A stretch of DNA of 64,000 nucleotides from Hyphomicrobium sp. D-2. GTDB lineage: Bacteria > Pseudomonadota > Alphaproteobacteria > Rhizobiales > Hyphomicrobiaceae. The stretch covers positions 436,501 to 500,500 of the forward strand of contig NZ_JARXLA010000008.1 in assembly GCF_029872155.1 (NCBI RefSeq). The letters are read 5' to 3'. This document shows positions 1 to 64,000 of the stretch, in pieces. Each line of letters starts with the position of its first letter. Position 1 is the first letter of the stretch. Below the pieces are notes generated by a model that did no database searches, was not told the origin of the DNA, and saw nothing but the letters and a program-made list of their open reading frames with translations. A program made the translations under genes and the position numbers.

Positions 1-853
1 CCGGGCGCAGGCGGCGCACCTCGGTGCAGAATTTCACCGCGTCGGCGCGCGAATGGCGGCGCTTCATGCGCTTCAGGATCATGTCGTCGCCCGCCTGCAT
101 GGAAAGGTGCAGGTGCGGCATCAGCCGTTCTTCTTCGGCGATGGCGCGTACTAGCTGCTCGTCGGCTTCGACCTGATCGATCGAGGACAGCCGCAGGCGG
201 TCGAGCTCCGGCACAAGCTTCAGGATCTGGCGCACCAGCGCGCCGAGCGTGGGTTTGCCGGGAAGGTCGGCGCCGTAGGATGTGATGTCTACCCCGGTCA
301 GTACAACTTCGCGACAGCCGCTCTCCACCAGCCTGCGGATACGGGGCACGATCTCACCTGCCGCGACCGAACGCGAAGGCCCACGCCCGAAAGGGATGAT
401 GCAGAACGTGCAGCGATGATCGCAGCCGTTCTGAACCTGCACATAGGAGCGGGTGCGGGTGCCGAAGCCGTCGATCAGATGGCCCGCGGTTTCCCGCACG
501 CTCATGATGTCGTCCACCTGTACGCGTTCGGTGGTGTCGGTTGAAAAGCCTGCGAATGTTTCCGGTTTAAGCTTTTCGGCATTGCCGATGACATGATCGA
601 CTTCGTCGAGTTCGGCGAAGCGTTCCGGTTCCACCTGCGCGGCGCAGCCGGTGACGATGATGCGCGCCTGCGGATGTTCGCGGCGCAGCCGGCGGATGGT
701 CTGCCGTGCCTGACGCACAGCCTCGCCCGTCACCGCGCATGTGTTGACGATGATCGCGTTGTCCAGATCAGCGGCGACGGCGTTGCGGCGCATAATCTCT
801 GACTCATACGCGTTGAGCCGGCAGCCGAGCGTTATGATCAGGGGTTCGGCCAT
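1..853 (-). CDS. mtaB: tRNA (N6-L-threonylcarbamoyladenosine(37)-C2)-methylthiotransferase MtaB, 3' end outside window
   Basis: Radical SAM methylthiotransferase that converts t6A37 to ms2t6A37 in tRNAs. Reading the minus strand from the ATG at 853 gives a start MAEPLIITLGCRLNAYESE, typical of the N-terminal UPF0004 domain, with the cluster-binding cysteines GCR, NTCAVT and GCAA. The radical SAM cysteines CDHRCTFC follow around residue 145, encoded near position 400-420. The frame is open to the window edge, so the C-terminal TRAM region is missing here. It lies 136 bp downstream of dapF on the same strand, the usual alphaproteobacterial pairing, probably one operon. MtaB is preferred over MiaB because of the short N-terminus and the dapF context. 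Confidence 0.93.
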   Translation of the reverse strand, partial: MAEPLIITLGCRLNAYESEIMRRNAVAADLDNAIIVNTCAVTGEAVRQARQTIRRLRREHPQARIIVTGCAAQVEPERFAELDEVDHVIGNAEKLKPETFAGFSTDTTERVQVDDIMSVRETAGHLIDGFGTRTRSYVQVQNGCDHRCTFCIIPFGRGPSRSVAAGEIVPRIRRLVESGCREVVLTGVDITSYGADLPGKPTLGALVRQILKLVPELDRLRLSSIDQVEADEQLVRAIAEEERLMPHLHLSMQAGDDMILKRMKRRHSRADAVKFCTEVRRLRP

Positions 854-989
854 TACCTGGTCAGCAAGCCTCGAAAAACGGATAACGCGCGGGGCGGGGA
901 AAGCCGATCCGCGCGTTCACAGCTTGGCGCCAACGGGATGTCCGGCCGGTTAATCGAAAATCGGTCATAACGGACAACTTTGACGTTCG

Positions 990-1856
990 CTAGGCGGGAT
1001 TTCGCGACAGGGTATCCGCCGCCAATGTGCCAGCAAACTCCTGTTCTGCGGGCCCGCTCATCAGAATGTGATCGTTGGGCGCCCATTCGATGACCAGCGT
1101 GCCGCCGGGCAGCTCGACGTTGACGCGCCGGTCGGTCAGATCCTTTCGCGCCGCACAGATGGCGGCGGCACATGCGGCGGTGCCGCAAGCGCGGGTAAGG
1201 CCGGCACCCCGCTCCCACGTACGCAGCTTGAGGCTGTTGCGCGAGGTGATCTGCGCCAGCGAGATGTTGGCTCGCTCCGGAAAGATCGGATGGTTTTCCA
1301 GCAGCGGCCCGAAGCGGCCGAGATCGTGGGCGTCAACGTCGTCGACCCAGAAGATCGCGTGCGGATTGCCGACATTGACAACCGACGGCGTGTGCAGCAC
1401 CGGCTCATCCACCGGGCCGATCTGTAGCTCGATGCCGGTTGTGTCGTGGAACGGCTCCGCCAGCGGGATATCCTCCCAGCCGAAACGGGGCTTGCCCATG
1501 TCGATGGTGATGTTGTCGGCGTCAGCGACCTTCGCTTTCAGCAGCCCGGCACGCGTTTCGACCGTGACCTCCGGGCGCCCAAGCTCCTCCGCGGCGACGA
1601 GCGCGATGCAGCGGGTGGCATTGCCACAGGCGCTGACCTCCGAGCCATCGGCGTTGAAGATGCGCATGAAGACATCGGCGGTCTTCGACGGCTCCATCAC
1701 GATCACTTGATCGCAACCCAGCTCGCCTTTGCGATCGCCTAAGGTCTGTGCCTGCGTTTGGCCAATGGTGATCGGCCGTGCCCGAGCATCGAGCACGACG
1801 AAATCATTTCCAAGGCCGTTCATTTTCCGAAAAGGGATGCTGGTAGCGTCCGTCAT
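990..1856 (-). CDS. dapF: diaminopimelate epimerase
   Basis: Cytosolic epimerase converting LL- to meso-diaminopimelate for lysine and peptidoglycan synthesis, by a two-cysteine mechanism without cofactor. Both catalytic cysteines are visible: SACGNATRC around residue 75 and TRACGTAA around residue 220. The start at 1856 gives MTDATSIPFRKMNGLGND, the conserved family N-terminus. An in-frame upstream start at 1892 would add 12 unlikely residues. Length is 288 aa, normal for the family. It is divergent from the sugar dehydrogenase gene, with 55 bp between the two starts that must hold both promoters. mtaB follows on the same strand. Confidence 0.96.
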   Translation of the reverse strand: MTDATSIPFRKMNGLGNDFVVLDARARPITIGQTQAQTLGDRKGELGCDQVIVMEPSKTADVFMRIFNADGSEVSACGNATRCIALVAAEELGRPEVTVETRAGLLKAKVADADNITIDMGKPRFGWEDIPLAEPFHDTTGIELQIGPVDEPVLHTPSVVNVGNPHAIFWVDDVDAHDLGRFGPLLENHPIFPERANISLAQITSRNSLKLRTWERGAGLTRACGTAACAAAICAARKDLTDRRVNVELPGGTLVIEWAPNDHILMSGPAEQEFAGTLAADTLSRNPA

Positions 1857-1911
1857 GAGCGCATATATGGCCCGCAGGGACATTAAACACAATCGAGCGG
1901 AGAGAAGCCCG

Positions 1912-3081
1912 ATGATGCAGAAGACCCTACGCCGACTAGCCCTTGGATCCGCAATGCTGATAGGGGCCGGCGCTCCGGTCGTCTGGGCTGCTCAAACCGA
2001 TGCGCCTGCTCCAGCAAAATCGAGCAATATCAAGGTTTCGGCGTTCGCCTCGGGCCTGGAAAATCCCTGGGGCATGCAATTCCTGCCAGATGGCCGCCTG
2101 CTGGTGACGGAGCGCCCGGGTCGCCTGCGGTATATTGCCAAGGACGGCCGTCTGTCGGCGCCGATCGCCGGAGTGCCGGATGTGGCCGCCGTTAATCAGG
2201 GTGGTTTGCTGGATGTTCTGCTGGCGCCGGACTTCGAGAAGACCGGCACGATCTATCTCTCCTATGGCGAACCGCGCGAGGACGGCACCAATTCCACCGT
2301 CGTGGCCCGCGCCAAGCTGGTGGCCGATGGCGACACCGGCCGTCTTGAGGATCTCAAGGTGATCTTCCGCCAGGAGCCTTCGGCTGACAGTGGCCATCAT
2401 TTCGGCTCCCGCCTCGTCTGGGGGAAGGACGGCACGCTCTTTATAACAACGGGTGACCGCAACAAGCTGCGCCCCGAAGCGCAAAACCCCGCCAACACGG
2501 TGGGCAAGATCGTGCGCATTAACGCCGATGGCTCTATTCCCGCCGACAACCCGAAGCTGCCGGGATGGGCGCCGGAAGTCTGGTCCATCGGCCATCGCAG
2601 CGTGCAGGGCGCTGCCATCCGCCCGGAGAACGGCAAGCTCTATACGCTGGAACATGGTCCGCGCGGTGGCGATGAGCTGAACCATCCGGAAGCCGGCAAG
2701 AATTATGGCTGGCCGATCATCACCTACGGCAAGGAATATATCGGCGGCAGCATCGGTGAAGGCACAGCCAAGGAAGGGCTGGAGCAGCCCATCTATTATT
2801 GGGTGCCGTCGATCGCGGTTTCCAATCTGGCTTTCTATGACGGTGACCTGTTCCCGGAGTGGAAGGGCAACGCGCTGGTCGGCGGTCTGGCCGGAACCCG
2901 CGTTGAGCGTCTGGTTCTGAACGGCGATGACGTCGTTGCGGCCGAGGTGCTGCTTGAGGATCAGGGCAAGCGTATCCGCGATGTGCGGCAGGGGCCGGAT
3001 GGTGCAATCTGGCTGCTGGCGGATGACACCGGCGAGGTGCTGCGCGTAACACCGGCGGAAGCTGCGCCAAAACCAGAGTAA
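1912..3081 (+). CDS. secreted PQQ-dependent aldose sugar dehydrogenase (YliI/soluble GDH-like)
   Basis: Predicted periplasmic quinoprotein of the soluble glucose/sorbosone dehydrogenase family, oxidising aldose sugars with PQQ. The 389-aa product starts with a Sec signal peptide (MMQKTLRRLALGSAM, cleaved near AAQTDA). The beta-propeller follows: ENPWGMQFLPDGRLLVTERPG, then SGHHFGSRLVWGKDG with the conserved His pair, TTGDRN, GHRSVQG and EHGPRGGDELN, and a C-terminal blade ending GPDGAIWLLADD. The start at 1912 is chosen because GGAGAG lies just upstream; an open frame to 1729 only reads into dapF antisense. No PQQ synthesis genes are in the window. The physiological substrate cannot be told from sequence. 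Confidence 0.9.
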   Translation: MMQKTLRRLALGSAMLIGAGAPVVWAAQTDAPAPAKSSNIKVSAFASGLENPWGMQFLPDGRLLVTERPGRLRYIAKDGRLSAPIAGVPDVAAVNQGGLLDVLLAPDFEKTGTIYLSYGEPREDGTNSTVVARAKLVADGDTGRLEDLKVIFRQEPSADSGHHFGSRLVWGKDGTLFITTGDRNKLRPEAQNPANTVGKIVRINADGSIPADNPKLPGWAPEVWSIGHRSVQGAAIRPENGKLYTLEHGPRGGDELNHPEAGKNYGWPIITYGKEYIGGSIGEGTAKEGLEQPIYYWVPSIAVSNLAFYDGDLFPEWKGNALVGGLAGTRVERLVLNGDDVVAAEVLLEDQGKRIRDVRQGPDGAIWLLADDTGEVLRVTPAEAAPKPE

Positions 3082-3165
3082 TCTGAGCCGGAGTAATTTG
3101 GCCGAGTCAGTCCGTGCGGCACCCGCCGAACGCATATTGCACGTAATGATATTTGGAACGCGCGC

Positions 3166-3672
3166 ATGGAAAAGGTGGCGAAGCAGGCGATCACGGCCGC
3201 TATAGTGTGGTGGGCGGTAGTGATTGCCGCCCACTTCGGCCTGGAGAGCTACGGTTATGAGTGGGGTCCGCGGCATGGGGCTTCGTTTTGGGTTTTGTTC
3301 CTGCTGCCGCCGCTGATCCTTCCCCTGGTGCTGGCCAGATGGCAGGGCACCAACGATGTTGATCAATCCAACCCATGGTTAAGCATCGGCAAAATCACCG
3401 CCGCACTGGCGGCGCTGGGATTGTTTGGCGGGTTGGTTTTTGACGCCGTCATCCGATATCAGCATCAGATGCAGCAAAAGGCCGAGTTTCGCGCCGAAAC
3501 CATTGAGTGCATGCGAAACAAGCAGCAGTTGTTGGATGGTCTGGCCAACTCTGCCACCAATGTATCGCGCTCGAACAATTCTGATTGGTGGAAGCTGAAG
3601 CTCTGCCAGCGCCTGGGAATTGTGACCAATGATGAAATCCGTAATGCACAAGCTAGGCGGGGCAACCAATAG
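3166..3672 (+). CDS. hypothetical membrane protein, two predicted helices
   Basis: Family not recognised. The 168-aa product has hydrophobic stretches at roughly residues 8-25, 38-58 and 75-95, consistent with two or three membrane helices, and a soluble C-terminal part containing CMRNKQQLLDGL and DWWKLKLCQRLG. It stands alone on the plus strand between the sugar dehydrogenase and a small basic ORF whose start overlaps its last 44 bases. Codon third positions are GC-rich like the neighbours. Function unknown. Confidence 0.6.
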   Translation: MEKVAKQAITAAIVWWAVVIAAHFGLESYGYEWGPRHGASFWVLFLLPPLILPLVLARWQGTNDVDQSNPWLSIGKITAALAALGLFGGLVFDAVIRYQHQMQQKAEFRAETIECMRNKQQLLDGLANSATNVSRSNNSDWWKLKLCQRLGIVTNDEIRNAQARRGNQ

Positions 3673-4054
3673 GCTGATCGCGTTGTTATCCGGGAGATGG
3701 AGCACGCCTCCGTTCAGTTCTTCGAGTGTCCAGCCCATGCAACCTAGCCAATCTCAAGAGCCTTCCGCCCAAGCCCAAACATCGCCCGCTGCTGGCCCTC
3801 GTGCTGGCAATGTGCCCGGCATGTCCCGCGCCAGCCGCAGGCTGCTGCAACTATCCTTTGTTACGCCAAGGCCCTGCCGGTGCTGCGGCGGCTGCATCTG
3901 CCTGACCCGGGCGGAGCGCAAAAGTTTACGCCGGGTAACCAAGATTGCCCGGCAATGGCGTAAGCAGGTCCGCCGCCAGGTGCGGGAGGATGCACGCAGG
4001 CGCGCCGAGGCTCGTAATCTGGGCAGCGACGTCGGCGCCCCGCCAAATCCTTAA
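3629..4054 (+). CDS. hypothetical small basic cysteine-containing protein
   Basis: Uncertain 141-aa reading frame starting inside the end of the preceding gene. The first half is Ser/Gln/Pro-rich and low in information. The second half is strongly basic, with a cysteine cluster CRCCGGCIC followed by an Arg/Lys helix (RAERKSLRRVTK, QWRKQVRRQVREDARRR). A later start at the internal Met at 3737 is possible. The overlap with the upstream stop would fit translational coupling. The real product may be only the C-terminal half. Confidence 0.35.
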   Translation: MMKSVMHKLGGATNRLIALLSGRWSTPPFSSSSVQPMQPSQSQEPSAQAQTSPAAGPRAGNVPGMSRASRRLLQLSFVTPRPCRCCGGCICLTRAERKSLRRVTKIARQWRKQVRRQVREDARRRAEARNLGSDVGAPPNP

Positions 4055-4282
4055 GTTCCGGGCAACAGTTGACATCCGCCCCCCGCTGGAGGCATTGTCC
4101 GCCCAAATTCCGATGGCCCTGTTTTCAGAGCCGCCGCCCTGTCCGTTCGTCGCGCCATCTTAGCTGGCACGGATCGATTGAGTCAGGGGTCAACATCCGC
4201 CAGCGCGTTGCGCCCGCGGATGCGATTTTCGTTTGCCGCATCCGGGTTTCGGCTCGGCTAGCAGCGTGGGTGAAGGACGCAC

Positions 4283-5869
4283 ATGTTCCAATCGCTGTCA
4301 GATCGCCTGTCAGGCATTCTCGACAAGCTGACGCGCCGTGGCGCGCTCACCGAGAGCGACGTCAACGAAGCGATGCGCGAAGTGCGTCGCGCGCTGCTTG
4401 AAGCGGACGTCGCGCTGGATGTGGTGCGCGACTTCATCGAGAAGGTGAAGGCGAAGGCGATCGGGCAGGAAGTTCTGCGTTCGGTCACCCCCGGCCAGAT
4501 GGTCATCAAGATCGTCAACGACGAGCTGGTCGCCATGCTCGGCTCGGATACCTCGACGATCGATCTCAACGCCACGCCGCCGGTCGCCATCATGATGGTG
4601 GGTCTGCAGGGCTCCGGTAAAACCACCACGTCCGCGAAGATCGCCCGCCGCCTTACCGAGCGCGATCGCAAAAAAGTGCTGATGGCGTCGCTCGACGTGC
4701 GCCGTCCTGCTGCGCAGGAACAGTTGCGCGTGCTGGGCGAGCAAACCGGCGTTGACACGCTGCCCATCGTGGCTGGCCAGAACCCGCAGCAGATCGCCCG
4801 CCGCGCTCTCGAAGCGGCGAAGCTCGGTGGCTACGATGTCGTCATCCTCGACACCGCCGGTCGTATCCACATCGACGAAGAGCTGATGCAGGAATCGGTG
4901 GAGGTGCGGGACATCGCGCATCCGCACGAAACGCTGCTCGTCGCCGACAGCCTCACCGGTCAGGATGCCGTCAACGTCGCCAAGTCGTTCGACGAGCGCA
5001 TCGGCATTACCGGCATCGTGCTGACCAGAGCCGATGGCGATGCGCGTGGCGGCGCAGCGCTTTCGATGCGCGCCGTCACCGGCAAGCCCATCAAGCTGCT
5101 GGGTGTTGGCGAGCGCTGGGACCAGCTCGAAGACTTCCACCCTGATCGTGTTGCTTCGCGCATTCTCGGCATGGGCGACGTCGTCAGCTTGGTTGAGAAG
5201 GCCGCGCAGACCATCGATGCCGAGAAGGCGACGAAGATCGCCGAGAAGATGAAGAAGGGCATCTTCGATCTCGACGACATGGCCGAGCAGATCAAGCAGA
5301 TGCAACGCATTGGCGGCATGTCCGGCGTGCTCGGCATGATGCCAGGCATGGGCAAGATCAAGTCGCAGGTGGCCGAAGCCAATCTCGACGATTCCATCCT
5401 CAAGCGGCAGCACGCGATCATCACGTCGATGACGCCGAAGGAGCGCCGCAATCCCAAGCTGCTGGACGCCAAGCGCAAGCGCCGCATCGCGGCTGGTTCC
5501 GGCACCAAGGTCGAGGACGTCAACAAGCTCGTGAAAATGCACCGCCAGATGGCGGACATGATGAAATCGCTGGGCCGCAACAAGGGCATGCTGAACCGCC
5601 TCGTCGGCGGTGGGCGTGGCGCCGGTCCGAGCGAAGAAGAAATGGCAGCGATGCAGCAGGAGCTGTCGCAGCTTGATCCGAAGGCTTTCGATCAGCTCCC
5701 CGCCGAACTCAAGGACGCCTTGCCGGGCGGAGGACTTCCCGGCTCCGGCAAAAGCCTGCCCGGTCTCGCCGGTGGCATGCCCAAGCTCCCCGGTTTGGGC
5801 GGTGGCCTGCCCGGTCTCGGTGGCGGGATGCCCAGGTTCCCCGGTCTTCCGGGAAAAAAGAAGAAGTAG
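4283..5869 (+). CDS. ffh: signal recognition particle protein Ffh (SRP54)
   Basis: SRP GTPase that binds signal peptides and 4.5S RNA and targets nascent membrane proteins to FtsY. N domain (about 1-90), then G domain: P-loop GLQGSGKTT, DVRRPAAQEQL, DTAGR, and TRADGDARGG, where the usual TKxD is TRAD. The methionine-rich M domain includes GMMPGMGK. After residue about 475 comes an unusual Gly-Leu-Pro tail of repeated GGxLPGLGG-type units ending in a Lys run. Length 528 aa exceeds the usual 450-500 because of this tail. It heads the ffh-rpsP-rimM block. GAAGGA upstream of the ATG at 4283 supports the start. Confidence 0.97.
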   Translation: MFQSLSDRLSGILDKLTRRGALTESDVNEAMREVRRALLEADVALDVVRDFIEKVKAKAIGQEVLRSVTPGQMVIKIVNDELVAMLGSDTSTIDLNATPPVAIMMVGLQGSGKTTTSAKIARRLTERDRKKVLMASLDVRRPAAQEQLRVLGEQTGVDTLPIVAGQNPQQIARRALEAAKLGGYDVVILDTAGRIHIDEELMQESVEVRDIAHPHETLLVADSLTGQDAVNVAKSFDERIGITGIVLTRADGDARGGAALSMRAVTGKPIKLLGVGERWDQLEDFHPDRVASRILGMGDVVSLVEKAAQTIDAEKATKIAEKMKKGIFDLDDMAEQIKQMQRIGGMSGVLGMMPGMGKIKSQVAEANLDDSILKRQHAIITSMTPKERRNPKLLDAKRKRRIAAGSGTKVEDVNKLVKMHRQMADMMKSLGRNKGMLNRLVGGGRGAGPSEEEMAAMQQELSQLDPKAFDQLPAELKDALPGGGLPGSGKSLPGLAGGMPKLPGLGGGLPGLGGGMPRFPGLPGKKKK

Positions 5870-5929
5870 CACTCAACTGAATTTCACAATCGCAAACACA
5901 CCAACACAACACCTGAAGGAAGAATACCA

Positions 5930-6325
5930 ATGGCAGTGAAGATCCGTCTCGCCCGCGGCGGCGCCAAGAAGCGTCCCTACTATTACATCGTCGTTGCCCA
6001 GGCGACCGCACCGCGCGACGGCCGTTACATCGAGCAGGTCGGCACCTTCAATCCGATGCTCAAGAAGGACGACGAAAACCGCGTGAAGCTCGACCTGGAC
6101 CGCTGCAAGCACTGGCTTGCTTCCGGTGCGCAGCCGACCGATCGCGTTGCCCGCTTCCTCGACACCGCTGGCCTGATGAAGCGCACGCCTTCGAACAACC
6201 CGAACAAGGCGAAGCCCGGCAAGAAGCGCCTGGAGCGTGAAGCTGCCGAAGCTGAAAAGGCCGCCAAGGCCGCTGCTGCAAAGGCCGCTGAGGCTGCCGC
6301 CGCCGCTGAGCCCGCTGCGGAGTAA
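5930..6325 (+). CDS. rpsP: 30S ribosomal protein S16 with Ala/Lys/Glu-rich C-terminal extension
   Basis: Small-subunit protein S16. The core, [18 protein letters not shown] through [11 protein letters not shown], spans residues 1-83 and matches the family along its length. Residues 84-131 form an Asn/Pro/Lys linker and then an Ala/Glu/Lys helix-forming tail ([18 protein letters not shown]), an extension common in alphaproteobacteria. It is 60 bp downstream of ffh with AAGGAAG before the ATG, so the two are likely cotranscribed. Confidence 0.97.
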
Positions 6326-6449
6326 TCCGCGGGAATGCCGCCACTCTGCGCGCGCTATGCGTGCGTAGTAACGCTGCGTTCAATCTTTGCGTGTCATTAA
6401 TCCTCTCGGAAGGCGGCGCACATAGCGCTGCCGTCTGAGGGGGAATGAC

Positions 6450-6809
6450 ATGCTCGAAGACGGCCTTTATGGCCTGCGTTTCGTCGCCACCGATGGCGAC
6501 GAGCCCGGCGCATCCGGCGGCCTTGCCGTGCTGCGCTCCGGCACTGTGCTCGGCTCCGATCCGCTGGGCGCGGTTTTCAGCGGCACCTACGAATATGACG
6601 GCGGCCGCGAGCTCAATCGCGTGCGGCTGCGGCTCGATGTGCCGCCCGATGGCGTGCTGGTGAACGGCTACACCGCCGGCCCTCACGGCGCGACGCTGCA
6701 CATCGCCGGGGCGTTCCCGCGCGCATCGGTGGATTCAGCGGCCTATCTGCAGGTCGCCGGCTCGCCCATCAGCGTTGAAATCAGGTATCTTGGCCCCTTG
6801 CCCAACTAG
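6450..6809 (+). CDS. small GrlR-like (lipocalin-fold) protein of unknown function
   Basis: 119-aa soluble protein, not a standard member of the ribosomal operon. The start MLEDGLYGLRFVATDGDE, the VLRSGTVLGSD strand pair and FSGTYEYDG resemble the pattern of GrlR-family beta-barrel proteins (first described as negative regulators of type III secretion, but widespread as small 'negative regulator GrlR' homologues). The match is by pattern only. GAGGGGG precedes the ATG at 6450. It sits between rpsP and rimM on the same strand, 124 bp after rpsP and 125 bp before rimM. No type III secretion genes are in the window, so a virulence role should not be assumed. Confidence 0.6.
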   Translation: MLEDGLYGLRFVATDGDEPGASGGLAVLRSGTVLGSDPLGAVFSGTYEYDGGRELNRVRLRLDVPPDGVLVNGYTAGPHGATLHIAGAFPRASVDSAAYLQVAGSPISVEIRYLGPLPN

Positions 6810-6934
6810 AGCCGCTCCGTTTCGGGTGCATGACAACCGGCCGGCTCTGGCTGGTTTGTCCCATCGTGACTGTGACCGGAAAGCGGGTTAGCGCTTCCGG
6901 TGTCAGCACCTCCAGCGGAACGGCGTCCCACACC

Positions 6935-7531
6935 ATGACCGAGCAAGCCCCGCGCGTCCTCCTTGGCCGCATCGTTGCAGCCCACGGCATTCGGGGTGAG
7001 GTGGTCGTCGAAACCTTCACCGCCAATCCGGAAGATATCGCTGCCTATGGGCCGCTGCAGTCGGCGGATGGTGCGCGTACGTTCGAGCTGAAGGTGGTGC
7101 GGCGCTCGCCAAAGGGCGGCGTGGTTGCGCGGGTCGCGGGCGTAGCTGATCGCAACGGTGCCGAGGCGCTGCGCAAGACCGAGCTATACGCTCTGCGCTC
7201 CGATCTGCCCGAGGCAGAAGCGGGCGAATACTACCACACGGATCTGATTGGCCTGAGGGTTGAGGACGCCAGCGGCGCGGCGCTGGGCAAGGTGGTCAGC
7301 GTGCAGAATTACGGCGCCGGTGACTTGCTCGAAATCCGTCTTGATGGCGTTGCGATCACGGAGCTGGTGCCGTTCACCGACACGTTTGTGCCGACGGTTG
7401 ATGTTGCTGGCGGCCGCGTTGTTGTGGAGGTGCCGGTTGCAAGCGTTGATGACGCGGAAGACGCCGCGCTACGTCAGGCCGCCGAAGAAGCAGGCGACGG
7501 TGACGAAAGCGGCGAGAGCGACGCTAGATAG
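6935..7531 (+). CDS. rimM: ribosome maturation factor RimM
   Basis: Assembly factor that binds S19 and helps mature the head of the 30S subunit. The ATG at 6935 gives MTEQAPRVLLGRIVAAHGIR, the RimM N-terminal barrel; the PRC barrel follows with YYHTDLIGLRVED and LLEIRLDG. The upstream open frame to 6830 has no family match. The acidic tail after about residue 170 (AEDAALRQAAEEAGDGDESG) is poorly conserved in general, and its coding DNA occurs a second time at 9313-9402. trmD, the normal next gene, is absent here and lies near 58 kb on the other strand. Confidence 0.95.
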   Translation: MTEQAPRVLLGRIVAAHGIRGEVVVETFTANPEDIAAYGPLQSADGARTFELKVVRRSPKGGVVARVAGVADRNGAEALRKTELYALRSDLPEAEAGEYYHTDLIGLRVEDASGAALGKVVSVQNYGAGDLLEIRLDGVAITELVPFTDTFVPTVDVAGGRVVVEVPVASVDDAEDAALRQAAEEAGDGDESGESDAR

Positions 7532-7630
7532 CATGATCTCGGTGGCCGATTGCAATCGTTGGTCCTCGCCTGTTCAGAGCATCCGGCGCAATTGCTGCCG
7601 GAGGCAACCGCATACGCGAAAGGCGCTACA

Positions 7631-8377
7631 GTGGACATTCCGCGCATCTACAATATCTCCGAGGCGGCACACCGGATTCACAATCCGCTGACGCCGGAAA
7701 AGCTCGCCACGCTCGGCGCGGCGTTGCGCATGCCAGAAAACGCCCGTTTGCTAGACCTTGGCAGTGGCTCGGGAGAGATGCTCTGCACCTGGGCGCGCGA
7801 TCATCGCATCAGCGGCACGGGTATTGACATGAGCCGCCTGTTTGCCGCGCAAGCCAAACTCCGCGCTGAAGAACTTGGCGTCGAAGATCGCGTCGCATTC
7901 ATCCACGGTGATGCCGCCGGCTATGTCGCCGATGCGAAGGTCGATGTTGCATGCTGTGTCGGTGCCACGTGGATTGGCGGCGGGGTTGAGGGCACGATCG
8001 CGCTGCTGGCGCGGAGCTTGCGCCCCGGCGGGGTCATCCTCATTGGCGAGCCATACTGGCTGCGGTTGCCGCCGACGGAGCATGTTGCAAAGGGATGCCG
8101 GGCGAATGCGATTGCTGACTTTATGCTTCTGCCTGATCTGCTCGCGGCTTTCGGAAGCCTCGGTTACGACGTCGTCGAAATGGTTCTTGCGGATCAGGAT
8201 AGCTGGGATCGCTACGAGGCAGCCAAGTGGCTGACGATGCGCCGCTGGCTGGAAGAAAACTCTGACGATGATTTTGCGGCAGACGTTCGCGCTGAGCTTA
8301 CCTCAGCGCCCGAACGATACGTCAGATATGCGCGCGAATATCTGGGTTGGGGCGTCTTCGCCCTGATGGCGCGGTGA
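7631..8377 (+). CDS. SAM-dependent class I methyltransferase
   Basis: Methyltransferase of unknown substrate, about 248 aa. Motif I is LLDLGSGSGEMLC, followed by GTGIDMS for the ribose-binding acidic residue, and a later LRPGGVILIGEPYW. A GTG at 7631 with AAAGG eight bases upstream gives MDIPRIYNISEAAHRIHNPL, the conserved opening of this family; the longer frame from 7550 has a weaker start. The gene begins about 100 bp after rimM and ends one base before the next GTG, so it is probably coupled to the unknown gene that follows. Both lie inside the segment bracketed by the duplicated rimM tail. Confidence 0.85.
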   Translation: MDIPRIYNISEAAHRIHNPLTPEKLATLGAALRMPENARLLDLGSGSGEMLCTWARDHRISGTGIDMSRLFAAQAKLRAEELGVEDRVAFIHGDAAGYVADAKVDVACCVGATWIGGGVEGTIALLARSLRPGGVILIGEPYWLRLPPTEHVAKGCRANAIADFMLLPDLLAAFGSLGYDVVEMVLADQDSWDRYEAAKWLTMRRWLEENSDDDFAADVRAELTSAPERYVRYAREYLGWGVFALMAR

Positions 8378-8378
8378 A

Positions 8379-9272
8379 GTGGACGATGGCTACATTGTCG
8401 TTCAGCGCATGAAAATTGAAAACGCCACCAGCAGCAATTCGACAGCTTCGCATCGTGTGCTGGTGTGGTGGGACGTCGATATAAACATCGGTCCCTTTCA
8501 CAAGAGAAAGCTGACGTCGCGGCCGCTTAAAGAGCTTGAGCGCGCGCTTGGTCACCGGCTTCACGTGGAAGGCAGGTGGCGCCACGATAAACACGCGCCA
8601 GATGTCTGGAAGTTTGAAGCATTCAACTATCTCGACACGGATGATCCGGCTCTGGCGGCATGCTTCATCCTTTCGCAGTCTGTCAGACTTTCTGAGTGGT
8701 TGGTTGTGTCGTGGCACGGCTTCAATGCAGCTGCGACCACAGCGGCTGATGATCTGGATGCGTCCACGATTTGTGCGTTCTATTGGAGCCCGCCCGACCA
8801 GATCGGAATGACGCGTTATATTTCGTCGGGTGTTCAGCTGAATCTGGTTGATATCCGGAACGATGTTCCTGACCGCTTTCGGCGTTTAGCTAGACCTGTA
8901 GTCAAAATTCCTGCCGCATCTCTGGGACGCAACGACTACCTGATCCAATCCACTGCGCACATACTTTGCGACAACCGGCGCGATCTTCTCGACATGCATT
9001 TGCCTCGCTTGCCGATGGCGGAATGGGCGGATGGTATGGTTCAGGTTGACGTTGATGCGCTTACATCCGACGGGACACCGAACATTATTCGGATTCAACA
9101 CACGCTAAACCAAGTCTGTGAGCATGAAGCCATTGCGCACGTTCTGTCGTTAGCGCAGGGATTTCGAATTAAGATGAGCCGCAGCAATAGATTGTTGGTC
9201 CTGGGCGAACGCCCGGCGCGCGGCGAATATTCAGACGGCATAGTTTCATTTGAGATGACTCAAGTCATCTGA
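8379..9272 (+). CDS. hypothetical protein, about 297 aa, lower GC than neighbours
   Basis: Not recognised. The product is soluble, with an N-terminal segment RVLVWWDVDINIGPFHKRKL, a central AFYWSPPDQIGMTRYI and a C-terminal RIQHTLNQVCEHEAIAH. There is no signal peptide or membrane helix. The start is either GTG at 8379, one base after the methyltransferase stop, or ATG at 8409. Base composition is lower in GC than surrounding genes (the line at 8821-8880 is about 50 percent), suggesting recent acquisition. It is the second gene of the two-gene insert between rimM and the duplicated rimM tail. Confidence 0.6.
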   Translation: MDDGYIVVQRMKIENATSSNSTASHRVLVWWDVDINIGPFHKRKLTSRPLKELERALGHRLHVEGRWRHDKHAPDVWKFEAFNYLDTDDPALAACFILSQSVRLSEWLVVSWHGFNAAATTAADDLDASTICAFYWSPPDQIGMTRYISSGVQLNLVDIRNDVPDRFRRLARPVVKIPAASLGRNDYLIQSTAHILCDNRRDLLDMHLPRLPMAEWADGMVQVDVDALTSDGTPNIIRIQHTLNQVCEHEAIAHVLSLAQGFRIKMSRSNRLLVLGERPARGEYSDGIVSFEMTQVI

Positions 9273-9312
9273 GTCTCGCGCATTGGAAAAACATCGTCTC
9301 ACGATTGATCGT

Positions 9313-9402
9313 TCCGCGGAAGACGCCGCGCTACGCGAGGCCGCCGAAGAAGTAGGCGACGACTGTGACGAACCGGACGATGTCGATCCGCACGCGCACT
9401 GA
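9313..9402 (+). pseudogene. duplicated 3' end of rimM (remnant)
   Basis: From 9314 the DNA repeats the rimM 3' end starting at 7455: GCGGAAGACGCCGCGCTACG is identical, and about 48 bases match with three mismatches, followed by a shared GTGACGAA after a 3-base offset. It reads AEDAALREAAEEVGDDCDE and then DPHAH with its own stop at 9402, against AEDAALRQAAEEAGDGDES in rimM. The frame is preserved, so it may be the original end of rimM, displaced when the methyltransferase and its neighbour were inserted with a replacement tail. It has no start of its own. Confidence 0.8.
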
Positions 9403-9648
9403 ATGCTGTGGCGCGCGTTTGCGTCGGCATTTGGATTTAGCGCACTTTTGCTATTGCCCTGAAATGGTCGCGAATGCGCTGCAGCTTGCAGGGCAGGGCT
9501 TCGCCGGGCACAATTGGTGATATGGCCTCTTGCGAAGCTCTGAGGCCGCACCTACTTTCGGCCCGACACATGACTGGAGACGCTATCGATATGGACATGA
9601 ACCTCGCTGCCTTCACCCTTTCGGTTTCGCTGCGAGAAGTCATGTCCC

Positions 9649-11232
9649 ATGCCTCCATCCGTTTCCCTCACCGGCCTGTCCTGGTCCACGCCTGACGGCA
9701 CGCCGCTTTTCACTGATCTCAATCTGAATTTCGGTGCTGAATGCACCGGCATTGTCGGCCGTAACGGTGCTGGCAAGAGCACGCTTCTGCGCCTCATTTC
9801 CGGCGATCTGCGCCCTGCTTCAGGTCATGTGCATGTATCGGGCACCATCGCCATGATGCGGCAGGATGCGATGGAGCGGCCCGGTAAAACGATCGCGGAC
9901 GTGCTGGGCGTACGGCAAGCGCTCGATCGGCTCGATCGCGCAGAAGCAGGGCTTGCGGATGCTGACGACATGGCTGAAGCAGACTGGACGTTGCCCGCAC
10001 GGATCGAGACAGCGCTGTCGCGTTGTGGTCTGACCGCGCCGTCGCAGACACTGCTAACTACGCTATCGGGTGGGCAACGCAGTCGCGCCGCGCTTGCAGC
10101 GTTGATCCTTGCCGCGCCCGACTTTCTGCTGTTGGACGAGCCGACAAATAATCTCGATCGGGCGGGACGCAGGGCTGTAATCGATCTCATCCGAAGCTGG
10201 GCCGGTGGCGCGATTATCGTCAGTCACGATCGCGAATTGCTGGAGGAAATGGGCGCCATTGTCGAGCTGAGTTCTCTTGGCGCGGCCCGCTATGGCGGGA
10301 ACTACAGCGCCTTCCGGCAACGCAAGGATGCCGAGTTGGAAGTGGCATCGCGCGACCTTGCCCGCGCGGAGAAGACCAGTAAAGAGGCGGCCCGCCGCGC
10401 ACAGCAAGCGGTCGAACGCAAAGCGCGCAAGGACAGTGCCGGGCACAGGGCGCGGGCAAAGGGTGATCATCCGAAAATCCTGTTGGATGCCAGCAGGGAT
10501 CGGGCAGAAGCCTCGGGTGCTGCGGGCGCGCGTGTGCGTGATGCCCGACGCGAGACGGCTGAAACAGCGCTGTCCGCCGCGCGCGAGAAGATCGAAGTAT
10601 TGCAGCCGCTACGGATGGACGTTGCCTCAACGGGACTGCAAGCTGGCAAAGTTGTGCTTCGGCTCGACGGCGTAACGGGTGGATATGACCCGATGCGAGC
10701 CGTCATCAGTGATTTTTCGCTGAGCATCATCGGGCCAGAGCGCGTGGTTATTGCCGGGCCAAACGGCAGCGGAAAGACGACGCTGCTCAAATTCATCGTC
10801 GGCCACCTCGTGCCGCAGAGCGGCCGCATAACGGCGATGGTGCCGTTCGCGATGCTGGATCAACATGTCGGATTGCTCGATTCCAATCGAACATTGCGCG
10901 AGAATTTCCAGCAGCTGAACCCTTCCGCCGATGTACACGCCAGCCATTCAGCCTTGGCGCGGTTCGGCTTTCGTGCTGGCGACGCATCGCAGCTGGCGGG
11001 CAACCTGAGCGGGGGTGAACGCCTGCGCGCCGGCCTCGCCTGTGCACTTGGGGGCATGCCGCCGCCAAGTTTATTGATCCTCGACGAGCCCACCAATCAC
11101 CTGGATCTGGACGGTATTGCGGCCCTCGAAGCGGCACTCAACGCTTACGATGGCGCGGTGCTGGTCATCAGCCACGACGATGCGTTTCTTAAATCGCTCG
11201 CACCCCACCGAACAATCCATCTGCGCGGATGA
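9649..11232 (+). CDS. ABC-F family ATP-binding cassette protein (two ATPase domains)
   Basis: Soluble tandem ABC ATPase without membrane domain, related to the Uup/EttA/resistance ABC-F proteins that act on the ribosome. First domain: GRNGAGKST near residue 40, signature LSGGQRSRA, Walker B LLLDEPTNNLD. A charged linker rich in Arg/Ala/Lys follows (about 240-330), then the second domain with GPNGSGKTT, LSGGERLRAGLA and LILDEPTNHLD. Length is 527 aa. ABC-F proteins modulate translation or give antibiotic protection; which applies here cannot be read from sequence. The gene starts about 250 bp after the rimM-tail remnant and is followed by a ubiH fragment on the opposite strand. Confidence 0.9.
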   Translation: MPPSVSLTGLSWSTPDGTPLFTDLNLNFGAECTGIVGRNGAGKSTLLRLISGDLRPASGHVHVSGTIAMMRQDAMERPGKTIADVLGVRQALDRLDRAEAGLADADDMAEADWTLPARIETALSRCGLTAPSQTLLTTLSGGQRSRAALAALILAAPDFLLLDEPTNNLDRAGRRAVIDLIRSWAGGAIIVSHDRELLEEMGAIVELSSLGAARYGGNYSAFRQRKDAELEVASRDLARAEKTSKEAARRAQQAVERKARKDSAGHRARAKGDHPKILLDASRDRAEASGAAGARVRDARRETAETALSAAREKIEVLQPLRMDVASTGLQAGKVVLRLDGVTGGYDPMRAVISDFSLSIIGPERVVIAGPNGSGKTTLLKFIVGHLVPQSGRITAMVPFAMLDQHVGLLDSNRTLRENFQQLNPSADVHASHSALARFGFRAGDASQLAGNLSGGERLRAGLACALGGMPPPSLLILDEPTNHLDLDGIAALEAALNAYDGAVLVISHDDAFLKSLAPHRTIHLRG

Positions 11233-11261
11233 CAATTTTGCGGCTGTAAAACGCATGTTTG

Positions 11262-11372
11262 ATGCGCCGACCGGAGTAGCGTTGCGTCGCTGGAGAACAG
11301 GCGGTTGATGCCGTCGAAACCGCTGAAGCAGATCGCCGCCTGCGCTCATAGCGGCGCAACGCCTGCAGATTG
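11262..11372 (-). pseudogene. fragment of a ubiH-type monooxygenase gene (duplicate of 15810-15925)
   Basis: The plus strand at 11278-11320 repeats 15822-15861 (AGCGTTGCGTCGCTGGAGAA and onward) exactly for about 40 bases, then after a 15-base deletion continues ACCGCTGAA and GCTCATAGCGGCGCA. Minus-strand translation gives QALRRYERRRRSASAVSTA, against QALRRYERWRRFDSAVSTA in the intact gene, and then runs out of frame. It is therefore a decayed copy of the 3'-proximal part of the oxidoreductase gene at 15692-16951, same orientation. It lies at the far side of the inverse autotransporter/LuxR/GT51 region. Confidence 0.8.
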
Positions 11373-11387
11373 CAGGACGGCCTGCCG

Positions 11388-13031
11388 TCATGGGGGGCAG
11401 GTCGCGCCGCCGGCCAGGCCAATACTGCCCGTAATTGTACCACTCGCAAAACACCCGCCGCTGACGAGCGTATTGCCGGTCGAGCCTGGATTGAATGTTA
11501 GGTTGGACGCCAGATAGAGGCTACGGCTGATATCGCCGCCTGCTGCGTTGAACGTGTTGCCGGCGATAGTGTAGGTACCGCCATTCATGAACAGGGGGAC
11601 CGCGTAGTAGCCCAACGTGGAGGTGGCGCTGAGGCTGTTGCCGGTCACGGTGACCGTCGAATTAACAAACTGCAGAGCAGCCACGTTATTGTTCGTTCCG
11701 GATACCGATATTGTGTTGTTGGCAATGGTTACGCCACTGACGTTACTGGCATTCACACCGGCGGCGCCGATTGTGCCGACGACGTTGATGGTTAGACCAG
11801 AGAGAGCGCTGTCGCTGGCCATCTGAAATGCGGGTGTGCCGGTGGTGGTGGAACTAAGATTGACGGTGGCGCCGGGCGTCGTCAGCGTCGCGGTGCGGCC
11901 GGACGCTGTTTGTACGGCGACATTGCCCGCGCCCATCACCGTCTGCCCCGATTGCAACGTCGTGGTGGCCGTCGTCACAAACGTACCAGACAGAATGACA
12001 AAGCTATCGGCGCCGGCGTTTGCAACGGCGCTCGGCAGGGTTGCGCCAGACGTTGTGGCGCTGTCGATGACGGTGATGTCATCGCCATTCGTCGTCTGGG
12101 TCGCGGTTTCGGCGATAGTCGGCGCCGTTACGCTGCGCGTCTCCGTCACGATGTCGATGTCGCGCACGACGAAGTCGGTCATGCGGCGCTCCTGCCAGTT
12201 CAGCGGACGCCTGTCTGCGCTCTCGGACTGCAACGGGATACGCAAGCGCGCCATCGCGAAGCCCTGGCTTCCGCGCACGTTGTCATCCTGGTATTCGGCG
12301 CCGAGCGTCAGCCGTGAATCTTCCCCCAGATAGGGCAGCTCATAGACGGTAAGCTCGGCCCGGAACCGTGGGCCGGTGATGGCTTCCACCACGCTGTCGT
12401 CGAAGCGGAACATGCCGGCGTAAAGGCGCAGCGCCTTGTTGTCCTCAACAGCCCAGATTGGAACGCGCCAGCCGATCTCAGCGTCGAAGCCCTGCAAAGC
12501 GCGCTCCTGGCTGAAAGTTGCGCCCATCGTCGTCACCTCGATGGCGTTGCCGACGATGCTCGCATAGCTCCCGCCACCTGGAATGGCGGCGAGGTCCCTC
12601 ACGCGGTCGCCGAACGGAAGATAGCCATTGGCGCGGAGGTCGAAGTCACGCCCCAAAGCCTCGACGCCGAATGTTGCCTGGCTGAAGTAGCCGTCGAGCG
12701 AGGAGCGCGACCGATCAAAAAAGCCGTAGGCCCCGACGTTCCAGCCGGACGGAAACATGTGCCGCAGTCCGAGGCCGAAATTGCCCTCGCGGCTGCCTTC
12801 ATCGTCGGCGCGCATGCGGATATCGCCGAACAGAAGCGTGCGATCGCTCTGCGCCAACGGCAGGAAAAAGTCGATTACGCCGAGGCTGCGCTCATTCCCG
12901 TACAGCCCTTCTACATCGACGTGCGCGCCCCACTTCCGGGCTTCCGAGGTGGATACTTGTTGAGCGGATGCCTGGCCATGGGCGGATAACACGATGGCCG
13001 CAACTACAGCGGCAATTCGGCTAAGATGCAT
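11388..13031 (-). CDS. inverse-autotransporter-like outer membrane protein with beta-helix passenger
   Basis: Predicted surface protein of 547 aa. A Sec signal peptide ends near residue 24 (AHGQASA). Residues about 30-290 resemble the intimin/invasin-type inverse autotransporter barrel: LLFGDIRMRADDE, FGLGLRHMF, VGAYGFFDRSRSS and LRANGYLPFGD. The rest is a Thr/Ser/Asn/Gly-rich passenger with periodic VTIANNTISVSG and VTVTGNSLSATS repeats, typical of right-handed beta-helix adhesins, ending in GGATCPP with a last Cys. The N-terminal barrel and C-terminal passenger is the inverse order. A LuxR gene lies 131 bp upstream on the same strand. Adhesion is inferred, not shown. Confidence 0.8.
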   Translation of the reverse strand: MHLSRIAAVVAAIVLSAHGQASAQQVSTSEARKWGAHVDVEGLYGNERSLGVIDFFLPLAQSDRTLLFGDIRMRADDEGSREGNFGLGLRHMFPSGWNVGAYGFFDRSRSSLDGYFSQATFGVEALGRDFDLRANGYLPFGDRVRDLAAIPGGGSYASIVGNAIEVTTMGATFSQERALQGFDAEIGWRVPIWAVEDNKALRLYAGMFRFDDSVVEAITGPRFRAELTVYELPYLGEDSRLTLGAEYQDDNVRGSQGFAMARLRIPLQSESADRRPLNWQERRMTDFVVRDIDIVTETRSVTAPTIAETATQTTNGDDITVIDSATTSGATLPSAVANAGADSFVILSGTFVTTATTTLQSGQTVMGAGNVAVQTASGRTATLTTPGATVNLSSTTTGTPAFQMASDSALSGLTINVVGTIGAAGVNASNVSGVTIANNTISVSGTNNNVAALQFVNSTVTVTGNSLSATSTLGYYAVPLFMNGGTYTIAGNTFNAAGGDISRSLYLASNLTFNPGSTGNTLVSGGCFASGTITGSIGLAGGATCPP

Positions 13032-13162
13032 TCCAATCCCCCAGGTGGCGGCGCAGCGATTCCGTCACATCAAGTCAGTACCGGGAGCAGAACCGGACGT
13101 CATACCCACTAATCAGTGGAGGGTAGATTGGGTGTGTTTGATGTTGCGGCGATTGATCAACG

Positions 13163-13936
13163 TCAGCGCCGGCTGAGCCAGAGGCTCATCAATCCTGCGC
13201 GGCTGCGGACACCGAATTTTCGATAGATGTTGACCACGTGCTGATGGGCCGTGGAAGCAGCGATTTCCGCTTGATGGGCGATGTGCTTTTCAGAAGCGTC
13301 GGTCAGCAGAAGCTGCAGAACCTTGCGTTCGGCAGGTGTCAGCGGAGCGGATGCCATGAGGAGGCCGTGGCTTAGCATCAGGTGGCGGTGGAACCACTTT
13401 ATGCCCCGCGCCGCGTAAGCGAGGAGCGCGATCTCCTCATCGGTGAATGTATTCCGGGAATAGAAGCCTAAGTGCGACTCGCAATCGCCATTCATGGGAA
13501 AGGCGACGAAGACAGCGTCGTGCGTCCCCACCGAGCCGTAGTAGGCTTCATAGAATGGAGAACTGAACCAGTCAGGGGGCAGGTCGCGGCGGAGCGAGTA
13601 GGTTCTGAATGTGCCGACGTCCCGTAACGGCAGAAGAAAAGATACATCGATCTCGCGCCGGTCCCAGATGCGCAGGATCTCCTTGAAATGCCCCTCATCG
13701 GGAAGGGATCCGGCGGCATGGAGCGCCTGCACAGCACCCACGCGCCACCCGGCCAACGGATCGTCAGCGTTTGCTCCGCCGACGCGTATCGCTCCGGCCC
13801 AGGTGGCATTCCATGCGCCGCCGAGGTCGCAGAGTCGGGTCAAGAGGTGTCGCGCGGCTTCCTCAGACCTGCTGGTGTCGAAATCTGAAATTTCATCCCA
13901 GATGCGATGGACTTCTTCCTGAGCTTGAACGTCCAT
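13163..13936 (-). CDS. LuxR-family transcriptional regulator
   Basis: 257-aa regulator. The C-terminal 65 residues are a LuxR-type HTH: LTPAERKVLQLLLTDASEKH, then AASTAHQHVVNIYRKFGVRS. The N-terminal 180 residues resemble no signal-binding domain I can name with confidence; they lack obvious acyl-homoserine-lactone-binding spacing, and no luxI is nearby. It is immediately upstream of, and codirectional with, the inverse autotransporter gene, so control of that surface protein is a reasonable inference. Confidence 0.85.
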   Translation of the reverse strand: MDVQAQEEVHRIWDEISDFDTSRSEEAARHLLTRLCDLGGAWNATWAGAIRVGGANADDPLAGWRVGAVQALHAAGSLPDEGHFKEILRIWDRREIDVSFLLPLRDVGTFRTYSLRRDLPPDWFSSPFYEAYYGSVGTHDAVFVAFPMNGDCESHLGFYSRNTFTDEEIALLAYAARGIKWFHRHLMLSHGLLMASAPLTPAERKVLQLLLTDASEKHIAHQAEIAASTAHQHVVNIYRKFGVRSRAGLMSLWLSRR

Positions 13937-14382
13937 GAATTGCTGGCCCGGCCCTCAAAAGCGTAAGTTTGCTCTAAGCCGCCAATCCCCCGGATTTGTC
14001 AAGATTCTAGATATCTGTGCACCGGTGATCGCGCGTTCGCGGGGCTCGTTCGTTTCATAGGTCATCAACGCCTATGGGCGGTCCACGGACGCCGCAGGCG
14101 GTAGCAAGCGGCTATCGAGATTGCGGGCGGGGGGAATCTGGAGCCGCCGCTAAAGCGTCTGCCTCGCAGCCGCTTCGGTTGCTGCCGTTAGTGCTGCCGC
14201 CGGATCGATGAAGAAGGGCTTCAGCCGTCGGCAAGCCAAGCGTCATGCCGCGCATTTATCTATATCGCTATGCGACGGATATCGTCCGGCGCAGCGTTAT
14301 GTGGGTACTCCTCCGGAGCCTCATGGATCGGAGGAGTTGAAGCTAGCATGACGCGGGCATTTGGACGCGTTCGGGAGGATCT
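13937..14382. other. intergenic region, 446 bp, with one hairpin
   Basis: No convincing gene. It separates the LuxR gene (minus) from the small secreted protein gene (plus), so it should hold divergent promoters. The only clear structure is an inverted repeat, ACTCCTCCG at 14307-14315 and CGGAGGAGT at 14329-14337, with a 13-base loop and no U-run, about 45 bases before the next ATG. It could be a leader structure. Confidence 0.6.
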
Positions 14383-14712
14383 ATGCGGATAGTTGGATTG
14401 GTCGCGGCTGCGGTCGTCTGTTTCTCTTATGCGGCGTCTGCGGCGCCATTGGGATTTTCGGGCGTTCAGCATGGCCCCAACACGTTACAGCTGGTGAAGG
14501 ACGACCGTCATTCGAAAGGGCACCACCACGCCAAATCGAAAAATCACGGTCCGGACAAGAAGGCGGGGCACAAGCACGACACTGGTCCGAAGTACAAGCC
14601 CGGCCATAAATACGATAAGGCGCCGAAGAACTGGAAGAGGCACGGTAAGCGCCCATCAGATTGGCAACGCCGCGGATGCGTGGTGGTCGGCCCGGTCTGG
14701 TTCTGTCCGTAA
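14383..14712 (+). CDS. small secreted His/Lys-rich repeat protein
   Basis: 109-aa protein with a signal peptide (MRIVGLVAAAVVCFSYAASA). The mature part is very rich in His, Lys, Gly and Pro, with tandem 12-residue units GPDKKAGHKHDT and GPKYKPGHKYDK and a third degenerate unit, then a short end RRGCVVVGPVWFCP with two cysteines. GGGAGGA lies close before the ATG. The composition suggests metal or polyanion binding in the periplasm, but nothing proves it. No related gene was noticed elsewhere in the window. Confidence 0.7.
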   Translation: MRIVGLVAAAVVCFSYAASAAPLGFSGVQHGPNTLQLVKDDRHSKGHHHAKSKNHGPDKKAGHKHDTGPKYKPGHKYDKAPKNWKRHGKRPSDWQRRGCVVVGPVWFCP

Positions 14713-14985
14713 CGCGAGTTTCCGGCGGCCGGGTGTAATCCCGGCCGTTTCTGTTTCTATCTGTCAATATATCGTGATACGATGTGTGTCGAGCGGATCG
14801 ATTGGCGCTGAATGTTCTTCTGCATGGACAGATCAGATCTGCTGACTCCGCGCTGCCTTCGGCAGCTTTTTGCGCACTGTCATCCGTTCGCACTTTTCGC
14901 ATTTCCGCTGAGCTCGCTGCGCGCCTCGGAATGGCCGGAAACACATGTGCAATTGGGCCATCCTAAATCGCAGCGCGCGGATGGC

Positions 14986-15669
14986 ATGAGAAAAGTATTC
15001 AAGTTTGCAGGCATTCTGGTTGGTGTGCTCCTTGTTCTGGTGCTCGGCGCGGTTCTTGTGTCGGGTGGGCTGGGCTACATCGATGCGCGTTCGGACGCCG
15101 ACAAATTGCGCGCGCGGGCCGATGCGTTGATTGCGCAGGGCCGTGGCGGCGATCAGCTGGGAGCGCGCCATCGCGAAATTCTGCTCGCGGTTGAAGATCC
15201 GAATTTTGCTGGGCATGGCGGCGTCGATTTTTCGACACCGGGCGCAGGACTCACGACGATCACGCAATCGGCTTCCAAGCGCTTGGGCTTCGATAAGTTT
15301 CGTCCCGGCTTTGGCAAGATCCGGCAGACCGGCTATGCGCTTGGTCTGGAAAGCAAGCTGTCGAAGGAGCAGATCCTGGGGCTTTGGCTCGATACGCTTG
15401 AGATGGGCAAAGGTCCCGACGGATGGATGGTCGGGTTTCACAACGCGAGCACCGCAGTTTACGGCAGGCCGCCAGCGGATTTAAGCGAAGCGGAATTCAT
15501 CCGGCTGGTTGCTGTGCTCATCGCTCCGGCGGCGTATGATCTTTTTGATGCGCAGGACACCAAGCTTTCAGAGCGGGCCGCGCGCATCGAACGGCTGGTT
15601 GCGGGTGCGTGTTCGCCAGCGGGATTTTCCGATGTCTGGCTTGATGGATGCGCGCAACCGGCGCAGTAA
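14986..15669 (+). CDS. membrane-anchored GT51-like transglycosylase domain protein, probably degenerate
   Basis: 227 aa with one N-terminal membrane helix (about residues 7-30), then a reduced GT51 peptidoglycan glycosyltransferase domain. Visible motifs: AVEDPNFAGHGGVDF (first catalytic Glu present), GLTTITQSASK, LESKLSKEQILGLWLD and ASTAVYGRPPADLSEAEF. In motif 3 the usual RKxxE reads KIRQ, so the second conserved Glu appears lost. There is no transpeptidase domain. The ATG at 14986 is chosen because the longer frame from 14812 adds only out-of-family residues. It ends 22 bp from the convergent monooxygenase gene. Confidence 0.7.
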   Translation: MRKVFKFAGILVGVLLVLVLGAVLVSGGLGYIDARSDADKLRARADALIAQGRGGDQLGARHREILLAVEDPNFAGHGGVDFSTPGAGLTTITQSASKRLGFDKFRPGFGKIRQTGYALGLESKLSKEQILGLWLDTLEMGKGPDGWMVGFHNASTAVYGRPPADLSEAEFIRLVAVLIAPAAYDLFDAQDTKLSERAARIERLVAGACSPAGFSDVWLDGCAQPAQ

Positions 15670-15691
15670 GTAGGTTCGGTTGCGCCTATCC

Positions 15692-16951
15692 CTAAACCCG
15701 CTCGCCGCGCAGCAGCTTTGGCACGTTACCGGTGAGGCCTGCGGCTTCCTCGACGAAGAAACGCTTCAGCGCCGGCACGCGATCGACAACACCGAGACCG
15801 AACTCGCGCGCGGAGCGTAGCAGCGTTGCGTCGCTGGAGAACAGGCGGTTGATGCCGTCGAACGTTGCTGTCGAAACCGCTGAATCAAAACGCCGCCAGC
15901 GCTCATAGCGGCGCAGTGCCTGCGGATCGCCCGCGTCGAACCCAAGCCGCATGTTATCGGCCACCGCTTCCGTCAGCGCCGCGATATCGCGCAGGCCGAG
16001 GTTCAGCCCCTGCCCCGCAATGGGATGAACGCCATGCGCGGCGTCGCCGATCAGCGCAAACCGCGGGCCGACATAGCTGCGCGCCAGATGCATCGACAGC
16101 GGCCACGACTGGCGCGGCCCTTCCAGCGTGATGGCGCCGAGGCGGCCACCGAAGCGCTTCTCCACCTCGTGCAGGAAGCCGTCATCGTCCAGCGCCAGAA
16201 TGCGCGCGGCTTCCTTCGCATCCTCACTCCAGGTGATGCAGGCGCGGTTGCCGGTCAGCGGCAGAATGGCGAACGGCCCGCCGGGCAGGAAGTGCTGCAC
16301 CGCGCGGCCTTCATGCGAATGCGCGTGCTGCACCGTGGTGACGATGCCGGTCTGCTTATAGTCCCAGCCGATCAGTTTGATGTTCGCCGCTTCGCGCAAC
16401 GTCGATTTGCGTCCGTCGGCGGCGATGACCAGTGCGGCGTTGATTTCACGGCCGTCGGCAAGCTGCACCGTGGCGGTGGCGTCGTTGGTGGTGAAGCCGG
16501 TTGCGCTTGCGGGCGCGAGCAGCGTGACGGACGGGTGTGCTGCCACACGCGCGCGCAACGCATCGGCCAGCAGGTGCGCCGGCACAATGTGCGTTGCAGT
16601 TTCGCCATCGCCCGTGACGTTGTCATAGCGCAGCAGCACTGGCCGCACGCCGGCATCGAGCGGGGAGTCGGTCAGCTCGATCCCCGTCACGGGCTGGGCG
16701 GCGTGGGCGATACTGTCCCAAACGCCGATGGCCTGCAGCAGGTGGCGGGATGCAGCGGAGAGGGCAAAGGCGCGGGCATCGTGCGCGTGGTTGGTCTGAT
16801 GGCCGGATGTTGCAGCGGGCGGCGATGCGCGATCGATCAGGGCGATGCGTAGGTCGTCGCCCAAGGCGTCGGCGAGAGCGCAGGCCAGCGCCATGCCGGC
16901 ATAGCTGGCGCCGGAGATCGCGACATCGAAACGGGCGGGCTGTTGCGCCAT
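15692..16951 (-). CDS. FAD-dependent UbiH/UbiF/COQ6-family monooxygenase
   Basis: 419-aa flavin hydroxylase of the ubiquinone synthesis family. Rossmann start with VAISGASYAGMALACALADA, where the usual GxGxxG reads GASYAG; NAD/FAD motif VIAADGRKSTLREAA; and the second FAD motif FALIGDAAHGVHPIAGQGLNLGL split across about residue 295-320. The ATG at 16951 removes 80 residues of upstream open frame that lack family similarity. The ring position it hydroxylates (UbiH, UbiF, UbiI or UbiL role) is not decidable here. A decayed partial copy lies at 11262-11372. It is divergent from tesB. Confidence 0.88.
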   Translation of the reverse strand: MAQQPARFDVAISGASYAGMALACALADALGDDLRIALIDRASPPAATSGHQTNHAHDARAFALSAASRHLLQAIGVWDSIAHAAQPVTGIELTDSPLDAGVRPVLLRYDNVTGDGETATHIVPAHLLADALRARVAAHPSVTLLAPASATGFTTNDATATVQLADGREINAALVIAADGRKSTLREAANIKLIGWDYKQTGIVTTVQHAHSHEGRAVQHFLPGGPFAILPLTGNRACITWSEDAKEAARILALDDDGFLHEVEKRFGGRLGAITLEGPRQSWPLSMHLARSYVGPRFALIGDAAHGVHPIAGQGLNLGLRDIAALTEAVADNMRLGFDAGDPQALRRYERWRRFDSAVSTATFDGINRLFSSDATLLRSAREFGLGVVDRVPALKRFFVEEAAGLTGNVPKLLRGERV

Positions 16952-17236
16952 TTGCAATCCATCCTTCAGTGCGGCCAGCGGGTTCGCACGATTTGCAGAG
17001 CGCCCCGGCTGGATAAGCTGATAGCAAGATCGGGGCGCGGGAGAAACGCCCGGTGGTGACGCGCGGGGCTTGCTCGCGAGCAGCGGCAACCCATTTGCGG
17101 CATGGGACTGGCCTGCGTCAGTGGATTTTGGCTCGTAGCGGGGCAGCGCGTAGCATCCGTCGGCCGACGCCGTATCGCTAGCGCGGGTCAAGGCTCGGGG
17201 CGCGGAACAGGCTTCAGGCAGAGAGAAGGGACTTAG

Positions 17237-18154
17237 ATGACGACATCAGACCACCCCGCGGGCGACAGCTCCGGCCAGTCCGCTCTCGATGCGCTACTGG
17301 CGACGCTCGATCTGGAGCCGCTGGAGAACAACCTGTTTCGCGGCGCGCGCGGCATCGAGGGCTGGCAGCGGGTGTTTGGCGGGCAGGTGCTGGGGCAGGC
17401 GCTGGTAGCGGCGGCGCGCACGGTCGATCCGGAGCGGCCGGTGCACTCGCTGCATGGCTATTTCCTGCTGGCGGGCGATCCGTCGCGACCCATCATCTAT
17501 GACGTGGAGCGCATCCGCGATGGCGGCAGCTTCACCACGCGCCGGGTGAAGGCGATCCAGCACGGCCGGCCGATCTTCTCGATGAGCTCTTCGTTCCACA
17601 AGGCGGAAGAAGGCTTCGAACACCAGGCGACGATGCCGGTGGACGTGCCGCTGCCGGAGGCATTGCCGAACCCGAAGGACGCCATCGCCGAGCATCTGGA
17701 TGCCCTGCCGGAGGCGATGCGCAGCTACTGGAGCCGCGAGCGGCCGATCGACATGCGAGTGGCTGATTTGTCGCGGTATCTCGTCCGCGAGAAGAAGACG
17801 CCGGTGCAGAACATCTGGATCAAGGCGGCGGGCAAGTTGCCGGATGACCCTATCGTGCATCAGGCGGTGCTGGCCTATGCGTCGGATTTTACCCTTTTGG
17901 ATACGGCACTTATCGCGCACGGCAAGCTTCTGTTCGACGCCGATGTGCAGCTCGCGAGCCTCGATCACGGCATCTGGTTTCACCGGCCGTTCCGCGCGGA
18001 CGAGTGGCTTTTGTACGTGCAGGACAGCCCCAACGGGTTCGGCGCGCGCGGGTTTTGCCGGGGCAGCATCTACACCCGTGATGGCATTTTGATCGCCTCG
18101 GTGGTGCAGGAGGGGCTGATGAGGCAGCGAGCCTCCGCTTTTGTGCCTAGATAG
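17237..18154 (+). CDS. tesB: acyl-CoA thioesterase II
   Basis: Double hotdog thioesterase hydrolysing medium- and long-chain acyl-CoA. N-terminal motif FGGQVLGQALVAAARTV and HSLHGYFLLAGD; the C-terminal hotdog holds the expected Asp in AYASDFTLLDTA, then SLDHGIWFHRP and the Gln in VVQEGLMR. Length 305 aa is slightly longer than the 286 aa of the E. coli enzyme. The ATG at 17237 has GAGAAGGGA just upstream. It is followed by a strong terminator, so it is probably a single-gene unit. Confidence 0.95.
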   Translation: MTTSDHPAGDSSGQSALDALLATLDLEPLENNLFRGARGIEGWQRVFGGQVLGQALVAAARTVDPERPVHSLHGYFLLAGDPSRPIIYDVERIRDGGSFTTRRVKAIQHGRPIFSMSSSFHKAEEGFEHQATMPVDVPLPEALPNPKDAIAEHLDALPEAMRSYWSRERPIDMRVADLSRYLVREKKTPVQNIWIKAAGKLPDDPIVHQAVLAYASDFTLLDTALIAHGKLLFDADVQLASLDHGIWFHRPFRADEWLLYVQDSPNGFGARGFCRGSIYTRDGILIASVVQEGLMRQRASAFVPR

Positions 18155-18191
18155 TGAGCATCAACCAGATATTGCACAAATAACAAGCATC

Positions 18192-18235
18192 ATATGCCGC
18201 CAAAATGCCCTCCGGCTTGGCGGCATATTCTTTTT
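18192..18235 (+). terminator. rho-independent terminator of tesB
   Basis: Perfect 12-bp stem ATATGCCGCCAA (18192-18203) with TTGGCGGCATAT (18217-18228), followed by a T-rich run TTCTTTTTT. It lies 38 bp after the tesB stop. Confidence 0.92.
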
Positions 18236-18274
18236 TATTTCATAAAAACAAAGACCTACGCCTCCCCTCGCGAA

Positions 18275-18291
18275 TTGGCACGGCTCTTGAC
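18275..18291 (+). promoter_or_regulatory. probable sigma-54 (RpoN) promoter for glnK-amtB
   Basis: TTGGCACGGCTCTTGAC matches the -24/-12 consensus TGGCACG-N4-TTGCW except that the -12 GC is GA. It is placed 100 bp before the glnK start, downstream of the tesB terminator. glnK-amtB is NtrC/RpoN-controlled in many proteobacteria, which supports the call. No clear NtrC site was found upstream. Confidence 0.65.
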
Positions 18292-18333
18292 TCCGTCTTA
18301 GGGCGGCGGTCGCGCATGCGCACGTCGAATTGA

Positions 18334-18729
<396 letters not shown>

Positions 18730-18796
18730 ACCGGCTCCGCCTGCATGGGCGAGGGCAAAAGACGACCAGTACCCAAAGGGAAGGGGAATTCTAGTG

Positions 18797-20109
18797 ATGA
18801 ACTTTAGAGATCTCGGAAGAATGGCGGCGTCCACCTGTGTGGCAGCCGGCCTGTTTGCGGCTACGGCGCTGCCGGCATTGGCGCAGGAAGAAACACCTAA
18901 GCTTGATACCGGCGACACTGCATGGATGCTCGTGTCGATGGTCATCGTGCTGATGATGGCGGTTCCGGGCCTCGCGCTGTTTTACGGCGGCATGGTGCGC
19001 AAGAAGAATATTCTTTCCGTCTGTATGGCTGTGTTCGCCACGGTCTGTCTCATGTCGGTGCTCTGGCTTGTTGCCGGCTACTCCCTCGCCTTCACCGATG
19101 GCGGCGCCTACAATTCGTACATCGGTGGCCTCGACAAGATGATGTTCGCTGGCATCGGCAAGGATAGCCTGACCGGCACCATTCCGGAGCTGGTTTTCGC
19201 AACCTTCCAGATGACCTTCGCGGCGATCACGCCCGCCCTGATCATCGGTTCGGTTGTTGACCGCATGAAGTTCTCATCGCTGCTCGTCTTCATGGCGCTG
19301 TGGCTGTTCCTCGTCTACGTCCCGGTCTGCCACTGGGTATGGGGCGGCGGCTTCCTTGCTGGCGATGGCGTTCTTGACTTCGCCGGTGGCACGGTCGTTC
19401 ACATCAACGCCGGTGTTGCGGGTCTCGTTGCGTGCCTCGTGCTTGGTCGCCGTAAGGGTTTCGGCACCGAGAGCATGGCACCTTCGAACCTTGTATTCAC
19501 GATGATCGGCGCTGCCCTACTGTGGGTTGGCTGGTACGGCTTCAACGCTGGCTCGGCCCTCGGCGCCAACTCCACTGCCGGTGTTGCAATGTCCGCAACG
19601 CAGGTTGCTACCGCTGCTGCCGCGCTGGCCTGGATGTTCTCCGAATGGCTGGTGCACGGTAAGCCGACCATGCTTGGCATCGCTTCGGCGCCATCGCCGG
19701 TCTCGTCGCCATCACTCCGGCTTGCGGCTTCGTTGATGTGAAGGGTGCTCTCCTCATCGGTGCGGCTTCGGGCGTCGGCTGCTACATCATGTCGACCGGC
19801 GTGAAGAAGGCCCTTGGCTACGACGACAGCCTCGACGTCTTCGGTGTCCACGGCGTCGGCGGCATCATCGGTGCCATCCTCACGGGTGTGTTCGCGGTCG
19901 AAGCAATCGGCGGTACCGCCGGCCTGCTCGAAGGCAACTACGCTCAGGTTGGCATCCAGCTCTACGGCATCCTCGCCACCATCGCATGGTGTGCCGTTGC
20001 TACCTTCGGCATCCTGATGCTGCTCAAGTACACCATGGGCATCCGTGTCAGCGAAGCTACGGAAGTGGAAGGTCTCGACGTTGCTCTGCACGGCGAGTCT
20101 CTCCAGTAA
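18797..20109 (+). pseudogene. amtB: ammonium transporter AmtB, interrupted by a one-base frameshift
   Basis: Eleven-helix ammonium channel of the inner membrane. The first frame (18797-19741) has a signal peptide ending at LPALAQ and the core from TGDTAWMLVSMVIVL through GKPTMLGIAS, including VVHINAGVAGLVACLVLGRR. The last part (ending 20109) is in another frame: VKGALLIGAASGVGCY, FGVHGVGGIIGAILTG, HGESLQ. The frame changes near 19687, where CTTCGGCGCC should read CTTCGGGCGCC: one missing G restores AIAGLVAITPACGFVDVKGA. Corrected length is 437 aa. All other residues look intact, so this is either a very recent mutation or a sequencing error in a G run. Confidence 0.9.
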
Positions 20110-20116
20110 CTCCTCG

Positions 20117-20150
20117 AAGGGCTGCGGGCGGAGTTTCGTCCGCAGCCTTT
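20117..20150 (+). terminator. terminator hairpin after amtB
   Basis: 11-bp stem GGCTGCGGGCG (20120-20130) with CGTCCGCAGCC (20137-20147, one G-T pair), then TTTG. It is 10 bp after the amtB stop. Confidence 0.75.
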
Positions 20151-20191
20151 GTCTCCCGCGCGCGTGCGCCTTCCCCTAGGCGTGCACAACT

Positions 20192-20223
20192 GGCCCGGGG
20201 CTTCGGCCTTCCGGGCCTTTTTT
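20192..20223 (+). terminator. second rho-independent terminator after amtB
   Basis: GGCCCGG with CCGGGCC enclosing GGC-TTCG-GCC, followed by six T. It lies between amtB and the convergent L,D-transpeptidase gene, and the T-run side fits plus-strand transcription. Confidence 0.88.
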
Positions 20224-20247
20224 GTATGTTGACGGATGATTTGCGGA

Positions 20248-20805
20248 TTAAGCTGGAATTACGATCTGCACTACGCCGGGCTGGCTGCCAATCGCTTCCA
20301 GCAGGCGCAGCAGGTGATGCCTCTGTAACGCGATGCAGCCTTCAGTCGGCGTCATGCCGGGGCGGGCAATGTGGATGAAAACCGCGCTGCCGCCGCCATG
20401 GACTCGGGGCCGCTCGTTGTGGTCGAGAATGATCATCGCATCGTAGAGGCCGTCGTCGCGCCAAAGCTTTTCGCATCTGGCCGGATATGGCAGTCGGACA
20501 GGCCGATTGTAATTGCGGTCGCGGGGCGTATCGCACCAGCCGTCGTCGCGTTGGATTGCGCGGATCGGCAGCCCCGTGCGTGGCCGCAGCAACTTGTCGG
20601 GGCGATAGCGCGCCGAGCGCAGTGCGAAAGTGCCGATCGGGCTGGCGTTATCGCCCTCGCGCTTGTCGACGCGACGGCCGTTAAACCCGAGTACGCACGG
20701 AAAGCTGAGGTTGCCGAAGGTCAGAACGCCCCGGGTAGCCCTTGGCGAAAGGCTTCTCACGACTATTTTAGAAGCTGACCGGCGGTTACTGGGTAGGGTG
20801 GTCAT
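20248..20805 (-). CDS. L,D-transpeptidase (YkuD domain) family protein
   Basis: 185-aa YkuD-domain protein. The catalytic region is HGGGSAVFIHIAR followed by TPTEGCIALQ, giving the conserved His and the catalytic Cys. Such enzymes make 3-3 cross-links in peptidoglycan or attach proteins to it. There is no clear signal peptide with the ATG at 20805, chosen because GGAAG lies five bases upstream; starts at 20826 or 20838 are possible. Without a signal peptide its location is open. It is convergent with amtB and divergent from the response regulator gene. Confidence 0.85.
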   Translation of the reverse strand: MTTLPSNRRSASKIVVRSLSPRATRGVLTFGNLSFPCVLGFNGRRVDKREGDNASPIGTFALRSARYRPDKLLRPRTGLPIRAIQRDDGWCDTPRDRNYNRPVRLPYPARCEKLWRDDGLYDAMIILDHNERPRVHGGGSAVFIHIARPGMTPTEGCIALQRHHLLRLLEAIGSQPGVVQIVIPA

Positions 20806-20999
20806 TGGAGCTTCCGGGGTGTCCATGCTATTCGGCAAGCGTCAGATAAGATGGGGCATCCGAAGTGGCCAAGCAGTTTATCGCTGCCGTCACGGGGTGG
20901 GGCGTTAATGCTCCCAAGTTATGCCAACGAATTGTACTCGAACCCACCGGAATAACCGGCGCAGGGATTCTTGAAGTCTGAGGGAGCGAAGTAGCGAAG

Positions 21000-21686
21000 A
21001 TGACGACGGCCCGACGCGTCCTCATTGTAGATGATGACGAGGACCTGCGCGAAACCCTCAAAGACCAACTCATCCTGCATGACGAGTTCGACGTCGAGAC
21101 TGTCGGTCTGGCAGCCAAGGGTATGGAGATAGCCAAGTCGAACCACTTCGATCTTGTTGTGTTCGACGTATCGTTGCCGGATATGGACGGCAGGGAAGCG
21201 GTTCGCCTGCTGCGCAAGGGCGGCTTCAAGACGCCAATCGTGATGTTGACCGGCAATGTATCGGATGCGGATCAGATCCTCGGCCTTGATGCGGGCGCCA
21301 ACGACTACATCACCAAGCCGTTCAAGTTCGCCGTGCTGCTGGCACGCATACGCGCGCAATTGCGTCAGCACGAGCAGAGCGAAGATGCGATCTTCACTAT
21401 CGGCCAATACACCTTCAAGCCGGCCTCGAAGCTCCTGACCGACGAGAAGGGATCAAAGATCCGGCTGACGGAGAAGGAAACTTCAATCCTGAAGTATCTC
21501 TACCGTTCCGGCGACAAGGTGGTGTCGCGCGATACGCTGCTGCACGAGGTGTGGGGCTACAATGCTGGCGTGACGACGCACACGCTGGAAACGCACATTT
21601 ACCGGCTGCGGCAGAAGATTGAGCGCGATCCGTCGAACGCAGAGCTTCTGGTGACGGAAGCTGGCGGCTACCGGCTTGTACCCTGA
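21000..21686 (+). CDS. OmpR/PhoB-family response regulator, CenR-like
   Basis: 228-aa two-component regulator. Receiver domain: VLIVDDDEDLRETL, phosphoacceptor Asp in VVFDVSLPDMDG, Thr in VMLTGN and Lys in DYITKPFKF. The winged-helix output domain ends VWGYNAGVTTHTLETHIYRL and VTEAGGYRLVP. The overall sequence resembles CenR, the essential cell-envelope regulator of Caulobacter and other alphaproteobacteria. No histidine kinase gene is adjacent. In many Hyphomicrobiales an exonuclease III gene lies between such a regulator and lolA; it is missing here. Confidence 0.88.
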   Translation: MTTARRVLIVDDDEDLRETLKDQLILHDEFDVETVGLAAKGMEIAKSNHFDLVVFDVSLPDMDGREAVRLLRKGGFKTPIVMLTGNVSDADQILGLDAGANDYITKPFKFAVLLARIRAQLRQHEQSEDAIFTIGQYTFKPASKLLTDEKGSKIRLTEKETSILKYLYRSGDKVVSRDTLLHEVWGYNAGVTTHTLETHIYRLRQKIERDPSNAELLVTEAGGYRLVP

Positions 21687-21997
21687 CGAAGCCTATCGCA
21701 GCTGGTGCTGCCGATTGGGCGCGCGGCTAATTTTTCGCAAGTTTTACTGCCCCATTCCGTGCGTCGGCAGGGCGTGGCCTTTGGGCCGCGAGCGGGTTCC
21801 GATAGGCGTGTTTTCCACAGGGTGCGTGCGTAACTTGTGGACGTCGTCGCTGCCAATTGTGTACCGCTCATGCGTGCGATGCCGCGAATCACTCACGGTT
21901 TCCGCAGCTTGCGTCGCTGCAAGGTTTAGCTGATGCAGGCATGTTCGCATGCTGAAAAGTTCCGCGTCCTCGGCCACTCAAACGCGATGGGAACGCC
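21687..21997. other. intergenic region, 311 bp
   Basis: No gene seen. TTTTCCACA at 21811 is one mismatch from a DnaA box, but it is single and of little weight. The region should hold the promoter of the cyclic-nucleotide-binding protein gene. Confidence 0.5.
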
Positions 21998-22534
21998 TTG
22001 GAACTCTTTGCCGGACAACTCGCCATTCTCCCGATTTTCCGCGGGCTGACGCCGCTGCAGGTGGCCGCGATTGCGCGCCGAGCCGATCGCGTCACCTACA
22101 CGCCGGGCGCGACGATGGTTGAGGAAGACGCCGTTGCCGACGCTGCGATCCTTATCGTGTCGGGTAAGGCGATGCGCGTGAGCGGGCCGCAACTCATCAC
22201 CGTTGGCGAACCGATCATGAGTGGATCGCTGATCGGCGAAGCGGCGATGCTGATCGAGACCAATTACGGTTGCACCGTCGTTGCCCGCAACAAGGTGCGG
22301 TCGGTGCATATCCGACGCGACAGCCTGCACGAACTTATTTTGCAGGATCGTGCGATGGCGGATCGCCTGATGCAGAACCTGTCAGCGCGTCTGGCCCAGA
22401 CGGCCGAAGTGTTGCGGCGTGTTGATACCCACCTTGCGAAGGCGGATGCGCTGGCAGTGCACAAGCCCGCAGGGGTGGCGGAAACGGCTGAGCAGCCCCA
22501 GCGGGCAGAGGAAGTGCGCGCTGCCGCAGGCTGA
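21998..22534 (+). CDS. cyclic-nucleotide-binding-domain protein (Crp-like sensor domain, no HTH)
   Basis: 178-aa protein with a cNMP-binding fold: LPIFRGLTPLQVAAIARRA at the start, a beta-roll YTPGATMVEED, and GSLIGEAAMLIE in the phosphate-binding cassette position, where the canonical Arg-Ser/Thr pair is not obvious. No DNA-binding HTH follows; the C-terminus is an Ala/Glu-rich helix. The start is uncertain: TTG at 21998 is the first usable codon, and no in-frame ATG lies upstream. It may be a protein-protein switch rather than a transcription factor. Confidence 0.7.
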   Translation: MELFAGQLAILPIFRGLTPLQVAAIARRADRVTYTPGATMVEEDAVADAAILIVSGKAMRVSGPQLITVGEPIMSGSLIGEAAMLIETNYGCTVVARNKVRSVHIRRDSLHELILQDRAMADRLMQNLSARLAQTAEVLRRVDTHLAKADALAVHKPAGVAETAEQPQRAEEVRAAAG

Positions 22535-22563
22535 CGTTCGGGCTTGAAATCCGGGCTTAGAAC

Positions 22564-22720
22564 AAAAAACGCCCAACCCCGGGGGGAGGGGTTGGGCGTC
22601 GAGAGCGCTTTCGCGCGCGGCGCCGGGAGGGAAGCCGGCGCCCCAGGTGATGTCTTTCGGCTAGACGGGGGGGCACTACCGATACAGGGTGACATCACCT
22701 GTCTGACTTGAGTTAAGCGC
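22564..22720 (-). ncRNA. candidate small RNA upstream of nothing coding, with three stems and a terminator
   Basis: Read on minus: AGGTGATGTC (22700-22691) pairs with GACATCACCT (22654-22645), 10 bp enclosing a 36-base loop; then GGCGCCGG (22642-22635) with CCGGCGCC (22626-22619) around a CTTCCCTC loop; then a perfect 11-bp stem CGCCCAACCCC/GGGGTTGGGCG (22598-22570) with six T. The pyrimidine-rich unpaired loops (CTTCCCTC and CTCCCCCC) could pair with Shine-Dalgarno sequences, as in some alphaproteobacterial sRNAs. It lies between the cNMP-binding gene and lolA, 130 bp beyond the lolA stop. It could instead be an extended lolA 3' UTR. The 5' end is a guess; TTGAAC upstream may be a -35 element. 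Confidence 0.6.
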
Positions 22721-22850
22721 AAAGGTTGAAAGTTCAATAGTGGCGCCCCCGGTCGATCACGAAAATGTTACCGGCGCATAGGAAGTTATCCCCAGACAGA
22801 GATTGCCCAGGGCTCGTGGAGCCACAGTGATGTGATTCGCGGCGCGCCGC

Positions 22851-23606
22851 TCAGGGGGTGCCGAGCGGTCTGCCCAGGGCCTGAATCTTGAACATCGCGG
22901 AATCGAGTTCGACGCTCTTGGCGAGGTTTGAAACCTGAACCCGCGTATCAAGGCCTTGCGCATCCTTGGTTACCCATTCCTTAAGCTCAAGCGACGGCTT
23001 GGTCGTCATGAAGAGCTTGATCTGGCCAGGGGTGTTCGGGTTCCTGTCGACGAGGCCCACAACGAGCAGGTCGTCCGCCTCCTGAACTTCCATGATCTTG
23101 GCATCGCGCACGAGGTTGACGTCCGAGCGCAGCAGGAGACGGAATGGCGTGTCGTCCAGCGCAACGCGATCTTCGTTGTTGAGGTCGAGATCCTGGATGG
23201 CCAGATAGCGACCGTCAGAAATGACGATCTGACGTGAGGGGCGGTTGTAGTCGAAGCGGAAGCGACCGGGGCGCATCACATAGAACTTGCCGCGCATGCG
23301 CTTGTTGTCTGCGCCCGTCTGGACGAAGTTGCCCTGCAGCGTGTCGAGACCGGCGAAATACTGCGAGACCTGATGCACGAGATCGGTCTGGCGTTCATCG
23401 AGAGCGAGGCCCTCGTTGCCAGCCTTGGTGGGGGCAACCTGAGCGCTCCAGGCTGATCCGGCACCTGCCGTCGCTTCGCCCGGCTTGGGGCCGGAGGCTG
23501 GCATTGGCGCGGGAGGCTTGACCGGCTGATCGACGGCGGCCGCCGGTACGGCCAGAAGGCCGAGGGATACCAGTGCCGCTGCTGCGACTGCTTTGAGTTC
23601 CTGCAT
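22851..23606 (-). CDS. lolA: outer-membrane lipoprotein carrier protein LolA
   Basis: Periplasmic chaperone that carries lipoproteins from the LolCDE complex to the outer membrane. A signal peptide (MQELKAVAAAALVSLGLLA) is followed by a Pro/Ala/Gly-rich linker up to about residue 65, longer than in enterobacteria. The LolA fold then starts at VHQVSQYFAGLDTLQGNFVQ, with RPGRFRFDYNRPSRQIVISD, FRLLLRSD and LELKEWVTKDAQG. Length is 251 aa. It follows ftsK on the same strand, after a terminator, in the usual Hyphomicrobiales order. Confidence 0.93.
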   Translation of the reverse strand: MQELKAVAAAALVSLGLLAVPAAAVDQPVKPPAPMPASGPKPGEATAGAGSAWSAQVAPTKAGNEGLALDERQTDLVHQVSQYFAGLDTLQGNFVQTGADNKRMRGKFYVMRPGRFRFDYNRPSRQIVISDGRYLAIQDLDLNNEDRVALDDTPFRLLLRSDVNLVRDAKIMEVQEADDLLVVGLVDRNPNTPGQIKLFMTTKPSLELKEWVTKDAQGLDTRVQVSNLAKSVELDSAMFKIQALGRPLGTP

Positions 23607-23748
23607 GGACCCTCAACGTCTCCCGAATCGCCGTAGTTTTCGCATTAGATAGAATATCCCAGCCGAACCGGGAACACCTGACCCGCACTCGTGGCCAAAC
23701 AATGAGACCACATGTTGGCGGTTTTTACGTTGCTAGGCTCGGATCATT

Positions 23749-23775
23749 GAAAAGCCCCGCCAAACAGCGGCGGGG
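23749..23775 (-). terminator. rho-independent terminator of ftsK (minus strand)
   Basis: CCCCGCC (23755-23761) pairs with GGCGGGG (23769-23775); on minus the stem is followed by CTTTTC. It lies 27 bp after the ftsK stop. Confidence 0.85.
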
Positions 23776-23801
23776 TTGGATAATCTGGTGGCGGTATCGG
23801 G

Positions 23802-26396
23802 TCAGCCCCGGCCGCCGGAGCCGTCACGACCGGAAACGAGGATCTCGCGTTTTCCGGTGCTGCTTGCGGCGCTGATCAGACCTTCGCTTTCCATGCGCTC
23901 GATCAGATCGGCGGCGCGATTGTAGCCGATCGACAGCCGTCGCTGGATGTAGCTAGTCGACGCTTTGCGATCGCGCAGCACAATGGCGACGGCCATGTCG
24001 TAGATGTCATCTTCGCTTGCGGTGCGCGGGTCGGAACCGGCTTCGTCTGCTGCGGGCGCGGTGTCGGTGATGCCATCGACGTATTGCGGTGTGCCCTGCT
24101 TGCGCAGCGCTTCGACGATGGATTCCACTTCCTCATCCGAAACGAACGGTCCGTGCGCGCGCACGATCTGACCGGTGCCGAGCGAGTAAAGCATGTCGCC
24201 CTGCCCCAGAAGCTGTTCGGCACCCTGCTCGTTCAGGATCGTGCGGCTGTCAATCTTCGATGCCACCTTGAAGCTGATGCGAGCCGGGAAGTTGGCCTTG
24301 ATCGTGCCGGTGACGATGTCAACCGACGGACGTTGCGTTGCCATGATGAGGTGGATGCCGGCGGCACGCGCCATCTGTGCAAGACGCTGAATGGCAGCTT
24401 CGATTTCCTTGCCGGCAACGATCATCAGGTCAGCGAACTCGTCCACCACCACGACGATGTACGGCATCGTTTCAGCGGCAACTTCCTGCTGTGCGTAGAT
24501 GGCTTCGCCGGTGCTTTCGTTGAAGCCGGTCTGCACCGTGCGCGTAAGCTGTTCGCCACGGCTCTGCGCCTTCTTCACGCGGGCGTTGAAGGCTTCGATG
24601 TTGCGAACCGACAGCGCGGCCATGCGCTTGTAGCGTTCTTCCATTTCGCCGACGACCCAGTTCAGGGCCGCGACGGCCTTGTGCGGATCGGTGACGACAG
24701 GCGTCAGCAGGTGCGGAATGCCGTTGTAAACCGACAGCTCCAGCATCTTCGGATCGATCATCAGCATCCGGCAATCTTCCGGCGCGCGCTTATAGAGCAG
24801 CGACAGGATCATCGCATTGACGCCGACCGACTTGCCCGAACCGGTGGTGCCGGCAACCAGCAAATGCGGCATGCGTGCAAGATCCGCGACGATGGGATCG
24901 CCACCGATGGATTTGCCGAGCGCCATCGGCAACGCGGCTTCGGATGCGCTGAACGTGTCGGCTTCGAAGATGTCGCGCAGATATACGGTTTCGCGGCGCA
25001 CGTTCGGCAGCTCGATGCCGATCACGTTGCGGCCAGGAACGACCGCAGCGCGGGCCGAGGTGACGCTGAGCGAGCGTGCGATGTCTTCAGCCAGCGCCAC
25101 CACGCGTGATGACTTGGTGCCGCGTGCGGGTTCAAGTTCAAACAGTGTGACGACCGGACCGGGCTTGATCTCGCGCACTTCTCCTTTGATGGAGAAATCG
25201 GCCAGCACTTCTTCAAGCAGGCGTGCAGTTCCACGCAGCACGGACTGCGTGAACGTTGGGCCCTGCTTTCCGGCAGGGGGCCGGCGCAGAAGGTTCATCG
25301 CGGGCGGGCGATACGAAGCCGGGGCGCGGGCGGCAACGCCACCCAGAAGCCCTGAGCGCTTCGCCGTCTTCGCCGCCTGTTCGCGCTGCTTGGTTACGAT
25401 TGCGGGCAGGTCTTCGGAGTCGTCAGGTTCAGCGACAACGCGCGGCGCATTGGCGGGCGCAAAGCGCTGTGCAATGGCACGGCTTTCAGCGTCGGTCGTG
25501 TCATCGAAACCGATGTCATCGTGATCGCGTACGGCGTCGGTTGCGATGGCGTCGGTCAGTGAGCGTGGCGGCTGCGCCGGATGCATGATTTCTGTATCGG
25601 CGTCATCCGGCATGGCGCGTTCGAACTTGGCCGGTCCGGGAAGGAACGGCTCGCGACGGCGCGCGATAGGCGCTTCATTGTCAGTTGCGTAGACCGGCTG
25701 CATCGGCGCCGCAGTTGCTGGCTGGAACACCACCGGCGAACGGGCGAAATACTGGCCCAGCCATTCCGGCATCAGCGGACCACGGCTGCGCGAAACGCGG
25801 CGGCTGCGATCCAGCAGGCGATTCAGGTCTTCGCGTTCCAGGCCGATGCTGTAGCCGAGCACGGCGAAACCGGCGAGGAAATAGATAAACCCGGCGAGTG
25901 GCATCGCGGCGGATGCACCGACGAGATCCAACGCGGTAGCGGTCAGCTTATAAACCCAATCGCCAACGATGCCACCGAAGCTGTGTCCGAAGGGCCAGGT
26001 AGCGGAAAGCGGCAGAGCTGCGAAGCCACCGGCCAGAAGCAGAACCGCGAGCGGGAAAAGGCTTGTCTTCTTGCGGCTGGCGGAAATGCGCTCAGCCAGC
26101 ATCAGTTCGATGCCCCAGAACATGGGCGCAAGCAGCAGAAACACGCCGGCAAAGCCGAGAGTGTTCAGCAGCACATCCGCGAAGATGGCGCCGGCCGCTC
26201 CTAATGCGTTGGTGGGATCGCCATGGGCGGCGTGCGTGAGGCTCGGGTCGGATTGCGACCACGTCAGCAAGCTTGCCCAGGCTGCAGCGACGCCGATGAG
26301 AGCCATCAGCCCAGCTACGCGGATCATCCAGCCGATCAGCCGATCTTCCAGGTCTGGTGGAAGAAGGCGTCTCGGGTCATGCGACTCGAGCGACAT
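23802..26396 (-). CDS. ftsK: DNA translocase FtsK
   Basis: Septal DNA pump that aligns and unlinks chromosome dimers at division. 864 aa: four N-terminal membrane helices (about residues 21-45, 68-92, 105-125 and 160-182), a linker of roughly 200 residues, then the alpha/beta motor with Walker A AGTTGSGKSVGVNAM near residue 515 and Walker B VVVVDEFADLMIV near 650. The C-terminal gamma winged helix has STSYIQRRLSIGYNRAADLI, which reads KOPS. The ATG at 26396 begins 15 bp after the aminotransferase stop, so the two are likely cotranscribed. Confidence 0.97.
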   Translation of the reverse strand: MSLESHDPRRLLPPDLEDRLIGWMIRVAGLMALIGVAAAWASLLTWSQSDPSLTHAAHGDPTNALGAAGAIFADVLLNTLGFAGVFLLLAPMFWGIELMLAERISASRKKTSLFPLAVLLLAGGFAALPLSATWPFGHSFGGIVGDWVYKLTATALDLVGASAAMPLAGFIYFLAGFAVLGYSIGLEREDLNRLLDRSRRVSRSRGPLMPEWLGQYFARSPVVFQPATAAPMQPVYATDNEAPIARRREPFLPGPAKFERAMPDDADTEIMHPAQPPRSLTDAIATDAVRDHDDIGFDDTTDAESRAIAQRFAPANAPRVVAEPDDSEDLPAIVTKQREQAAKTAKRSGLLGGVAARAPASYRPPAMNLLRRPPAGKQGPTFTQSVLRGTARLLEEVLADFSIKGEVREIKPGPVVTLFELEPARGTKSSRVVALAEDIARSLSVTSARAAVVPGRNVIGIELPNVRRETVYLRDIFEADTFSASEAALPMALGKSIGGDPIVADLARMPHLLVAGTTGSGKSVGVNAMILSLLYKRAPEDCRMLMIDPKMLELSVYNGIPHLLTPVVTDPHKAVAALNWVVGEMEERYKRMAALSVRNIEAFNARVKKAQSRGEQLTRTVQTGFNESTGEAIYAQQEVAAETMPYIVVVVDEFADLMIVAGKEIEAAIQRLAQMARAAGIHLIMATQRPSVDIVTGTIKANFPARISFKVASKIDSRTILNEQGAEQLLGQGDMLYSLGTGQIVRAHGPFVSDEEVESIVEALRKQGTPQYVDGITDTAPAADEAGSDPRTASEDDIYDMAVAIVLRDRKASTSYIQRRLSIGYNRAADLIERMESEGLISAASSTGKREILVSGRDGSGGRG

Positions 26397-26411
26397 ATCG
26401 AACGTACTCTG

Positions 26412-27632
26412 TTACGCAAGAACTACTACTAATCGTTCGAGCGCCTCGCCGACCGTCGCTGGGTCACGGACAAGAGCCAGTCGCAGATAATCTGCTCCAG
26501 GATTGGTTCCGTCACATCCGGCCTGTGCCAGAAAGGCGCCAGGAAGCACCTTGACACCGGCACGTTGCCATAAGGTTACCGTAGCCTCACTTGCACCGCC
26601 GAAATTGTTCACATCGAGCCAGAGAAAGAAGCCTCCGGCCGGCCGCTGGTAACCGTAACGGCCCTGCAAAATGCGATCGCAGACATCGTATTTCTGCCTG
26701 TATGCAGCGCGGTTTGCTTCCACGTGCACTTCATCCGACCACACGGCGGCGGAGGCGTGTTGCGTCGGGCCGGGCATCTGCGGCGCGACCATGTTGCGGA
26801 TCTCGCCGAACGTGTCGATGAAGCTGGCATCGCCCGCACAGAAGCCCGAGCGCAGGCCGGGCAGGTTCGATCGCTTGGACAGCGAATTGAACACCACGAG
26901 ATTGCTGAACCGCTCCGGCGTTTGCGCGGCAACTTCAAGCGCGCCGGCGGGCGGGGTGGTGTCGTAGATCTCCGAATAGCATTCGTCGAAGAACAGTATG
27001 AAGTCGTAGGCGCGGGCGAGGTCGAGTGCGCGCTTGATATACTGCGCATCGGCAACGGCGCCCTGCGGATTGGCGGGCGAGCACAGATAGAGCGCGGCGG
27101 TGCGTTCGAGCAGGGCTTTATTCTGCGCCAGCGCTTCCAGATCAGGCAGATGGCCGGTGGCGGCTGTGGCGTTGAGATAGACCGGCTCGGCGTTGGTTGC
27201 CAACGCGCCGCCAACGTATGCGCTGTAATACGGATTGCACATGAGAACGGCGGGCCGCGAGACATTCGCCTTGCGCCCAACTGCGGGTAAAGCCGCTAAA
27301 AACAAGCCTTCGCGCGATCCGTTGATGGGCAGGATCTCGCGCTCGGGGTCCGGTGCAGCGTTCGCGCCGAAGCGTTTTGCTGCCCAGCTTGAAATCGCGT
27401 TGCGCAGTTCGCCGGTACCGCGGATCGGCGGATAGTTGGCGTATGCCGTTTGAACTTCCAGAAGTTTTTCAGTGACGAACGGCGGCATCGGCTCGCGCGG
27501 CTCGCCAATCGTCAGGTCGATGACGTTCGCATGTCCGGCCGGGGTATCACCGAGCAGCTTGCGCAGTTGCGTGAACGGAGAGAGCACTGCGCCGTTGGCG
27601 AGTGCTGCAAGGCCGGATGGCGAAGTGGTCAT
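26412..27632 (-). CDS. class I/II aminotransferase, DapC-like
   Basis: PLP-dependent aminotransferase of 406 aa. Substrate end: LTIGEPREPMPPF; the PLP lysine is in FNSLSKRSNLPGLRSGF; the PLP-phosphate and pyridine contacts are in SPANPQGAVAD and FILFFDECYSEIY. A C-terminal LRLALV holds the carboxylate-binding Arg. Similar genes next to ftsK in Hyphomicrobiales are often annotated as succinyldiaminopimelate or aspartate aminotransferases. A role in lysine synthesis is possible, but specificity is not readable from the sequence. Confidence 0.87.
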   Translation of the reverse strand: MTTSPSGLAALANGAVLSPFTQLRKLLGDTPAGHANVIDLTIGEPREPMPPFVTEKLLEVQTAYANYPPIRGTGELRNAISSWAAKRFGANAAPDPEREILPINGSREGLFLAALPAVGRKANVSRPAVLMCNPYYSAYVGGALATNAEPVYLNATAATGHLPDLEALAQNKALLERTAALYLCSPANPQGAVADAQYIKRALDLARAYDFILFFDECYSEIYDTTPPAGALEVAAQTPERFSNLVVFNSLSKRSNLPGLRSGFCAGDASFIDTFGEIRNMVAPQMPGPTQHASAAVWSDEVHVEANRAAYRQKYDVCDRILQGRYGYQRPAGGFFLWLDVNNFGGASEATVTLWQRAGVKVLPGAFLAQAGCDGTNPGADYLRLALVRDPATVGEALERLVVVLA

Positions 27633-27761
27633 GGCAATCTACGGTGCGATCTTCGGAAAGCGTTGCGGACGCTGAACAGCATCCCGCCGCCAATAGCGGC
27701 GAGACGGGGCAGCGTCTACGGAAGTTTGGCCGTGCGCAAGACATTCCGTCGGCAGCAACCG

Positions 27762-27890
27762 TCAAACCTGGCTGGCCTTCAGCAGGTTTTCCATAACGCT
27801 GACATTGCTTCCCAGGCGCAGAGAGCCGGTGCAGCCCGACAACTGCACAGCTACAGCGGTCAAAAGGACGGCAGCGAGAACTCGGTACAT
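27762..27890 (-). CDS. small lipoprotein
   Basis: 42-aa precursor, MYRVLAAVLLTAVAVQLSGC, with a lipobox LSGC followed by TGSLRLGSN and MENLLKASQV. Signal peptidase II processing would leave about 23 residues anchored by the lipidated Cys. GGAG lies seven bases before the ATG at 27890. It is 129 bp upstream of the aminotransferase start, on the same strand. It resembles entericidin-size lipoproteins only in size. Confidence 0.6.
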   Translation of the reverse strand: MYRVLAAVLLTAVAVQLSGCTGSLRLGSNVSVMENLLKASQV

Positions 27891-28174
27891 ACGCATCTCC
27901 GAAACACTATTCGGCCGGTCATCGGCGGTGCTCGGAGGGTGAATAATTTTGGTTAAGAAAAGATGGACGGCGTGATTATTCCGAAACCAAAATAAGCAGG
28001 CGCACACATTGTTCGCACCTGCAGCAATTCGGTGGCGGAGCCTGGGCGGTTTGGCGAGTCTCGCTATTCCAGTGCGCGGCTTGCCGCGCCCGCTGCCAAG
28101 GTGGGCTCGGCGACTGAAATCCCCGTCCGACAAACCCGCACCTATGCTCAGTTGCCTTTTCAGGAGCATAGATC

Positions 28175-28606
28175 TTGCCGATCGTCAGTTACGCCCGCGG
28201 TGTTCTTGCCATCGCCCAGACCGTCCATTGCTGGCTTGCCATCCTCACCGGCCTGGACGAAGCGCGGCGTGTCCGTCTGGCGGGCTATGCGGAAAGGATC
28301 GCCACCACATTGGAGCGAGCCGGCGAGGCCTTGCGTCGGCTGGAAGCCAATCCGGTGGATCGATCAGCCCGGGCACAGGCGGTGCGGGAACTGGGCCGCA
28401 TTGCCGGCTACATAGACACCATGGTCGGTGCGCTGGAGCAGCAGCTTGACGGGCGCAAGCTTGCGGGGGTTAAAAGGCGGCTTGAGGTGCTTCGACCTGG
28501 CGAACTGCACAGAAATGTGGTGGCTGGCCGCAAGCCCAAAGACCTTGATCGCCTCGCCTCGGCTGAAGGCTATTTCAGAGCCCTGGCTGATGGCCTCAGA
28601 ATGTGA
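28175..28606 (+). CDS. hypothetical alpha-helical protein
   Basis: 143 aa, not recognised. One weak hydrophobic stretch lies near the start (ARGVLAIAQTVHCWLAILTG); the rest is a predicted helix-rich region with Arg/Glu/Ala repeats (LAGYAERIATTLERAGEALR, LGRIAGYIDTMVGALEQQL). The start is a TTG at 28175 with AGGAG eight bases upstream. It ends 19 bp before leuD on the same strand, so cotranscription with leuD is likely. Confidence 0.6.
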   Translation: MPIVSYARGVLAIAQTVHCWLAILTGLDEARRVRLAGYAERIATTLERAGEALRRLEANPVDRSARAQAVRELGRIAGYIDTMVGALEQQLDGRKLAGVKRRLEVLRPGELHRNVVAGRKPKDLDRLASAEGYFRALADGLRM

Positions 28607-28625
28607 AAGGCGCTGAAGAGCGAGC

Positions 28626-29231
28626 ATGGAAAAGTTCACGACGCTCACCGGGGTTGCCGCGCCGCTGCCGCTGCGCAACATCGACACCGACATGATCATC
28701 CCGAAGCAGTTCCTGAAGACGATCAAGCGCACCGGGCTTGGCAAAAGCCTGTTCTACGAGATGCGCTACGATCAGGAAGGCAAGGAAATCCCGGATTTCG
28801 TGCTCAACCAGCCGGCCTATCGCAAGGCCACCATTCTGGTGACCGGCGAGAACTTCGGCTGCGGTTCCTCGCGTGAGCACGCGCCGTGGTCGCTACTGGA
28901 CTTCGGCATCCGCTGTGTCATTGCCGCCGATTTCGCCGACATCTTCTATAACAACTGTTTCCAGAACGGCATTCTGCCGATCAAGCTGCCGCAGTCTGAA
29001 GTCGACAAGCTGATGGACGATGCCAGCCGGGGCGCCAATGCAACGCTGACGGTTGATCTGGAAGCGCAGGAAATTCACGGCCCCGATGGCGGCGTCATCA
29101 AGTTCGAAATTGATCCGTTCCGCAAGCACTGTCTGTTGAACGGGCTGGATTCCATCGGTCTGACGCTGCAGAAGAAGTCGGAAATCGAGACGTTCGAGAA
29201 CACAGTTTCAGCTGCACGCCCGTGGCTTTGA
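28626..29231 (+). CDS. leuD: 3-isopropylmalate dehydratase small subunit
   Basis: Swivel-domain subunit that with LeuC isomerises 2- to 3-isopropylmalate in leucine synthesis. Conserved parts: [49 protein letters not shown] and the C-terminal [17 protein letters not shown]. Length is 201 aa, as usual. leuC and leuB are not in the window, so the leucine genes are dispersed. Confidence 0.96.
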
Positions 29232-29285
29232 TTGAATAGTCATCGCGCGGACGCCTGAAGCTGACATTTGATAACGGGGGAACGA

Positions 29286-29681
29286 ATGGCCAAACCGATC
29301 CATATGATGGTGCGCGTATTGGATGAGGCGCGCAGCGTTGATTTCTATCGCAAGGCATTCGGGCTGGAAATTTCCCAGCGGGTCGACTTCCCCGATTTCA
29401 CGCTTGTTTACATGAAGGGCGAGCAGTCGCCCTTCGAAGTCGAGCTGACAATCAACAAGGGTCGCGCCGAGCCCTATGCGCTGGGTGACGGCTACGGCCA
29501 CGTTGCTTTTGTTGTCGATGATCTCAGTGCTGAGCATGCGCGCATGCAGTCCGCCGGGCTATCGCCGAAGGACATCAAGACAATGACGCATGAGGGGCAG
29601 CCGTTCGGTCAGTTCTTCTTCATCGAAGATCCGGATGGCTACAAGATCGAGGTGCTCCAGCGGGGCGGTCGCTTCAACTGA
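29286..29681 (+). CDS. VOC-family protein, lactoylglutathione-lyase-like
   Basis: 131-aa glyoxalase-fold protein. The first beta-alpha-beta module has HMMVRVLDEARSVDFYRKAF with the first metal His; the second has GYGHVAFVVDD and FFFIEDPDGYKIEVLQR with the His and Glu ligands expected of glyoxalase I. GGGGG precedes the ATG at 29286. Methylglyoxal detoxification is likely but not certain. It is 54 bp after leuD on the same strand. Confidence 0.8.
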   Translation: MAKPIHMMVRVLDEARSVDFYRKAFGLEISQRVDFPDFTLVYMKGEQSPFEVELTINKGRAEPYALGDGYGHVAFVVDDLSAEHARMQSAGLSPKDIKTMTHEGQPFGQFFFIEDPDGYKIEVLQRGGRFN

Positions 29682-29719
29682 GTTGAGGCGATGCGCTACC
29701 CCGCTGTGCGTTTGCAAAA

Positions 29720-29983
29720 TCAATAGTCGTAATACGATCCATAGCGAGGCGGATTGCGCAGCGAACGCGGCGTTTTCTGCGGCCACTGCGCACCCAGGTT
29801 GCGCATGTAGGATTCCTGGCTCGGCTGGCACCAGATGTTGCCGTAGAAGCCGAACGGTCCATTGTAGGGGCGGCAGCTGTCAGCGGTACGATAGGCGCGG
29901 CCGTTGCGACCAGCATCCGCCGTTTGAACGCCCATGGCGCACGTCAGCCCCACAGCCAAAGCGCTGGCAATAATTGCACGCAT
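29720..29983 (-). CDS. small secreted protein of unknown function
   Basis: 87 aa with a signal peptide (MRAIIASALAVGLTCAMGVQ, cleavage near TADA). The mature part is aromatic-rich and has two cysteines: SCRPYNGPFGFYGNIWCQPS, followed by SYMRNLGAQWP and a C-terminal RYGSYYDY. Conserved spacing suggests one disulfide in the periplasm. It is convergent with the VOC gene. Confidence 0.65.
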   Translation of the reverse strand: MRAIIASALAVGLTCAMGVQTADAGRNGRAYRTADSCRPYNGPFGFYGNIWCQPSQESYMRNLGAQWPQKTPRSLRNPPRYGSYYDY

Positions 29984-30156
29984 GCTTGTCTCTCCCGCTG
30001 CATGATGTTGCGGCGGTTTTATCCGCCATCCATCGAGGCATATTACGCATGGTGCGTTGCAATCCCGCTCGCGAGGGAAAGCGGATTTTGCGCAAAATTG
30101 TTTTCAAGCTTGATGGGTTGGGAAAGCAAAAATTAGGGGCTGGCGTTGCGTGGCAG

Positions 30157-30699
30157 TCAGGCGCGCGCCGCCCGCGCCTCAGCCAGCGCGCCAGAAAGAA
30201 AATGGCAGAGGTCACGGCGCTCGTCATCGGTGAGGAAGCGTGCGAACGCGAACTCCTGACCGTGCGAGGCCAGCCGCAGGTCGGTGGTGCCCTGCGGATT
30301 TTGGGCTAGCCGGACGCGCACCCAGTAGGGATTGAATTCACGGCTTTCCTGCTCGCCTGAAGGATAAACTCGCGTGATGGTGAGGAGTTGTCGGTTGAGA
30401 TCGATGCGCTCGTGGAGGTTGGCCGCGCGATAGTTCAGCCGAAAGGCGACATAGACGAGCAGGATGTCGAGCCCGAAAAAGCCGAAAACCGGCCAGGCTC
30501 CTTTGAGCAGAAATATCACTCCGGTAACAAGGCTCACGACCCCAAGAGCGATCATCAGGTTGCGAAAGCCCTTGAGGCTCAACGATCTGTGCGGATACAG
30601 CAGGAGTTGCACCGAACCTGGATCGGAGTGCTGCAGATCGGCATTAGGTTGTGCAGTTCCCTGGTGAGGAACGTTGTTTGGCTCGTGATCGTGGCCCAT
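30157..30699 (-). CDS. DUF2244 membrane protein
   Basis: 180-aa protein of the alphaproteobacterial DUF2244 family: LYPHRSLSLKGFRNLMIALG opens the domain, with two membrane helices (about residues 50-70 and 78-98), then ERIDLNRQLLTITRVYPSG and FNPYWVRVRL. The ATG at 30699 is preferred to an open frame reaching 30741. It is divergent from nth with only 28 bp between the starts, a pairing seen in related genomes. Function unknown. Confidence 0.85.
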   Translation of the reverse strand: MGHDHEPNNVPHQGTAQPNADLQHSDPGSVQLLLYPHRSLSLKGFRNLMIALGVVSLVTGVIFLLKGAWPVFGFFGLDILLVYVAFRLNYRAANLHERIDLNRQLLTITRVYPSGEQESREFNPYWVRVRLAQNPQGTTDLRLASHGQEFAFARFLTDDERRDLCHFLSGALAEARAARA

Positions 30700-30727
30700 G
30701 TTGCAAGCCTTGCGTGGGGAACCGTTT

Positions 30728-31585
30728 ATGAAGAGCGTCAATCGGGCTGACCGTCAAGCCAACGCGGCGAATCCTAAAACAACTATAAAATCGGAGACGT
30801 CTGCAGTGGCGGGGCGGGGCAAGCGGCGTCGGCCGGCCGAGGGCGAGCCTGTGTCAGCCGTAAAAGCGGGTGCATTGGCGACCAAGAAGAAGCCATCGGT
30901 GCCGGCTAAGACGCGGTCGCCTGTGCGACAGCGCAGCCGAGGCCGCACGCGATTGAGTCCTGAGGCCATCGAAGAAATGTTTCACCTGCTGGAGCAGGAT
31001 AACCCGGAGCCGAAGGGCGAGCTGGAATACGTCAATCCGTTCACACTGCTTGTCGCCGTTGTGCTGTCGGCGCAGGCCACGGACGCTGGCGTGAACAAGG
31101 CAACGCGGGCCCTGTTCAAGATCGCCGATACACCTGAGAAGATGGTACGGCTGAGCGAAGAAGGCATCCGCGAATACATCAAGACCATTGGGCTCTATCG
31201 CAACAAGGCGCGCAATGTGCTGGAGCTGTCGCGTCAACTTATCGCTAACCATGGCGGTGAGGTGCCGCGGGCGCGCGAAGCATTGGAAGCCCTGCCGGGT
31301 GTTGGCCGCAAGACCGCGAACGTTGTTCTCAATATTGCATTCGGCGAACCGACGATGGCGGTGGACACGCACGTGTTCCGGATTGCCAACCGGACGGGCC
31401 TTTCCAGTGGGCGTAACCCGCTTGAGGTTGAGGAGGATCTCTTGCGCGTTATCCCGCAGCGATATGCTCTTCACGCCCACCACTGGTTGATCCTGCTGGG
31501 ACGTTATGTCTGCAAGGCGCGTAAGCCTGAATGCCCCCGTTGTGTCGTTCGGGAAATATGTCTTTTCGAGCCGAAAACGATGTAG
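30728..31585 (+). CDS. nth: endonuclease III
   Basis: Base-excision repair glycosylase/AP lyase for oxidised pyrimidines. An unusually long basic N-terminal extension of about 70 residues (Lys/Arg/Ala/Ser-rich) precedes the core. Core motifs: LLVAVVLSAQATDAGVNKAT, the helix-hairpin-helix LPGVGRKTANVVLN with the catalytic Lys, VDTHVFRIANR with the catalytic Asp, and the [4Fe-4S] ligands C-x6-C-x2-C-x5-C in CKARKPECPRCVVREIC. Length is 285 aa against about 211 in E. coli. Confidence 0.95.
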   Translation: MKSVNRADRQANAANPKTTIKSETSAVAGRGKRRRPAEGEPVSAVKAGALATKKKPSVPAKTRSPVRQRSRGRTRLSPEAIEEMFHLLEQDNPEPKGELEYVNPFTLLVAVVLSAQATDAGVNKATRALFKIADTPEKMVRLSEEGIREYIKTIGLYRNKARNVLELSRQLIANHGGEVPRAREALEALPGVGRKTANVVLNIAFGEPTMAVDTHVFRIANRTGLSSGRNPLEVEEDLLRVIPQRYALHAHHWLILLGRYVCKARKPECPRCVVREICLFEPKTM

Positions 31586-31867
31586 GCGGATTGGGTAAGT
31601 CCGGCGATACAAAATGTGATTGCGACAAAGGTTGTAGGACTCGGCTGTAATTAATCATTGACATGATGTGACAGGCAAAAAACCCCTGATTATCGGGGTG
31701 TATCGGTGCCCGGTTGTTCAGAATGGTTACCGCAATAGGGCCGATTTTCGCGAAACGCCCCCTATCTGCTTAAGTCAACGCATACGGATGGATGCGTATC
31801 GTCCGCGGAATGGGCCACATACCGTTGCTATGCAACGCGGTAGCGTTGTGGAGGGGCATTCGCTTCA

Positions 31868-33667
31868 ATGGGTAACACACCCGCATTCAAACAACCTGAC
31901 GCCGAGCCGTCAGCCGCCGATGCTTCTGATTGGGAGACAACAGCTCTCCTTAAGGAGCAGAAGCGCTCGCTTGAGCAGATCAACAGCTGGTTCGAGGTGG
32001 CGCTGAACAACATGGTTCGCGGTTTGTCGATGTTCGACGCGGACCAGAGACTGGTCGTCAGCAACAAGAGCTATCGCGAAATTTACTCTCTGCCTCAGGA
32101 GCTGACCCAGCCAGGTACGCATCTGGGCGACATCGTGCGTTATCATGTGCGTTCCGAAACCGGCCGCGAAAATTTTAACGAAACGGCAAGCTTCTCGCGC
32201 TGGCTGGCGCAGCATATGGAGATGATTGCCGACGGCCGTTCGTTCACGAAAGTGCAGCAGCTTCGTAACGGCCGCACGCTTCTGGTCACCTACCAGCCAT
32301 TGGCAGAAGGCGGGTGGGTCGACATTCAAGAAGATATAACCGAGAAGCGCCGCACCGAAGAACGGATCGAATGGCTTGCGCATCACGATGCGCTGACGGG
32401 AGTGGCCAATAGATTCCATTTTCGTCAGACGTTCGAAGCCGCGTTGGCTGATCTGGGCGCTGGCGAGCACCTGGCGCTCCACTGGCTCGACCTCGACGAA
32501 TTCAAGGAAGTCAACGATACGCATGGGCACCCGATAGGCGACGCCTTGCTGAAGGCGGTTGCGCAGCGTCTGCGCGCAAGCATCCGCAAGAGTGATTTTC
32601 TGGCCCGTCTGGGTGGCGACGAGTTTGCGATCATTCAACGTGGTGACGTGAACTGTGATCAATGCGAGCGGCTGGCAGAGCGCATTCTCACCGCGATAAA
32701 TCGGCCATACAGTATTCTGGGGCATGCGATCAGCGTCAGCGCCAGCATCGGCATTGTGCGCGCGCCCGCGCATGGCAACTCGCCCGATGAATTGCTGAAG
32801 AATGCAGATGTCGCGTTGTATAATGTGAAGTCGGCAGGCCGCTGCGGTTACGAGCTGTATCAATGCGGTTGCGGACGCCACGTTGAAGCGCAGCGTCGGC
32901 TTGAGGTCGATATTCAGGATGCGCTACGTAACAAGCAGTTCGAGCTGCACTACCAGCCGATTCTTAATCTCAAATCCAACAGCGTCACCGGCTGCGAGGC
33001 ACTTCTGCGTTGGCAGCATCCCGATGACGGGCTGGTAGCAGCGGGCACGTTCATGCCGCTTGCCGAGAGAACCGGCGCCATCGTTGATATCGGCAAATGG
33101 GTTCTGCAGCAGGCCTGTCGCGATGCGATGCGCTGGTCGGATGATCTGGCTGTTACGGTCAACGTGTCGATGCTGGAATTCGACAGCGGCACTCTCACGT
33201 CGACGGTGCAGCAGGCCCTTGCAAGCTCGGGGCTGGCGGCTGGGAGACTCGAGCTTGAAGTTGGGGAAACCCTGCTTGCTCGCGACAAAGGGAATTTGCG
33301 CGCGACGCTGCAGGAGCTGAAGCAGCTTGGCGTGACGATTGCGCTCGACAGCTTCGGCAAGGATGCGGGCGCCCTTACGGCTCTGCGTGCGTTCCCGTTC
33401 AATAAGGTCAAGATCGATGGAGATCTTGTGCGGGAAGCGGCGCTAAACCGGGACAACGTTGCCATCATCCGCGCAGTGGCCACGCTGGCGGAAACGCTGG
33501 GCATGGGCGCAGTCGCAAAGGGCGTTGAGACACTGGATGAGCTTGATGCGGTGACGCGCGCCGGTTGCAGCAAGGCACAAGGCTATTTTATCGGTCGGCC
33601 CGTTCCGATCGAACAGCTTGATGCCATGCTTTCGGAATGCACGCTGCGCCGTCCCTGCGCAGCATAA
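31868..33667 (+). CDS. PAS-GGDEF-EAL cyclic-di-GMP signalling protein with degenerate EAL
   Basis: 599-aa soluble regulator. PAS domain at about 40-160 (EVALNNMVRGLSMFDADQRL). GGDEF domain at about 175-335: WLDLDEFKEVNDTHGH and the active motif RLGGDEFAI near 249, with an RxxD inhibitory site (RKSD) five residues before it, so cyclase activity is expected. EAL domain from about 350: CEALLRWQHP and VNVSM are intact, but the DDFG motif reads LDSFGKDAG and AEGVET reads AKGVET. This loses an Asp ligand and a catalytic Glu, so phosphodiesterase activity is doubtful. Nothing adjacent indicates its input. Confidence 0.92.
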   Translation: MGNTPAFKQPDAEPSAADASDWETTALLKEQKRSLEQINSWFEVALNNMVRGLSMFDADQRLVVSNKSYREIYSLPQELTQPGTHLGDIVRYHVRSETGRENFNETASFSRWLAQHMEMIADGRSFTKVQQLRNGRTLLVTYQPLAEGGWVDIQEDITEKRRTEERIEWLAHHDALTGVANRFHFRQTFEAALADLGAGEHLALHWLDLDEFKEVNDTHGHPIGDALLKAVAQRLRASIRKSDFLARLGGDEFAIIQRGDVNCDQCERLAERILTAINRPYSILGHAISVSASIGIVRAPAHGNSPDELLKNADVALYNVKSAGRCGYELYQCGCGRHVEAQRRLEVDIQDALRNKQFELHYQPILNLKSNSVTGCEALLRWQHPDDGLVAAGTFMPLAERTGAIVDIGKWVLQQACRDAMRWSDDLAVTVNVSMLEFDSGTLTSTVQQALASSGLAAGRLELEVGETLLARDKGNLRATLQELKQLGVTIALDSFGKDAGALTALRAFPFNKVKIDGDLVREAALNRDNVAIIRAVATLAETLGMGAVAKGVETLDELDAVTRAGCSKAQGYFIGRPVPIEQLDAMLSECTLRRPCAA

Positions 33668-33715
33668 GGGCTGAGATTGGCGCCGGTCAGCTTGTGACCA
33701 GCGCCATCGCCCTGT

Positions 33716-34486
33716 TCAAAGCCGCATCGGAATGCCGGCATCGGCCATGTAGCGTTTGGCTTCGCCAATCGTGTAGGTGCCAAAGTGGAATATCGAAGCT
33801 GCAAGCACCGCGCTTGCATGGCCTTCGGTAATTCCGGCAACGAGATGGTCAAGCGTACCCACGCCACCCGATGCAATGACCGGGATTGAAACCGCGTCGG
33901 CGACCGTGCGCGTCAGCTCCAGGTCGAAGCCGGACTTGGTGCCGTCGCGGTCCATCGATGTCAGCAGAATTTCACCCGCACCCAGTTCGGTTACGCGCTT
34001 TGCAAATTCCACGGCGTCGATGCCGGTTGATGCGCGGCCACCGTGCGTGAAAATTTCCCACCGGGGCGGCTCACCCTGCGCGGACACGCGCTTGGCGTCG
34101 ATGGCGACAACAATGCACTGGGCGCCGAACTTTTCTGAAGCATCCCGCACGAACAGCGGATTTTTCACAGCGGCGGAGTTGATCGAGACCTTGTCGGCGC
34201 CGGCATTCAGCAAACGGCTGATGTCGTCGACGGTGCGCACACCGCCGCCAACCGTCAGCGGCATGAAGCAGCGCTTTGCAGTCTGTTCCACGACGTGAAA
34301 GATGTTGTCGCGGCCCTCGTGCGTAGCGGTGATGTCGAGGAAGCAGAGCTCGTCCGCGCCAGCGGCATCATAGGCTGCAGCGGCTTCAACCGGATCGCCC
34401 GCATCGATGAGGTCGACAAAGTTGACGCCTTTGACGACGCGGCCGTCCTTCACATCAAGGCACGGAATGATGCGGTTTTTCAGCAT
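33716..34486 (-). CDS. hisF: imidazole glycerol phosphate synthase cyclase subunit
   Basis: TIM-barrel half of IGP synthase, joining ammonia from HisH to PRFAR. Both catalytic Asp residues are visible, in [15 protein letters not shown] and AIDAKRVS; phosphate-binding loops are [10 protein letters not shown] and ASGGVGTLD. Length 256 aa is typical. Its start overlaps the end of the inserted GIY-YIG-like gene by 32 bp. Confidence 0.97.
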
Positions 34487-34955
34487 GGGCGTTCGCCTTC
34501 TTTCTTGTGTCGAGAGACTTGCCGATCAGGGGGCAATAATAAGCGTCGAGATAGTCTTCTTCAGCATGGCGCAGGGAAAGCGTACGCTCGTAGCCAGTTA
34601 GATACGAAACACTCACTTTTGCAGCTGGTCTCAGCCAAACTTCGAAAGGTTGGCGCCCCAGGTGATGCAGCCAACTAGCGCGGTCATCCCACTCGTTGGG
34701 ACGGTAGCTATGCCGGGTCACATCGGCATTTAGCAGCCTTAGAATGCCATACCAACGATAGTGCAGCGTGCCGCCTGTTGCACCGATCTTCAAAGCTGCG
34801 CCATCCTCGCGAAGCGCGACATAGACCAGATCTGAAGATGTCTTTGCGCAGGGCTCCCAATTTGGAACGAGCATACCGGCATCATTCCAGCTTGCAGTTA
34901 GTCCTAGGCTAAAGCCGCACTCTCGAGGATGTATTGTAGTCACCGTTGCAGGCAT
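34455..34955 (-). CDS. GIY-YIG/T5orf172-like protein inserted in the his cluster
   Basis: 166-aa protein with no role in histidine synthesis. The middle, [20 protein letters not shown], followed by [10 protein letters not shown], has the order of a GIY-YIG/T5orf172 core (VYV-x-KIG-x-T-x-R). A later acidic segment [18 protein letters not shown] is placed where the metal-binding Glu and the final Asn motif of GIY-YIG nucleases occur, though the Asn is not evident. GC is slightly lower than in the neighbours. It starts 17 bp after hisA and overlaps the hisF start, so it probably depends on the his transcript. Assignment rests on pattern only. Confidence 0.55.
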
Positions 34956-34972
34956 GAAGAATGCAACGCCTC

Positions 34973-35698
34973 CTAAGCTTTGAGCAGCGTCAGTGCTTCC
35001 TTCGGGTCGATGCGCCCATCATAAAGCGCACGGCCGCTGATCGCGCCTTCCAGCATTGCATATTCGGGCTGCAGCAGCGCTTTCACGTCGTCGATTGAGG
35101 CAAGGCCGCCGGAGGCGATAACCGGGATCGACGTTGCACGCGCGAGTGCTGCGGTGGCTTCCAGGTTCAGACCCTTCAGAATGCCGTCGCGCTCGATGTC
35201 GGTGTAGATGATTGCCGAGACGCCCGCGTCTTCGAAGCGCTTGGCCAGTTCCTCGGCGGTCAGTTCCGATGTTTCGGCCCAGCCTTCGACCGCCACCTTG
35301 CCGCCCTTGGCATCGATGCCAACGGCGATGCGTCCGGGAAACTCGACGCAGGCACGGCGCACCAGCTCAGGATCGCGCACCGCGATGGTGCCGAGGATCA
35401 CGCGGTCGATGCCGCTGTCGATCCACTCCTCGATGGTCTGCATGTCGCGAATGCCGCCGCCGAGCTGGGCGGGAATGGTTATAGCGCCAAGGATCGCATC
35501 GACGGCGTCGCGATTGACCGGCTGGCCTGCGAATGCGCCGTTGAGGTCCACGATGTGCAGGTATTCAAAGCCCTGATCCTGGAACGTGCGCGCCTGCGCC
35601 GCCGGGTCGTCGTTGAAGACAGTGGCTTCATCCATTTCGCCGAGCTTCAGGCGCACGCATTTGCCGTCTTTGAGGTCAATGGCAGGAAACAGGATCAC
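34973..35698 (-). CDS. hisA: ProFAR isomerase
   Basis: Phosphoribosylformimino-5-aminoimidazole carboxamide ribotide isomerase, fourth step of histidine synthesis. It starts with GTG at 35698 ([20 protein letters not shown], first catalytic Asp), with [40 protein letters not shown] (second Asp) and [10 protein letters not shown]. Length is 241 aa. It is separated from hisH by two plus-strand genes, so the his genes form at least two transcripts. Confidence 0.97.
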
Positions 35699-35844
35699 GG
35701 GCTTCTCTCGCGATTGTGCGATGCTGAACGGCGGCGGCCATTGAAACCGGCCATCAGATCGCTGTTATTATTGGCGATAGAGATTTTGCCGGCCAATAAG
35801 TCAAGGCCGCACGTTCGTGATTGATGCGTAGAGTTCAGCAGCCA

Positions 35845-36153
35845 ATGGCCATTGCATTTGTAGACAGTGCCCCGCGTGCCATTACGCGCCGACCGCTTAC
35901 CGAGGCGGACGCGGTCGATATTTGGATTGCGCGCTGGCTGCGCATCCGTCGCAAGGATCTCCTTGACCGTTACGGATGCGATCCGCGCCGGCTTTATGAA
36001 ATCTGGCAGGAAGAACGCTTCGCCGGTGCGCGCGCAAAGGCGCTTGAGGTGTTCGCACAGCGCTATCCGAGCCTGATCGATCGCATTGATTTTGGTCCGC
36101 ATCAGCGCTTTGAACGCGCGCCGCATCCTGATCAGCTCGCATTGTTTGAGTAG
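35845..36153 (+). CDS. conserved small HTH-like protein
   Basis: 102 aa from the ATG at 35845. The central part, DIWIARWLRIRRKDLLDRYG followed by CDPRRLYEIWQEERF, has the look of a compact helix-turn-helix with many Arg and Trp. Similar short proteins occur widely in Hyphomicrobiales without known function. It lies on plus between hisA and a Cas2-fold gene, divergent from hisA. Confidence 0.6.
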   Translation: MAIAFVDSAPRAITRRPLTEADAVDIWIARWLRIRRKDLLDRYGCDPRRLYEIWQEERFAGARAKALEVFAQRYPSLIDRIDFGPHQRFERAPHPDQLALFE

Positions 36154-36327
36154 TTTCAAGCGCGTACGCGATGAGGAGAACACTTGGAACAACATAAGAA
36201 CAAATGCTGGACAACGGCACAGTTTCATGTGATGTTCTCACTACGTTCGCAGCAACACAGTGCATCGAGTATCCGGGACAAGTTTCGCGTTTCCCCAAGT
36301 CCGAAACATCAATCCGCGAGACCCGCC

Positions 36328-36711
36328 ATGCGCACCCTCATCATCTCCTACGATCTGGCTCAACCGCAGCGTAACAAGCACGTCCTGGCCCAGCACATCA
36401 TGTCCGTCGGCCGTTCATGGGCCCGCCCGCTGGAACAGACCTGGTATGTGCGCACGGAAGCAGCCGCCGACGAGGTGGAGGAAATGCTCCGGGTTGTTCT
36501 GGAGGCTGATGATGGTCTGCTGGTGCAGGCGACGCGCGATGAGGCGGTGATGACCAACACGGCGCTGCGCTGGTTCCGTCAGCGTCAGCCGGAAACTGGT
36601 GCAGGCCCCAATAGCGGCGGCAACAACAGCAACGTCATCGCCTTCCCTGCTCCGCAGCCGGTTTCCGACGATCAGGAAGAGCTGCCGTTCGATCTGGCGG
36701 AAGCGTGCTGA
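36328..36711 (+). CDS. solo Cas2-fold protein (SinR-like family)
   Basis: 127 aa. Residues 1-88 match the ferredoxin-like Cas2/SinR pattern: first strand MRTLIISYDLAQP with the Asp at the Cas2 active-site position, second strand LEQTWYVRTEAA, helix and final strand DDGLLVQATRD. The rest is a Gly/Asn/Pro linker and an acidic end EELPFDLAEAC. The ATG at 36328 begins the family match; the open frame goes back to 36184. No CRISPR repeats or cas1 are near. A second member is at 61382. Whether it keeps nuclease activity is unknown. Confidence 0.7.
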   Translation: MRTLIISYDLAQPQRNKHVLAQHIMSVGRSWARPLEQTWYVRTEAAADEVEEMLRVVLEADDGLLVQATRDEAVMTNTALRWFRQRQPETGAGPNSGGNNSNVIAFPAPQPVSDDQEELPFDLAEAC

Positions 36712-37196
36712 TCGCCTTGGATGGTCGGTTTTGGTTTTGTGAAGTGCGTGGCTGTTGTCGGTCGGAATTTCAGATCGATGCAGCGTAATCGGGTCGCCAG
36801 ACCATGATCGTTTCTGACCCTGTCCGTCCGAAGCGTGAATCATCGGTCTCGTGAAATGCGTTAGCTGCCCACTGGCGCGATGAAGATCAGGCCCGGTTTT
36901 TTAGTTTTGCGTTCTGGTGTTGTGCGTTCTCTCTTCTCTCAGCCCCCTCCGGTAATGCGTGACGCGCCGGGGTCCGATCGCAAGGTCGGGCCCCGTTTTT
37001 GCGTGGCGAGTAGAGATGCGCATGTAGGCGTAGCCGGGCTTACGCCTGGTTCGTGGATGCTAAGCGGCAGAGATGGCGTCGGACGGGTTGGCCGGTGTGT
37101 CTGACGCTGCGAACAGCAGTTGATCAGCAAAGGGTGCGCGGGGACGATAGGCAGCTGCCGCGGGCTGGCGGCGAGGCACGGTGCGCAGAATGTCGC
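36712..37196. other. intergenic region, 485 bp, with an orphan terminator
   Basis: No convincing ORF. A T-rich stretch around 36895-36945 (GGTTTTTTAGTTTTGCG) is followed by CAGCCCCCTCCGG and the terminator at 36968-37000, about 260 bases after the last plus-strand gene. It may hold a short unannotated transcript. The rest shows nothing recognisable. Confidence 0.5.
36968..37000 (+). terminator. rho-independent terminator, possibly of an sRNA
   Basis: CGGGGTCCGA (36968-36977) pairs with TCGGGCCCCG (36986-36995), 10 bp with one G-T pair, then TTTTT. It is on the plus strand and convergent with nothing, since hisH lies beyond on minus. Confidence 0.82.
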
Positions 37197-37850
37197 TCAA
37201 GGCTTCCAGTTGAGGAAGTTCGCGATCAGCTTCAGGCCCAGCGTCTGGCTCTTTTCCGGATGGAACTGCGTTCCGGCGATATTGCCGTCGGCGATCATGG
37301 CCGTCAGCGGTCCGCCGTATTCCGTTTCCGCAACCACCGCATCGCGCTGCTCCGGCACGAAGTGGTAGGAATGCACGAAGTAGGCGTGCAGCCCGTCAGA
37401 TCCGGTCGGAATGTCCTGCAGCAGCGCATGCGGGCGCGCGACGTTCAGCGTGTTCCAGCCCATATGCGGGATTTTCAGCGTTGGATCGGATGGCGTAATC
37501 GGGCGGACCTCGCCGGCGATCCACCCGAGACCGTCGGTGACAGTGAACTCCAGTCCACGACTGGCCAGCAGTTGCATGCCGACGCAGATGCCAAGGAACG
37601 GCCGCCCTTTGTTGCGCACGGTGTCGTCGATCGTTTCGATCATGCCCGGCACAGCTTCGAGCCCGGCTTTACAGTCGGCGAATGCGCCCACGCCCGGCAG
37701 TATGATTCGGTCGGCGGCGGCGACCATGACGGGGTCGTTGGTGACGATAATCTGAGCTGGAGTGCCGGCGTCATTAGCTGCGCGCTCGAACGCCTTGGCG
37801 GCCGAGTGCAGATTGCCTGAGCCATAATCGATGATCGCGACGCGCTGCAT
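37197..37850 (-). CDS. hisH: imidazole glycerol phosphate synthase glutaminase subunit
   Basis: Class I glutamine amidotransferase that supplies ammonia to HisF. Triad: nucleophile Cys in [11 protein letters not shown], His and Glu in [10 protein letters not shown]. The N-terminus [18 protein letters not shown] is standard. Length is 217 aa. It begins six bases after the DUF2628 stop, so it is cotranscribed with it and hisB. Confidence 0.97.
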
Positions 37851-37856
37851 ATTCGC

Positions 37857-38540
37857 TCAAGTTCCTTGAAGTGCGCGGCGTCCACGCATGAAAACGCTCA
37901 GCGGCTGCGTGATGGCTTGATGGGTCCAGCTTGGCACTGAATATCCCGCTGCAGATGTGCGATCAGCGCCCCCGTCGCCGCCCGCATCTCCCCAGTGCCC
38001 GTCATCGGATGTAAGTGTGGCGGGCCGCTGCGAAGGCATTCCCAGAGCGTCAGAGTTGCTCGCATTGCTGGCAGCAGAAGATGAATAGCGGCTGGCTCCG
38101 TTTCCGCCGCCGCTGGAAGATGGCTCGTTGCGTACGGTGGGTGCAGGAATGGTCGTGTAGGTGGGCAGCCACATTTCGAAAAAGCGGCGCTCGCAATCCT
38201 CGCGGTTGCCGCCGTCGACGCTGCCGACAAAACGCCAACCACGGCGTTCAAGCGATGCGGCATGCAGCAGGCCAGCTTCAAATCCAAACAGGATCTGAAT
38301 GATCAGCAGCGCTGCGTTGCCGATTATGCCGTGACCAATCGCGGTGAAGAACCACGCAACGATGCCGACTAGCCCCATGTAGATGCCGAACTCGATCCAC
38401 ATGCGTTTCACCAGCAGCCAAACCGGAGGAAGAGCTGCCGCGTAAGGGGTGAAACCGTCACGGATGAACGCGAGACGCTCAGCGCTTTCCATGCGGTCAG
38501 CGGGAGCATTCGGCGGTTCAAGCACGACGTAGGTGGCCAT
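37857..38540 (-). CDS. DUF2628 membrane protein of the his operon
   Basis: 227-aa protein commonly found between hisB and hisH in alphaproteobacteria. The DUF2628 part, LAFIRDGFTPYAAALPPVWL and then KRMWIEFGIYMGL, has two or three membrane helices up to about residue 100, followed by GFEAGLLHAASLERRGWRFV. The C-terminal third is a low-complexity Ser/Gly/Asn/Ala region ending in QPLSVFMRGRRALQGT. Function unknown. Confidence 0.87.
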   Translation of the reverse strand: MATYVVLEPPNAPADRMESAERLAFIRDGFTPYAAALPPVWLLVKRMWIEFGIYMGLVGIVAWFFTAIGHGIIGNAALLIIQILFGFEAGLLHAASLERRGWRFVGSVDGGNREDCERRFFEMWLPTYTTIPAPTVRNEPSSSGGGNGASRYSSSAASNASNSDALGMPSQRPATLTSDDGHWGDAGGDGGADRTSAAGYSVPSWTHQAITQPLSVFMRGRRALQGT

Positions 38541-38600
38541 GGGGTCCTCGTGGACGTTGTGTCCGTAGGCGGGGCGCTAAGTTATGTGCGTGCCCGGCGG

Positions 38601-39197
38601 CTAGCCTGCAAGCATTCCCTTGGTGGAGGGCACGCGGCCTTCCTGTCGCGGGTCCATCTCAGCGGCCTTGCGCAGCGCGCGGGCGAGGCCCTTGTAGCAG
38701 GTCTCGGCGATGTGATGGTTGTTCACGCCGTAGAGATTGGCGACGTGCAGCGTGATGCCAGCGTTCTGCGCAAAGGCCTGGAACCACTCGCGGAATAGCT
38801 CGGTGTCCATCTCGCCGATTTTGGGCTGCGTGAAATCTACCTGCCACACCAGAAACGGTCGGCCCGAAATATCGACGGCGACGCGCGTCAGCGTCTCGTC
38901 CATCGGCAGATGCACGTCGGCGTAGCGGGTGATGCCCTTCTTGTCGCCCAGTGCTTTGGCGAATGCCTGGCCGAGCGCAATGCCCACGTCCTCAGTCGTG
39001 TGGTGGAAGTCGATGTGCAGGTCGCCCTTGGCGCGCACGGTAATGTCCATCATTGAATGGCGGCCAAGCTGATCCAACATGTGGTCCAGAAAGCCGATGC
39101 CGGTTTCAATGTCCGTAGCGCCGGTGCCGTCGAGATCGACCGTCACGGTGATCTCGGTTTCCTTGGTGCTACGGGAAATAGTCGCCTGACGCTTCAA
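38601..39197 (-). CDS. hisB: imidazoleglycerol-phosphate dehydratase
   Basis: Monofunctional, Mn-dependent dehydratase of histidine synthesis. Metal-binding motifs: [20 protein letters not shown] and, near the end, [17 protein letters not shown]. No phosphatase domain. A TTG at 39197, with GAGAGG six bases upstream, gives a 198-aa protein starting at [15 protein letters not shown], which fits the family length; a GTG at 39227 in the same frame is the alternative. There is no ATG near the expected start. Divergent from hslV. Confidence 0.93.
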
Positions 39198-39313
39198 TTT
39201 AGGCCTCTCAAGGCTAGCTTGCCTCACCGGAACCGAGCGTTTATCAGCTTGGACCGATCCATTCTAGGGCCGTGCAGCAACGCGCACCGTCCCGCAAATT
39301 CGAGTGCCACCCC

Positions 39314-39892
39314 ATGATGACTTCCGGCTCTACGAGCGATGCTTCCGGTTCCTGGCACGCCACCACCATACTCACCATTCGTAAAAATGGTCGTGTCGTT
39401 ATCGCCGGCGATGGTCAGGTCAGTCTTGGTCCGACGATTATCAAGGGTAACGCCCGCAAGGTGCGCGTTCTTGGCAAGGGCGGGGTGATCGGCGGCTTTG
39501 CCGGGGCTACGGCCGATGCCTTCACGCTGTTTGAGCGCCTTGAGGGCAAGCTGGAGCAGTATCCCGGCCAGTTGACGCGGGCGTGCGTCGAGTTGGCCAA
39601 GGATTGGCGGACGGATCGGTTTTTGCGCCGGTTGGAAGCGATGATGCTGGTGGCGGATGCTGAGACAACTCTGGTGCTGACGGGAACCGGCGACGTGCTG
39701 GAGCCGGAGCGGCAGGTGATGGGCATCGGCTCGGGCGGCAATTATGCGCTCGCGGCGGCCCGCGCACTGCTGGATCAGCCGCTTGAGGCCGAAGAGATCG
39801 CCCGCAAGGCGATGGCCATCGCGGCTGAAATCTGCGTTTACACCAACGACAATCTGGTTCTCGAAAGCCTGCCCTCCACGCGCCCGGAATAG
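39314..39892 (+). CDS. hslV: ATP-dependent protease subunit HslV
   Basis: Threonine protease core of the HslVU (ClpYQ) complex. The catalytic N-terminal Thr of the mature enzyme lies in [20 protein letters not shown], after a propeptide of about 15 residues, slightly longer than usual. Further motifs: [17 protein letters not shown] and [14 protein letters not shown]. Length is 192 aa. It is separated from hslU by a membrane protein gene on the same strand. Heat-shock control is expected, but no clear RpoH site was identified. Confidence 0.96.
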
Positions 39893-40030
39893 ATCCCTCT
39901 TGCGTTCAAGGCGCCGTCTTCCCGCCCTCGCGGCGCCGCTGTTGCCCGGCATCGTCCTGGAGCCAGCGGCTTGGGTCCGTGGCCTCTCTCACGCTGACGC
40001 AAATTTCCTTTTTCAAAACAGAGAATTAAC

Positions 40031-41095
40031 GTGTCGATGATTCAGGACGATCATTTGGATGCGGCGATTGCGCAGGGCATCATTTCGCCCGCTCAAGCGG
40101 CGCAGTTGCGGGCGCTTGCGGTCGCGCCGGCAGCAGCGATGCCAATGCCACACGAACTGCGTGACACCCCTGATCCCGACGATGAGCGCTTCCGGCTGAT
40201 CGGCGGATTCAACGATGTGTTCGTCACCATCGGTATTGTGCTGCTGGTGTCGGCGTTGTTTGGCCTTACTGGTTCGATTGGCTTTGCCATCGGCTTCATT
40301 TTCGTCGCGCTGGCTTCGGCGTGGGTCCTGTCGGAAATTTTCATCTCACGTCTGCGGCTGGCGCTGCCGGCCATCGCGCTTGCCGTCATGTTCGCGTTGT
40401 CAGGCGCGCTTGCTGTGCGCGCTCTGGTAGCGATGGCGTTTCTTGTCACCGAGAGCGATACCGGGACGGCGGGTTGGGCAATTTTCAGCGTAGGCTTGGC
40501 GATTGCAGCTGCGCTGCACCGCTGGCGCTTCAAGGTGCCGATCGACACGGCGCTGATTGCGGCGGGATTGATCGGCGCCATCACCGGCTCCATCAGCGCT
40601 CTGGCCCCTGAGCAGTGGAAGACTTGGGGCCCGATCGTATGCGCAGCCTGCGGGCTTGCAGTGTTCGCATTCGCGGTGCGGATCGATGCCACCGATCCGG
40701 AGCGAACCACGCGCCGGTCAGACGTTGCGTTCTGGCTGCATATGCTAGCGGCGCCGATGATCGTCTACGCGGCGAGTTCGGTTTTCGTTGACCCGGATGC
40801 GGGGTTTGGTGCCGGCGGGGCAGTCGGTGTGTTGGCGCTGTTTGCAGTGTTCGGCCTCGTTGCGCTCGTAATTGACCGCCGGGCGCTGCTGGTGTCGGCG
40901 CTCTCCTATGCGGGGCTGGCAATCGGCTATCTGCTGAAGGAGAGCGTGGCCAAGGATATGTCAGTATCGCTGACGCTGCTTGGGCTGGCGGTTCTGGTGC
41001 TGACCCTTTCGGCGCGTTGGCGCAGTCTCCGGCGGGCGGTGTTGGACAACCTGCCGCTCGACGGTATCAGGAAATATGTGCCGCCCGCTTCCTAA
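40031..41095 (+). CDS. polytopic membrane protein between hslV and hslU
   Basis: 354 aa, starting at GTG 40031 or ATG 40037. The soluble N-terminal 55 residues include [15 protein letters not shown], as in DUF2157-like proteins; about ten membrane helices follow (for example [19 protein letters not shown] and [18 protein letters not shown]). It ends in a basic segment [14 protein letters not shown]. It lies 138 bp after hslV and 62 bp before hslU on the same strand, suggesting cotranscription with the protease. Function unknown. Confidence 0.75.
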
Positions 41096-41157
41096 TCCCC
41101 CATGCAAGCGCCACATATCGTCCGGCGCTACTACCCGATGCTTCTTCAGGACAGACC

Positions 41158-42474
41158 ATGACCAACTTCTCGCCCCGTGAAATCGTCTCCGAACTGGACC
41201 GCTATATCGTCGGTCAGGGGGAAGCCAAGCGCGCCGTTGCGATTGCGCTGCGCAACCGCTGGCGACGGCAGCAGCTCACGGGCGACCTGAAGGAAGAGGT
41301 ACTGCCCAAGAACATCCTGATGATCGGACCGACGGGCGTCGGCAAGACGGAAATCTCACGCCGGCTGGCGAAGCTGGCGGGCGCGCCGTTCATCAAGATC
41401 GAGGCGACGAAGTTCACCGAGGTTGGCTATGTCGGCCGCGATGTCGACAGCATCATCCGCGATCTGGTGGAGGTGGCCATCGGGCTGGTGAAGGAAACCC
41501 GACGCAAGGATGTGCGCGCGAAGGCGGAGAAGAACGCCGAGGAACGCGTGATCGACGCGCTCGTTGGCCCGACCGCTTCCCCGGCAACGCGCGATAGCTT
41601 CCGCAAGAAGCTGCGGGCGGGCGAGCTGAACGACAAGGAAATCGAAATACAGGTGGCGGATTCGCCAGCGGGCGGTTTGCCGATGTTCGATATTCCCGGC
41701 GTGCCGGGGGCATCCATGGGTGCGGTCAATATCGGCGAGATGTTGGGCAAGGCATTCGGCCAGCGCACCAAGCCGCGCCGCGTTCTGGTGTCTGACAGCT
41801 ACGATGTGCTGATCGCGGAGGAGAGCGAGAAGCTCATCGATGGCGAGCAGATCACGGCGGAAGCCATCAGCGCGGTTGAGAACAACGGCATCGTGTTTCT
41901 GGACGAGATCGACAAGATCTGTTCGCGCTCCGATGCGGGTCGTGTTGGCGGCGATGTTTCGCGCGAGGGTGTGCAGCGCGATCTGCTGCCGTTGATCGAA
42001 GGTACCACCGTTGCCACGAAATATGGCCCGGTGAAAACCGACCACGTGCTGTTCATTGCTTCGGGCGCGTTTCATGTCGCCAAGCCGTCCGATCTGCTGC
42101 CTGAACTGCAGGGCCGCTTGCCGATCCGCGTGGAGCTGAAGGCGCTGACGCGCGAAGACTTCCGCCGCATCCTGACCGAGCCGCAGGCTTCGCTCATCAA
42201 GCAGTATGTGGCGCTGATGGCGACGGAAGATCTGGCCATCAGCTTCGATCCTTCGGCCATCGACGCCATTGCCGATGTGGCGGTGCAGGTGAATTCGACG
42301 GTTGAGAATATCGGTGCGCGCCGCCTGCAAACGGTGATGGAGCGGGTGCTGGACGAAATCTCGTTCGACGCGTCGGATCGCGGCGGGCAGGAGATCGTCA
42401 TCGACGCGAACTACGTGACAATGCGCATCGGCGATCTGGCGGCCAACACCGACCTGTCGAAGTTCATTCTGTAA
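41158..42474 (+). CDS. hslU: ATP-dependent protease ATPase subunit HslU
   Basis: AAA+ unfoldase of HslVU. Start [20 protein letters not shown]; Walker [18 protein letters not shown]; pore-loop region [14 protein letters not shown]; an intermediate (I) domain at about 110-240; Walker [12 protein letters not shown]; sensor GRLPIRVEL; and the C-terminal LSKFIL that docks into HslV. Length 438 aa is typical. The upstream open frame to 41017 is not used. Confidence 0.97.
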
Positions 42475-42778
42475 CTGCGCGCTCCGCGGCGGGCTCCCCG
42501 GAAGGGGAGTTGCCGAGCGCAACTAACAACCAAGGCCGGCTCCCTGACGGGGCAGACATACGTCCTCCCGGCGCAGGCCGGGATCTACGCAATTCTCCGC
42601 AATAGCGCGGCCGGCAGGAACGTCTAGAGTCAGACCGCGCGCATCGCTTCATGCGGCTCGACGTCTGAAGCTGGCGTGGATCCCGACCGTTGTCGGGATG
42701 ACAGTGTGGGGAAAGCAGGCGTTTGCCGCGCTCAGCGGCCGGCTCCCCGGAAGGGGAGTCGCCGAGCGCCACAAAAAG
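42475..42778. repeat. mosaic of small palindromic repeats downstream of hslU
   Basis: No gene. Two direct copies of an imperfect palindrome of about 40 bp, near 42480-42520 and 42729-42769, share the core GGCTCCCCGGAAGGGGAGT and flanks GCGCTC...GAGCGC, with stem CTCCCC-GGAA-GGGGAG. Between them lie two other hairpins: TCCCGGC/GCCGGGA at 42566-42583 and ATCCCGAC/GTCGGGAT at 42680-42699. They resemble extragenic palindromic elements that recur in alphaproteobacterial intergenic spaces. They could act as bidirectional terminators between the convergent hslU and dipeptidase genes. Confidence 0.8.
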
Positions 42779-43849
42779 CTAAGCCTGCCGTGCAGCCATC
42801 GCCTGCTTCAGTACGCGGGCGAAGTTGCCAATGGCGATGTTGCGGATAGCGGCATCGTCATGGCCTGCCTTTTGCCAGGCGCGCATGACCTTCTGCAAAT
42901 CCGAATAGCTGGCGATGGCAGGGCGAGAAATCGCATTCATGTCGGTGCCGATGCCGGCGTGCTCGGCGCCGAGCCATTGGCCCAGCTCCCACAGGCGCTT
43001 CGCGTAGGCATCCGGGCCTGCTCCGATGTCGGAGCGCATCGGCCACAGACCAACGACGCCGCCTTTTTCCGCCATCAGCTTCGCGGTGTCGAAGGTGATC
43101 TGACGCGCCTGCCACACCGGCATTTTCCAGTTCGGCTGGCGGGTGCGCGTCACCGATGAGTGCGACCAGATCACGGGCTGGCTCGATGCTTCGATCGCCT
43201 GCCGCGTCGCCTTGTCGGTGCAGTGCGCAAGGTCGATCAGGATGCCGAGGCGATTGCACTCCTCGATCACCTTGAAGCCGAGCGGCGTAAGACCGCCGTG
43301 GCGTGGACGCTCGGTCTGGAAATCGCCGATCGGATTTTCAATGTAGTGCACAAGCTGCACGCTGCGCACGCCCTGCTCCCACGCGCGCACCAGAGGCGTT
43401 GCATCATCCTCGACGATGGTTGCGCCTTCCAGCGTCAGCACCACATGCGGATCACCGGTGAGCGCGTTGTCGACGTCATCGGGCGTCAGCGCCAGTTTCA
43501 GGTTCTGCTCGGTGATATGCTTCTTGATGCGCGCGATGTCGGTCTCGAACCACTCCGCCGCTTCGCCCGGTTTCGGACGGCCCTTCTGTTTCAGGCCTTT
43601 CGATGTTGGCCGGATCCACGGCACGTCGCCCACTAGCGACCAGCCGACGAGCGTGGCATGGCCTGCGCGCATCGTTGGGCCAAGCGGTTTCTTGTCCGGC
43701 GTGTTGGCGCCGAAGAAGAACAGATGGGCGTGCATGTCGCCGATATAAACCGGCGCGCGCCCCTCAGCGAATGAGGGACGCGCAGTTCCAGTCAAGGTGC
43801 AGGAAGCGGCGAGTGCGCCGAGCGCGAACTGCCGGCGGTCAATTTGCAT
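42779..43849 (-). CDS. membrane dipeptidase (peptidase family M19), Tat-exported
   Basis: 356-aa renal-dipeptidase-like metallopeptidase. The N-terminus MQIDRRQFALGALAASC has a Tat-type twin Arg. Metal-binding region: GDMHAHLFFFG, then LTLEGA, IDLAHCTDKATRQAIE, WSHSSV, GIGTDMN and C-terminal NIAIGNFARVLKQ. Likely acts on dipeptides in the periplasm, possibly D-Ala-containing peptidoglycan fragments. It is 31 bp downstream of the permuted papain-like gene on the same strand, so the two are probably one operon. Confidence 0.9.
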   Translation of the reverse strand: MQIDRRQFALGALAASCTLTGTARPSFAEGRAPVYIGDMHAHLFFFGANTPDKKPLGPTMRAGHATLVGWSLVGDVPWIRPTSKGLKQKGRPKPGEAAEWFETDIARIKKHITEQNLKLALTPDDVDNALTGDPHVVLTLEGATIVEDDATPLVRAWEQGVRSVQLVHYIENPIGDFQTERPRHGGLTPLGFKVIEECNRLGILIDLAHCTDKATRQAIEASSQPVIWSHSSVTRTRQPNWKMPVWQARQITFDTAKLMAEKGGVVGLWPMRSDIGAGPDAYAKRLWELGQWLGAEHAGIGTDMNAISRPAIASYSDLQKVMRAWQKAGHDDAAIRNIAIGNFARVLKQAMAARQA

Positions 43850-43880
43850 GTCGTGTGCTTTTTGTAGCCGTTCGGTCCGG

Positions 43881-45164
43881 TTATTCGATCACAACAGTCG
43901 CCACATAGTCCATGGTGCGCTTGTTGGCGTTCTCCGGCAGCAGCGTATTGATGAGGAACGAGGTGGGCGAATAATTCTCGGCGATACCGGCCCAGTTGAA
44001 GCCGGTGCCGACCAGGCGCGCACGCCAATTCTGCCACATGCGGCCCGTCATGCCGGTGTAATAGGTCTTCAGGCGCTCGAAACGCGGCTGCATTTCGGTG
44101 GCGACCTGACGGTGGCCGACCGACATCTTCGAAAGGCCGGCAGGGTTCTCGGCAAACACGCGGTCGATCATCGCCTTGTTCTGGTCTTCAGGCAGATCGA
44201 GCTGATCCAGCACCAGCAGCGGGCCATCGGCCAGACCGGAATAACCGTTGCGGCCCTTCAGCGGCAGGATGTTGCCGGTCGCCTTCATCGGCTCCATCGG
44301 CTCCTTGATGCATGAAGGCACGCGGCTGCCCTTGAAGTCGTTGGCGGTCTTTTCGGGATCACAGTTGCGCAGCGACAGCAGCGACCAGACAAATTCCGAG
44401 CAGTACATATCCAGCGGCTTGCTCTGCGGATTGCCCTGGCCGAGCGCGATCTGTCCGAACTGCTTCACGAAGCCGAGGTTCGAGCTCGATTGATACTTGG
44501 GCGCGTTGTAGTCCTGATTGAAGCTGATTTGGCTGGGATAGATCTTCTTCGAATTGTCGTTGAGGCGCTTGGCCCAGGCGAACAGGTTCGCTTTCTGCGC
44601 GTCCGTCAAATTGCGGGGGCGGATGATGTGCAGGAAGTTCAGCGTGCGATAGTGGTCGCTCGTCAGGTCGCCGCGGCCGACATATTCAGCATCGAGCGGG
44701 TTATCGAGATTGCGCACCGTGCCCGTCTTGTCGACATAGGCAAAGCCGGTGTGGCTGATGCCCATCTGAATGTTGGGATAAGCACCCGCGCCGCCCCACT
44801 CGTTGCGGAACGTCAGCAGGATGTCGCCGGTCTGAACGAGACCGCTCTGGCCCAGACGCTTGGCCAGCCCCGCGCGCTTGGCAACGATGAGGCGCAGGCC
44901 GACATCGCCCTTCGACGTGGCGGCTTCGGGGTGCTTGAAGTCATAGAGCTTGTCGGTGGTCTTGATGTCCTTGGGCAGCGGCGCGCGGGCGCTGGCTGGC
45001 ACGGCGAAGAACACCGGAATATTCAGCTTCTTGGCGAGGGAAGCGTTGGTCTTTTCGTTGAATGTGAATTCGGCGGCATTGGCGATACCGCCGGCGGCCA
45101 GTGTAACGCCAAGGGACGCAGCAGCGCCGATAGCTACGGTGACAATCTTCTTCGACAAGGACAT
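43881..45164 (-). CDS. exported permuted papain-like (YiiX/NlpC-P60-type) hydrolase, putative
   Basis: 427-aa protein with a signal peptide (KIVTVAIGAAASLGVTLAAG, cleavage near NAAEF). No close family is recognised, but GDILLTFRNE and ISHTGFAYVD, followed about 130 residues later by PLDMYCSEFVWSLLSL, follow the permuted papain order: catalytic His first, Cys later, as in YiiX/DUF830-type amidases. A long C-terminal region (about 290-427) is of unknown role. It is in an operon with the M19 dipeptidase, which supports work on peptides or cell-wall fragments in the periplasm. Confidence 0.6.
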   Translation of the reverse strand: MSLSKKIVTVAIGAAASLGVTLAAGGIANAAEFTFNEKTNASLAKKLNIPVFFAVPASARAPLPKDIKTTDKLYDFKHPEAATSKGDVGLRLIVAKRAGLAKRLGQSGLVQTGDILLTFRNEWGGAGAYPNIQMGISHTGFAYVDKTGTVRNLDNPLDAEYVGRGDLTSDHYRTLNFLHIIRPRNLTDAQKANLFAWAKRLNDNSKKIYPSQISFNQDYNAPKYQSSSNLGFVKQFGQIALGQGNPQSKPLDMYCSEFVWSLLSLRNCDPEKTANDFKGSRVPSCIKEPMEPMKATGNILPLKGRNGYSGLADGPLLVLDQLDLPEDQNKAMIDRVFAENPAGLSKMSVGHRQVATEMQPRFERLKTYYTGMTGRMWQNWRARLVGTGFNWAGIAENYSPTSFLINTLLPENANKRTMDYVATVVIE

Positions 45165-45567
45165 GGGCAGCTCCCCCTAAACTCTTGACGCCAGACTTAA
45201 CACGGCGGAGGCAGCGGCCCAACAGGCGCGCGCCTGGGTTTTGATCGCCCGCGAGAAAAGCCAACAAGCGTGACGGTCTGATGGACAGGGCGCGGCCAAA
45301 TCGCGGCGTGACGGGTGCGCCTTGGTGGAGCAGTGCAGCGATTTAAGCTCGCCGGGAAGCTAAGCGCGACCGATCGGCGCGCGCCGGCCGCTGTGCTAAC
45401 TATTTGATGTGGCGATCTTAGTTGTGTCCATTTTGCAGGGCAGCAAGAGCGCTGGAACGCTGGTAGACTGAACTCCTGAATCGCGCCCGCTTAAATATTC
45501 GGCGGGCAATGCGCGGTGGCCAGTCTGTCGGCTCCGACACCTATGGATCTTATTCACGGAGAGCAGC
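45165..45567. other. intergenic region, 403 bp
   Basis: Divergent promoter region between the papain-like gene (minus) and the autotransporter gene (plus). No ORF with coding character, no repeat and no terminator seen. Confidence 0.5.
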
Positions 45568-46938
45568 GTGAAAACGATAGGTGCCGTTCTTGTTGCGGCC
45601 AGCGTTTTTGGAATTTCGGCATTTGCGGTATTGGCGCCAGCCCGCGCGCAAAGCGATGAGGCAATTGGGGAAAGCGCCGGTTGCTCGGATGTGAACCGCG
45701 GCCTGCTCAATATCAATTTCTCGTCGTCGACGCCGATTTCGCGCCAGCTGATGCTGGAAGAGGGCGACAGCATCGCCTTTTCGGCTTCCGGCGCATCGGT
45801 GGCGCTGACAGGCGGCTTCAGGGCGCCGCTGGCGCTGGTGTCCACCGGTGGATCGGGCGGGACGTTCAAGGTGCCACGCAATGGCGCCTACACCTTCCAG
45901 ATCACGGCCACCACCGATGCCGGTTCCAGGGTTACGGCAAGCTGCAATTCAGGCCGTGCGGCCGCCAATGCGGCGTTTCTCAATCGCAGAAAATCGCTGC
46001 TCAACTCCCGCGATCCCGATCGGATGCGGATCGACCGTCCTGCAACGCCGATAGCCAATGCCGACAAACCGCTTTCCAGCACGGTGACGCTGGACAACGA
46101 CGGCCGCGCCAAGGATGTCGGTTTCTCGGTCAGTCTGTCTGAAATCACCGCTGCCACCAATGGCGGCAAAGCCGATCCGGGCATCGTCGATTTCTGGCTG
46201 GAAGGCCGGATGCAGAATTATGAAACCGGCAGCGCGGCCGCGCGCGATGCAGGAAACCTTGGTGTTTTGTATGTCGGCACGCGATCGATGGTTGGGCCCG
46301 ACATTATGGTCGGCGCGATGGCGCAGCTCGATCGCGGCGTTGAAAGCGCGCTTGACGGCAATGATCAGATGCGCGCGGAGGGCTGGATGGTCGGCCCATA
46401 TGTCAGCATGAAGGTTGCGCCGGGCGTGGTGTTTGACGGACGCGCGGCATGGGGTGAAACGGTGAGCGCCGTCAGCAGCCCCGACATCGACAACGGCTTC
46501 ACGCAGCGCAGCCTGTTGCGCGGCAAGCTTACCGGAACGCGCGACTACAGCGGTTGGAAAGTCGCGCCCAGCGTTGGCATGGTCTACATCGAAGATGCCG
46601 TGCGCGATGGCAGCAGTGGTGCAATGAAAGCGGCCGGTAGCGGCAAGGTGGAAGTGCTGCCTGAAGTGACGCGCCGGTTTGAACTCGACGAAAAAACCTT
46701 CATCGAGCCGCGCGCCGCGGTTGGTGCTTTCGTCGGCTTCAACGATCTCAACGCAATCAATCCGATGGTGACAACGGTCAATCCAACGGATGTGCAGCTC
46801 AAGGCTGAAGCTGGCGTTATGTTCGGTGTGAAGGATGGCTCGACATTGCAGGCGACAGGCGGTGTCGAAAGTGGGGCGACAAGCGGTGCTGAAAATTGGC
46901 GCGGACGGCTTCAATTGAACATGCCTTTAGGCGATTGA
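45568..46938 (+). CDS. autotransporter beta-barrel outer membrane protein with short passenger
   Basis: 456 aa from a GTG at 45568 with GGAGAG upstream. A signal peptide ends near ARAQSDEA. Residues about 30-140 form a small beta-rich N-terminal region with two Cys. The barrel occupies about residues 185-456: VDFWLEGRMQNYE, then GPYVSMKVAPGVVFDGRAAW and the terminal strand GAENWRGRLQLNMPLGD. The short passenger is common among Hyphomicrobiales autotransporter-domain proteins. Role unknown. Confidence 0.8.
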   Translation: MKTIGAVLVAASVFGISAFAVLAPARAQSDEAIGESAGCSDVNRGLLNINFSSSTPISRQLMLEEGDSIAFSASGASVALTGGFRAPLALVSTGGSGGTFKVPRNGAYTFQITATTDAGSRVTASCNSGRAAANAAFLNRRKSLLNSRDPDRMRIDRPATPIANADKPLSSTVTLDNDGRAKDVGFSVSLSEITAATNGGKADPGIVDFWLEGRMQNYETGSAAARDAGNLGVLYVGTRSMVGPDIMVGAMAQLDRGVESALDGNDQMRAEGWMVGPYVSMKVAPGVVFDGRAAWGETVSAVSSPDIDNGFTQRSLLRGKLTGTRDYSGWKVAPSVGMVYIEDAVRDGSSGAMKAAGSGKVEVLPEVTRRFELDEKTFIEPRAAVGAFVGFNDLNAINPMVTTVNPTDVQLKAEAGVMFGVKDGSTLQATGGVESGATSGAENWRGRLQLNMPLGD

Positions 46939-47167
46939 GGCATTTCAAGATCTGCCGATTCAAATCGGGCGCAAAAACATTCAATTTTACAGGTATTCGT
47001 CTTTCACAGGCGCAACGGAAGTTTATTTCTCTGTGGGCGGAGCAGCGCGTAGCATTATGTTTGTCAGCGGTCGTTCCATTGCGGTTTGACGCGCCCCTAT
47101 TGAGCGTCATTCTCTCAGATTAAATCGCAGTTGATCGACCGACAGAGCTACCCCGTCAGGAGGTCTT

Positions 47168-47371
47168 ATGTCGTGTCCGAGTATCGATGTTCGAGGGAAG
47201 CGCGTGATCCTGCTTAGCGGCTTCCACGACACTGTGAAGGCCGCGCGGGCCAAAGCAGTACTGAACGAGACCGACGTCAAGGAAGCTGGCAAGCTTCAGC
47301 AACTCGCGCGGCTGCATCCCGATGCTGTCGCATTTGGTTTTGTGGCAGGGCGCTGGGTGCCAGCCGCCTGA
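47168..47371 (+). CDS. small hypothetical protein with a perfect Shine-Dalgarno
   Basis: 67 aa, SIDVRGKRVILLSGFHDTVK through AFGFVAGRWVPAA; no signal peptide and no known domain. AGGAGG lies five bases before the ATG at 47168, strong support for translation. It stands alone between the autotransporter and rlmN genes, and a strong hairpin follows at 47553-47580. Confidence 0.55.
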   Translation: MSCPSIDVRGKRVILLSGFHDTVKAARAKAVLNETDVKEAGKLQQLARLHPDAVAFGFVAGRWVPAA

Positions 47372-47552
47372 ACTTTTCTGACGGCGTCGGCATGTTTGGC
47401 CCTGGGGGCGCCACCGACGTCAGCGGCACGGCCCGATTGCCGCATATGCGCCGCAGTGGCTGCGGCAACCTATAAAAGATGGCCTGCAGGTAACCAGCCG
47501 GAAACCATCTCGCTTGTAGCTATGCTGCATCTCTCAAAGGCGTCTCAGTGCG

Positions 47553-47580
47553 ATCCCCAGACCTCAACCGGTCTGGGGAT
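47553..47580. terminator. strong hairpin, possible terminator, before rlmN
   Basis: ATCCCCAGACC (47553-47563) pairs perfectly with GGTCTGGGGAT (47570-47580), 11 bp with a six-base loop. Only a weak T-rich tail follows (TTGCTGTATT), so termination is less certain. It lies 80 bp before rlmN. Confidence 0.5.
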
Positions 47581-47660
47581 TTGCTGTATTCGGACGGTAA
47601 CGCTAGATAGAGGCTGATTTCCGCAAATCCCCGCGAGCCCTATCGAACTATCGGACGCCC

Positions 47661-48953
<1,293 letters not shown>

Positions 48954-48958
48954 CGCTA

Positions 48959-49390
48959 GTGTTCTGGAAGACAGCGGGCCGGGTGCTGATCGTTATTCCG
49001 TTTGCGCTGCTGCTGGCAGCGCTTGCCTCTGCCTTCGTGCTGGTAACACTGGGGCTGGAGCGGGCCACCGCATTCCTGCACGTCAATCCGATTGGCGATG
49101 AAGACGTCGAGACCGTCTTCGCGATGGTCAATCAGGGTGCGGTGCTGGCAGCCAGCATCACCATCATTCCCGCGCTGCTGATGGTCGTCGTAGGGGAGAT
49201 CGCCCGTATTCGTGCGTTGGCGTATTACGTTATCGGCGGCGGGCTGGCGCTGGCGGCTGTGCCGCTGCTGGCGCGCTATGGGCAGGCTGGCGCCGTTGCC
49301 TCGTCCGACGCCATCGTCTGGCAGGTATTTGCAACCGCAGGCTTTGCCGGAGGTTTCATGTATTGGCTGATCGCCGGACGGAATGCCTGA
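48959..49390 (+). CDS. four-helix inner membrane protein (first of a related pair)
   Basis: 143 aa from a GTG at 48959, five bases after the rlmN stop. Four predicted helices: RVLIVIPFALLLAALASAF, VLAASITIIPALLMVVVG, AYYVIGGGLALAAVPLL and VFATAGFAGGFMYWLIAG. The end GGFMYWLIAGRNA resembles GGFTYWLFAGRKA of the next gene, and IARIRALAYYVIGGG resembles LARLRSLLFYVAVGV, so the two appear to be diverged tandem paralogues. Function unknown. Confidence 0.75.
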   Translation: MFWKTAGRVLIVIPFALLLAALASAFVLVTLGLERATAFLHVNPIGDEDVETVFAMVNQGAVLAASITIIPALLMVVVGEIARIRALAYYVIGGGLALAAVPLLARYGQAGAVASSDAIVWQVFATAGFAGGFMYWLIAGRNA

Positions 49391-49522
49391 GGCGTGCGCT
49401 GCCTTTTATGACGGGGCGGGGCAGCAACGCCCGGGCGGCCGTTAGGCAAGGCGGAGCGTTTTTCGTTGAGATCACGCGCTTAGGGCCTATAAGCTACGCC
49501 CGGTTGTAGGGAATTCTTGGCT

Positions 49523-49999
49523 ATGCTCACGCTGTTGCGCGTTCTTTTCGGGTTCATCGTTGCCTGCCTCGTCGCGGGCGCTGTGACGGTTGCTTTCATC
49601 GTCACGCCGGGCGATGTCGCCGCGCTTCCAGCCGATGCCCAGGGCGAGCGGCTCATCAATGCGGGCGTGCTGGCCCTTCTCACCGCAACCCATTCTGCCA
49701 TCTTCGCTTTTCCCTTCGCGGTGCTGGCTATCGGCATCGCTGAGCTGGCACGTCTGCGGTCGCTGCTGTTCTACGTCGCCGTTGGCGTCATCATCGCGCT
49801 GGGCGGTTTCTCGGCCGAATACATGAACGAAGTGGCCGGCGAGGCTTCGATCCTGAACAACTACGCGCTGGCGGCTTTCCTGGCTGCGGGCGCGTTGGGT
49901 GGCTTCACCTACTGGCTGTTCGCTGGCCGTAAAGCTGGCCGCCGACGCAAGAATGCTGCCACGGCTGAAGGTTCGACCGAAGCAGAAGCCGCCGCCTGA
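49523..49999 (+). CDS. four-helix inner membrane protein (second of a related pair)
   Basis: 158 aa from ATG 49523 (TTG 49517 is possible, closer to the ribosome site). Four helices: LLRVLFGFIVACLVAGAVTV, AIFAFPFAVLAIGIAELA, LLFYVAVGVIIALGGFSA and AAFLAAGALGGFTYWLFAG, then a basic and Ala/Glu-rich tail. It is related to the preceding gene (see there) and 132 bp downstream of it. Function unknown. Confidence 0.75.
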   Translation: MLTLLRVLFGFIVACLVAGAVTVAFIVTPGDVAALPADAQGERLINAGVLALLTATHSAIFAFPFAVLAIGIAELARLRSLLFYVAVGVIIALGGFSAEYMNEVAGEASILNNYALAAFLAAGALGGFTYWLFAGRKAGRRRKNAATAEGSTEAEAAA

Positions 50000-50171
50000 G
50001 CCGGTCAGCCAGTTAAAGCTCCAGGTTTTTCAATTTCTGCTATGAAGGCAAACGGCTTGTTTGCATTGCAGCAATAGGGTTAGCCTGCAAACGGGCGTTT
50101 GCGGGCGGCTGGTGCTGCCAGCATTGCAGGGCCCATTGCAGGCCGATGAACCAAACCGAAGGGCACGCAGA

Positions 50172-51068
50172 ATGCTGAATCCCGAACTGCAGCAGCGCTT
50201 TGCCCAGAGCTGTGCCGACGCAGCGCTCAACTATTCGAAGGCCAATGCCGCCGCTTATGCCGCGTTCACCGATCAGGTGCTCGGCTTCTGGTCCGGTGTC
50301 ATGCAGCAAGCGCTTCCGCAGGTGCAGAAGCCTGCCGCCGCTCCGGCGCCTGCGTCGTCGCTGTTTCAGCCGTGGGATTTCCTGGCCCCGTGGATGGCGC
50401 TGATGACGCCGCCGGGCGCCACCTCCACGCCGCCGCAGCGGGCGGAGACTTCGGCCGACCTGTTCAGTAATCCGTTTGCCTGGGCACTGCCGGGCGGCAC
50501 AGTGTCATCGGCCAGCCGTACGCGTCAGCCCGAACCGGCGCCGCAGTTCAATCCGCTGGCACCCTTCCTGCCGCCTTTCATGCAGCCGTCAGCAGCGGCC
50601 CCTCCAGCGCCGTCACAGTCGCCGTTTGGTATGCCCTCGTTCGGACTGCCCATGGTCGGCGCAATGCAGCAGGCGATGACGAGTTTTACCGATGCTGTTG
50701 TGAACACGATGAGCGCCATGAGCGGTGCGCAGGTGCGGTCGATGGCACAGCCCTCCAATCCGATGGCTGCCTGGCTCGCCATGTTCCCGTTTTCGAAACA
50801 GGCGGCAGCCTGGCCGATGGCGTTCGTGATGATGCAGTCCGGCGTGCCGCGGTCTGTCGCCTGGCCCACCGCCGAGGCCAACGCAGCGGTGCTGGATGCC
50901 GCCGACACCGCCCGTCGCTCGGTGCAGCAGTCGGTCGACAAATTTCGCCGTGAGGGTGCTTTGAAGTCCCCGGCTCCGGAGGCAACGACGCCGATGGACA
51001 TCCTGACCATGATGATCGCTGTGCCGCTGAACATCGGCACCATGTTCACCGCGCTGAAGCTGCGCTGA
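50172..51068 (+). CDS. hypothetical Pro/Met/Ala-rich protein
   Basis: 298 aa from the ATG at 50172. The N-terminal 45 residues (ELQQRFAQSCADAALNYSKA, then FTDQVLGFWSGVMQQ) look like an amphipathic helix pair; the middle is Pro/Ala/Met/Phe-rich with low complexity; the C-terminal part has AANAAVLDAADTARRSVQQS and TMMIAVPLNIGTMFTALKL. Helix patterns recall phasin-type granule proteins, but I do not claim that. No signal peptide and no neighbour that hints at function. Confidence 0.6.
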   Translation: MLNPELQQRFAQSCADAALNYSKANAAAYAAFTDQVLGFWSGVMQQALPQVQKPAAAPAPASSLFQPWDFLAPWMALMTPPGATSTPPQRAETSADLFSNPFAWALPGGTVSSASRTRQPEPAPQFNPLAPFLPPFMQPSAAAPPAPSQSPFGMPSFGLPMVGAMQQAMTSFTDAVVNTMSAMSGAQVRSMAQPSNPMAAWLAMFPFSKQAAAWPMAFVMMQSGVPRSVAWPTAEANAAVLDAADTARRSVQQSVDKFRREGALKSPAPEATTPMDILTMMIAVPLNIGTMFTALKLR

Positions 51069-51151
51069 TCTACGGCCTGTCTTCGCAAGGCCCGGTAAGG
51101 GGCGACTTGAGCGCCCCGGCCTGAAACTCGGCCTGCCGCCTTCCTGCGTCG

Positions 51152-51424
51152 TCAGGCCGTTTTCTTTGCTACCTGCTCATAGGGGCGCACCCGGCAATGC
51201 GGCTGGCGGACGTCGCCGAAGCGCGTGGCGCGCTGCTTGCGCCAAAGGCATTCGCCCTTGGTTTGGCAGGTGTGGATGTCCAGCCCTACGCACGATGTCG
51301 CCGAGCGGTGCTCGATTTTGGTTTCATTGCGCGCTGCCTTGTCTTCGGCGGCGAGCGGCGTCACGCTGGCAATGGTGACGATGGCGGTAGCCACGAAGGC
51401 CCTCAGCCCCAGTTGGGTACGCAT
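51152..51424 (-). CDS. small secreted cysteine-containing protein
   Basis: 90 aa from the ATG at 51424. Signal peptide LRAFVATAIVTIASVTPLAA; the mature part has four cysteines in SATSCVGLDIHTCQTKGECL and QPHCRV, suggesting two disulfides, then a basic tail. Convergent with the preceding gene. Function unknown. Confidence 0.65.
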   Translation of the reverse strand: MRTQLGLRAFVATAIVTIASVTPLAAEDKAARNETKIEHRSATSCVGLDIHTCQTKGECLWRKQRATRFGDVRQPHCRVRPYEQVAKKTA

Positions 51425-51731
51425 CACGAGGCATTTCCCCCTGAAACAACTTACAAGCTATTTTTTACCATTCAGGGCACGGCATTTCCAGCCCGGCCTG
51501 TCCCGATGGTTATGGTGATGCTGTTGCAACTATAGGCGGTGGCCTTCCTGTCACATGCATGGTGCAGGATGGCTCTGGATGGAGCCGGTGCAGGGTCTCC
51601 CGGTGCGAGCGCATTGGCCTAAATGGCACTGAGCTCGCACGCCGCGCCCGCTGGCTATGGCCTAGAGGTGAGAAATCTCGTACAGGGCTGTTGCATCCAT
51701 TTCCTATCGCTCAAGCCGATAAAGAGCTCCC
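51425..51731. other. intergenic region before argG, 307 bp, with inverted repeat
   Basis: Divergent region between the small secreted protein gene and argG. It holds an 8-bp inverted repeat, GTGCGAGC (51603-51610) and GCTCGCAC (51633-51640), about 90 bp before the argG start; this may be part of the argG leader or an operator. No ARG-box or riboswitch could be identified by eye. Confidence 0.5.
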
Positions 51732-52964
51732 ATGACCAGCCAGACCAAGCCGATCAAGAAGGTCGTGCTCGCCTATTCCGGCGGCCTCGACACGTCGATC
51801 ATTCTCAAGTGGTTGCAGCAGACCTATGGCGCCGAGGTTGTTACCTTCACGGCCGACCTGGGTCAGGGCGAGGAGCTGGAGCCCGCGCGCGCCAAGGCGC
51901 TGATGCTCGGCATCAAGCCGGAGAACATCTACATCGAGGATCTGCGCGAAGAATTCGTGCGCGATTACGTGTTCCCGATGTTCCGTGCCAACGCGCTCTA
52001 CGAGGGCATCTACCTGCTCGGCACATCGATCGCGCGGCCGCTGATTTCCAAGCGCCAGATCGACATCGCTCGCGCCACCGGCGCGGATGCCGTCTGCCAC
52101 GGCGCCACCGGCAAGGGTAACGATCAGGTCCGCTTCGAGCTGTCCTATTACGCCCTTGAGCCCTCGATCCGCATCATCGCGCCGTGGCGTGACTGGTCGT
52201 TCAAGAGCCGCGAAGACCTGATCGAATTCGCCGAGCAGAACCAGATCCTGATCGCCAAGGACAAGCGCGGCGAAGCGCCGTTCTCGGTTGACGCCAACCT
52301 TCTGCACTCGTCCTCCGAGGGCAAGGTGCTGGAAGATCCGAACGTCGAGCCGCCGCCGTATGTATTCCAGCGCACGGTTTCGCCGGAGGAAGCGCCCGAC
52401 AAGGCAACCGTCATCACCATCGGCTTCAAGCAGGGCGACGCGGTTTCCATCAACGGCACGCCGATGAGCCCGGCGAACATCCTCGCGACGCTGAACGATT
52501 ACGGCCGCGAGAACGGCATCGGCCGCGTCGATCTGGTCGAGAACCGCTTCGTCGGTATGAAGTCGCGCGGCATTTACGAGACGCCGGGTGGAACGATCCT
52601 GTGGCACGCCCACCGCGCCATCGAATCCATCACGCTCGACCGCGGTGCAATGCACCTCAAGGACGAGCTGATGCCGCGCTATGCGGAGCTGGTTTATTAC
52701 GGCTTCTGGTTCTCGCCCGAGCGCGAGATGCTGCAGGCCGCCATCGACAAGAGCCAGGAGCATGTTGAGGGCGTGGTGACGCTGAAGCTCTACAAGGGCA
52801 ACGTCATCGTCACCGGCCGTGAAAGCCCGAAGAGCCTTTATTCGTCGACGCTCGTCACCTTCGAGGATGACAAGGGCGCATACGACCAGAAGGACGCCGC
52901 GGGCTTCATCAAGCTCAACGCGCTGCGTCTGCGCACGCTGGGTCAGCGCGACCGTCAGGGCTGA
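51732..52964 (+). CDS. argG: argininosuccinate synthase
   Basis: ATP-dependent ligase joining citrulline and aspartate in arginine synthesis. The PP-loop is [18 protein letters not shown]; other motifs are [30 protein letters not shown] and [17 protein letters not shown]. Length 410 aa is standard. A strong terminator follows 30 bp after the stop, so it is a single-gene unit. Confidence 0.98.
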
Positions 52965-52993
52965 TTGTCTAAGCGCTGACTACTGAAACAATG

Positions 52994-53029
52994 AAGGCCG
53001 GTGATGCAGATCGCGTCACCGGCCTTTTT
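52994..53029 (+). terminator. rho-independent terminator of argG
   Basis: AAGGCCGGTGA (52994-53004) pairs with TCACCGGCCTT (53016-53026), 11 bp, followed by a T-run. It lies between the convergent argG and asnB. Confidence 0.93.
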
Positions 53030-53055
53030 CATATGCTTTCGTTGCGGCTGCCGAG

Positions 53056-55059
53056 TTAAGCTGCTGCCTTGCGCAGGCCGACGCCTTCGGGGCGATCAAC
53101 TTGCGGCTTAGGCACGTTGTCCGGCAGTTCGCACAGTCCGCCGCCCATATAGATCTGATGCCAGAGCTGGGTTGAGAGCACGCCCGTCAGACCCATCTTC
53201 AGGAACACGTTGATCTTGCCGCCCTTGCCCGCGCCGATGGCTTCGTAGTCGCGCAGCACGGCGTCGGTGTCGAAATAGCCGGTGCGGTTCAGCGACTCGC
53301 GGCTCATCAGTTGGCGCACATAATCCGGCGGGTTGATGAAGAATGACTCCGCCAGCGGCGCGCGGAACATGCCCTTCTTGCGGAATGCGGATTCCTTCGG
53401 CAGCACACGCGAAGCGGCGAGACGCAGGAAGTATTTGTCCTTCAGCATGCCGCGCAGCTTCCAGCGCGGATTGAGCTTCGAAACAAACTCCACGACGTCC
53501 TCATCGAGGAACGGGTAGCGCGTCTCGACGCTGTTCGCCATGGCGACGCGGTCGCCCTTGTGGTTCAGCAGCAGACCCGGCAGATGCACCTTGTAGCCGT
53601 AGTAGAGCGACTGGTTCAGCGGATCCCAGCGACGCATGCGCTCGGTGTCGATGTGCACGTCATCGTAGGCGGTGTAATCGCCCAGCTGCGCCTTCACGTC
53701 GCCGCTGAAATACTTCGCGCGCGACTGCGAAACGAGGTGATAGATCAGCGTCTGCGCGTGGGCGCGGCCCATCTTCTCGTCGATGCGCTTCAGCTGCGCG
53801 TTCGACATATGCGGCGCCATGCCGATGCGGAACATGCGGTTGACGGCATCGGAAACATGCGTGCCGCCGACATCCATGAAGTAGCTGAGCTTACGCAGCT
53901 TGAACCAGATGTAGCCGGCAAACGCTTCGTCCGAGCCTTCGCCCGTCAGCGCAACCTTATAGCCTTGGTCGTGCACCTCCTGCGCCAGACGCCACAGCGC
54001 CGCGCATGACGTGTCGATCACCGGGCTGTCGGTTGATGCGATCAGCTTGGGATAGGTGTTGGCAATTACGGAGCTGTCGGAACGCAGGATCGTCGGCTGG
54101 CTGCCGAGCGCACGTGCGGTGAATAGCGCGTCCGATGTTTCATCGAGGCCCTTGCCCGGCACCTGAATGGTGAAGCTCGGGATGGGCGAGCCACGCAGCT
54201 TCGAGGCCGTAGCCAGCACATAGGCGGAATCAACGCCGCCCGAAAGGTAGCCAACCACCGGCACATCGGCGCGTAGGCGCATCGCGACAGAACGCTGGAA
54301 CAGAGCTTCGAACTGGTCGATCAGCGCGGTTGGATCGGCAGCGTCAACTTCGTCGCCAGCGTCTGGGAAGTCGATGTCCCAGTAACGGCGCTCGACGACT
54401 TCGGCAGTCCTGCCATCGGCGTGGAATGCGATCTTGAGGTAATGGCCGGGCAGCACCGATTGGATGCCCTCGAACATCGTGCGCTGGGTGCCCTGCGCGA
54501 AGAACGTGAACACCTGATCCATGCCGCGCGGATCAAAGCGCGGCTGCACTTCGCCGGAAGCCAGAATGGCTTTGATCTCGGAACCGAAGTAGAGCCAGTC
54601 GCCCTGGCGGCTCCAGTGCAGCGGACAGATGCCAACGCGATCGCGGCCAAGGAAAACGGTGCGCTTGGTGAAGTCGATCAGCGCAACAGCGAACTGGCCC
54701 TTGAGGTGCGAGAAGACATCCTCACCGTACTCCTCATAAAGGTGCACGATGATTTCGGTGTCGGTGTGTGTACGGAATACGTGGCCCTTGGCCTCCAGCT
54801 CCGCCTTCACTTCCGGATAGTTGAACAGCTCGCCGTTGTAGACGACGCCGACGCTGCCATCTTCGTTGAAGATGGGCTGCGAGCCGTCACCGAGGCCTAC
54901 GATCGATAGCCGCCGATTGGCGAAACCGATGCCGGGCCGGAACAGATAACCGTCCTCATCGGGGCCGCGATGCAGCAGCGCGTCGGCCATTCTTCGTACG
55001 ACGGCCTGCTCCGGCTGGCGCTTGCCCGTAAGGTCGATAATTCCAGCGATGCCGCACAT
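53056..55059 (-). CDS. asnB: asparagine synthase (glutamine-hydrolysing)
   Basis: 667-aa amidotransferase. MCGIAGIIDLTGKRQPEQAV gives the catalytic Cys2 after Met removal, so the start is the ATG at 55059 (GAGG upstream), not the frame at 55143. Glutaminase domain: HRGPDEDGYLF, ANRRLSIVGLGDGSQP, VVYNGELFNYPEVK. Synthetase domain: PP-loop VGYLSGGVDSAYVLATAS and TGEGSDEAFAGYIWFKLRK. The family also includes synthases of amidated metabolites, but nothing nearby suggests one. Confidence 0.93.
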   Translation of the reverse strand: MCGIAGIIDLTGKRQPEQAVVRRMADALLHRGPDEDGYLFRPGIGFANRRLSIVGLGDGSQPIFNEDGSVGVVYNGELFNYPEVKAELEAKGHVFRTHTDTEIIVHLYEEYGEDVFSHLKGQFAVALIDFTKRTVFLGRDRVGICPLHWSRQGDWLYFGSEIKAILASGEVQPRFDPRGMDQVFTFFAQGTQRTMFEGIQSVLPGHYLKIAFHADGRTAEVVERRYWDIDFPDAGDEVDAADPTALIDQFEALFQRSVAMRLRADVPVVGYLSGGVDSAYVLATASKLRGSPIPSFTIQVPGKGLDETSDALFTARALGSQPTILRSDSSVIANTYPKLIASTDSPVIDTSCAALWRLAQEVHDQGYKVALTGEGSDEAFAGYIWFKLRKLSYFMDVGGTHVSDAVNRMFRIGMAPHMSNAQLKRIDEKMGRAHAQTLIYHLVSQSRAKYFSGDVKAQLGDYTAYDDVHIDTERMRRWDPLNQSLYYGYKVHLPGLLLNHKGDRVAMANSVETRYPFLDEDVVEFVSKLNPRWKLRGMLKDKYFLRLAASRVLPKESAFRKKGMFRAPLAESFFINPPDYVRQLMSRESLNRTGYFDTDAVLRDYEAIGAGKGGKINVFLKMGLTGVLSTQLWHQIYMGGGLCELPDNVPKPQVDRPEGVGLRKAAA

Positions 55060-55234
55060 AGGTCCTCGTTTGATGGGGGCGATTCGGCTTGAGGGGTAAA
55101 ATGCACCCCGCGCAGGTAAACGGCCGGTTACACAACGTCGCAAATAGCGCCGGCCATTGGTGATTTAAATGGCGCGCGGGCGGATCGTTGCCAGAACAAC
55201 TAAGTCGACACAAGTAACTTGTGCGCAAGAATTC

Positions 55235-56056
55235 TCAAAACAGTTCGAGCGATTTGAGGCTCGCATAGCCTTCGCGGCCAACAATAATGTGATCGTGAAC
55301 AGCAATTCCCAAAGGTGCGGCAGTCGAAACGATCAGCTTTGTCATGTCGACATCGGCGCGCGACGGCGTCGGATCGCCAGAGGGATGATTATGAACCAGA
55401 ATTACCGCCGTAGCTGAAAGCTCAAGCGCCCGTTTCACTACTTCGCGGACGTAAACCGGCGTGTGATCCACGGTGCCGCGCTGCTGCACTTCGTCGGCGA
55501 TCAGGCGGTTGCGCTTGTCGAGAAACAGGATGCGGAATTGCTCGCACTGTTCATAGCGCTGGGCCGCCAGCAGATAATCCAGCACCTGCCGTGACGACGA
55601 CATGGCCGGGCGCTGCACGATTTCCGAGCGCATTAGCCGCAGGGCCGCGGCGCGTACAACTTTCAGCTCGGTGATGACGGAATCGCCGACGCCGGCAATT
55701 TCTTTCAGCCGCTGCTCCGGCGCACTGATCACCTCGGCGAATGTGCCGAAGCGCGCCAGCAGTTGCTTGGCGAGGCTTTTGGTATCGCGGCGCGGGATGG
55801 CCCGGAACAGCAGCATCTCCAGCAGCTCATAGTCCGGCAACGCATCATCGCCGCCTTTGCGGAAGCGTTCACGCAGCCGCTGGCGATGGCCGAGATAGTC
55901 GGGCGGAGGTTCCTGGGTGATGGAGGCTGTCGGCGCGGATAGCGTTGCGGTTTCAGATGGTGAAGCGGTAGGCGATGCGGCGAGGAACGTTCCCTGCGGA
56001 TTGTCCTCTACACTCGCCCCCGATCCGCTATCGGATCGCTTACCCCGTGACGCCAT
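55235..56056 (-). CDS. radC: RadC/JAB-domain protein
   Basis: 273-aa RadC family protein. An N-terminal helix-hairpin-helix region ([20 protein letters not shown] and [13 protein letters not shown]) precedes the JAB domain, with the complete JAMM motif in [20 protein letters not shown]. The first 50 residues are Ser/Ala/Pro-rich and unconserved. The historical link to DNA repair is weak; the family's role is unsettled. It begins 19 bp after the map stop, so it is likely cotranscribed with map. Confidence 0.92.
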
Positions 56057-56075
56057 CACTCAAAGCCGCCATGCG

Positions 56076-56897
56076 TTACTGTTCGAACTTCGGGAATTCC
56101 AGCCCGGCGGGCGAATGGGTGAACACTTCGCAGCCCGTCTCCGTCACGCCGATGCTGTGCTCGAACTGGGCTGACAGCTCGCGGTCGCGCGTCACAGCGG
56201 TCCAGCCGTCGTTCAAAACCTTCACGTGCGGGCGGCCGAGATTGATCATCGGCTCGATGGTGAAGATCATTCCCGGCTCCAGCACCACGCCTTCGCCCGG
56301 CTCGCCGTAGTGCAGGATGTTGGGGCGGTCGTGGAACACTTGCCCGAGGCCGTGGCCGCAGAAATCGCGCACGACGGAGCAGCGCTCGCCTTCCGCATAG
56401 GGCTGGATCGCCGCGCCAATGTCGCCCGTGGTGGCGCCGGGGCGCACGGCATCGATGCCACGCTTCAGCGCTTCATAGGTGATGGCGATGAGGCGCTCTG
56501 CCTTGCGCGAGATTTTGCCCACCGCATACATGCGCGAGGTGTCGCCATGCCAGCCATCGACAATCAGCGTCACGTCGATGTTGAGGATCTCGCCTTCGCG
56601 CAGCGGCTTGGGCCCCGGAATGCCATGGCAGACGACGTGGTTGATAGACGTGCAGATGGCCTTGGGGAAGCCGCGATAGTTCAGAGGCGCCGGGTAGGCA
56701 TTGTGATCGAGCGCGAACTTCAGCACCCGCTCGTCCAGCTCTTCGGTGGTCACGCCGGGCTTCACGTGCTCGGTCAGCATGTCCAGTGCTTCCGCCGCCA
56801 GCCGTCCGGCTTTGTGCATGCCGGCAAATGCTTCGGGCCCATGCAGCTTTATCTTCTCACTGCGGGCGGACACGCGTCCGACTTCAACGTTCGACAT
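56076..56897 (-). CDS. map: methionine aminopeptidase, type I
   Basis: Removes the initiator Met from nascent proteins. Metal ligands are visible in order: the two Asp in NIDVTLIVDGWHGDTSRM, the His in CGHGLGQVFHDRP, the Glu in FTIEPMI and the Glu in QFEHSIGVTE. The ATG at 56897 gives 273 aa, close to the family length plus a short N-terminal extension; the frame back to 56987 adds hydrophobic residues that do not belong to the family. Confidence 0.95.
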   Translation of the reverse strand: MSNVEVGRVSARSEKIKLHGPEAFAGMHKAGRLAAEALDMLTEHVKPGVTTEELDERVLKFALDHNAYPAPLNYRGFPKAICTSINHVVCHGIPGPKPLREGEILNIDVTLIVDGWHGDTSRMYAVGKISRKAERLIAITYEALKRGIDAVRPGATTGDIGAAIQPYAEGERCSVVRDFCGHGLGQVFHDRPNILHYGEPGEGVVLEPGMIFTIEPMINLGRPHVKVLNDGWTAVTRDRELSAQFEHSIGVTETGCEVFTHSPAGLEFPKFEQ

Positions 56898-56973
56898 GGT
56901 CTGGTCCTGGAGCCTTGAGCGGGTGGAGGAGCGGGATGCTGCAAATAAAGTAAGGGCAGCCGCGCCAAAAAGC

Positions 56974-57005
56974 AAAAAACGGCGCACCGCGAGGCACGCC
57001 GTTTT
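56974..57005 (-). terminator. rho-independent terminator of rplS (minus strand)
   Basis: AAAACGGCG (56976-56984) pairs with CGCCGTTTT (56997-57005); on minus the stem ends CGCCGTTTTTTG. It lies 42 bp after the rplS stop and before map. Confidence 0.9.
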
Positions 57006-57046
57006 GAATTCTTGATGCCGGCCGGGATGGCCGTTCAGCTAAAGGC

Positions 57047-57697
57047 TTAGCCCTGAGCTTCTTCGGCCGGAACTTCAGCCACAGCGGCTTCAGCGATCAG
57101 CGTACGAGCCTGGCCGACCCAGTCGTCCTTCTCGATGCGGCCGTCCAGCTTCAGCGTCTCGTCGATGTGTGCGATGTCATCGTCCGAGAGGTTGGCGATC
57201 TGCTCAAGCTTGATAGCGTTGAGGTGGCGCAGAGCAGCAGCCAGATTGGCGTCGATGCCCTTGATCTGCGTCAGATCCTCAGGCTCGCCCTTCTGCTTCT
57301 TGAAGCCCTTCCAGGCAGCGTTGAGGCGGCGGGCGCGGGCGTCTGAACGCTCCGGAATACGGGCTGCCTTACCGCGACGGCCACGGAGATAGTAAAGCTT
57401 GGCGCGGCGAACCTTACCGCGGCGGATAACCTCGATCTCGGCGATGTACGGCGAGTAGATCGGGAACACGCGCTCCACGCCCTCACCATAGGAGATCTTG
57501 CGGACAGTGAAGCTCTCGTTGATGCCACCGCCGGAGCGGCTGATCACGACGCCTTCATAGGCCTGCGTACGGGTGTTGGCGCCCTCGATCACCTTCACCA
57601 TCACCTTGACGGTGTCTCCGGGACCGAATTCGGGAACGGGGCGCTTTGCGATTACAGCGCTGATCTGCTCGCGCTCGATCTCTTGGATGACGTTCAT
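57047..57697 (-). CDS. rplS: 50S ribosomal protein L19 with C-terminal helix-hairpin-helix-like extension
   Basis: Large-subunit bridge protein. Residues 1-120 are L19: [51 protein letters not shown] and [19 protein letters not shown]. After a linker, residues about 140-205 ([48 protein letters not shown]) form a helix-hairpin-helix-type domain of the kind attached to L21 or NuoE in many Hyphomicrobiales. Total 216 aa against about 115-130 for plain L19. The ATG at 57697 removes 21 upstream residues. It belongs with trmD 311 bp upstream. Confidence 0.95.
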
Positions 57698-58008
57698 AGG
57701 GCACCTGACCGTGAAAAACTGGAGCAACAGGCCGTTGAGGCTCGGCGGACTGGCCGGCACCCCTAAACGGCATCATTAGGGAATTTGGGCCGGTTCATAG
57801 ACGAATTGCGATGGGTTGTCGATATGGTTGGAGGCGATTTGTCGCCGCCGTCGCATCAAATCGAGCCGCGAGTTGTCGCGGGGCACCGATGCAACACGAA
57901 AAACCGGAGAAGCCGCCTGATGCGGAACCCCGCACAGTCCGCATGAACCGCGTGTTTCAGCCCCATATTGCTGGAAATAGTGCCCGCAGCGCAACCGGAA
58001 AGCGCTGC
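57698..58008. other. trmD-rplS intergenic region, 311 bp
   Basis: Longer than usual for this gene pair. No ORF with coding character on either strand beyond antisense shadows, and no terminator. It may contain an rplS leader or promoter, but nothing specific is seen. Confidence 0.45.
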
Positions 58009-58728
58009 TTAACCCTTGCCGCCGATGAGGTCCGGACGTCGCTCCGCGGTGATGCGCTCGGCCTGCTCGCGGCGCCATTTGGCGACCTTGGCATGGTCGC
58101 CCGACAGCAGAATGTCCGGTATGGCGCGGCCTTCCCACTCGCGGGGTTTGGTGTACTGCGGATATTCCAGCAGCCCGTTTTCAAAACTTTCTTCGCTCAA
58201 GGAAGCGCTGGTGCCCATCACGCCGGGCAGCAGGCGCACACAGGCATCCATCAGCACCATCGCCGCCAGTTCGCCGCCGGACAGCACATAATCGCCGATG
58301 GAGACCTCGCGCATCTGGCGTCCGGCGATCACGCGCTCATCGACGCCCTCAAAGCGGCCTGCCAGCAGCATGACGCCGGGGCCAGCGGCCAGCTCCGCTG
58401 CCAGCGCCTGCGAAAGCGGCTCGCCCCGGGGCGACATATAGATCAGCGGCGTGTCGGGTTCGGTTGTGCGGGCGTGATCGATGGCGGCGGCCAGAACGTC
58501 GGCGCGCATCACCATGCCGGCGCCGCCACCGGCCGGGCTGTCATCGACGGCGCGATGCCGCCCGAGGCCGAATTCGCGAATAAATACAGTGTTGAGAGAC
58601 CAGAGCCCGGCTTCCAGTGCCTGACCGCTGAGGGACAGGCCGAGCGGACCGGGAAACATTTCCGGAAACAGGGTCAGCACCGTAGCGCGCCACGCCGGAT
58701 GATCGGTCTTCTCAGGAAAATGCGCCAT
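58009..58728 (-). CDS. trmD: tRNA (guanine37-N1)-methyltransferase
   Basis: SPOUT-fold enzyme making m1G37 in tRNA. Motifs: [17 protein letters not shown] at the start, [44 protein letters not shown] and [20 protein letters not shown], the deep-knot SAM site. The ATG at 58728 gives 239 aa, typical; longer frames reach 58800. It is separated from rimM, its normal upstream partner, by about 50 kb and lies in the opposite orientation. A terminator precedes it at 58844-58881, so it needs its own promoter. Confidence 0.95.
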
Positions 58729-58843
58729 CGCCGCCAACTCGTTATGCGGGCCAGTTCCCGCCATACCCGGCTTATATGGCCGTGCGCGCCCTGCTGTCAC
58801 CCTTCGCCCCGGCTGGCCGTCGATGAATGCCAGGTTCGCCAGA

Positions 58844-58881
58844 CAGAAACGCCGCCCCGAGGCTGGCTCAAGGGCGGCGTT
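58844..58881 (-). terminator. rho-independent terminator of the DUF1330 gene (minus strand)
   Basis: AACGCCGCCC (58848-58857) pairs with GGGCGGCGTT (58872-58881), 10 bp; on minus it is followed by TTTCTGTCT. It separates the DUF1330 gene from trmD. Confidence 0.8.
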
Positions 58882-58953
58882 AAACCGATGCTGCGAGGCG
58901 GCAACGGGTGCCAGACTTGGGCGTCAGGCCCCAAGCTCCGGAGACGTCAGGCG

Positions 58954-59241
58954 TCAGACGCCCTCCACCACAACCATGTGCAGCGTGCCAGCGCCTTCGC
59001 GCAGCTTACGGGCCTCGGCATATTCCGGCGAGGAAGCATAGGCGAGGGCGGTGTCGTAGCTGTCGAACTCGATGACAACGTTGCGGGCAAGGCCATCACC
59101 TTCGATGATCTTGGCCTGACCGCCACGCACGACCGGCTTGCCGGCGAACTTATCGAGAGCGACCTTCGACTTGGCGACGTATTCGGCCCACTTGTCCGGA
59201 TTGGTCACTTCTGCGCGCACGATCACATAGCCCTTGGCCAT
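58954..59241 (-). CDS. DUF1330 family protein
   Basis: 95-aa ferredoxin-like dimeric alpha-beta barrel protein: MAKGYVIVRAEVTNPDKWAE, KIIEGDGLARNVVIEFDSYD and YASSPEYAEARKLREGAG are the hallmarks of the family, whose function is not established. It begins 40 bp after pyrF on the same strand, a common pairing in Hyphomicrobiales, and ends before a terminator. Confidence 0.92.
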   Translation of the reverse strand: MAKGYVIVRAEVTNPDKWAEYVAKSKVALDKFAGKPVVRGGQAKIIEGDGLARNVVIEFDSYDTALAYASSPEYAEARKLREGAGTLHMVVVEGV

Positions 59242-59281
59242 CTAAGTTCTCCGTTATTTTTCAGATTGATGCGATGGTTTG

Positions 59282-59992
59282 TTAAATCGAAGCCTGAGCT
59301 TCGCGGATGTGGTTGCAGAACGTCTCGGCGGCCAGGCGCGGGGCGTCGGCTTGCGTGATCGGCCGCCCCACAACGAGGTGGCTGGCGCCCGCTCTGATGG
59401 CATTGTCCGGCGTGGTGATGCGCTGCTGATCGTCGGTCGAGCTGCCGGTCAGACGGATGCCAGGCGTGACGATCAGGAAGTCGGGGCCGGTTGCCTCGCG
59501 GATGCGTGCAGCCTCCTGCCCGGATGCGATGACGCCATCGAAGCCGGCTTCCTGCGCCAGCAGCGCCCGGCGCAGAACAAGATCGGCCGGGGCCAGAGAT
59601 GTGCCCTGCTCGGCCAGATCATCGGCGGTGAGATTGGTCAGCACCGTCACCGCCAGCAGCTTCAGTTTACTATCGCCGCGCCCGGAAACCGCGGCGCGCA
59701 TCGTTTTCAGGTCGTGGCCATGCACGGTCAGCATGTCGAGGCCCAGCTCGGTGACATTAGCGACCGCGCGCTCGACTGTGTTGCCGATGTCGAGAAACTT
59801 CATATCCAGGAAAACGTGCTTCCCGTCGGCCTTCAGCGCCTGCGCCAGATCGAGGCCGCCCGCGAACAGCAGCTCCAGTCCTACTTTGTAGAAGGTGACG
59901 CTGTCGCCCAGGGTGGCGATCAGGCGCCGGGCTTCCTCGATCGTTGGCATGTCGAGGGCGACGATTAAACGGTTTTTGGCGGCAGTCGTCAT
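59282..59992 (-). CDS. pyrF: orotidine 5'-phosphate decarboxylase
   Basis: Last step of UMP synthesis. RLIVALDMPTIEEARRLIA starts the barrel; the catalytic Lys-Asp set is in FLDMKFLDIGNTVERAV; the phosphate loop is TPGIRLTGSSTDDQQRITTP and VVGRPIT. The ATG at 59992 gives 236 aa, normal; the open frame runs to 60157 without family match. Confidence 0.97.
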   Translation of the reverse strand: MTTAAKNRLIVALDMPTIEEARRLIATLGDSVTFYKVGLELLFAGGLDLAQALKADGKHVFLDMKFLDIGNTVERAVANVTELGLDMLTVHGHDLKTMRAAVSGRGDSKLKLLAVTVLTNLTADDLAEQGTSLAPADLVLRRALLAQEAGFDGVIASGQEAARIREATGPDFLIVTPGIRLTGSSTDDQQRITTPDNAIRAGASHLVVGRPITQADAPRLAAETFCNHIREAQASI

Positions 59993-60217
59993 GGCTTTCA
60001 AGGCGGCTGTTGGCTGGAGTACTTTGCGGAAAAGTGGGAACCTATTTTCCGACAAGAAGCACGAAAAACAAATGTCTAGAGCCTTTCCGCGATCCAGCGA
60101 AACGCTGAAAGGATCCAGAATGCAGTTAGCCATGCAGCACGAGGGCGGTGAGTGCAAGGGGCAGGCGCGTCCTCCCAGGCCACGGGTGGCCGATGCCCGA
60201 ACGCATTAAGCCTGCTG

Positions 60218-61048
60218 TCAATCGCTGAAACTGTAGTTGATGCCCACGCGCGCGATGTTCGCGGTCACATCAACGGAGGTATTCAGCGGGCTGCGTTCGG
60301 GACCTGCCTGTGGAACAACGATGCCCTTGGTCGTTACCTTGCCGAGATCGACATAGAGATATTCGGCCTTGATGGACCATGGCCCGCCGAGATTGGCTTC
60401 GATGCCGCCGCCAAGGGTGTAGCCGGCTTTGGTGCGGGTGCGAGAACTCGCGCCCTGCGTCGCTCTCTGAGGGCCAAGAGCGACTAATCTGTCGAAGAAT
60501 TCGTTTGAGGCTTTTACGTCGCTGAGTGCGAGGCCGCTGGTGAAATAAAGCAGCATATCAGGCGTGGCGAGCCAGCCGAGACGCCCGCGGGCGGTCAGCA
60601 GCCAGTCGGTGGAATAGGAGGCTTTGACCGTATACGCGGGGCCCGGGAAAGTTGGGTAGGGAACGTCAACGGCGCCCCGTCCGCCGTTCAGATCGAAGGC
60701 GCCGAAGTCTACTTCCGCGCCAATCAGAAACTGATTGAAGCGCTGGTTGGCGCCCAATTGCACGCCGCCGGTGAACGAGCCAGAGCGCGCCTTACCCGAG
60801 GCGTTTTGTTCGATGGAGGCGATGTTCTCGTCGCTGGTGAAGAACGACGTGGCATTCACCTCGCCGACGTCCGTCGTGGTGTCGCCGCTGCCCCATGCGC
60901 CGCCGGCGAAGGCACCGACATAGAAGCCGTTCCATGGGTCAGTCTGGGTTGAGTCGGCCCGGGCCGGAGACGCGGCTGCAACCGAAAGGGCTGCCGTGAC
61001 GGCGAGGTATGAGCATTGCCAGAACCTGCGTGCCTGCGCCGCTGCCAT
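60218..61048 (-). CDS. outer membrane beta-barrel porin, Omp25/Omp31 family
   Basis: 276 aa from the ATG at 61048. Signal peptide with YLAVTAALSVAAASPARA. The mature protein is an eight-strand-type barrel: WNGFYVGAFAGGAWGSGD, FTGGVQLGANQRFNQFLIGA, LLTARGRLGWLATPDMLLYF, GYTLGGGIEANLGGPWSIKA and a terminal strand ending NIARVGINYSFSD with a final aromatic cluster. Such proteins are abundant structural surface proteins in Hyphomicrobiales. Divergent from the leader ORF at 61181. Confidence 0.88.
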   Translation of the reverse strand: MAAAQARRFWQCSYLAVTAALSVAAASPARADSTQTDPWNGFYVGAFAGGAWGSGDTTTDVGEVNATSFFTSDENIASIEQNASGKARSGSFTGGVQLGANQRFNQFLIGAEVDFGAFDLNGGRGAVDVPYPTFPGPAYTVKASYSTDWLLTARGRLGWLATPDMLLYFTSGLALSDVKASNEFFDRLVALGPQRATQGASSRTRTKAGYTLGGGIEANLGGPWSIKAEYLYVDLGKVTTKGIVVPQAGPERSPLNTSVDVTANIARVGINYSFSD

Positions 61049-61180
61049 TTCCAGATCCCTCGCGCGAATTTTGGCAAGGCTACACGCGATAGAGGATTTC
61101 ACTCAACCCAAGCGGGACTGTATCGTCCCACGGTTGTGGCGATTAGAGCACATTGTGCAACGGACTCGGGAAAAATTGAT

Positions 61181-61288
61181 ATGAGCACAATTGACGAACA
61201 TGCATTGGCACTCGACTATGGCGAGTGCCGACTCGTTCGGCACAAAGGGAAACCCCATCCGCCTCGTGAACGGATGGGGCTGAAATAA
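61181..61288 (+). CDS. possible 35-aa leader peptide before the Cas2-fold gene
   Basis: ATG at 61181 with GGGA nine bases upstream reads MSTIDEHALALDYGECRLVR, then HKGKPHPPRERMGLK and TAA. The coding DNA contains the hairpins listed next. A palindrome GCACATTGTGC at 61148-61158 lies just upstream and could be an operator. It ends 94 bp before the Cas2-fold gene. It may be a small protein, a leader or chance. Confidence 0.35.
   Translation: MSTIDEHALALDYGECRLVRHKGKPHPPRERMGLK
61207..61279 (+). promoter_or_regulatory. competing hairpins in a leader region
   Basis: Three stems: GGCACTCG/CGAGTGCC (61207-61229, 8 bp), GTGCCGA/TCGGCAC (61225-61243, 7 bp) and CCCCATCCG/CGGATGGGG (61253-61279, 9 bp). 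The first two share bases 61225-61229, so they cannot form together, as in attenuators. The last stem is not followed by a T-run. Confidence 0.45.
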
Positions 61289-61381
61289 ACCGCCGGGTAG
61301 GGCGGCGTGTGATCACCAGCGGACAATGAGTCCGTTTTGGGGATGCTGTCAAGCCCTGCCCGGCATCATGAGGATGCCATA

Positions 61382-61660
61382 ATGGCAAATTTCATCGTTA
61401 GCTACGATCTCAATGGCAGTTCTCCATCTCATGAAGAAATGGATGAACATGTGAGATTCGTTGCATCGCGAAGCGGTCGGCTCTTGGAATCAGTATGGTG
61501 GGTTTCCTACTGGGGGAGTGCAGCGCAGCTTCGTGATCAGCTCAAAGTCATTCTCGGCTCTGAAGACCTTCTGCTAGTGGCGGAGGCAAGAGACGCCGCG
61601 TGGACTTCGCTGTTGGTTGACCACCATGGTTTTGTGGAAGCTTGGCACGCAGCGGCCTAA
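61382..61660 (+). CDS. solo Cas2-fold protein (SinR-like family), second copy
   Basis: 92 aa: MANFIVSYDLNGSSPSHEEM, SRSGRLLESVWWVSYWGSA, LRDQLKVILGSEDLLLVAEA. This is the beta-alpha-beta pattern of Cas2-like ferredoxin-fold proteins, with the Asp after the first strand (SYDL). The ATG at 61382 begins the match; the frame extends to 61337. GC is lower than in the neighbours (about 50 percent at 61441-61500), suggesting transfer. It shares fold pattern and length of core with the protein at 36328 but little sequence. No cas1 and no CRISPR array nearby. Confidence 0.75.
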   Translation: MANFIVSYDLNGSSPSHEEMDEHVRFVASRSGRLLESVWWVSYWGSAAQLRDQLKVILGSEDLLLVAEARDAAWTSLLVDHHGFVEAWHAAA

Positions 61661-61717
61661 GTTTGAGAGTAGAGTTGGGTGCAGCGATAAGTAGGCGCTG
61701 CACCTCGCCTTATCTAG

Positions 61718-62308
61718 CTAGGCGCCGCGTAGCACGCGCGCGGTGTGGGCCGCACGTTGGATCAGCGCCTTCAGCATTTCCTGGCTGTCTTTGTTCTTCA
61801 GGTGGCCGTCGGTGTCGAAGGCCTCCGCAGTGCGGGGCAGTGCGAACTGATCCGGCAGCACCAGCGCGCCAAGGCCAAGCTCCAGCACGTGGCGCACGTC
61901 GGTAAGGCCCCGCAGGCCACCCATGCCGCCGGGCGAAGCCGCGCCAAGCGCGAACACCCGTGTCTTGAACACCTGCTTGCCGCTGGGCTCAGGCGCGTTC
62001 ACCCGGCTGACCCAATCGAGCGTGTTCTTCAGCAGCGCGGTGATTGAAGCGTTGTATTCCGGGCAGGCGATAAAAATGGCATCGTGCTCGGCCATCAGGT
62101 TCTTGAACTGCACCGCATTTTCAGGCGCTCCGGCGATGGCTTCATCATCGCCGTTGTAGAGCGGCATCGGATAATCTTCGAGGTCGGCGAAGGTTGCCTC
62201 AATGCCGTTGGCTTCGGCGATTAAGGCGCCAAGCCGAGCAAGCTGCTTGTTATAGGAGCCGGCGCGCGCCGACCCCGCGAAGAACAGCATCTTCACCGTG
62301 TCGCCCAT
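61718..62308 (-). CDS. NAD(P)H-dependent FMN reductase
   Basis: 196-aa flavodoxin-fold oxidoreductase. KMLFFAGSARAGSYNKQLAR is the FMN-phosphate loop; ACPEYNASITALLKNTLDWV is the signature of the NADPH-dependent FMN/azoreductase family; FALGAASPGGMGGLRGL follows. Likely reduces quinones, chromate or flavin; the substrate is not readable. It begins eight bases after the dnaJ stop, on the same strand. Confidence 0.9.
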   Translation of the reverse strand: MGDTVKMLFFAGSARAGSYNKQLARLGALIAEANGIEATFADLEDYPMPLYNGDDEAIAGAPENAVQFKNLMAEHDAIFIACPEYNASITALLKNTLDWVSRVNAPEPSGKQVFKTRVFALGAASPGGMGGLRGLTDVRHVLELGLGALVLPDQFALPRTAEAFDTDGHLKNKDSQEMLKALIQRAAHTARVLRGA

Positions 62309-62315
62309 CGCAGCC

Positions 62316-63461
62316 TCAGCTTCCCTTGCCTTCGAAGAAGTCCTTCACGCGGGCAAAGAAGCCGGCGCACTCCGGGCTCGTTTCCTTATGGCTTTCCTGC
62401 TCGAACTCTTCCAGCAGTTCGCGCTGGCGCTTGGTGAGGCTCTTGGGCGTTTCCACCTCAACCTGGATGTACATGTCGCCATGCACTTTCGAGCGCAGCA
62501 CCGGCATGCCCTTGCCCTTGAGGCGGAACTGCTTGCCGCTTTCCGAGCCCTCGGGGATCTTGATGCGCGTCGCGCCGCCTTCAACGGTCGGCACTTCGAT
62601 ATTGCCGCCGAGCGCCGCTGTCGTCATGGCAATCGGCACCTTGCAGAAGATGTCGGCGCCGTCGCGCTGGAAGAACTCGTGCGGCTTGAGCGAGAGGAAG
62701 ATGTAGAGGTCGCCCGCCGGTCCGCCACGCAGGCCCGCTTCGCCTTCGCCAGCCAGACGGATGCGCGTGCCATCCTCAACGCCGGGCGGAATGTTGACCG
62801 AGAGCGTACGCTCCTTGGTGATGCGGCCCGCACCGTGGCATGAGGCGCACGGGTCTTCGATGATCTCGCCGCGGCCCTGACAGTTGGGGCAGGTGCGTTC
62901 GATGGTGAAGAAGCCCTGGCTGGCGCGGACTTTGCCATAACCGGCGCAGGTTGGGCATTGCGAGGGCTTGGTGCCCGCCTTGGCGCCGGTGCCGGCGCAG
63001 GTTTCGCAGGCGATGGAAGTCGGGACCCGGATCTGGGCAGCCTTGCCGACGTATGCGTCCGAGAGGGTGATTTCCAGATTGTAGCGCAGGTCAGCGCCAC
63101 GCTCGCGGGCTGAGCGCCCCCCGCCGGCACGCTGGCCGCCGCGCCGGCCACCCATGAATTCGCCGAACAGATCGTCGAAGATGTCCGACATCGAGGAGGC
63201 GAAATCCGGGCCGAAGCCTCGACCGCCGCCGCCATGCTCAAATGCCGCATGGCCGAATTGATCGTAGGCGGCGCGCTTCTGCGGGTCCTTAAGGACCTCA
63301 TAAGCTTCGTTGAGTTCCTTGAAGCGGACCTCGGCCGAAGTGTCGCCGGGATTGCGATCGGGATGGAATTCCTTGGCGAGGCGGCGGAAAGCGGATTTCA
63401 GCTCCTGCTCGCTGGCCCCCCGGGAAAGCCCGAGCGTTTCATAATAGTCGCGCTTGGACAT
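62316..63461 (-). CDS. dnaJ: chaperone protein DnaJ
   Basis: Hsp40 co-chaperone that stimulates DnaK. J domain [20 protein letters not shown] with HPD in FHPDRNPGD; a Gly/Phe-rich region [11 protein letters not shown]; four zinc repeats [24 protein letters not shown] and CASCHGAG; then the substrate-binding barrel. Length 381 aa. The ATG at 63461 is chosen over 63491 by family match. It follows dnaK, with 310 bp and a terminator between. Confidence 0.97.
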
Positions 63462-63771
63462 GTTCAGCGCGGATCCTTCGGATTGGTGCAAGGCTGATAC
63501 CCCATTTCTAGGGAAATAGCGTTGTTTTCGGCGCGGGGAAAGTGCGCGCCGACAACGAAAGCTAATGTGGAGAGGCTGTGGTATCGCCGCAAGGTGCAGG
63601 GAGCCACACAGGAAAAGCGATTGCTCTTATAGCGTTGGATGGCTGATTTGCCACGCTACTGAGGCGTTCCTGCGCGCTGCTGCTGCGCCTTTTCGTGGGT
63701 TGAAAACAAGAGCCCGGCACTAAGGCCGGGCTCGGTAGTGGTTTGGTGCGGCGGAACCACACCCTGTCAGA
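63462..63771. other. dnaK-dnaJ intergenic region, 310 bp
   Basis: Holds the dnaK terminator at its dnaK side and must hold a dnaJ promoter. No gene and no clear RpoH or CIRCE element seen. Confidence 0.5.
63704..63733 (-). terminator. rho-independent terminator of dnaK (minus strand)
   Basis: GAGCCCGGC (63710-63718) pairs with GCCGGGCTC (63725-63733); on minus it is followed by TTGTTTTC. It lies 38 bp after the dnaK stop. Confidence 0.87.
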
Positions 63772-64000
63772 TCAGGCCGACTTCTTCTTGTCGTCCTTTA
63801 CTTCCTCGAAGTCGGCGTCGACGACATTGTCGTCGGCCGAAGCGCCACTGTCGGCGTCGTCACCATCGCCGCTGCCCTGCTGGGCGGCATAGATAGCCTC
63901 GCCAATCTTCATCGCAACCTGCGCCAGGGCAGTCGTTCCGGCCTGTACGCGCTCTGCGTCATCGGCCGAGATGGCTTCCTTGAGGTCGGCGATTGCCTTC
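63772..64000 (-). CDS. dnaK: chaperone protein DnaK, C-terminal end only
   Basis: The minus strand reads in one frame from the window edge to TGA at 63772: [20 protein letters not shown], then [20 protein letters not shown], an acidic stretch, and the Hsp70 C-terminus [18 protein letters not shown]. The EEV-type acidic end is diagnostic for bacterial DnaK. Only about 76 residues are present; the ATPase and peptide-binding domains lie outside. Upstream of dnaJ as usual. Confidence 0.96.

Follow-up and report, generated by a model that had tools for sequence, protein, structure and literature searches.

Insertion of a methyltransferase gene between two copies of the rimM 3' end in a Hyphomicrobium lineage

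The 3' end of rimM, which encodes a ribosome maturation factor, occurs twice in the 64,000-nucleotide stretch of Hyphomicrobium sp. D-2 analysed here (the whole of which we call the window), once within the gene and again 1.9 kb downstream with other genes in between, raising the question of how the end of a host gene came to lie on both sides of them. The gene itself (6935–7531, forward strand; TIGR02273, 145 bits against a cut-off of 66) encodes a protein with the tail GDESGESDAR, and copy 1 of the repeat lies within its 3' end (7453–7499, forward). This stretch recurs at 9315–9361 as a 47-nt direct repeat with 94% identity (44 of 47 bases equal, three mismatches), which extends to 7453–7507 and 9315–9372 at 90% when gaps are allowed. 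Copy 2 forms a truncated rimM end (9315–9402, forward) that keeps the rimM frame and has its own tail, DEPDDVDPHAH, its sequence being open to a TGA at 9402; the counterpart in the nearest relative is longer. The initial annotation, which had described this recurrence with three mismatches and an open frame of its own, was correct on these points, and when 301 bases spanning the rimM end were searched against the DNA of the same genome, just these two places matched. RimM tails are acidic and variable, and a chance likeness of such low-complexity tails might be imagined, but its probability is negligible: the ungapped score of the repeat is 38, against a maximum of 16 among 454 random pairs of same-size stretches from the window, and copy 2 and the rimM end of the nearest relative agree at 93 of 95 bases, which together refute chance as the origin of the repeat.

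The comparison with relatives used eight genomes of the genus (G000–G007), of which G000 is the genome of the window and G001 its nearest relative. Downstream of rimM, the window holds a methyltransferase leader (7532–7630, forward), the final ~25 bases of which resemble the family leader by eye, and then a YjhP-family class I SAM-dependent methyltransferase identified by profile and homology matches (7631–8377, forward), which is common to G001. This is followed by an orphan ORF, hereafter gene 2 (8379–9272, forward), a second insertion present in G000 only, where 908 bp stand against 22 bp in G001. Beyond copy 2 lie an ABC-F family ATPase (9649–11232, forward; ribo_prot_ABC_F, 335 bits, under the cut-off of 380), found likewise in the G001 interval, and a truncated, internal duplicate from the 3' part of ubiH (11264–11370, reverse) that adjoins a 3.65-kb insert missing from G001. 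The G000-only insert carries genes for an inverse autotransporter beta-domain protein (11388–13031, reverse; PF11924) and a LuxR-type regulator (13163–13936, reverse; PF00196). A transglycosylase-like gene common to G001 (14812–15669, forward; PF00912) precedes the ubiH-like FAD monooxygenase gene (15692–17191, reverse; PF01494), the likely ancestral tail-to-tail partner of rimM. The order in G001 is rimM, methyltransferase, rimM-end copy and ABC-F, with copy 2 starting 12 bp past the methyltransferase stop.

Relatives of the window's genome retain the empty site. Five further genomes of the genus (G002–G006) have both rimM and ubiH on one contig stretch, the contig of G007 ending too soon; the two genes stand tail to tail, with aligned ends 99, 68, 110 and 3 bp apart in G002, G003, G004 and G005, respectively, and 630 bp apart in G006, compared with 8161 bp (8.2 kb) from the rimM stop to ubiH in the window and ~4.4 kb in G001. 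Outside the genus, ubiH lies 15–256 bp from rimM in 6 of 23 loci (L010–L032); most of these span only ~1.5 kb per side, which makes the other loci little informative. Because the spacing is short both in genus members and in loci beyond, tail-to-tail adjacency of rimM and ubiH is likely the ancestral state, and the whole content of the interval here was probably gained. The methyltransferase, with a copy of the rimM 3' end on either side, is a lineage-specific insertion. An insertion with an empty site in relatives was what the initial annotation had proposed, and the distribution that it named as contrary to its proposal, with the same genes and both copies throughout the clade, is not what we observed, as the insertion is seen in two of the eight genus genomes.

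The proposal that two genes had entered together did not hold, given that the methyltransferase is common to G001 and gene 2 is found in G000 only. Gene 2 had been described as an unrecognised gene of lower G+C, and it is: its G+C is 53% against 61% for the window, and the ORF has no Pfam or NCBIfam match at E ≤ 0.001. It also lacks matches in plasmids, viral contigs and PADLOC, has a single match in PHROGs at E 0.24, and yielded a structure model with a mean pLDDT of 35, which is useless. Searches found it in one of 40 relatives and one of 385 genomes of the class, in both cases G000 itself. In that genome it occupies the place of the first half of copy 2; it is missing from G001, where the rimM-end copy directly trails the methyltransferase. 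Gene 2 probably arrived later than the methyltransferase, at the cost of the start of copy 2, and there were at least two events, the methyltransferase first and gene 2 afterwards. That G001 has instead lost gene 2 is less likely, because its copy 2 has an intact start, which such a loss would need to restore.

The divergence of the methyltransferase bears on the age of the first event. The coordinates given for the methyltransferase ORF start at a GTG that family members conserve, and 7550 could be an earlier start. G000 and G001 differ at 65 of 744 bases of the gene. Synonymous divergence is 0.30, compared with 0.36 for the rimM core and 0.13 for the ABC-F gene, and the respective dN/dS values are 0.117, 0.053 and 0.135, while identity of the two genomes over 237 windows has a mean of 93.5% (sd 2.4%). 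As the divergence of the methyltransferase falls within the genome-wide range, the gene predates the split; the data fit its descent from the common ancestor of G000 and G001, and purifying selection maintains it.

The two copies of the rimM end show a mixed pattern of relationship. Within the 47-bp core, four sites are shared by both copies within a genome and differ between genomes, with no site of the opposite pattern, and the tails past the repeat are common to both genomes, copy 1 being of the SDAR/SDAK type and copy 2 of the DPHAH/DPRTH type. Because the cores match within each genome and the tails match across genomes, the simplest reading is a duplication before the G000/G001 split with gene conversion since. 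We also considered accretion, in which a rimM–methyltransferase and a rimM–ABC-F version of the interval were fused by unequal recombination, so that the copies are the ends of two alleles. Tails that differ past the repeat in both genomes would be expected from such a fusion, as would the sharing of both versions by G000 and G001, and both tails are short and acidic like those of other RimM proteins; however, they are not clearly related past the repeat when compared by eye, and the copies match within genomes and not across them, so that we regard this origin as unlikely. A comparison of tails in relatives had been suggested as a way to tell whether a DPHAH-like or an SDAR-like tail is the original one, and with it whether the insert supplied a replacement tail; the comparison could be made, but the six other genomes of the genus have RimM tails (DEDDAS, EDEPD, ENAAG, DSAWQ and, twice, KPETD) that are unlike both copies and so favour neither. 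Tail acidity was tried as a separate test and dropped as not applicable: 166 of 47,206 random read-through tails are at least 36% acidic, and what follows the repeat in copy 1 does not reach that share (2 of 7 and 3 of 10 residues acidic).

The methyltransferase matches E. coli YjhP (PDB 1NKV; 248 residues, 1–248; E 8e-121) and two further solved structures, 5BP7 and 5EPE, over its full length, and on this likeness of sequence it is assigned to the YjhP family. In E. coli, according to the accessible part of one study, yjhP belongs to a topAI-yjhQ-yjhP operon (PMC12121999), and the accessible part of another does not establish a function for the family (PMC12096079). The window gene resembles E. 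coli YjhP in its full-length sequence and differs in being a lone gene behind rimM, with no toxin–antitoxin partner noted beside it. In a scan of genome contigs, at least 578 places encode a relative; the best 80 of these (L077–L156) are 77–81% identical and, judging by record titles, come from Alpha-, Beta-, Gamma- and Deltaproteobacteria, Verrucomicrobia, Planctomycetes, Chloroflexi, Actinobacteria and candidate phyla. Within its own order the gene was detected in 14 of 397 genomes at E ≤ 1e-40, a close copy is present in four of 40 relatives (G000, G001, G006 and G019), and 19 plasmid records carry it at E ≤ 1e-20. Such promiscuity across many phyla is unusual for a single gene of this kind and makes the methyltransferase a notable traveller.

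The conserved family leader of ~48 bases opens with the integron core motif GTTRRRY in 19 of 96 loci, 42–60 bp ahead of the family start, compared with 1.9% of 905 background places; a downstream core is weaker (16 of 96 loci, background 8.8%), and both cores occur in 9 of the 96, a set that includes at least one record twice. An integron integrase scored over the cut-off in 10 of 19 searched carrier genomes and in none of 14 controls, the 20 carriers (19 of them searchable) having been chosen partly for cassette-like flanks. We conclude that integron cassettes account for at least part of the spread of the methyltransferase family. The leader motif and the carrier genomes might suggest that an integron integrase inserted a cassette with the methyltransferase into a secondary site within rimM, but the flanks in G000 and G001 have no core site, none of the eight genus genomes has an integron integrase over the cut-off, and insertion of a cassette by itself yields no duplication, which makes this route very improbable. 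The window copy thus resembles a cassette as a single-gene unit of a family with such leaders, whereas it and the G001 copy are outside the loci having both cores, and the window methyltransferase has either lost its cassette ends or never had them. One integrase-like match in G000, outside the window (L192, G000:C3), is a tyrosine-recombinase-like ORF; it was not accepted as an integron, as it adjoins an ORF resembling an IS91-type transposase.

Genomic islands and other integrative elements occupy the 3' ends of genes, as in tRNA islands, at the ends of protein genes (icd/e14) and in cis-mobilizable remnants. The analogy with tRNA islands drawn in the initial annotation lacks its chief component, an integrase. 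The locus shares with such elements the repeats of the target gene's end, a target gene that stays open and an empty site in relatives. It differs in having inserts of less than 1 kb, one gene, two rimM copies with different tails and, as had been remarked beforehand, no visible integrase, as neither ORF between the copies matched a recombinase, integrase or transposase in profile searches, PADLOC or PHROGs. This is unlike a 15.5-kb island in G000 (G000:C8:240729-256197) that has a 45-bp repeat at a tRNA-Thr gene and is missing from G001 (joined stretches). A transposon or insertion sequence is likewise a poor model, given the lack of inverted repeats of at least 20 nt in 6800–10200 and of a transposase match between the copies.

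Further gene-end copies occur in the genus. In G001 a 660-bp insert, absent from G000, is flanked by identical 41-bp copies of the ubiH end that include the stop. Each copy has 9 differences in 41 bases from the ubiH end of G000, and the enclosed ORF (L157, 13770–14339) has a marginal match to DUF6998 (27.6 bits, cut-off 27). The G000 piece of ubiH at 11264–11370 is like the ubiH of its own genome at 8 of 9 decidable sites, and is therefore a local copy. In G006 the end of pyrE is repeated at 53 of 60 bases (L046, 952–1011 and 1364–1423) around ~350 bp with a small ORF, and the repeat adjoins that genome's methyltransferase, which sits outside the copies. Within at most ~1.5 kb of pyrE, no second pyrE end was present in the seven other genomes. 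As a test of which pyrE copy is the original, the inner and outer copies were compared with G003 and G002, the two genomes with a tail of equal length; they show 15 and 14 differences, respectively, from G003 and 14 and 14 from G002 over 60 bases, which favours neither copy, and the larger counts for other genomes reflect a shifted register.

These repeats, three at the 3' parts of two neighbouring genes and one at pyrE in G006, could point to a recombinase that prefers gene ends, and the rimM repeats might be the attL and attR of an integrative-element remnant of the cis-mobilizable type, whose integrase was lost while the cargo stayed. The repeats do span the 3' end of a protein gene, the ubiH repeat of G001 is similar in length to that of the tRNA-Thr island, and the pyrE end is duplicated as well. 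Set against this are the absence of a recognised integrase between the copies, inserts of ~0.35–0.9 kb, three different target genes that would need separate elements for rimM, ubiH and pyrE, repeat sequences that are not evidently alike by eye, and a second rimM match in one of 40 genomes (in a protein search, which missed the short copy of G000). On balance, we consider a remnant a serious possibility, if a doubtful one. Cis-mobilizable elements are not mentioned in the accessible part of PMC4701971.

To see how insertions in this lineage are usually marked, G000 and G001 were compared over ~400 kb. The comparison gave 19 gaps, three of them in the rimM–ubiH interval, a locus chosen because of the finding itself; four gaps that were too short, or whose sizes were too similar, were left out and 15 were tested. 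Two insertions have long flanking repeats, the tRNA-Thr island in G000 and the ubiH insert in G001, and the other 13 have no flanking repeat over the random level, some random maxima being inflated by overlapping windows at short inserts. End duplication is not the usual mark of insertion here and, because 13 of the 15 insertions are without a flanking repeat, insertion without the signature of a site-specific recombinase is common.

We favour, with about even confidence, a capture of DNA in an insertion hotspot, in which one-sided homology or end joining duplicated the end of the host gene. As described in the accessible part of PMC3240628, homology-facilitated illegitimate recombination fixes one side by homology and joins the other without it, and can add foreign DNA beside a conserved gene. 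Such a capture would explain the single-gene insert, the preserved gene and a short overlap at one junction, namely the four bases GTTG in the right junction of G001 (TGATGC-GTTG-CTG), which are also found, by eye, downstream of many family members and in rimM. Ku is encoded in six of the eight genus genomes (G000, G001, G006, G002, G003 and G005). Several observations weigh against the capture model. It leaves by itself the origin of the 40–100 bp copies unexplained, as simple end joining usually leaves no duplication of that size; 13 of the tested insertions have none; and Ku is also present in G002, G003 and G005, where no such duplications were seen. The foreign rimM donor expected under one-sided homology is not visible, copy 2 resembling the host rimM, which would require gene conversion.

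Under the favoured capture model, the rimM–ubiH interval, ancestrally a few to ~100 bases long, would have become a landing strip in the G000/G001 lineage. A single methyltransferase gene would have been captured before the species split, with ~100 bp of the rimM 3' end copied to its far side through homology in rimM on one side and illegitimate joining on the other, or through end joining at a staggered break, and not by a site-specific recombinase. One full end would have remained on the rimM side, keeping the gene intact, and continued recombination between the two copies would account for their match within each genome. Later, in G000 alone, gene 2 would have entered between the methyltransferase and copy 2, removing the start of the latter. 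A broader and distinctly less probable scenario is a genus-wide process of single-gene capture, with an unrecognised recombinase or one acting in trans, that would have a preference for protein-coding host genes at their 3' ends (rimM, ubiH and pyrE) and would copy 40–100 bp beyond the cargo so that the target survives; the repeats would then permit homogenisation, loss and exchange of cargo by ordinary recombination.

Integrases normally accompany islands that rebuild the end of their target gene. Here single-gene inserts at the end of a protein gene show a comparable footprint without one, repeatedly at a single locus. Should ordinary DNA capture favour this outcome, duplicated gene ends would serve as a legible scar of gene gain without an integrase, and such scars would help to date these events.

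Some flanking direct repeat is present at 15 of 95 methyltransferase loci, and the end of a neighbouring gene was recognised directly beside the methyltransferase in G001 only. A survey of G000 (500.5 kb) and G001 (400 kb) gave ten close repeat pairs, four of them at rimM–ubiH. Proximity to a gene end proved non-discriminating as a criterion, as all ten pairs have the stop of an ORF of at least 100 aa within 45 bp of a copy. Elsewhere in the window, an intergenic short direct repeat of REP-like appearance lies at 42478–42534 and 42727–42783, with copies 249 bp apart and 86% identical.
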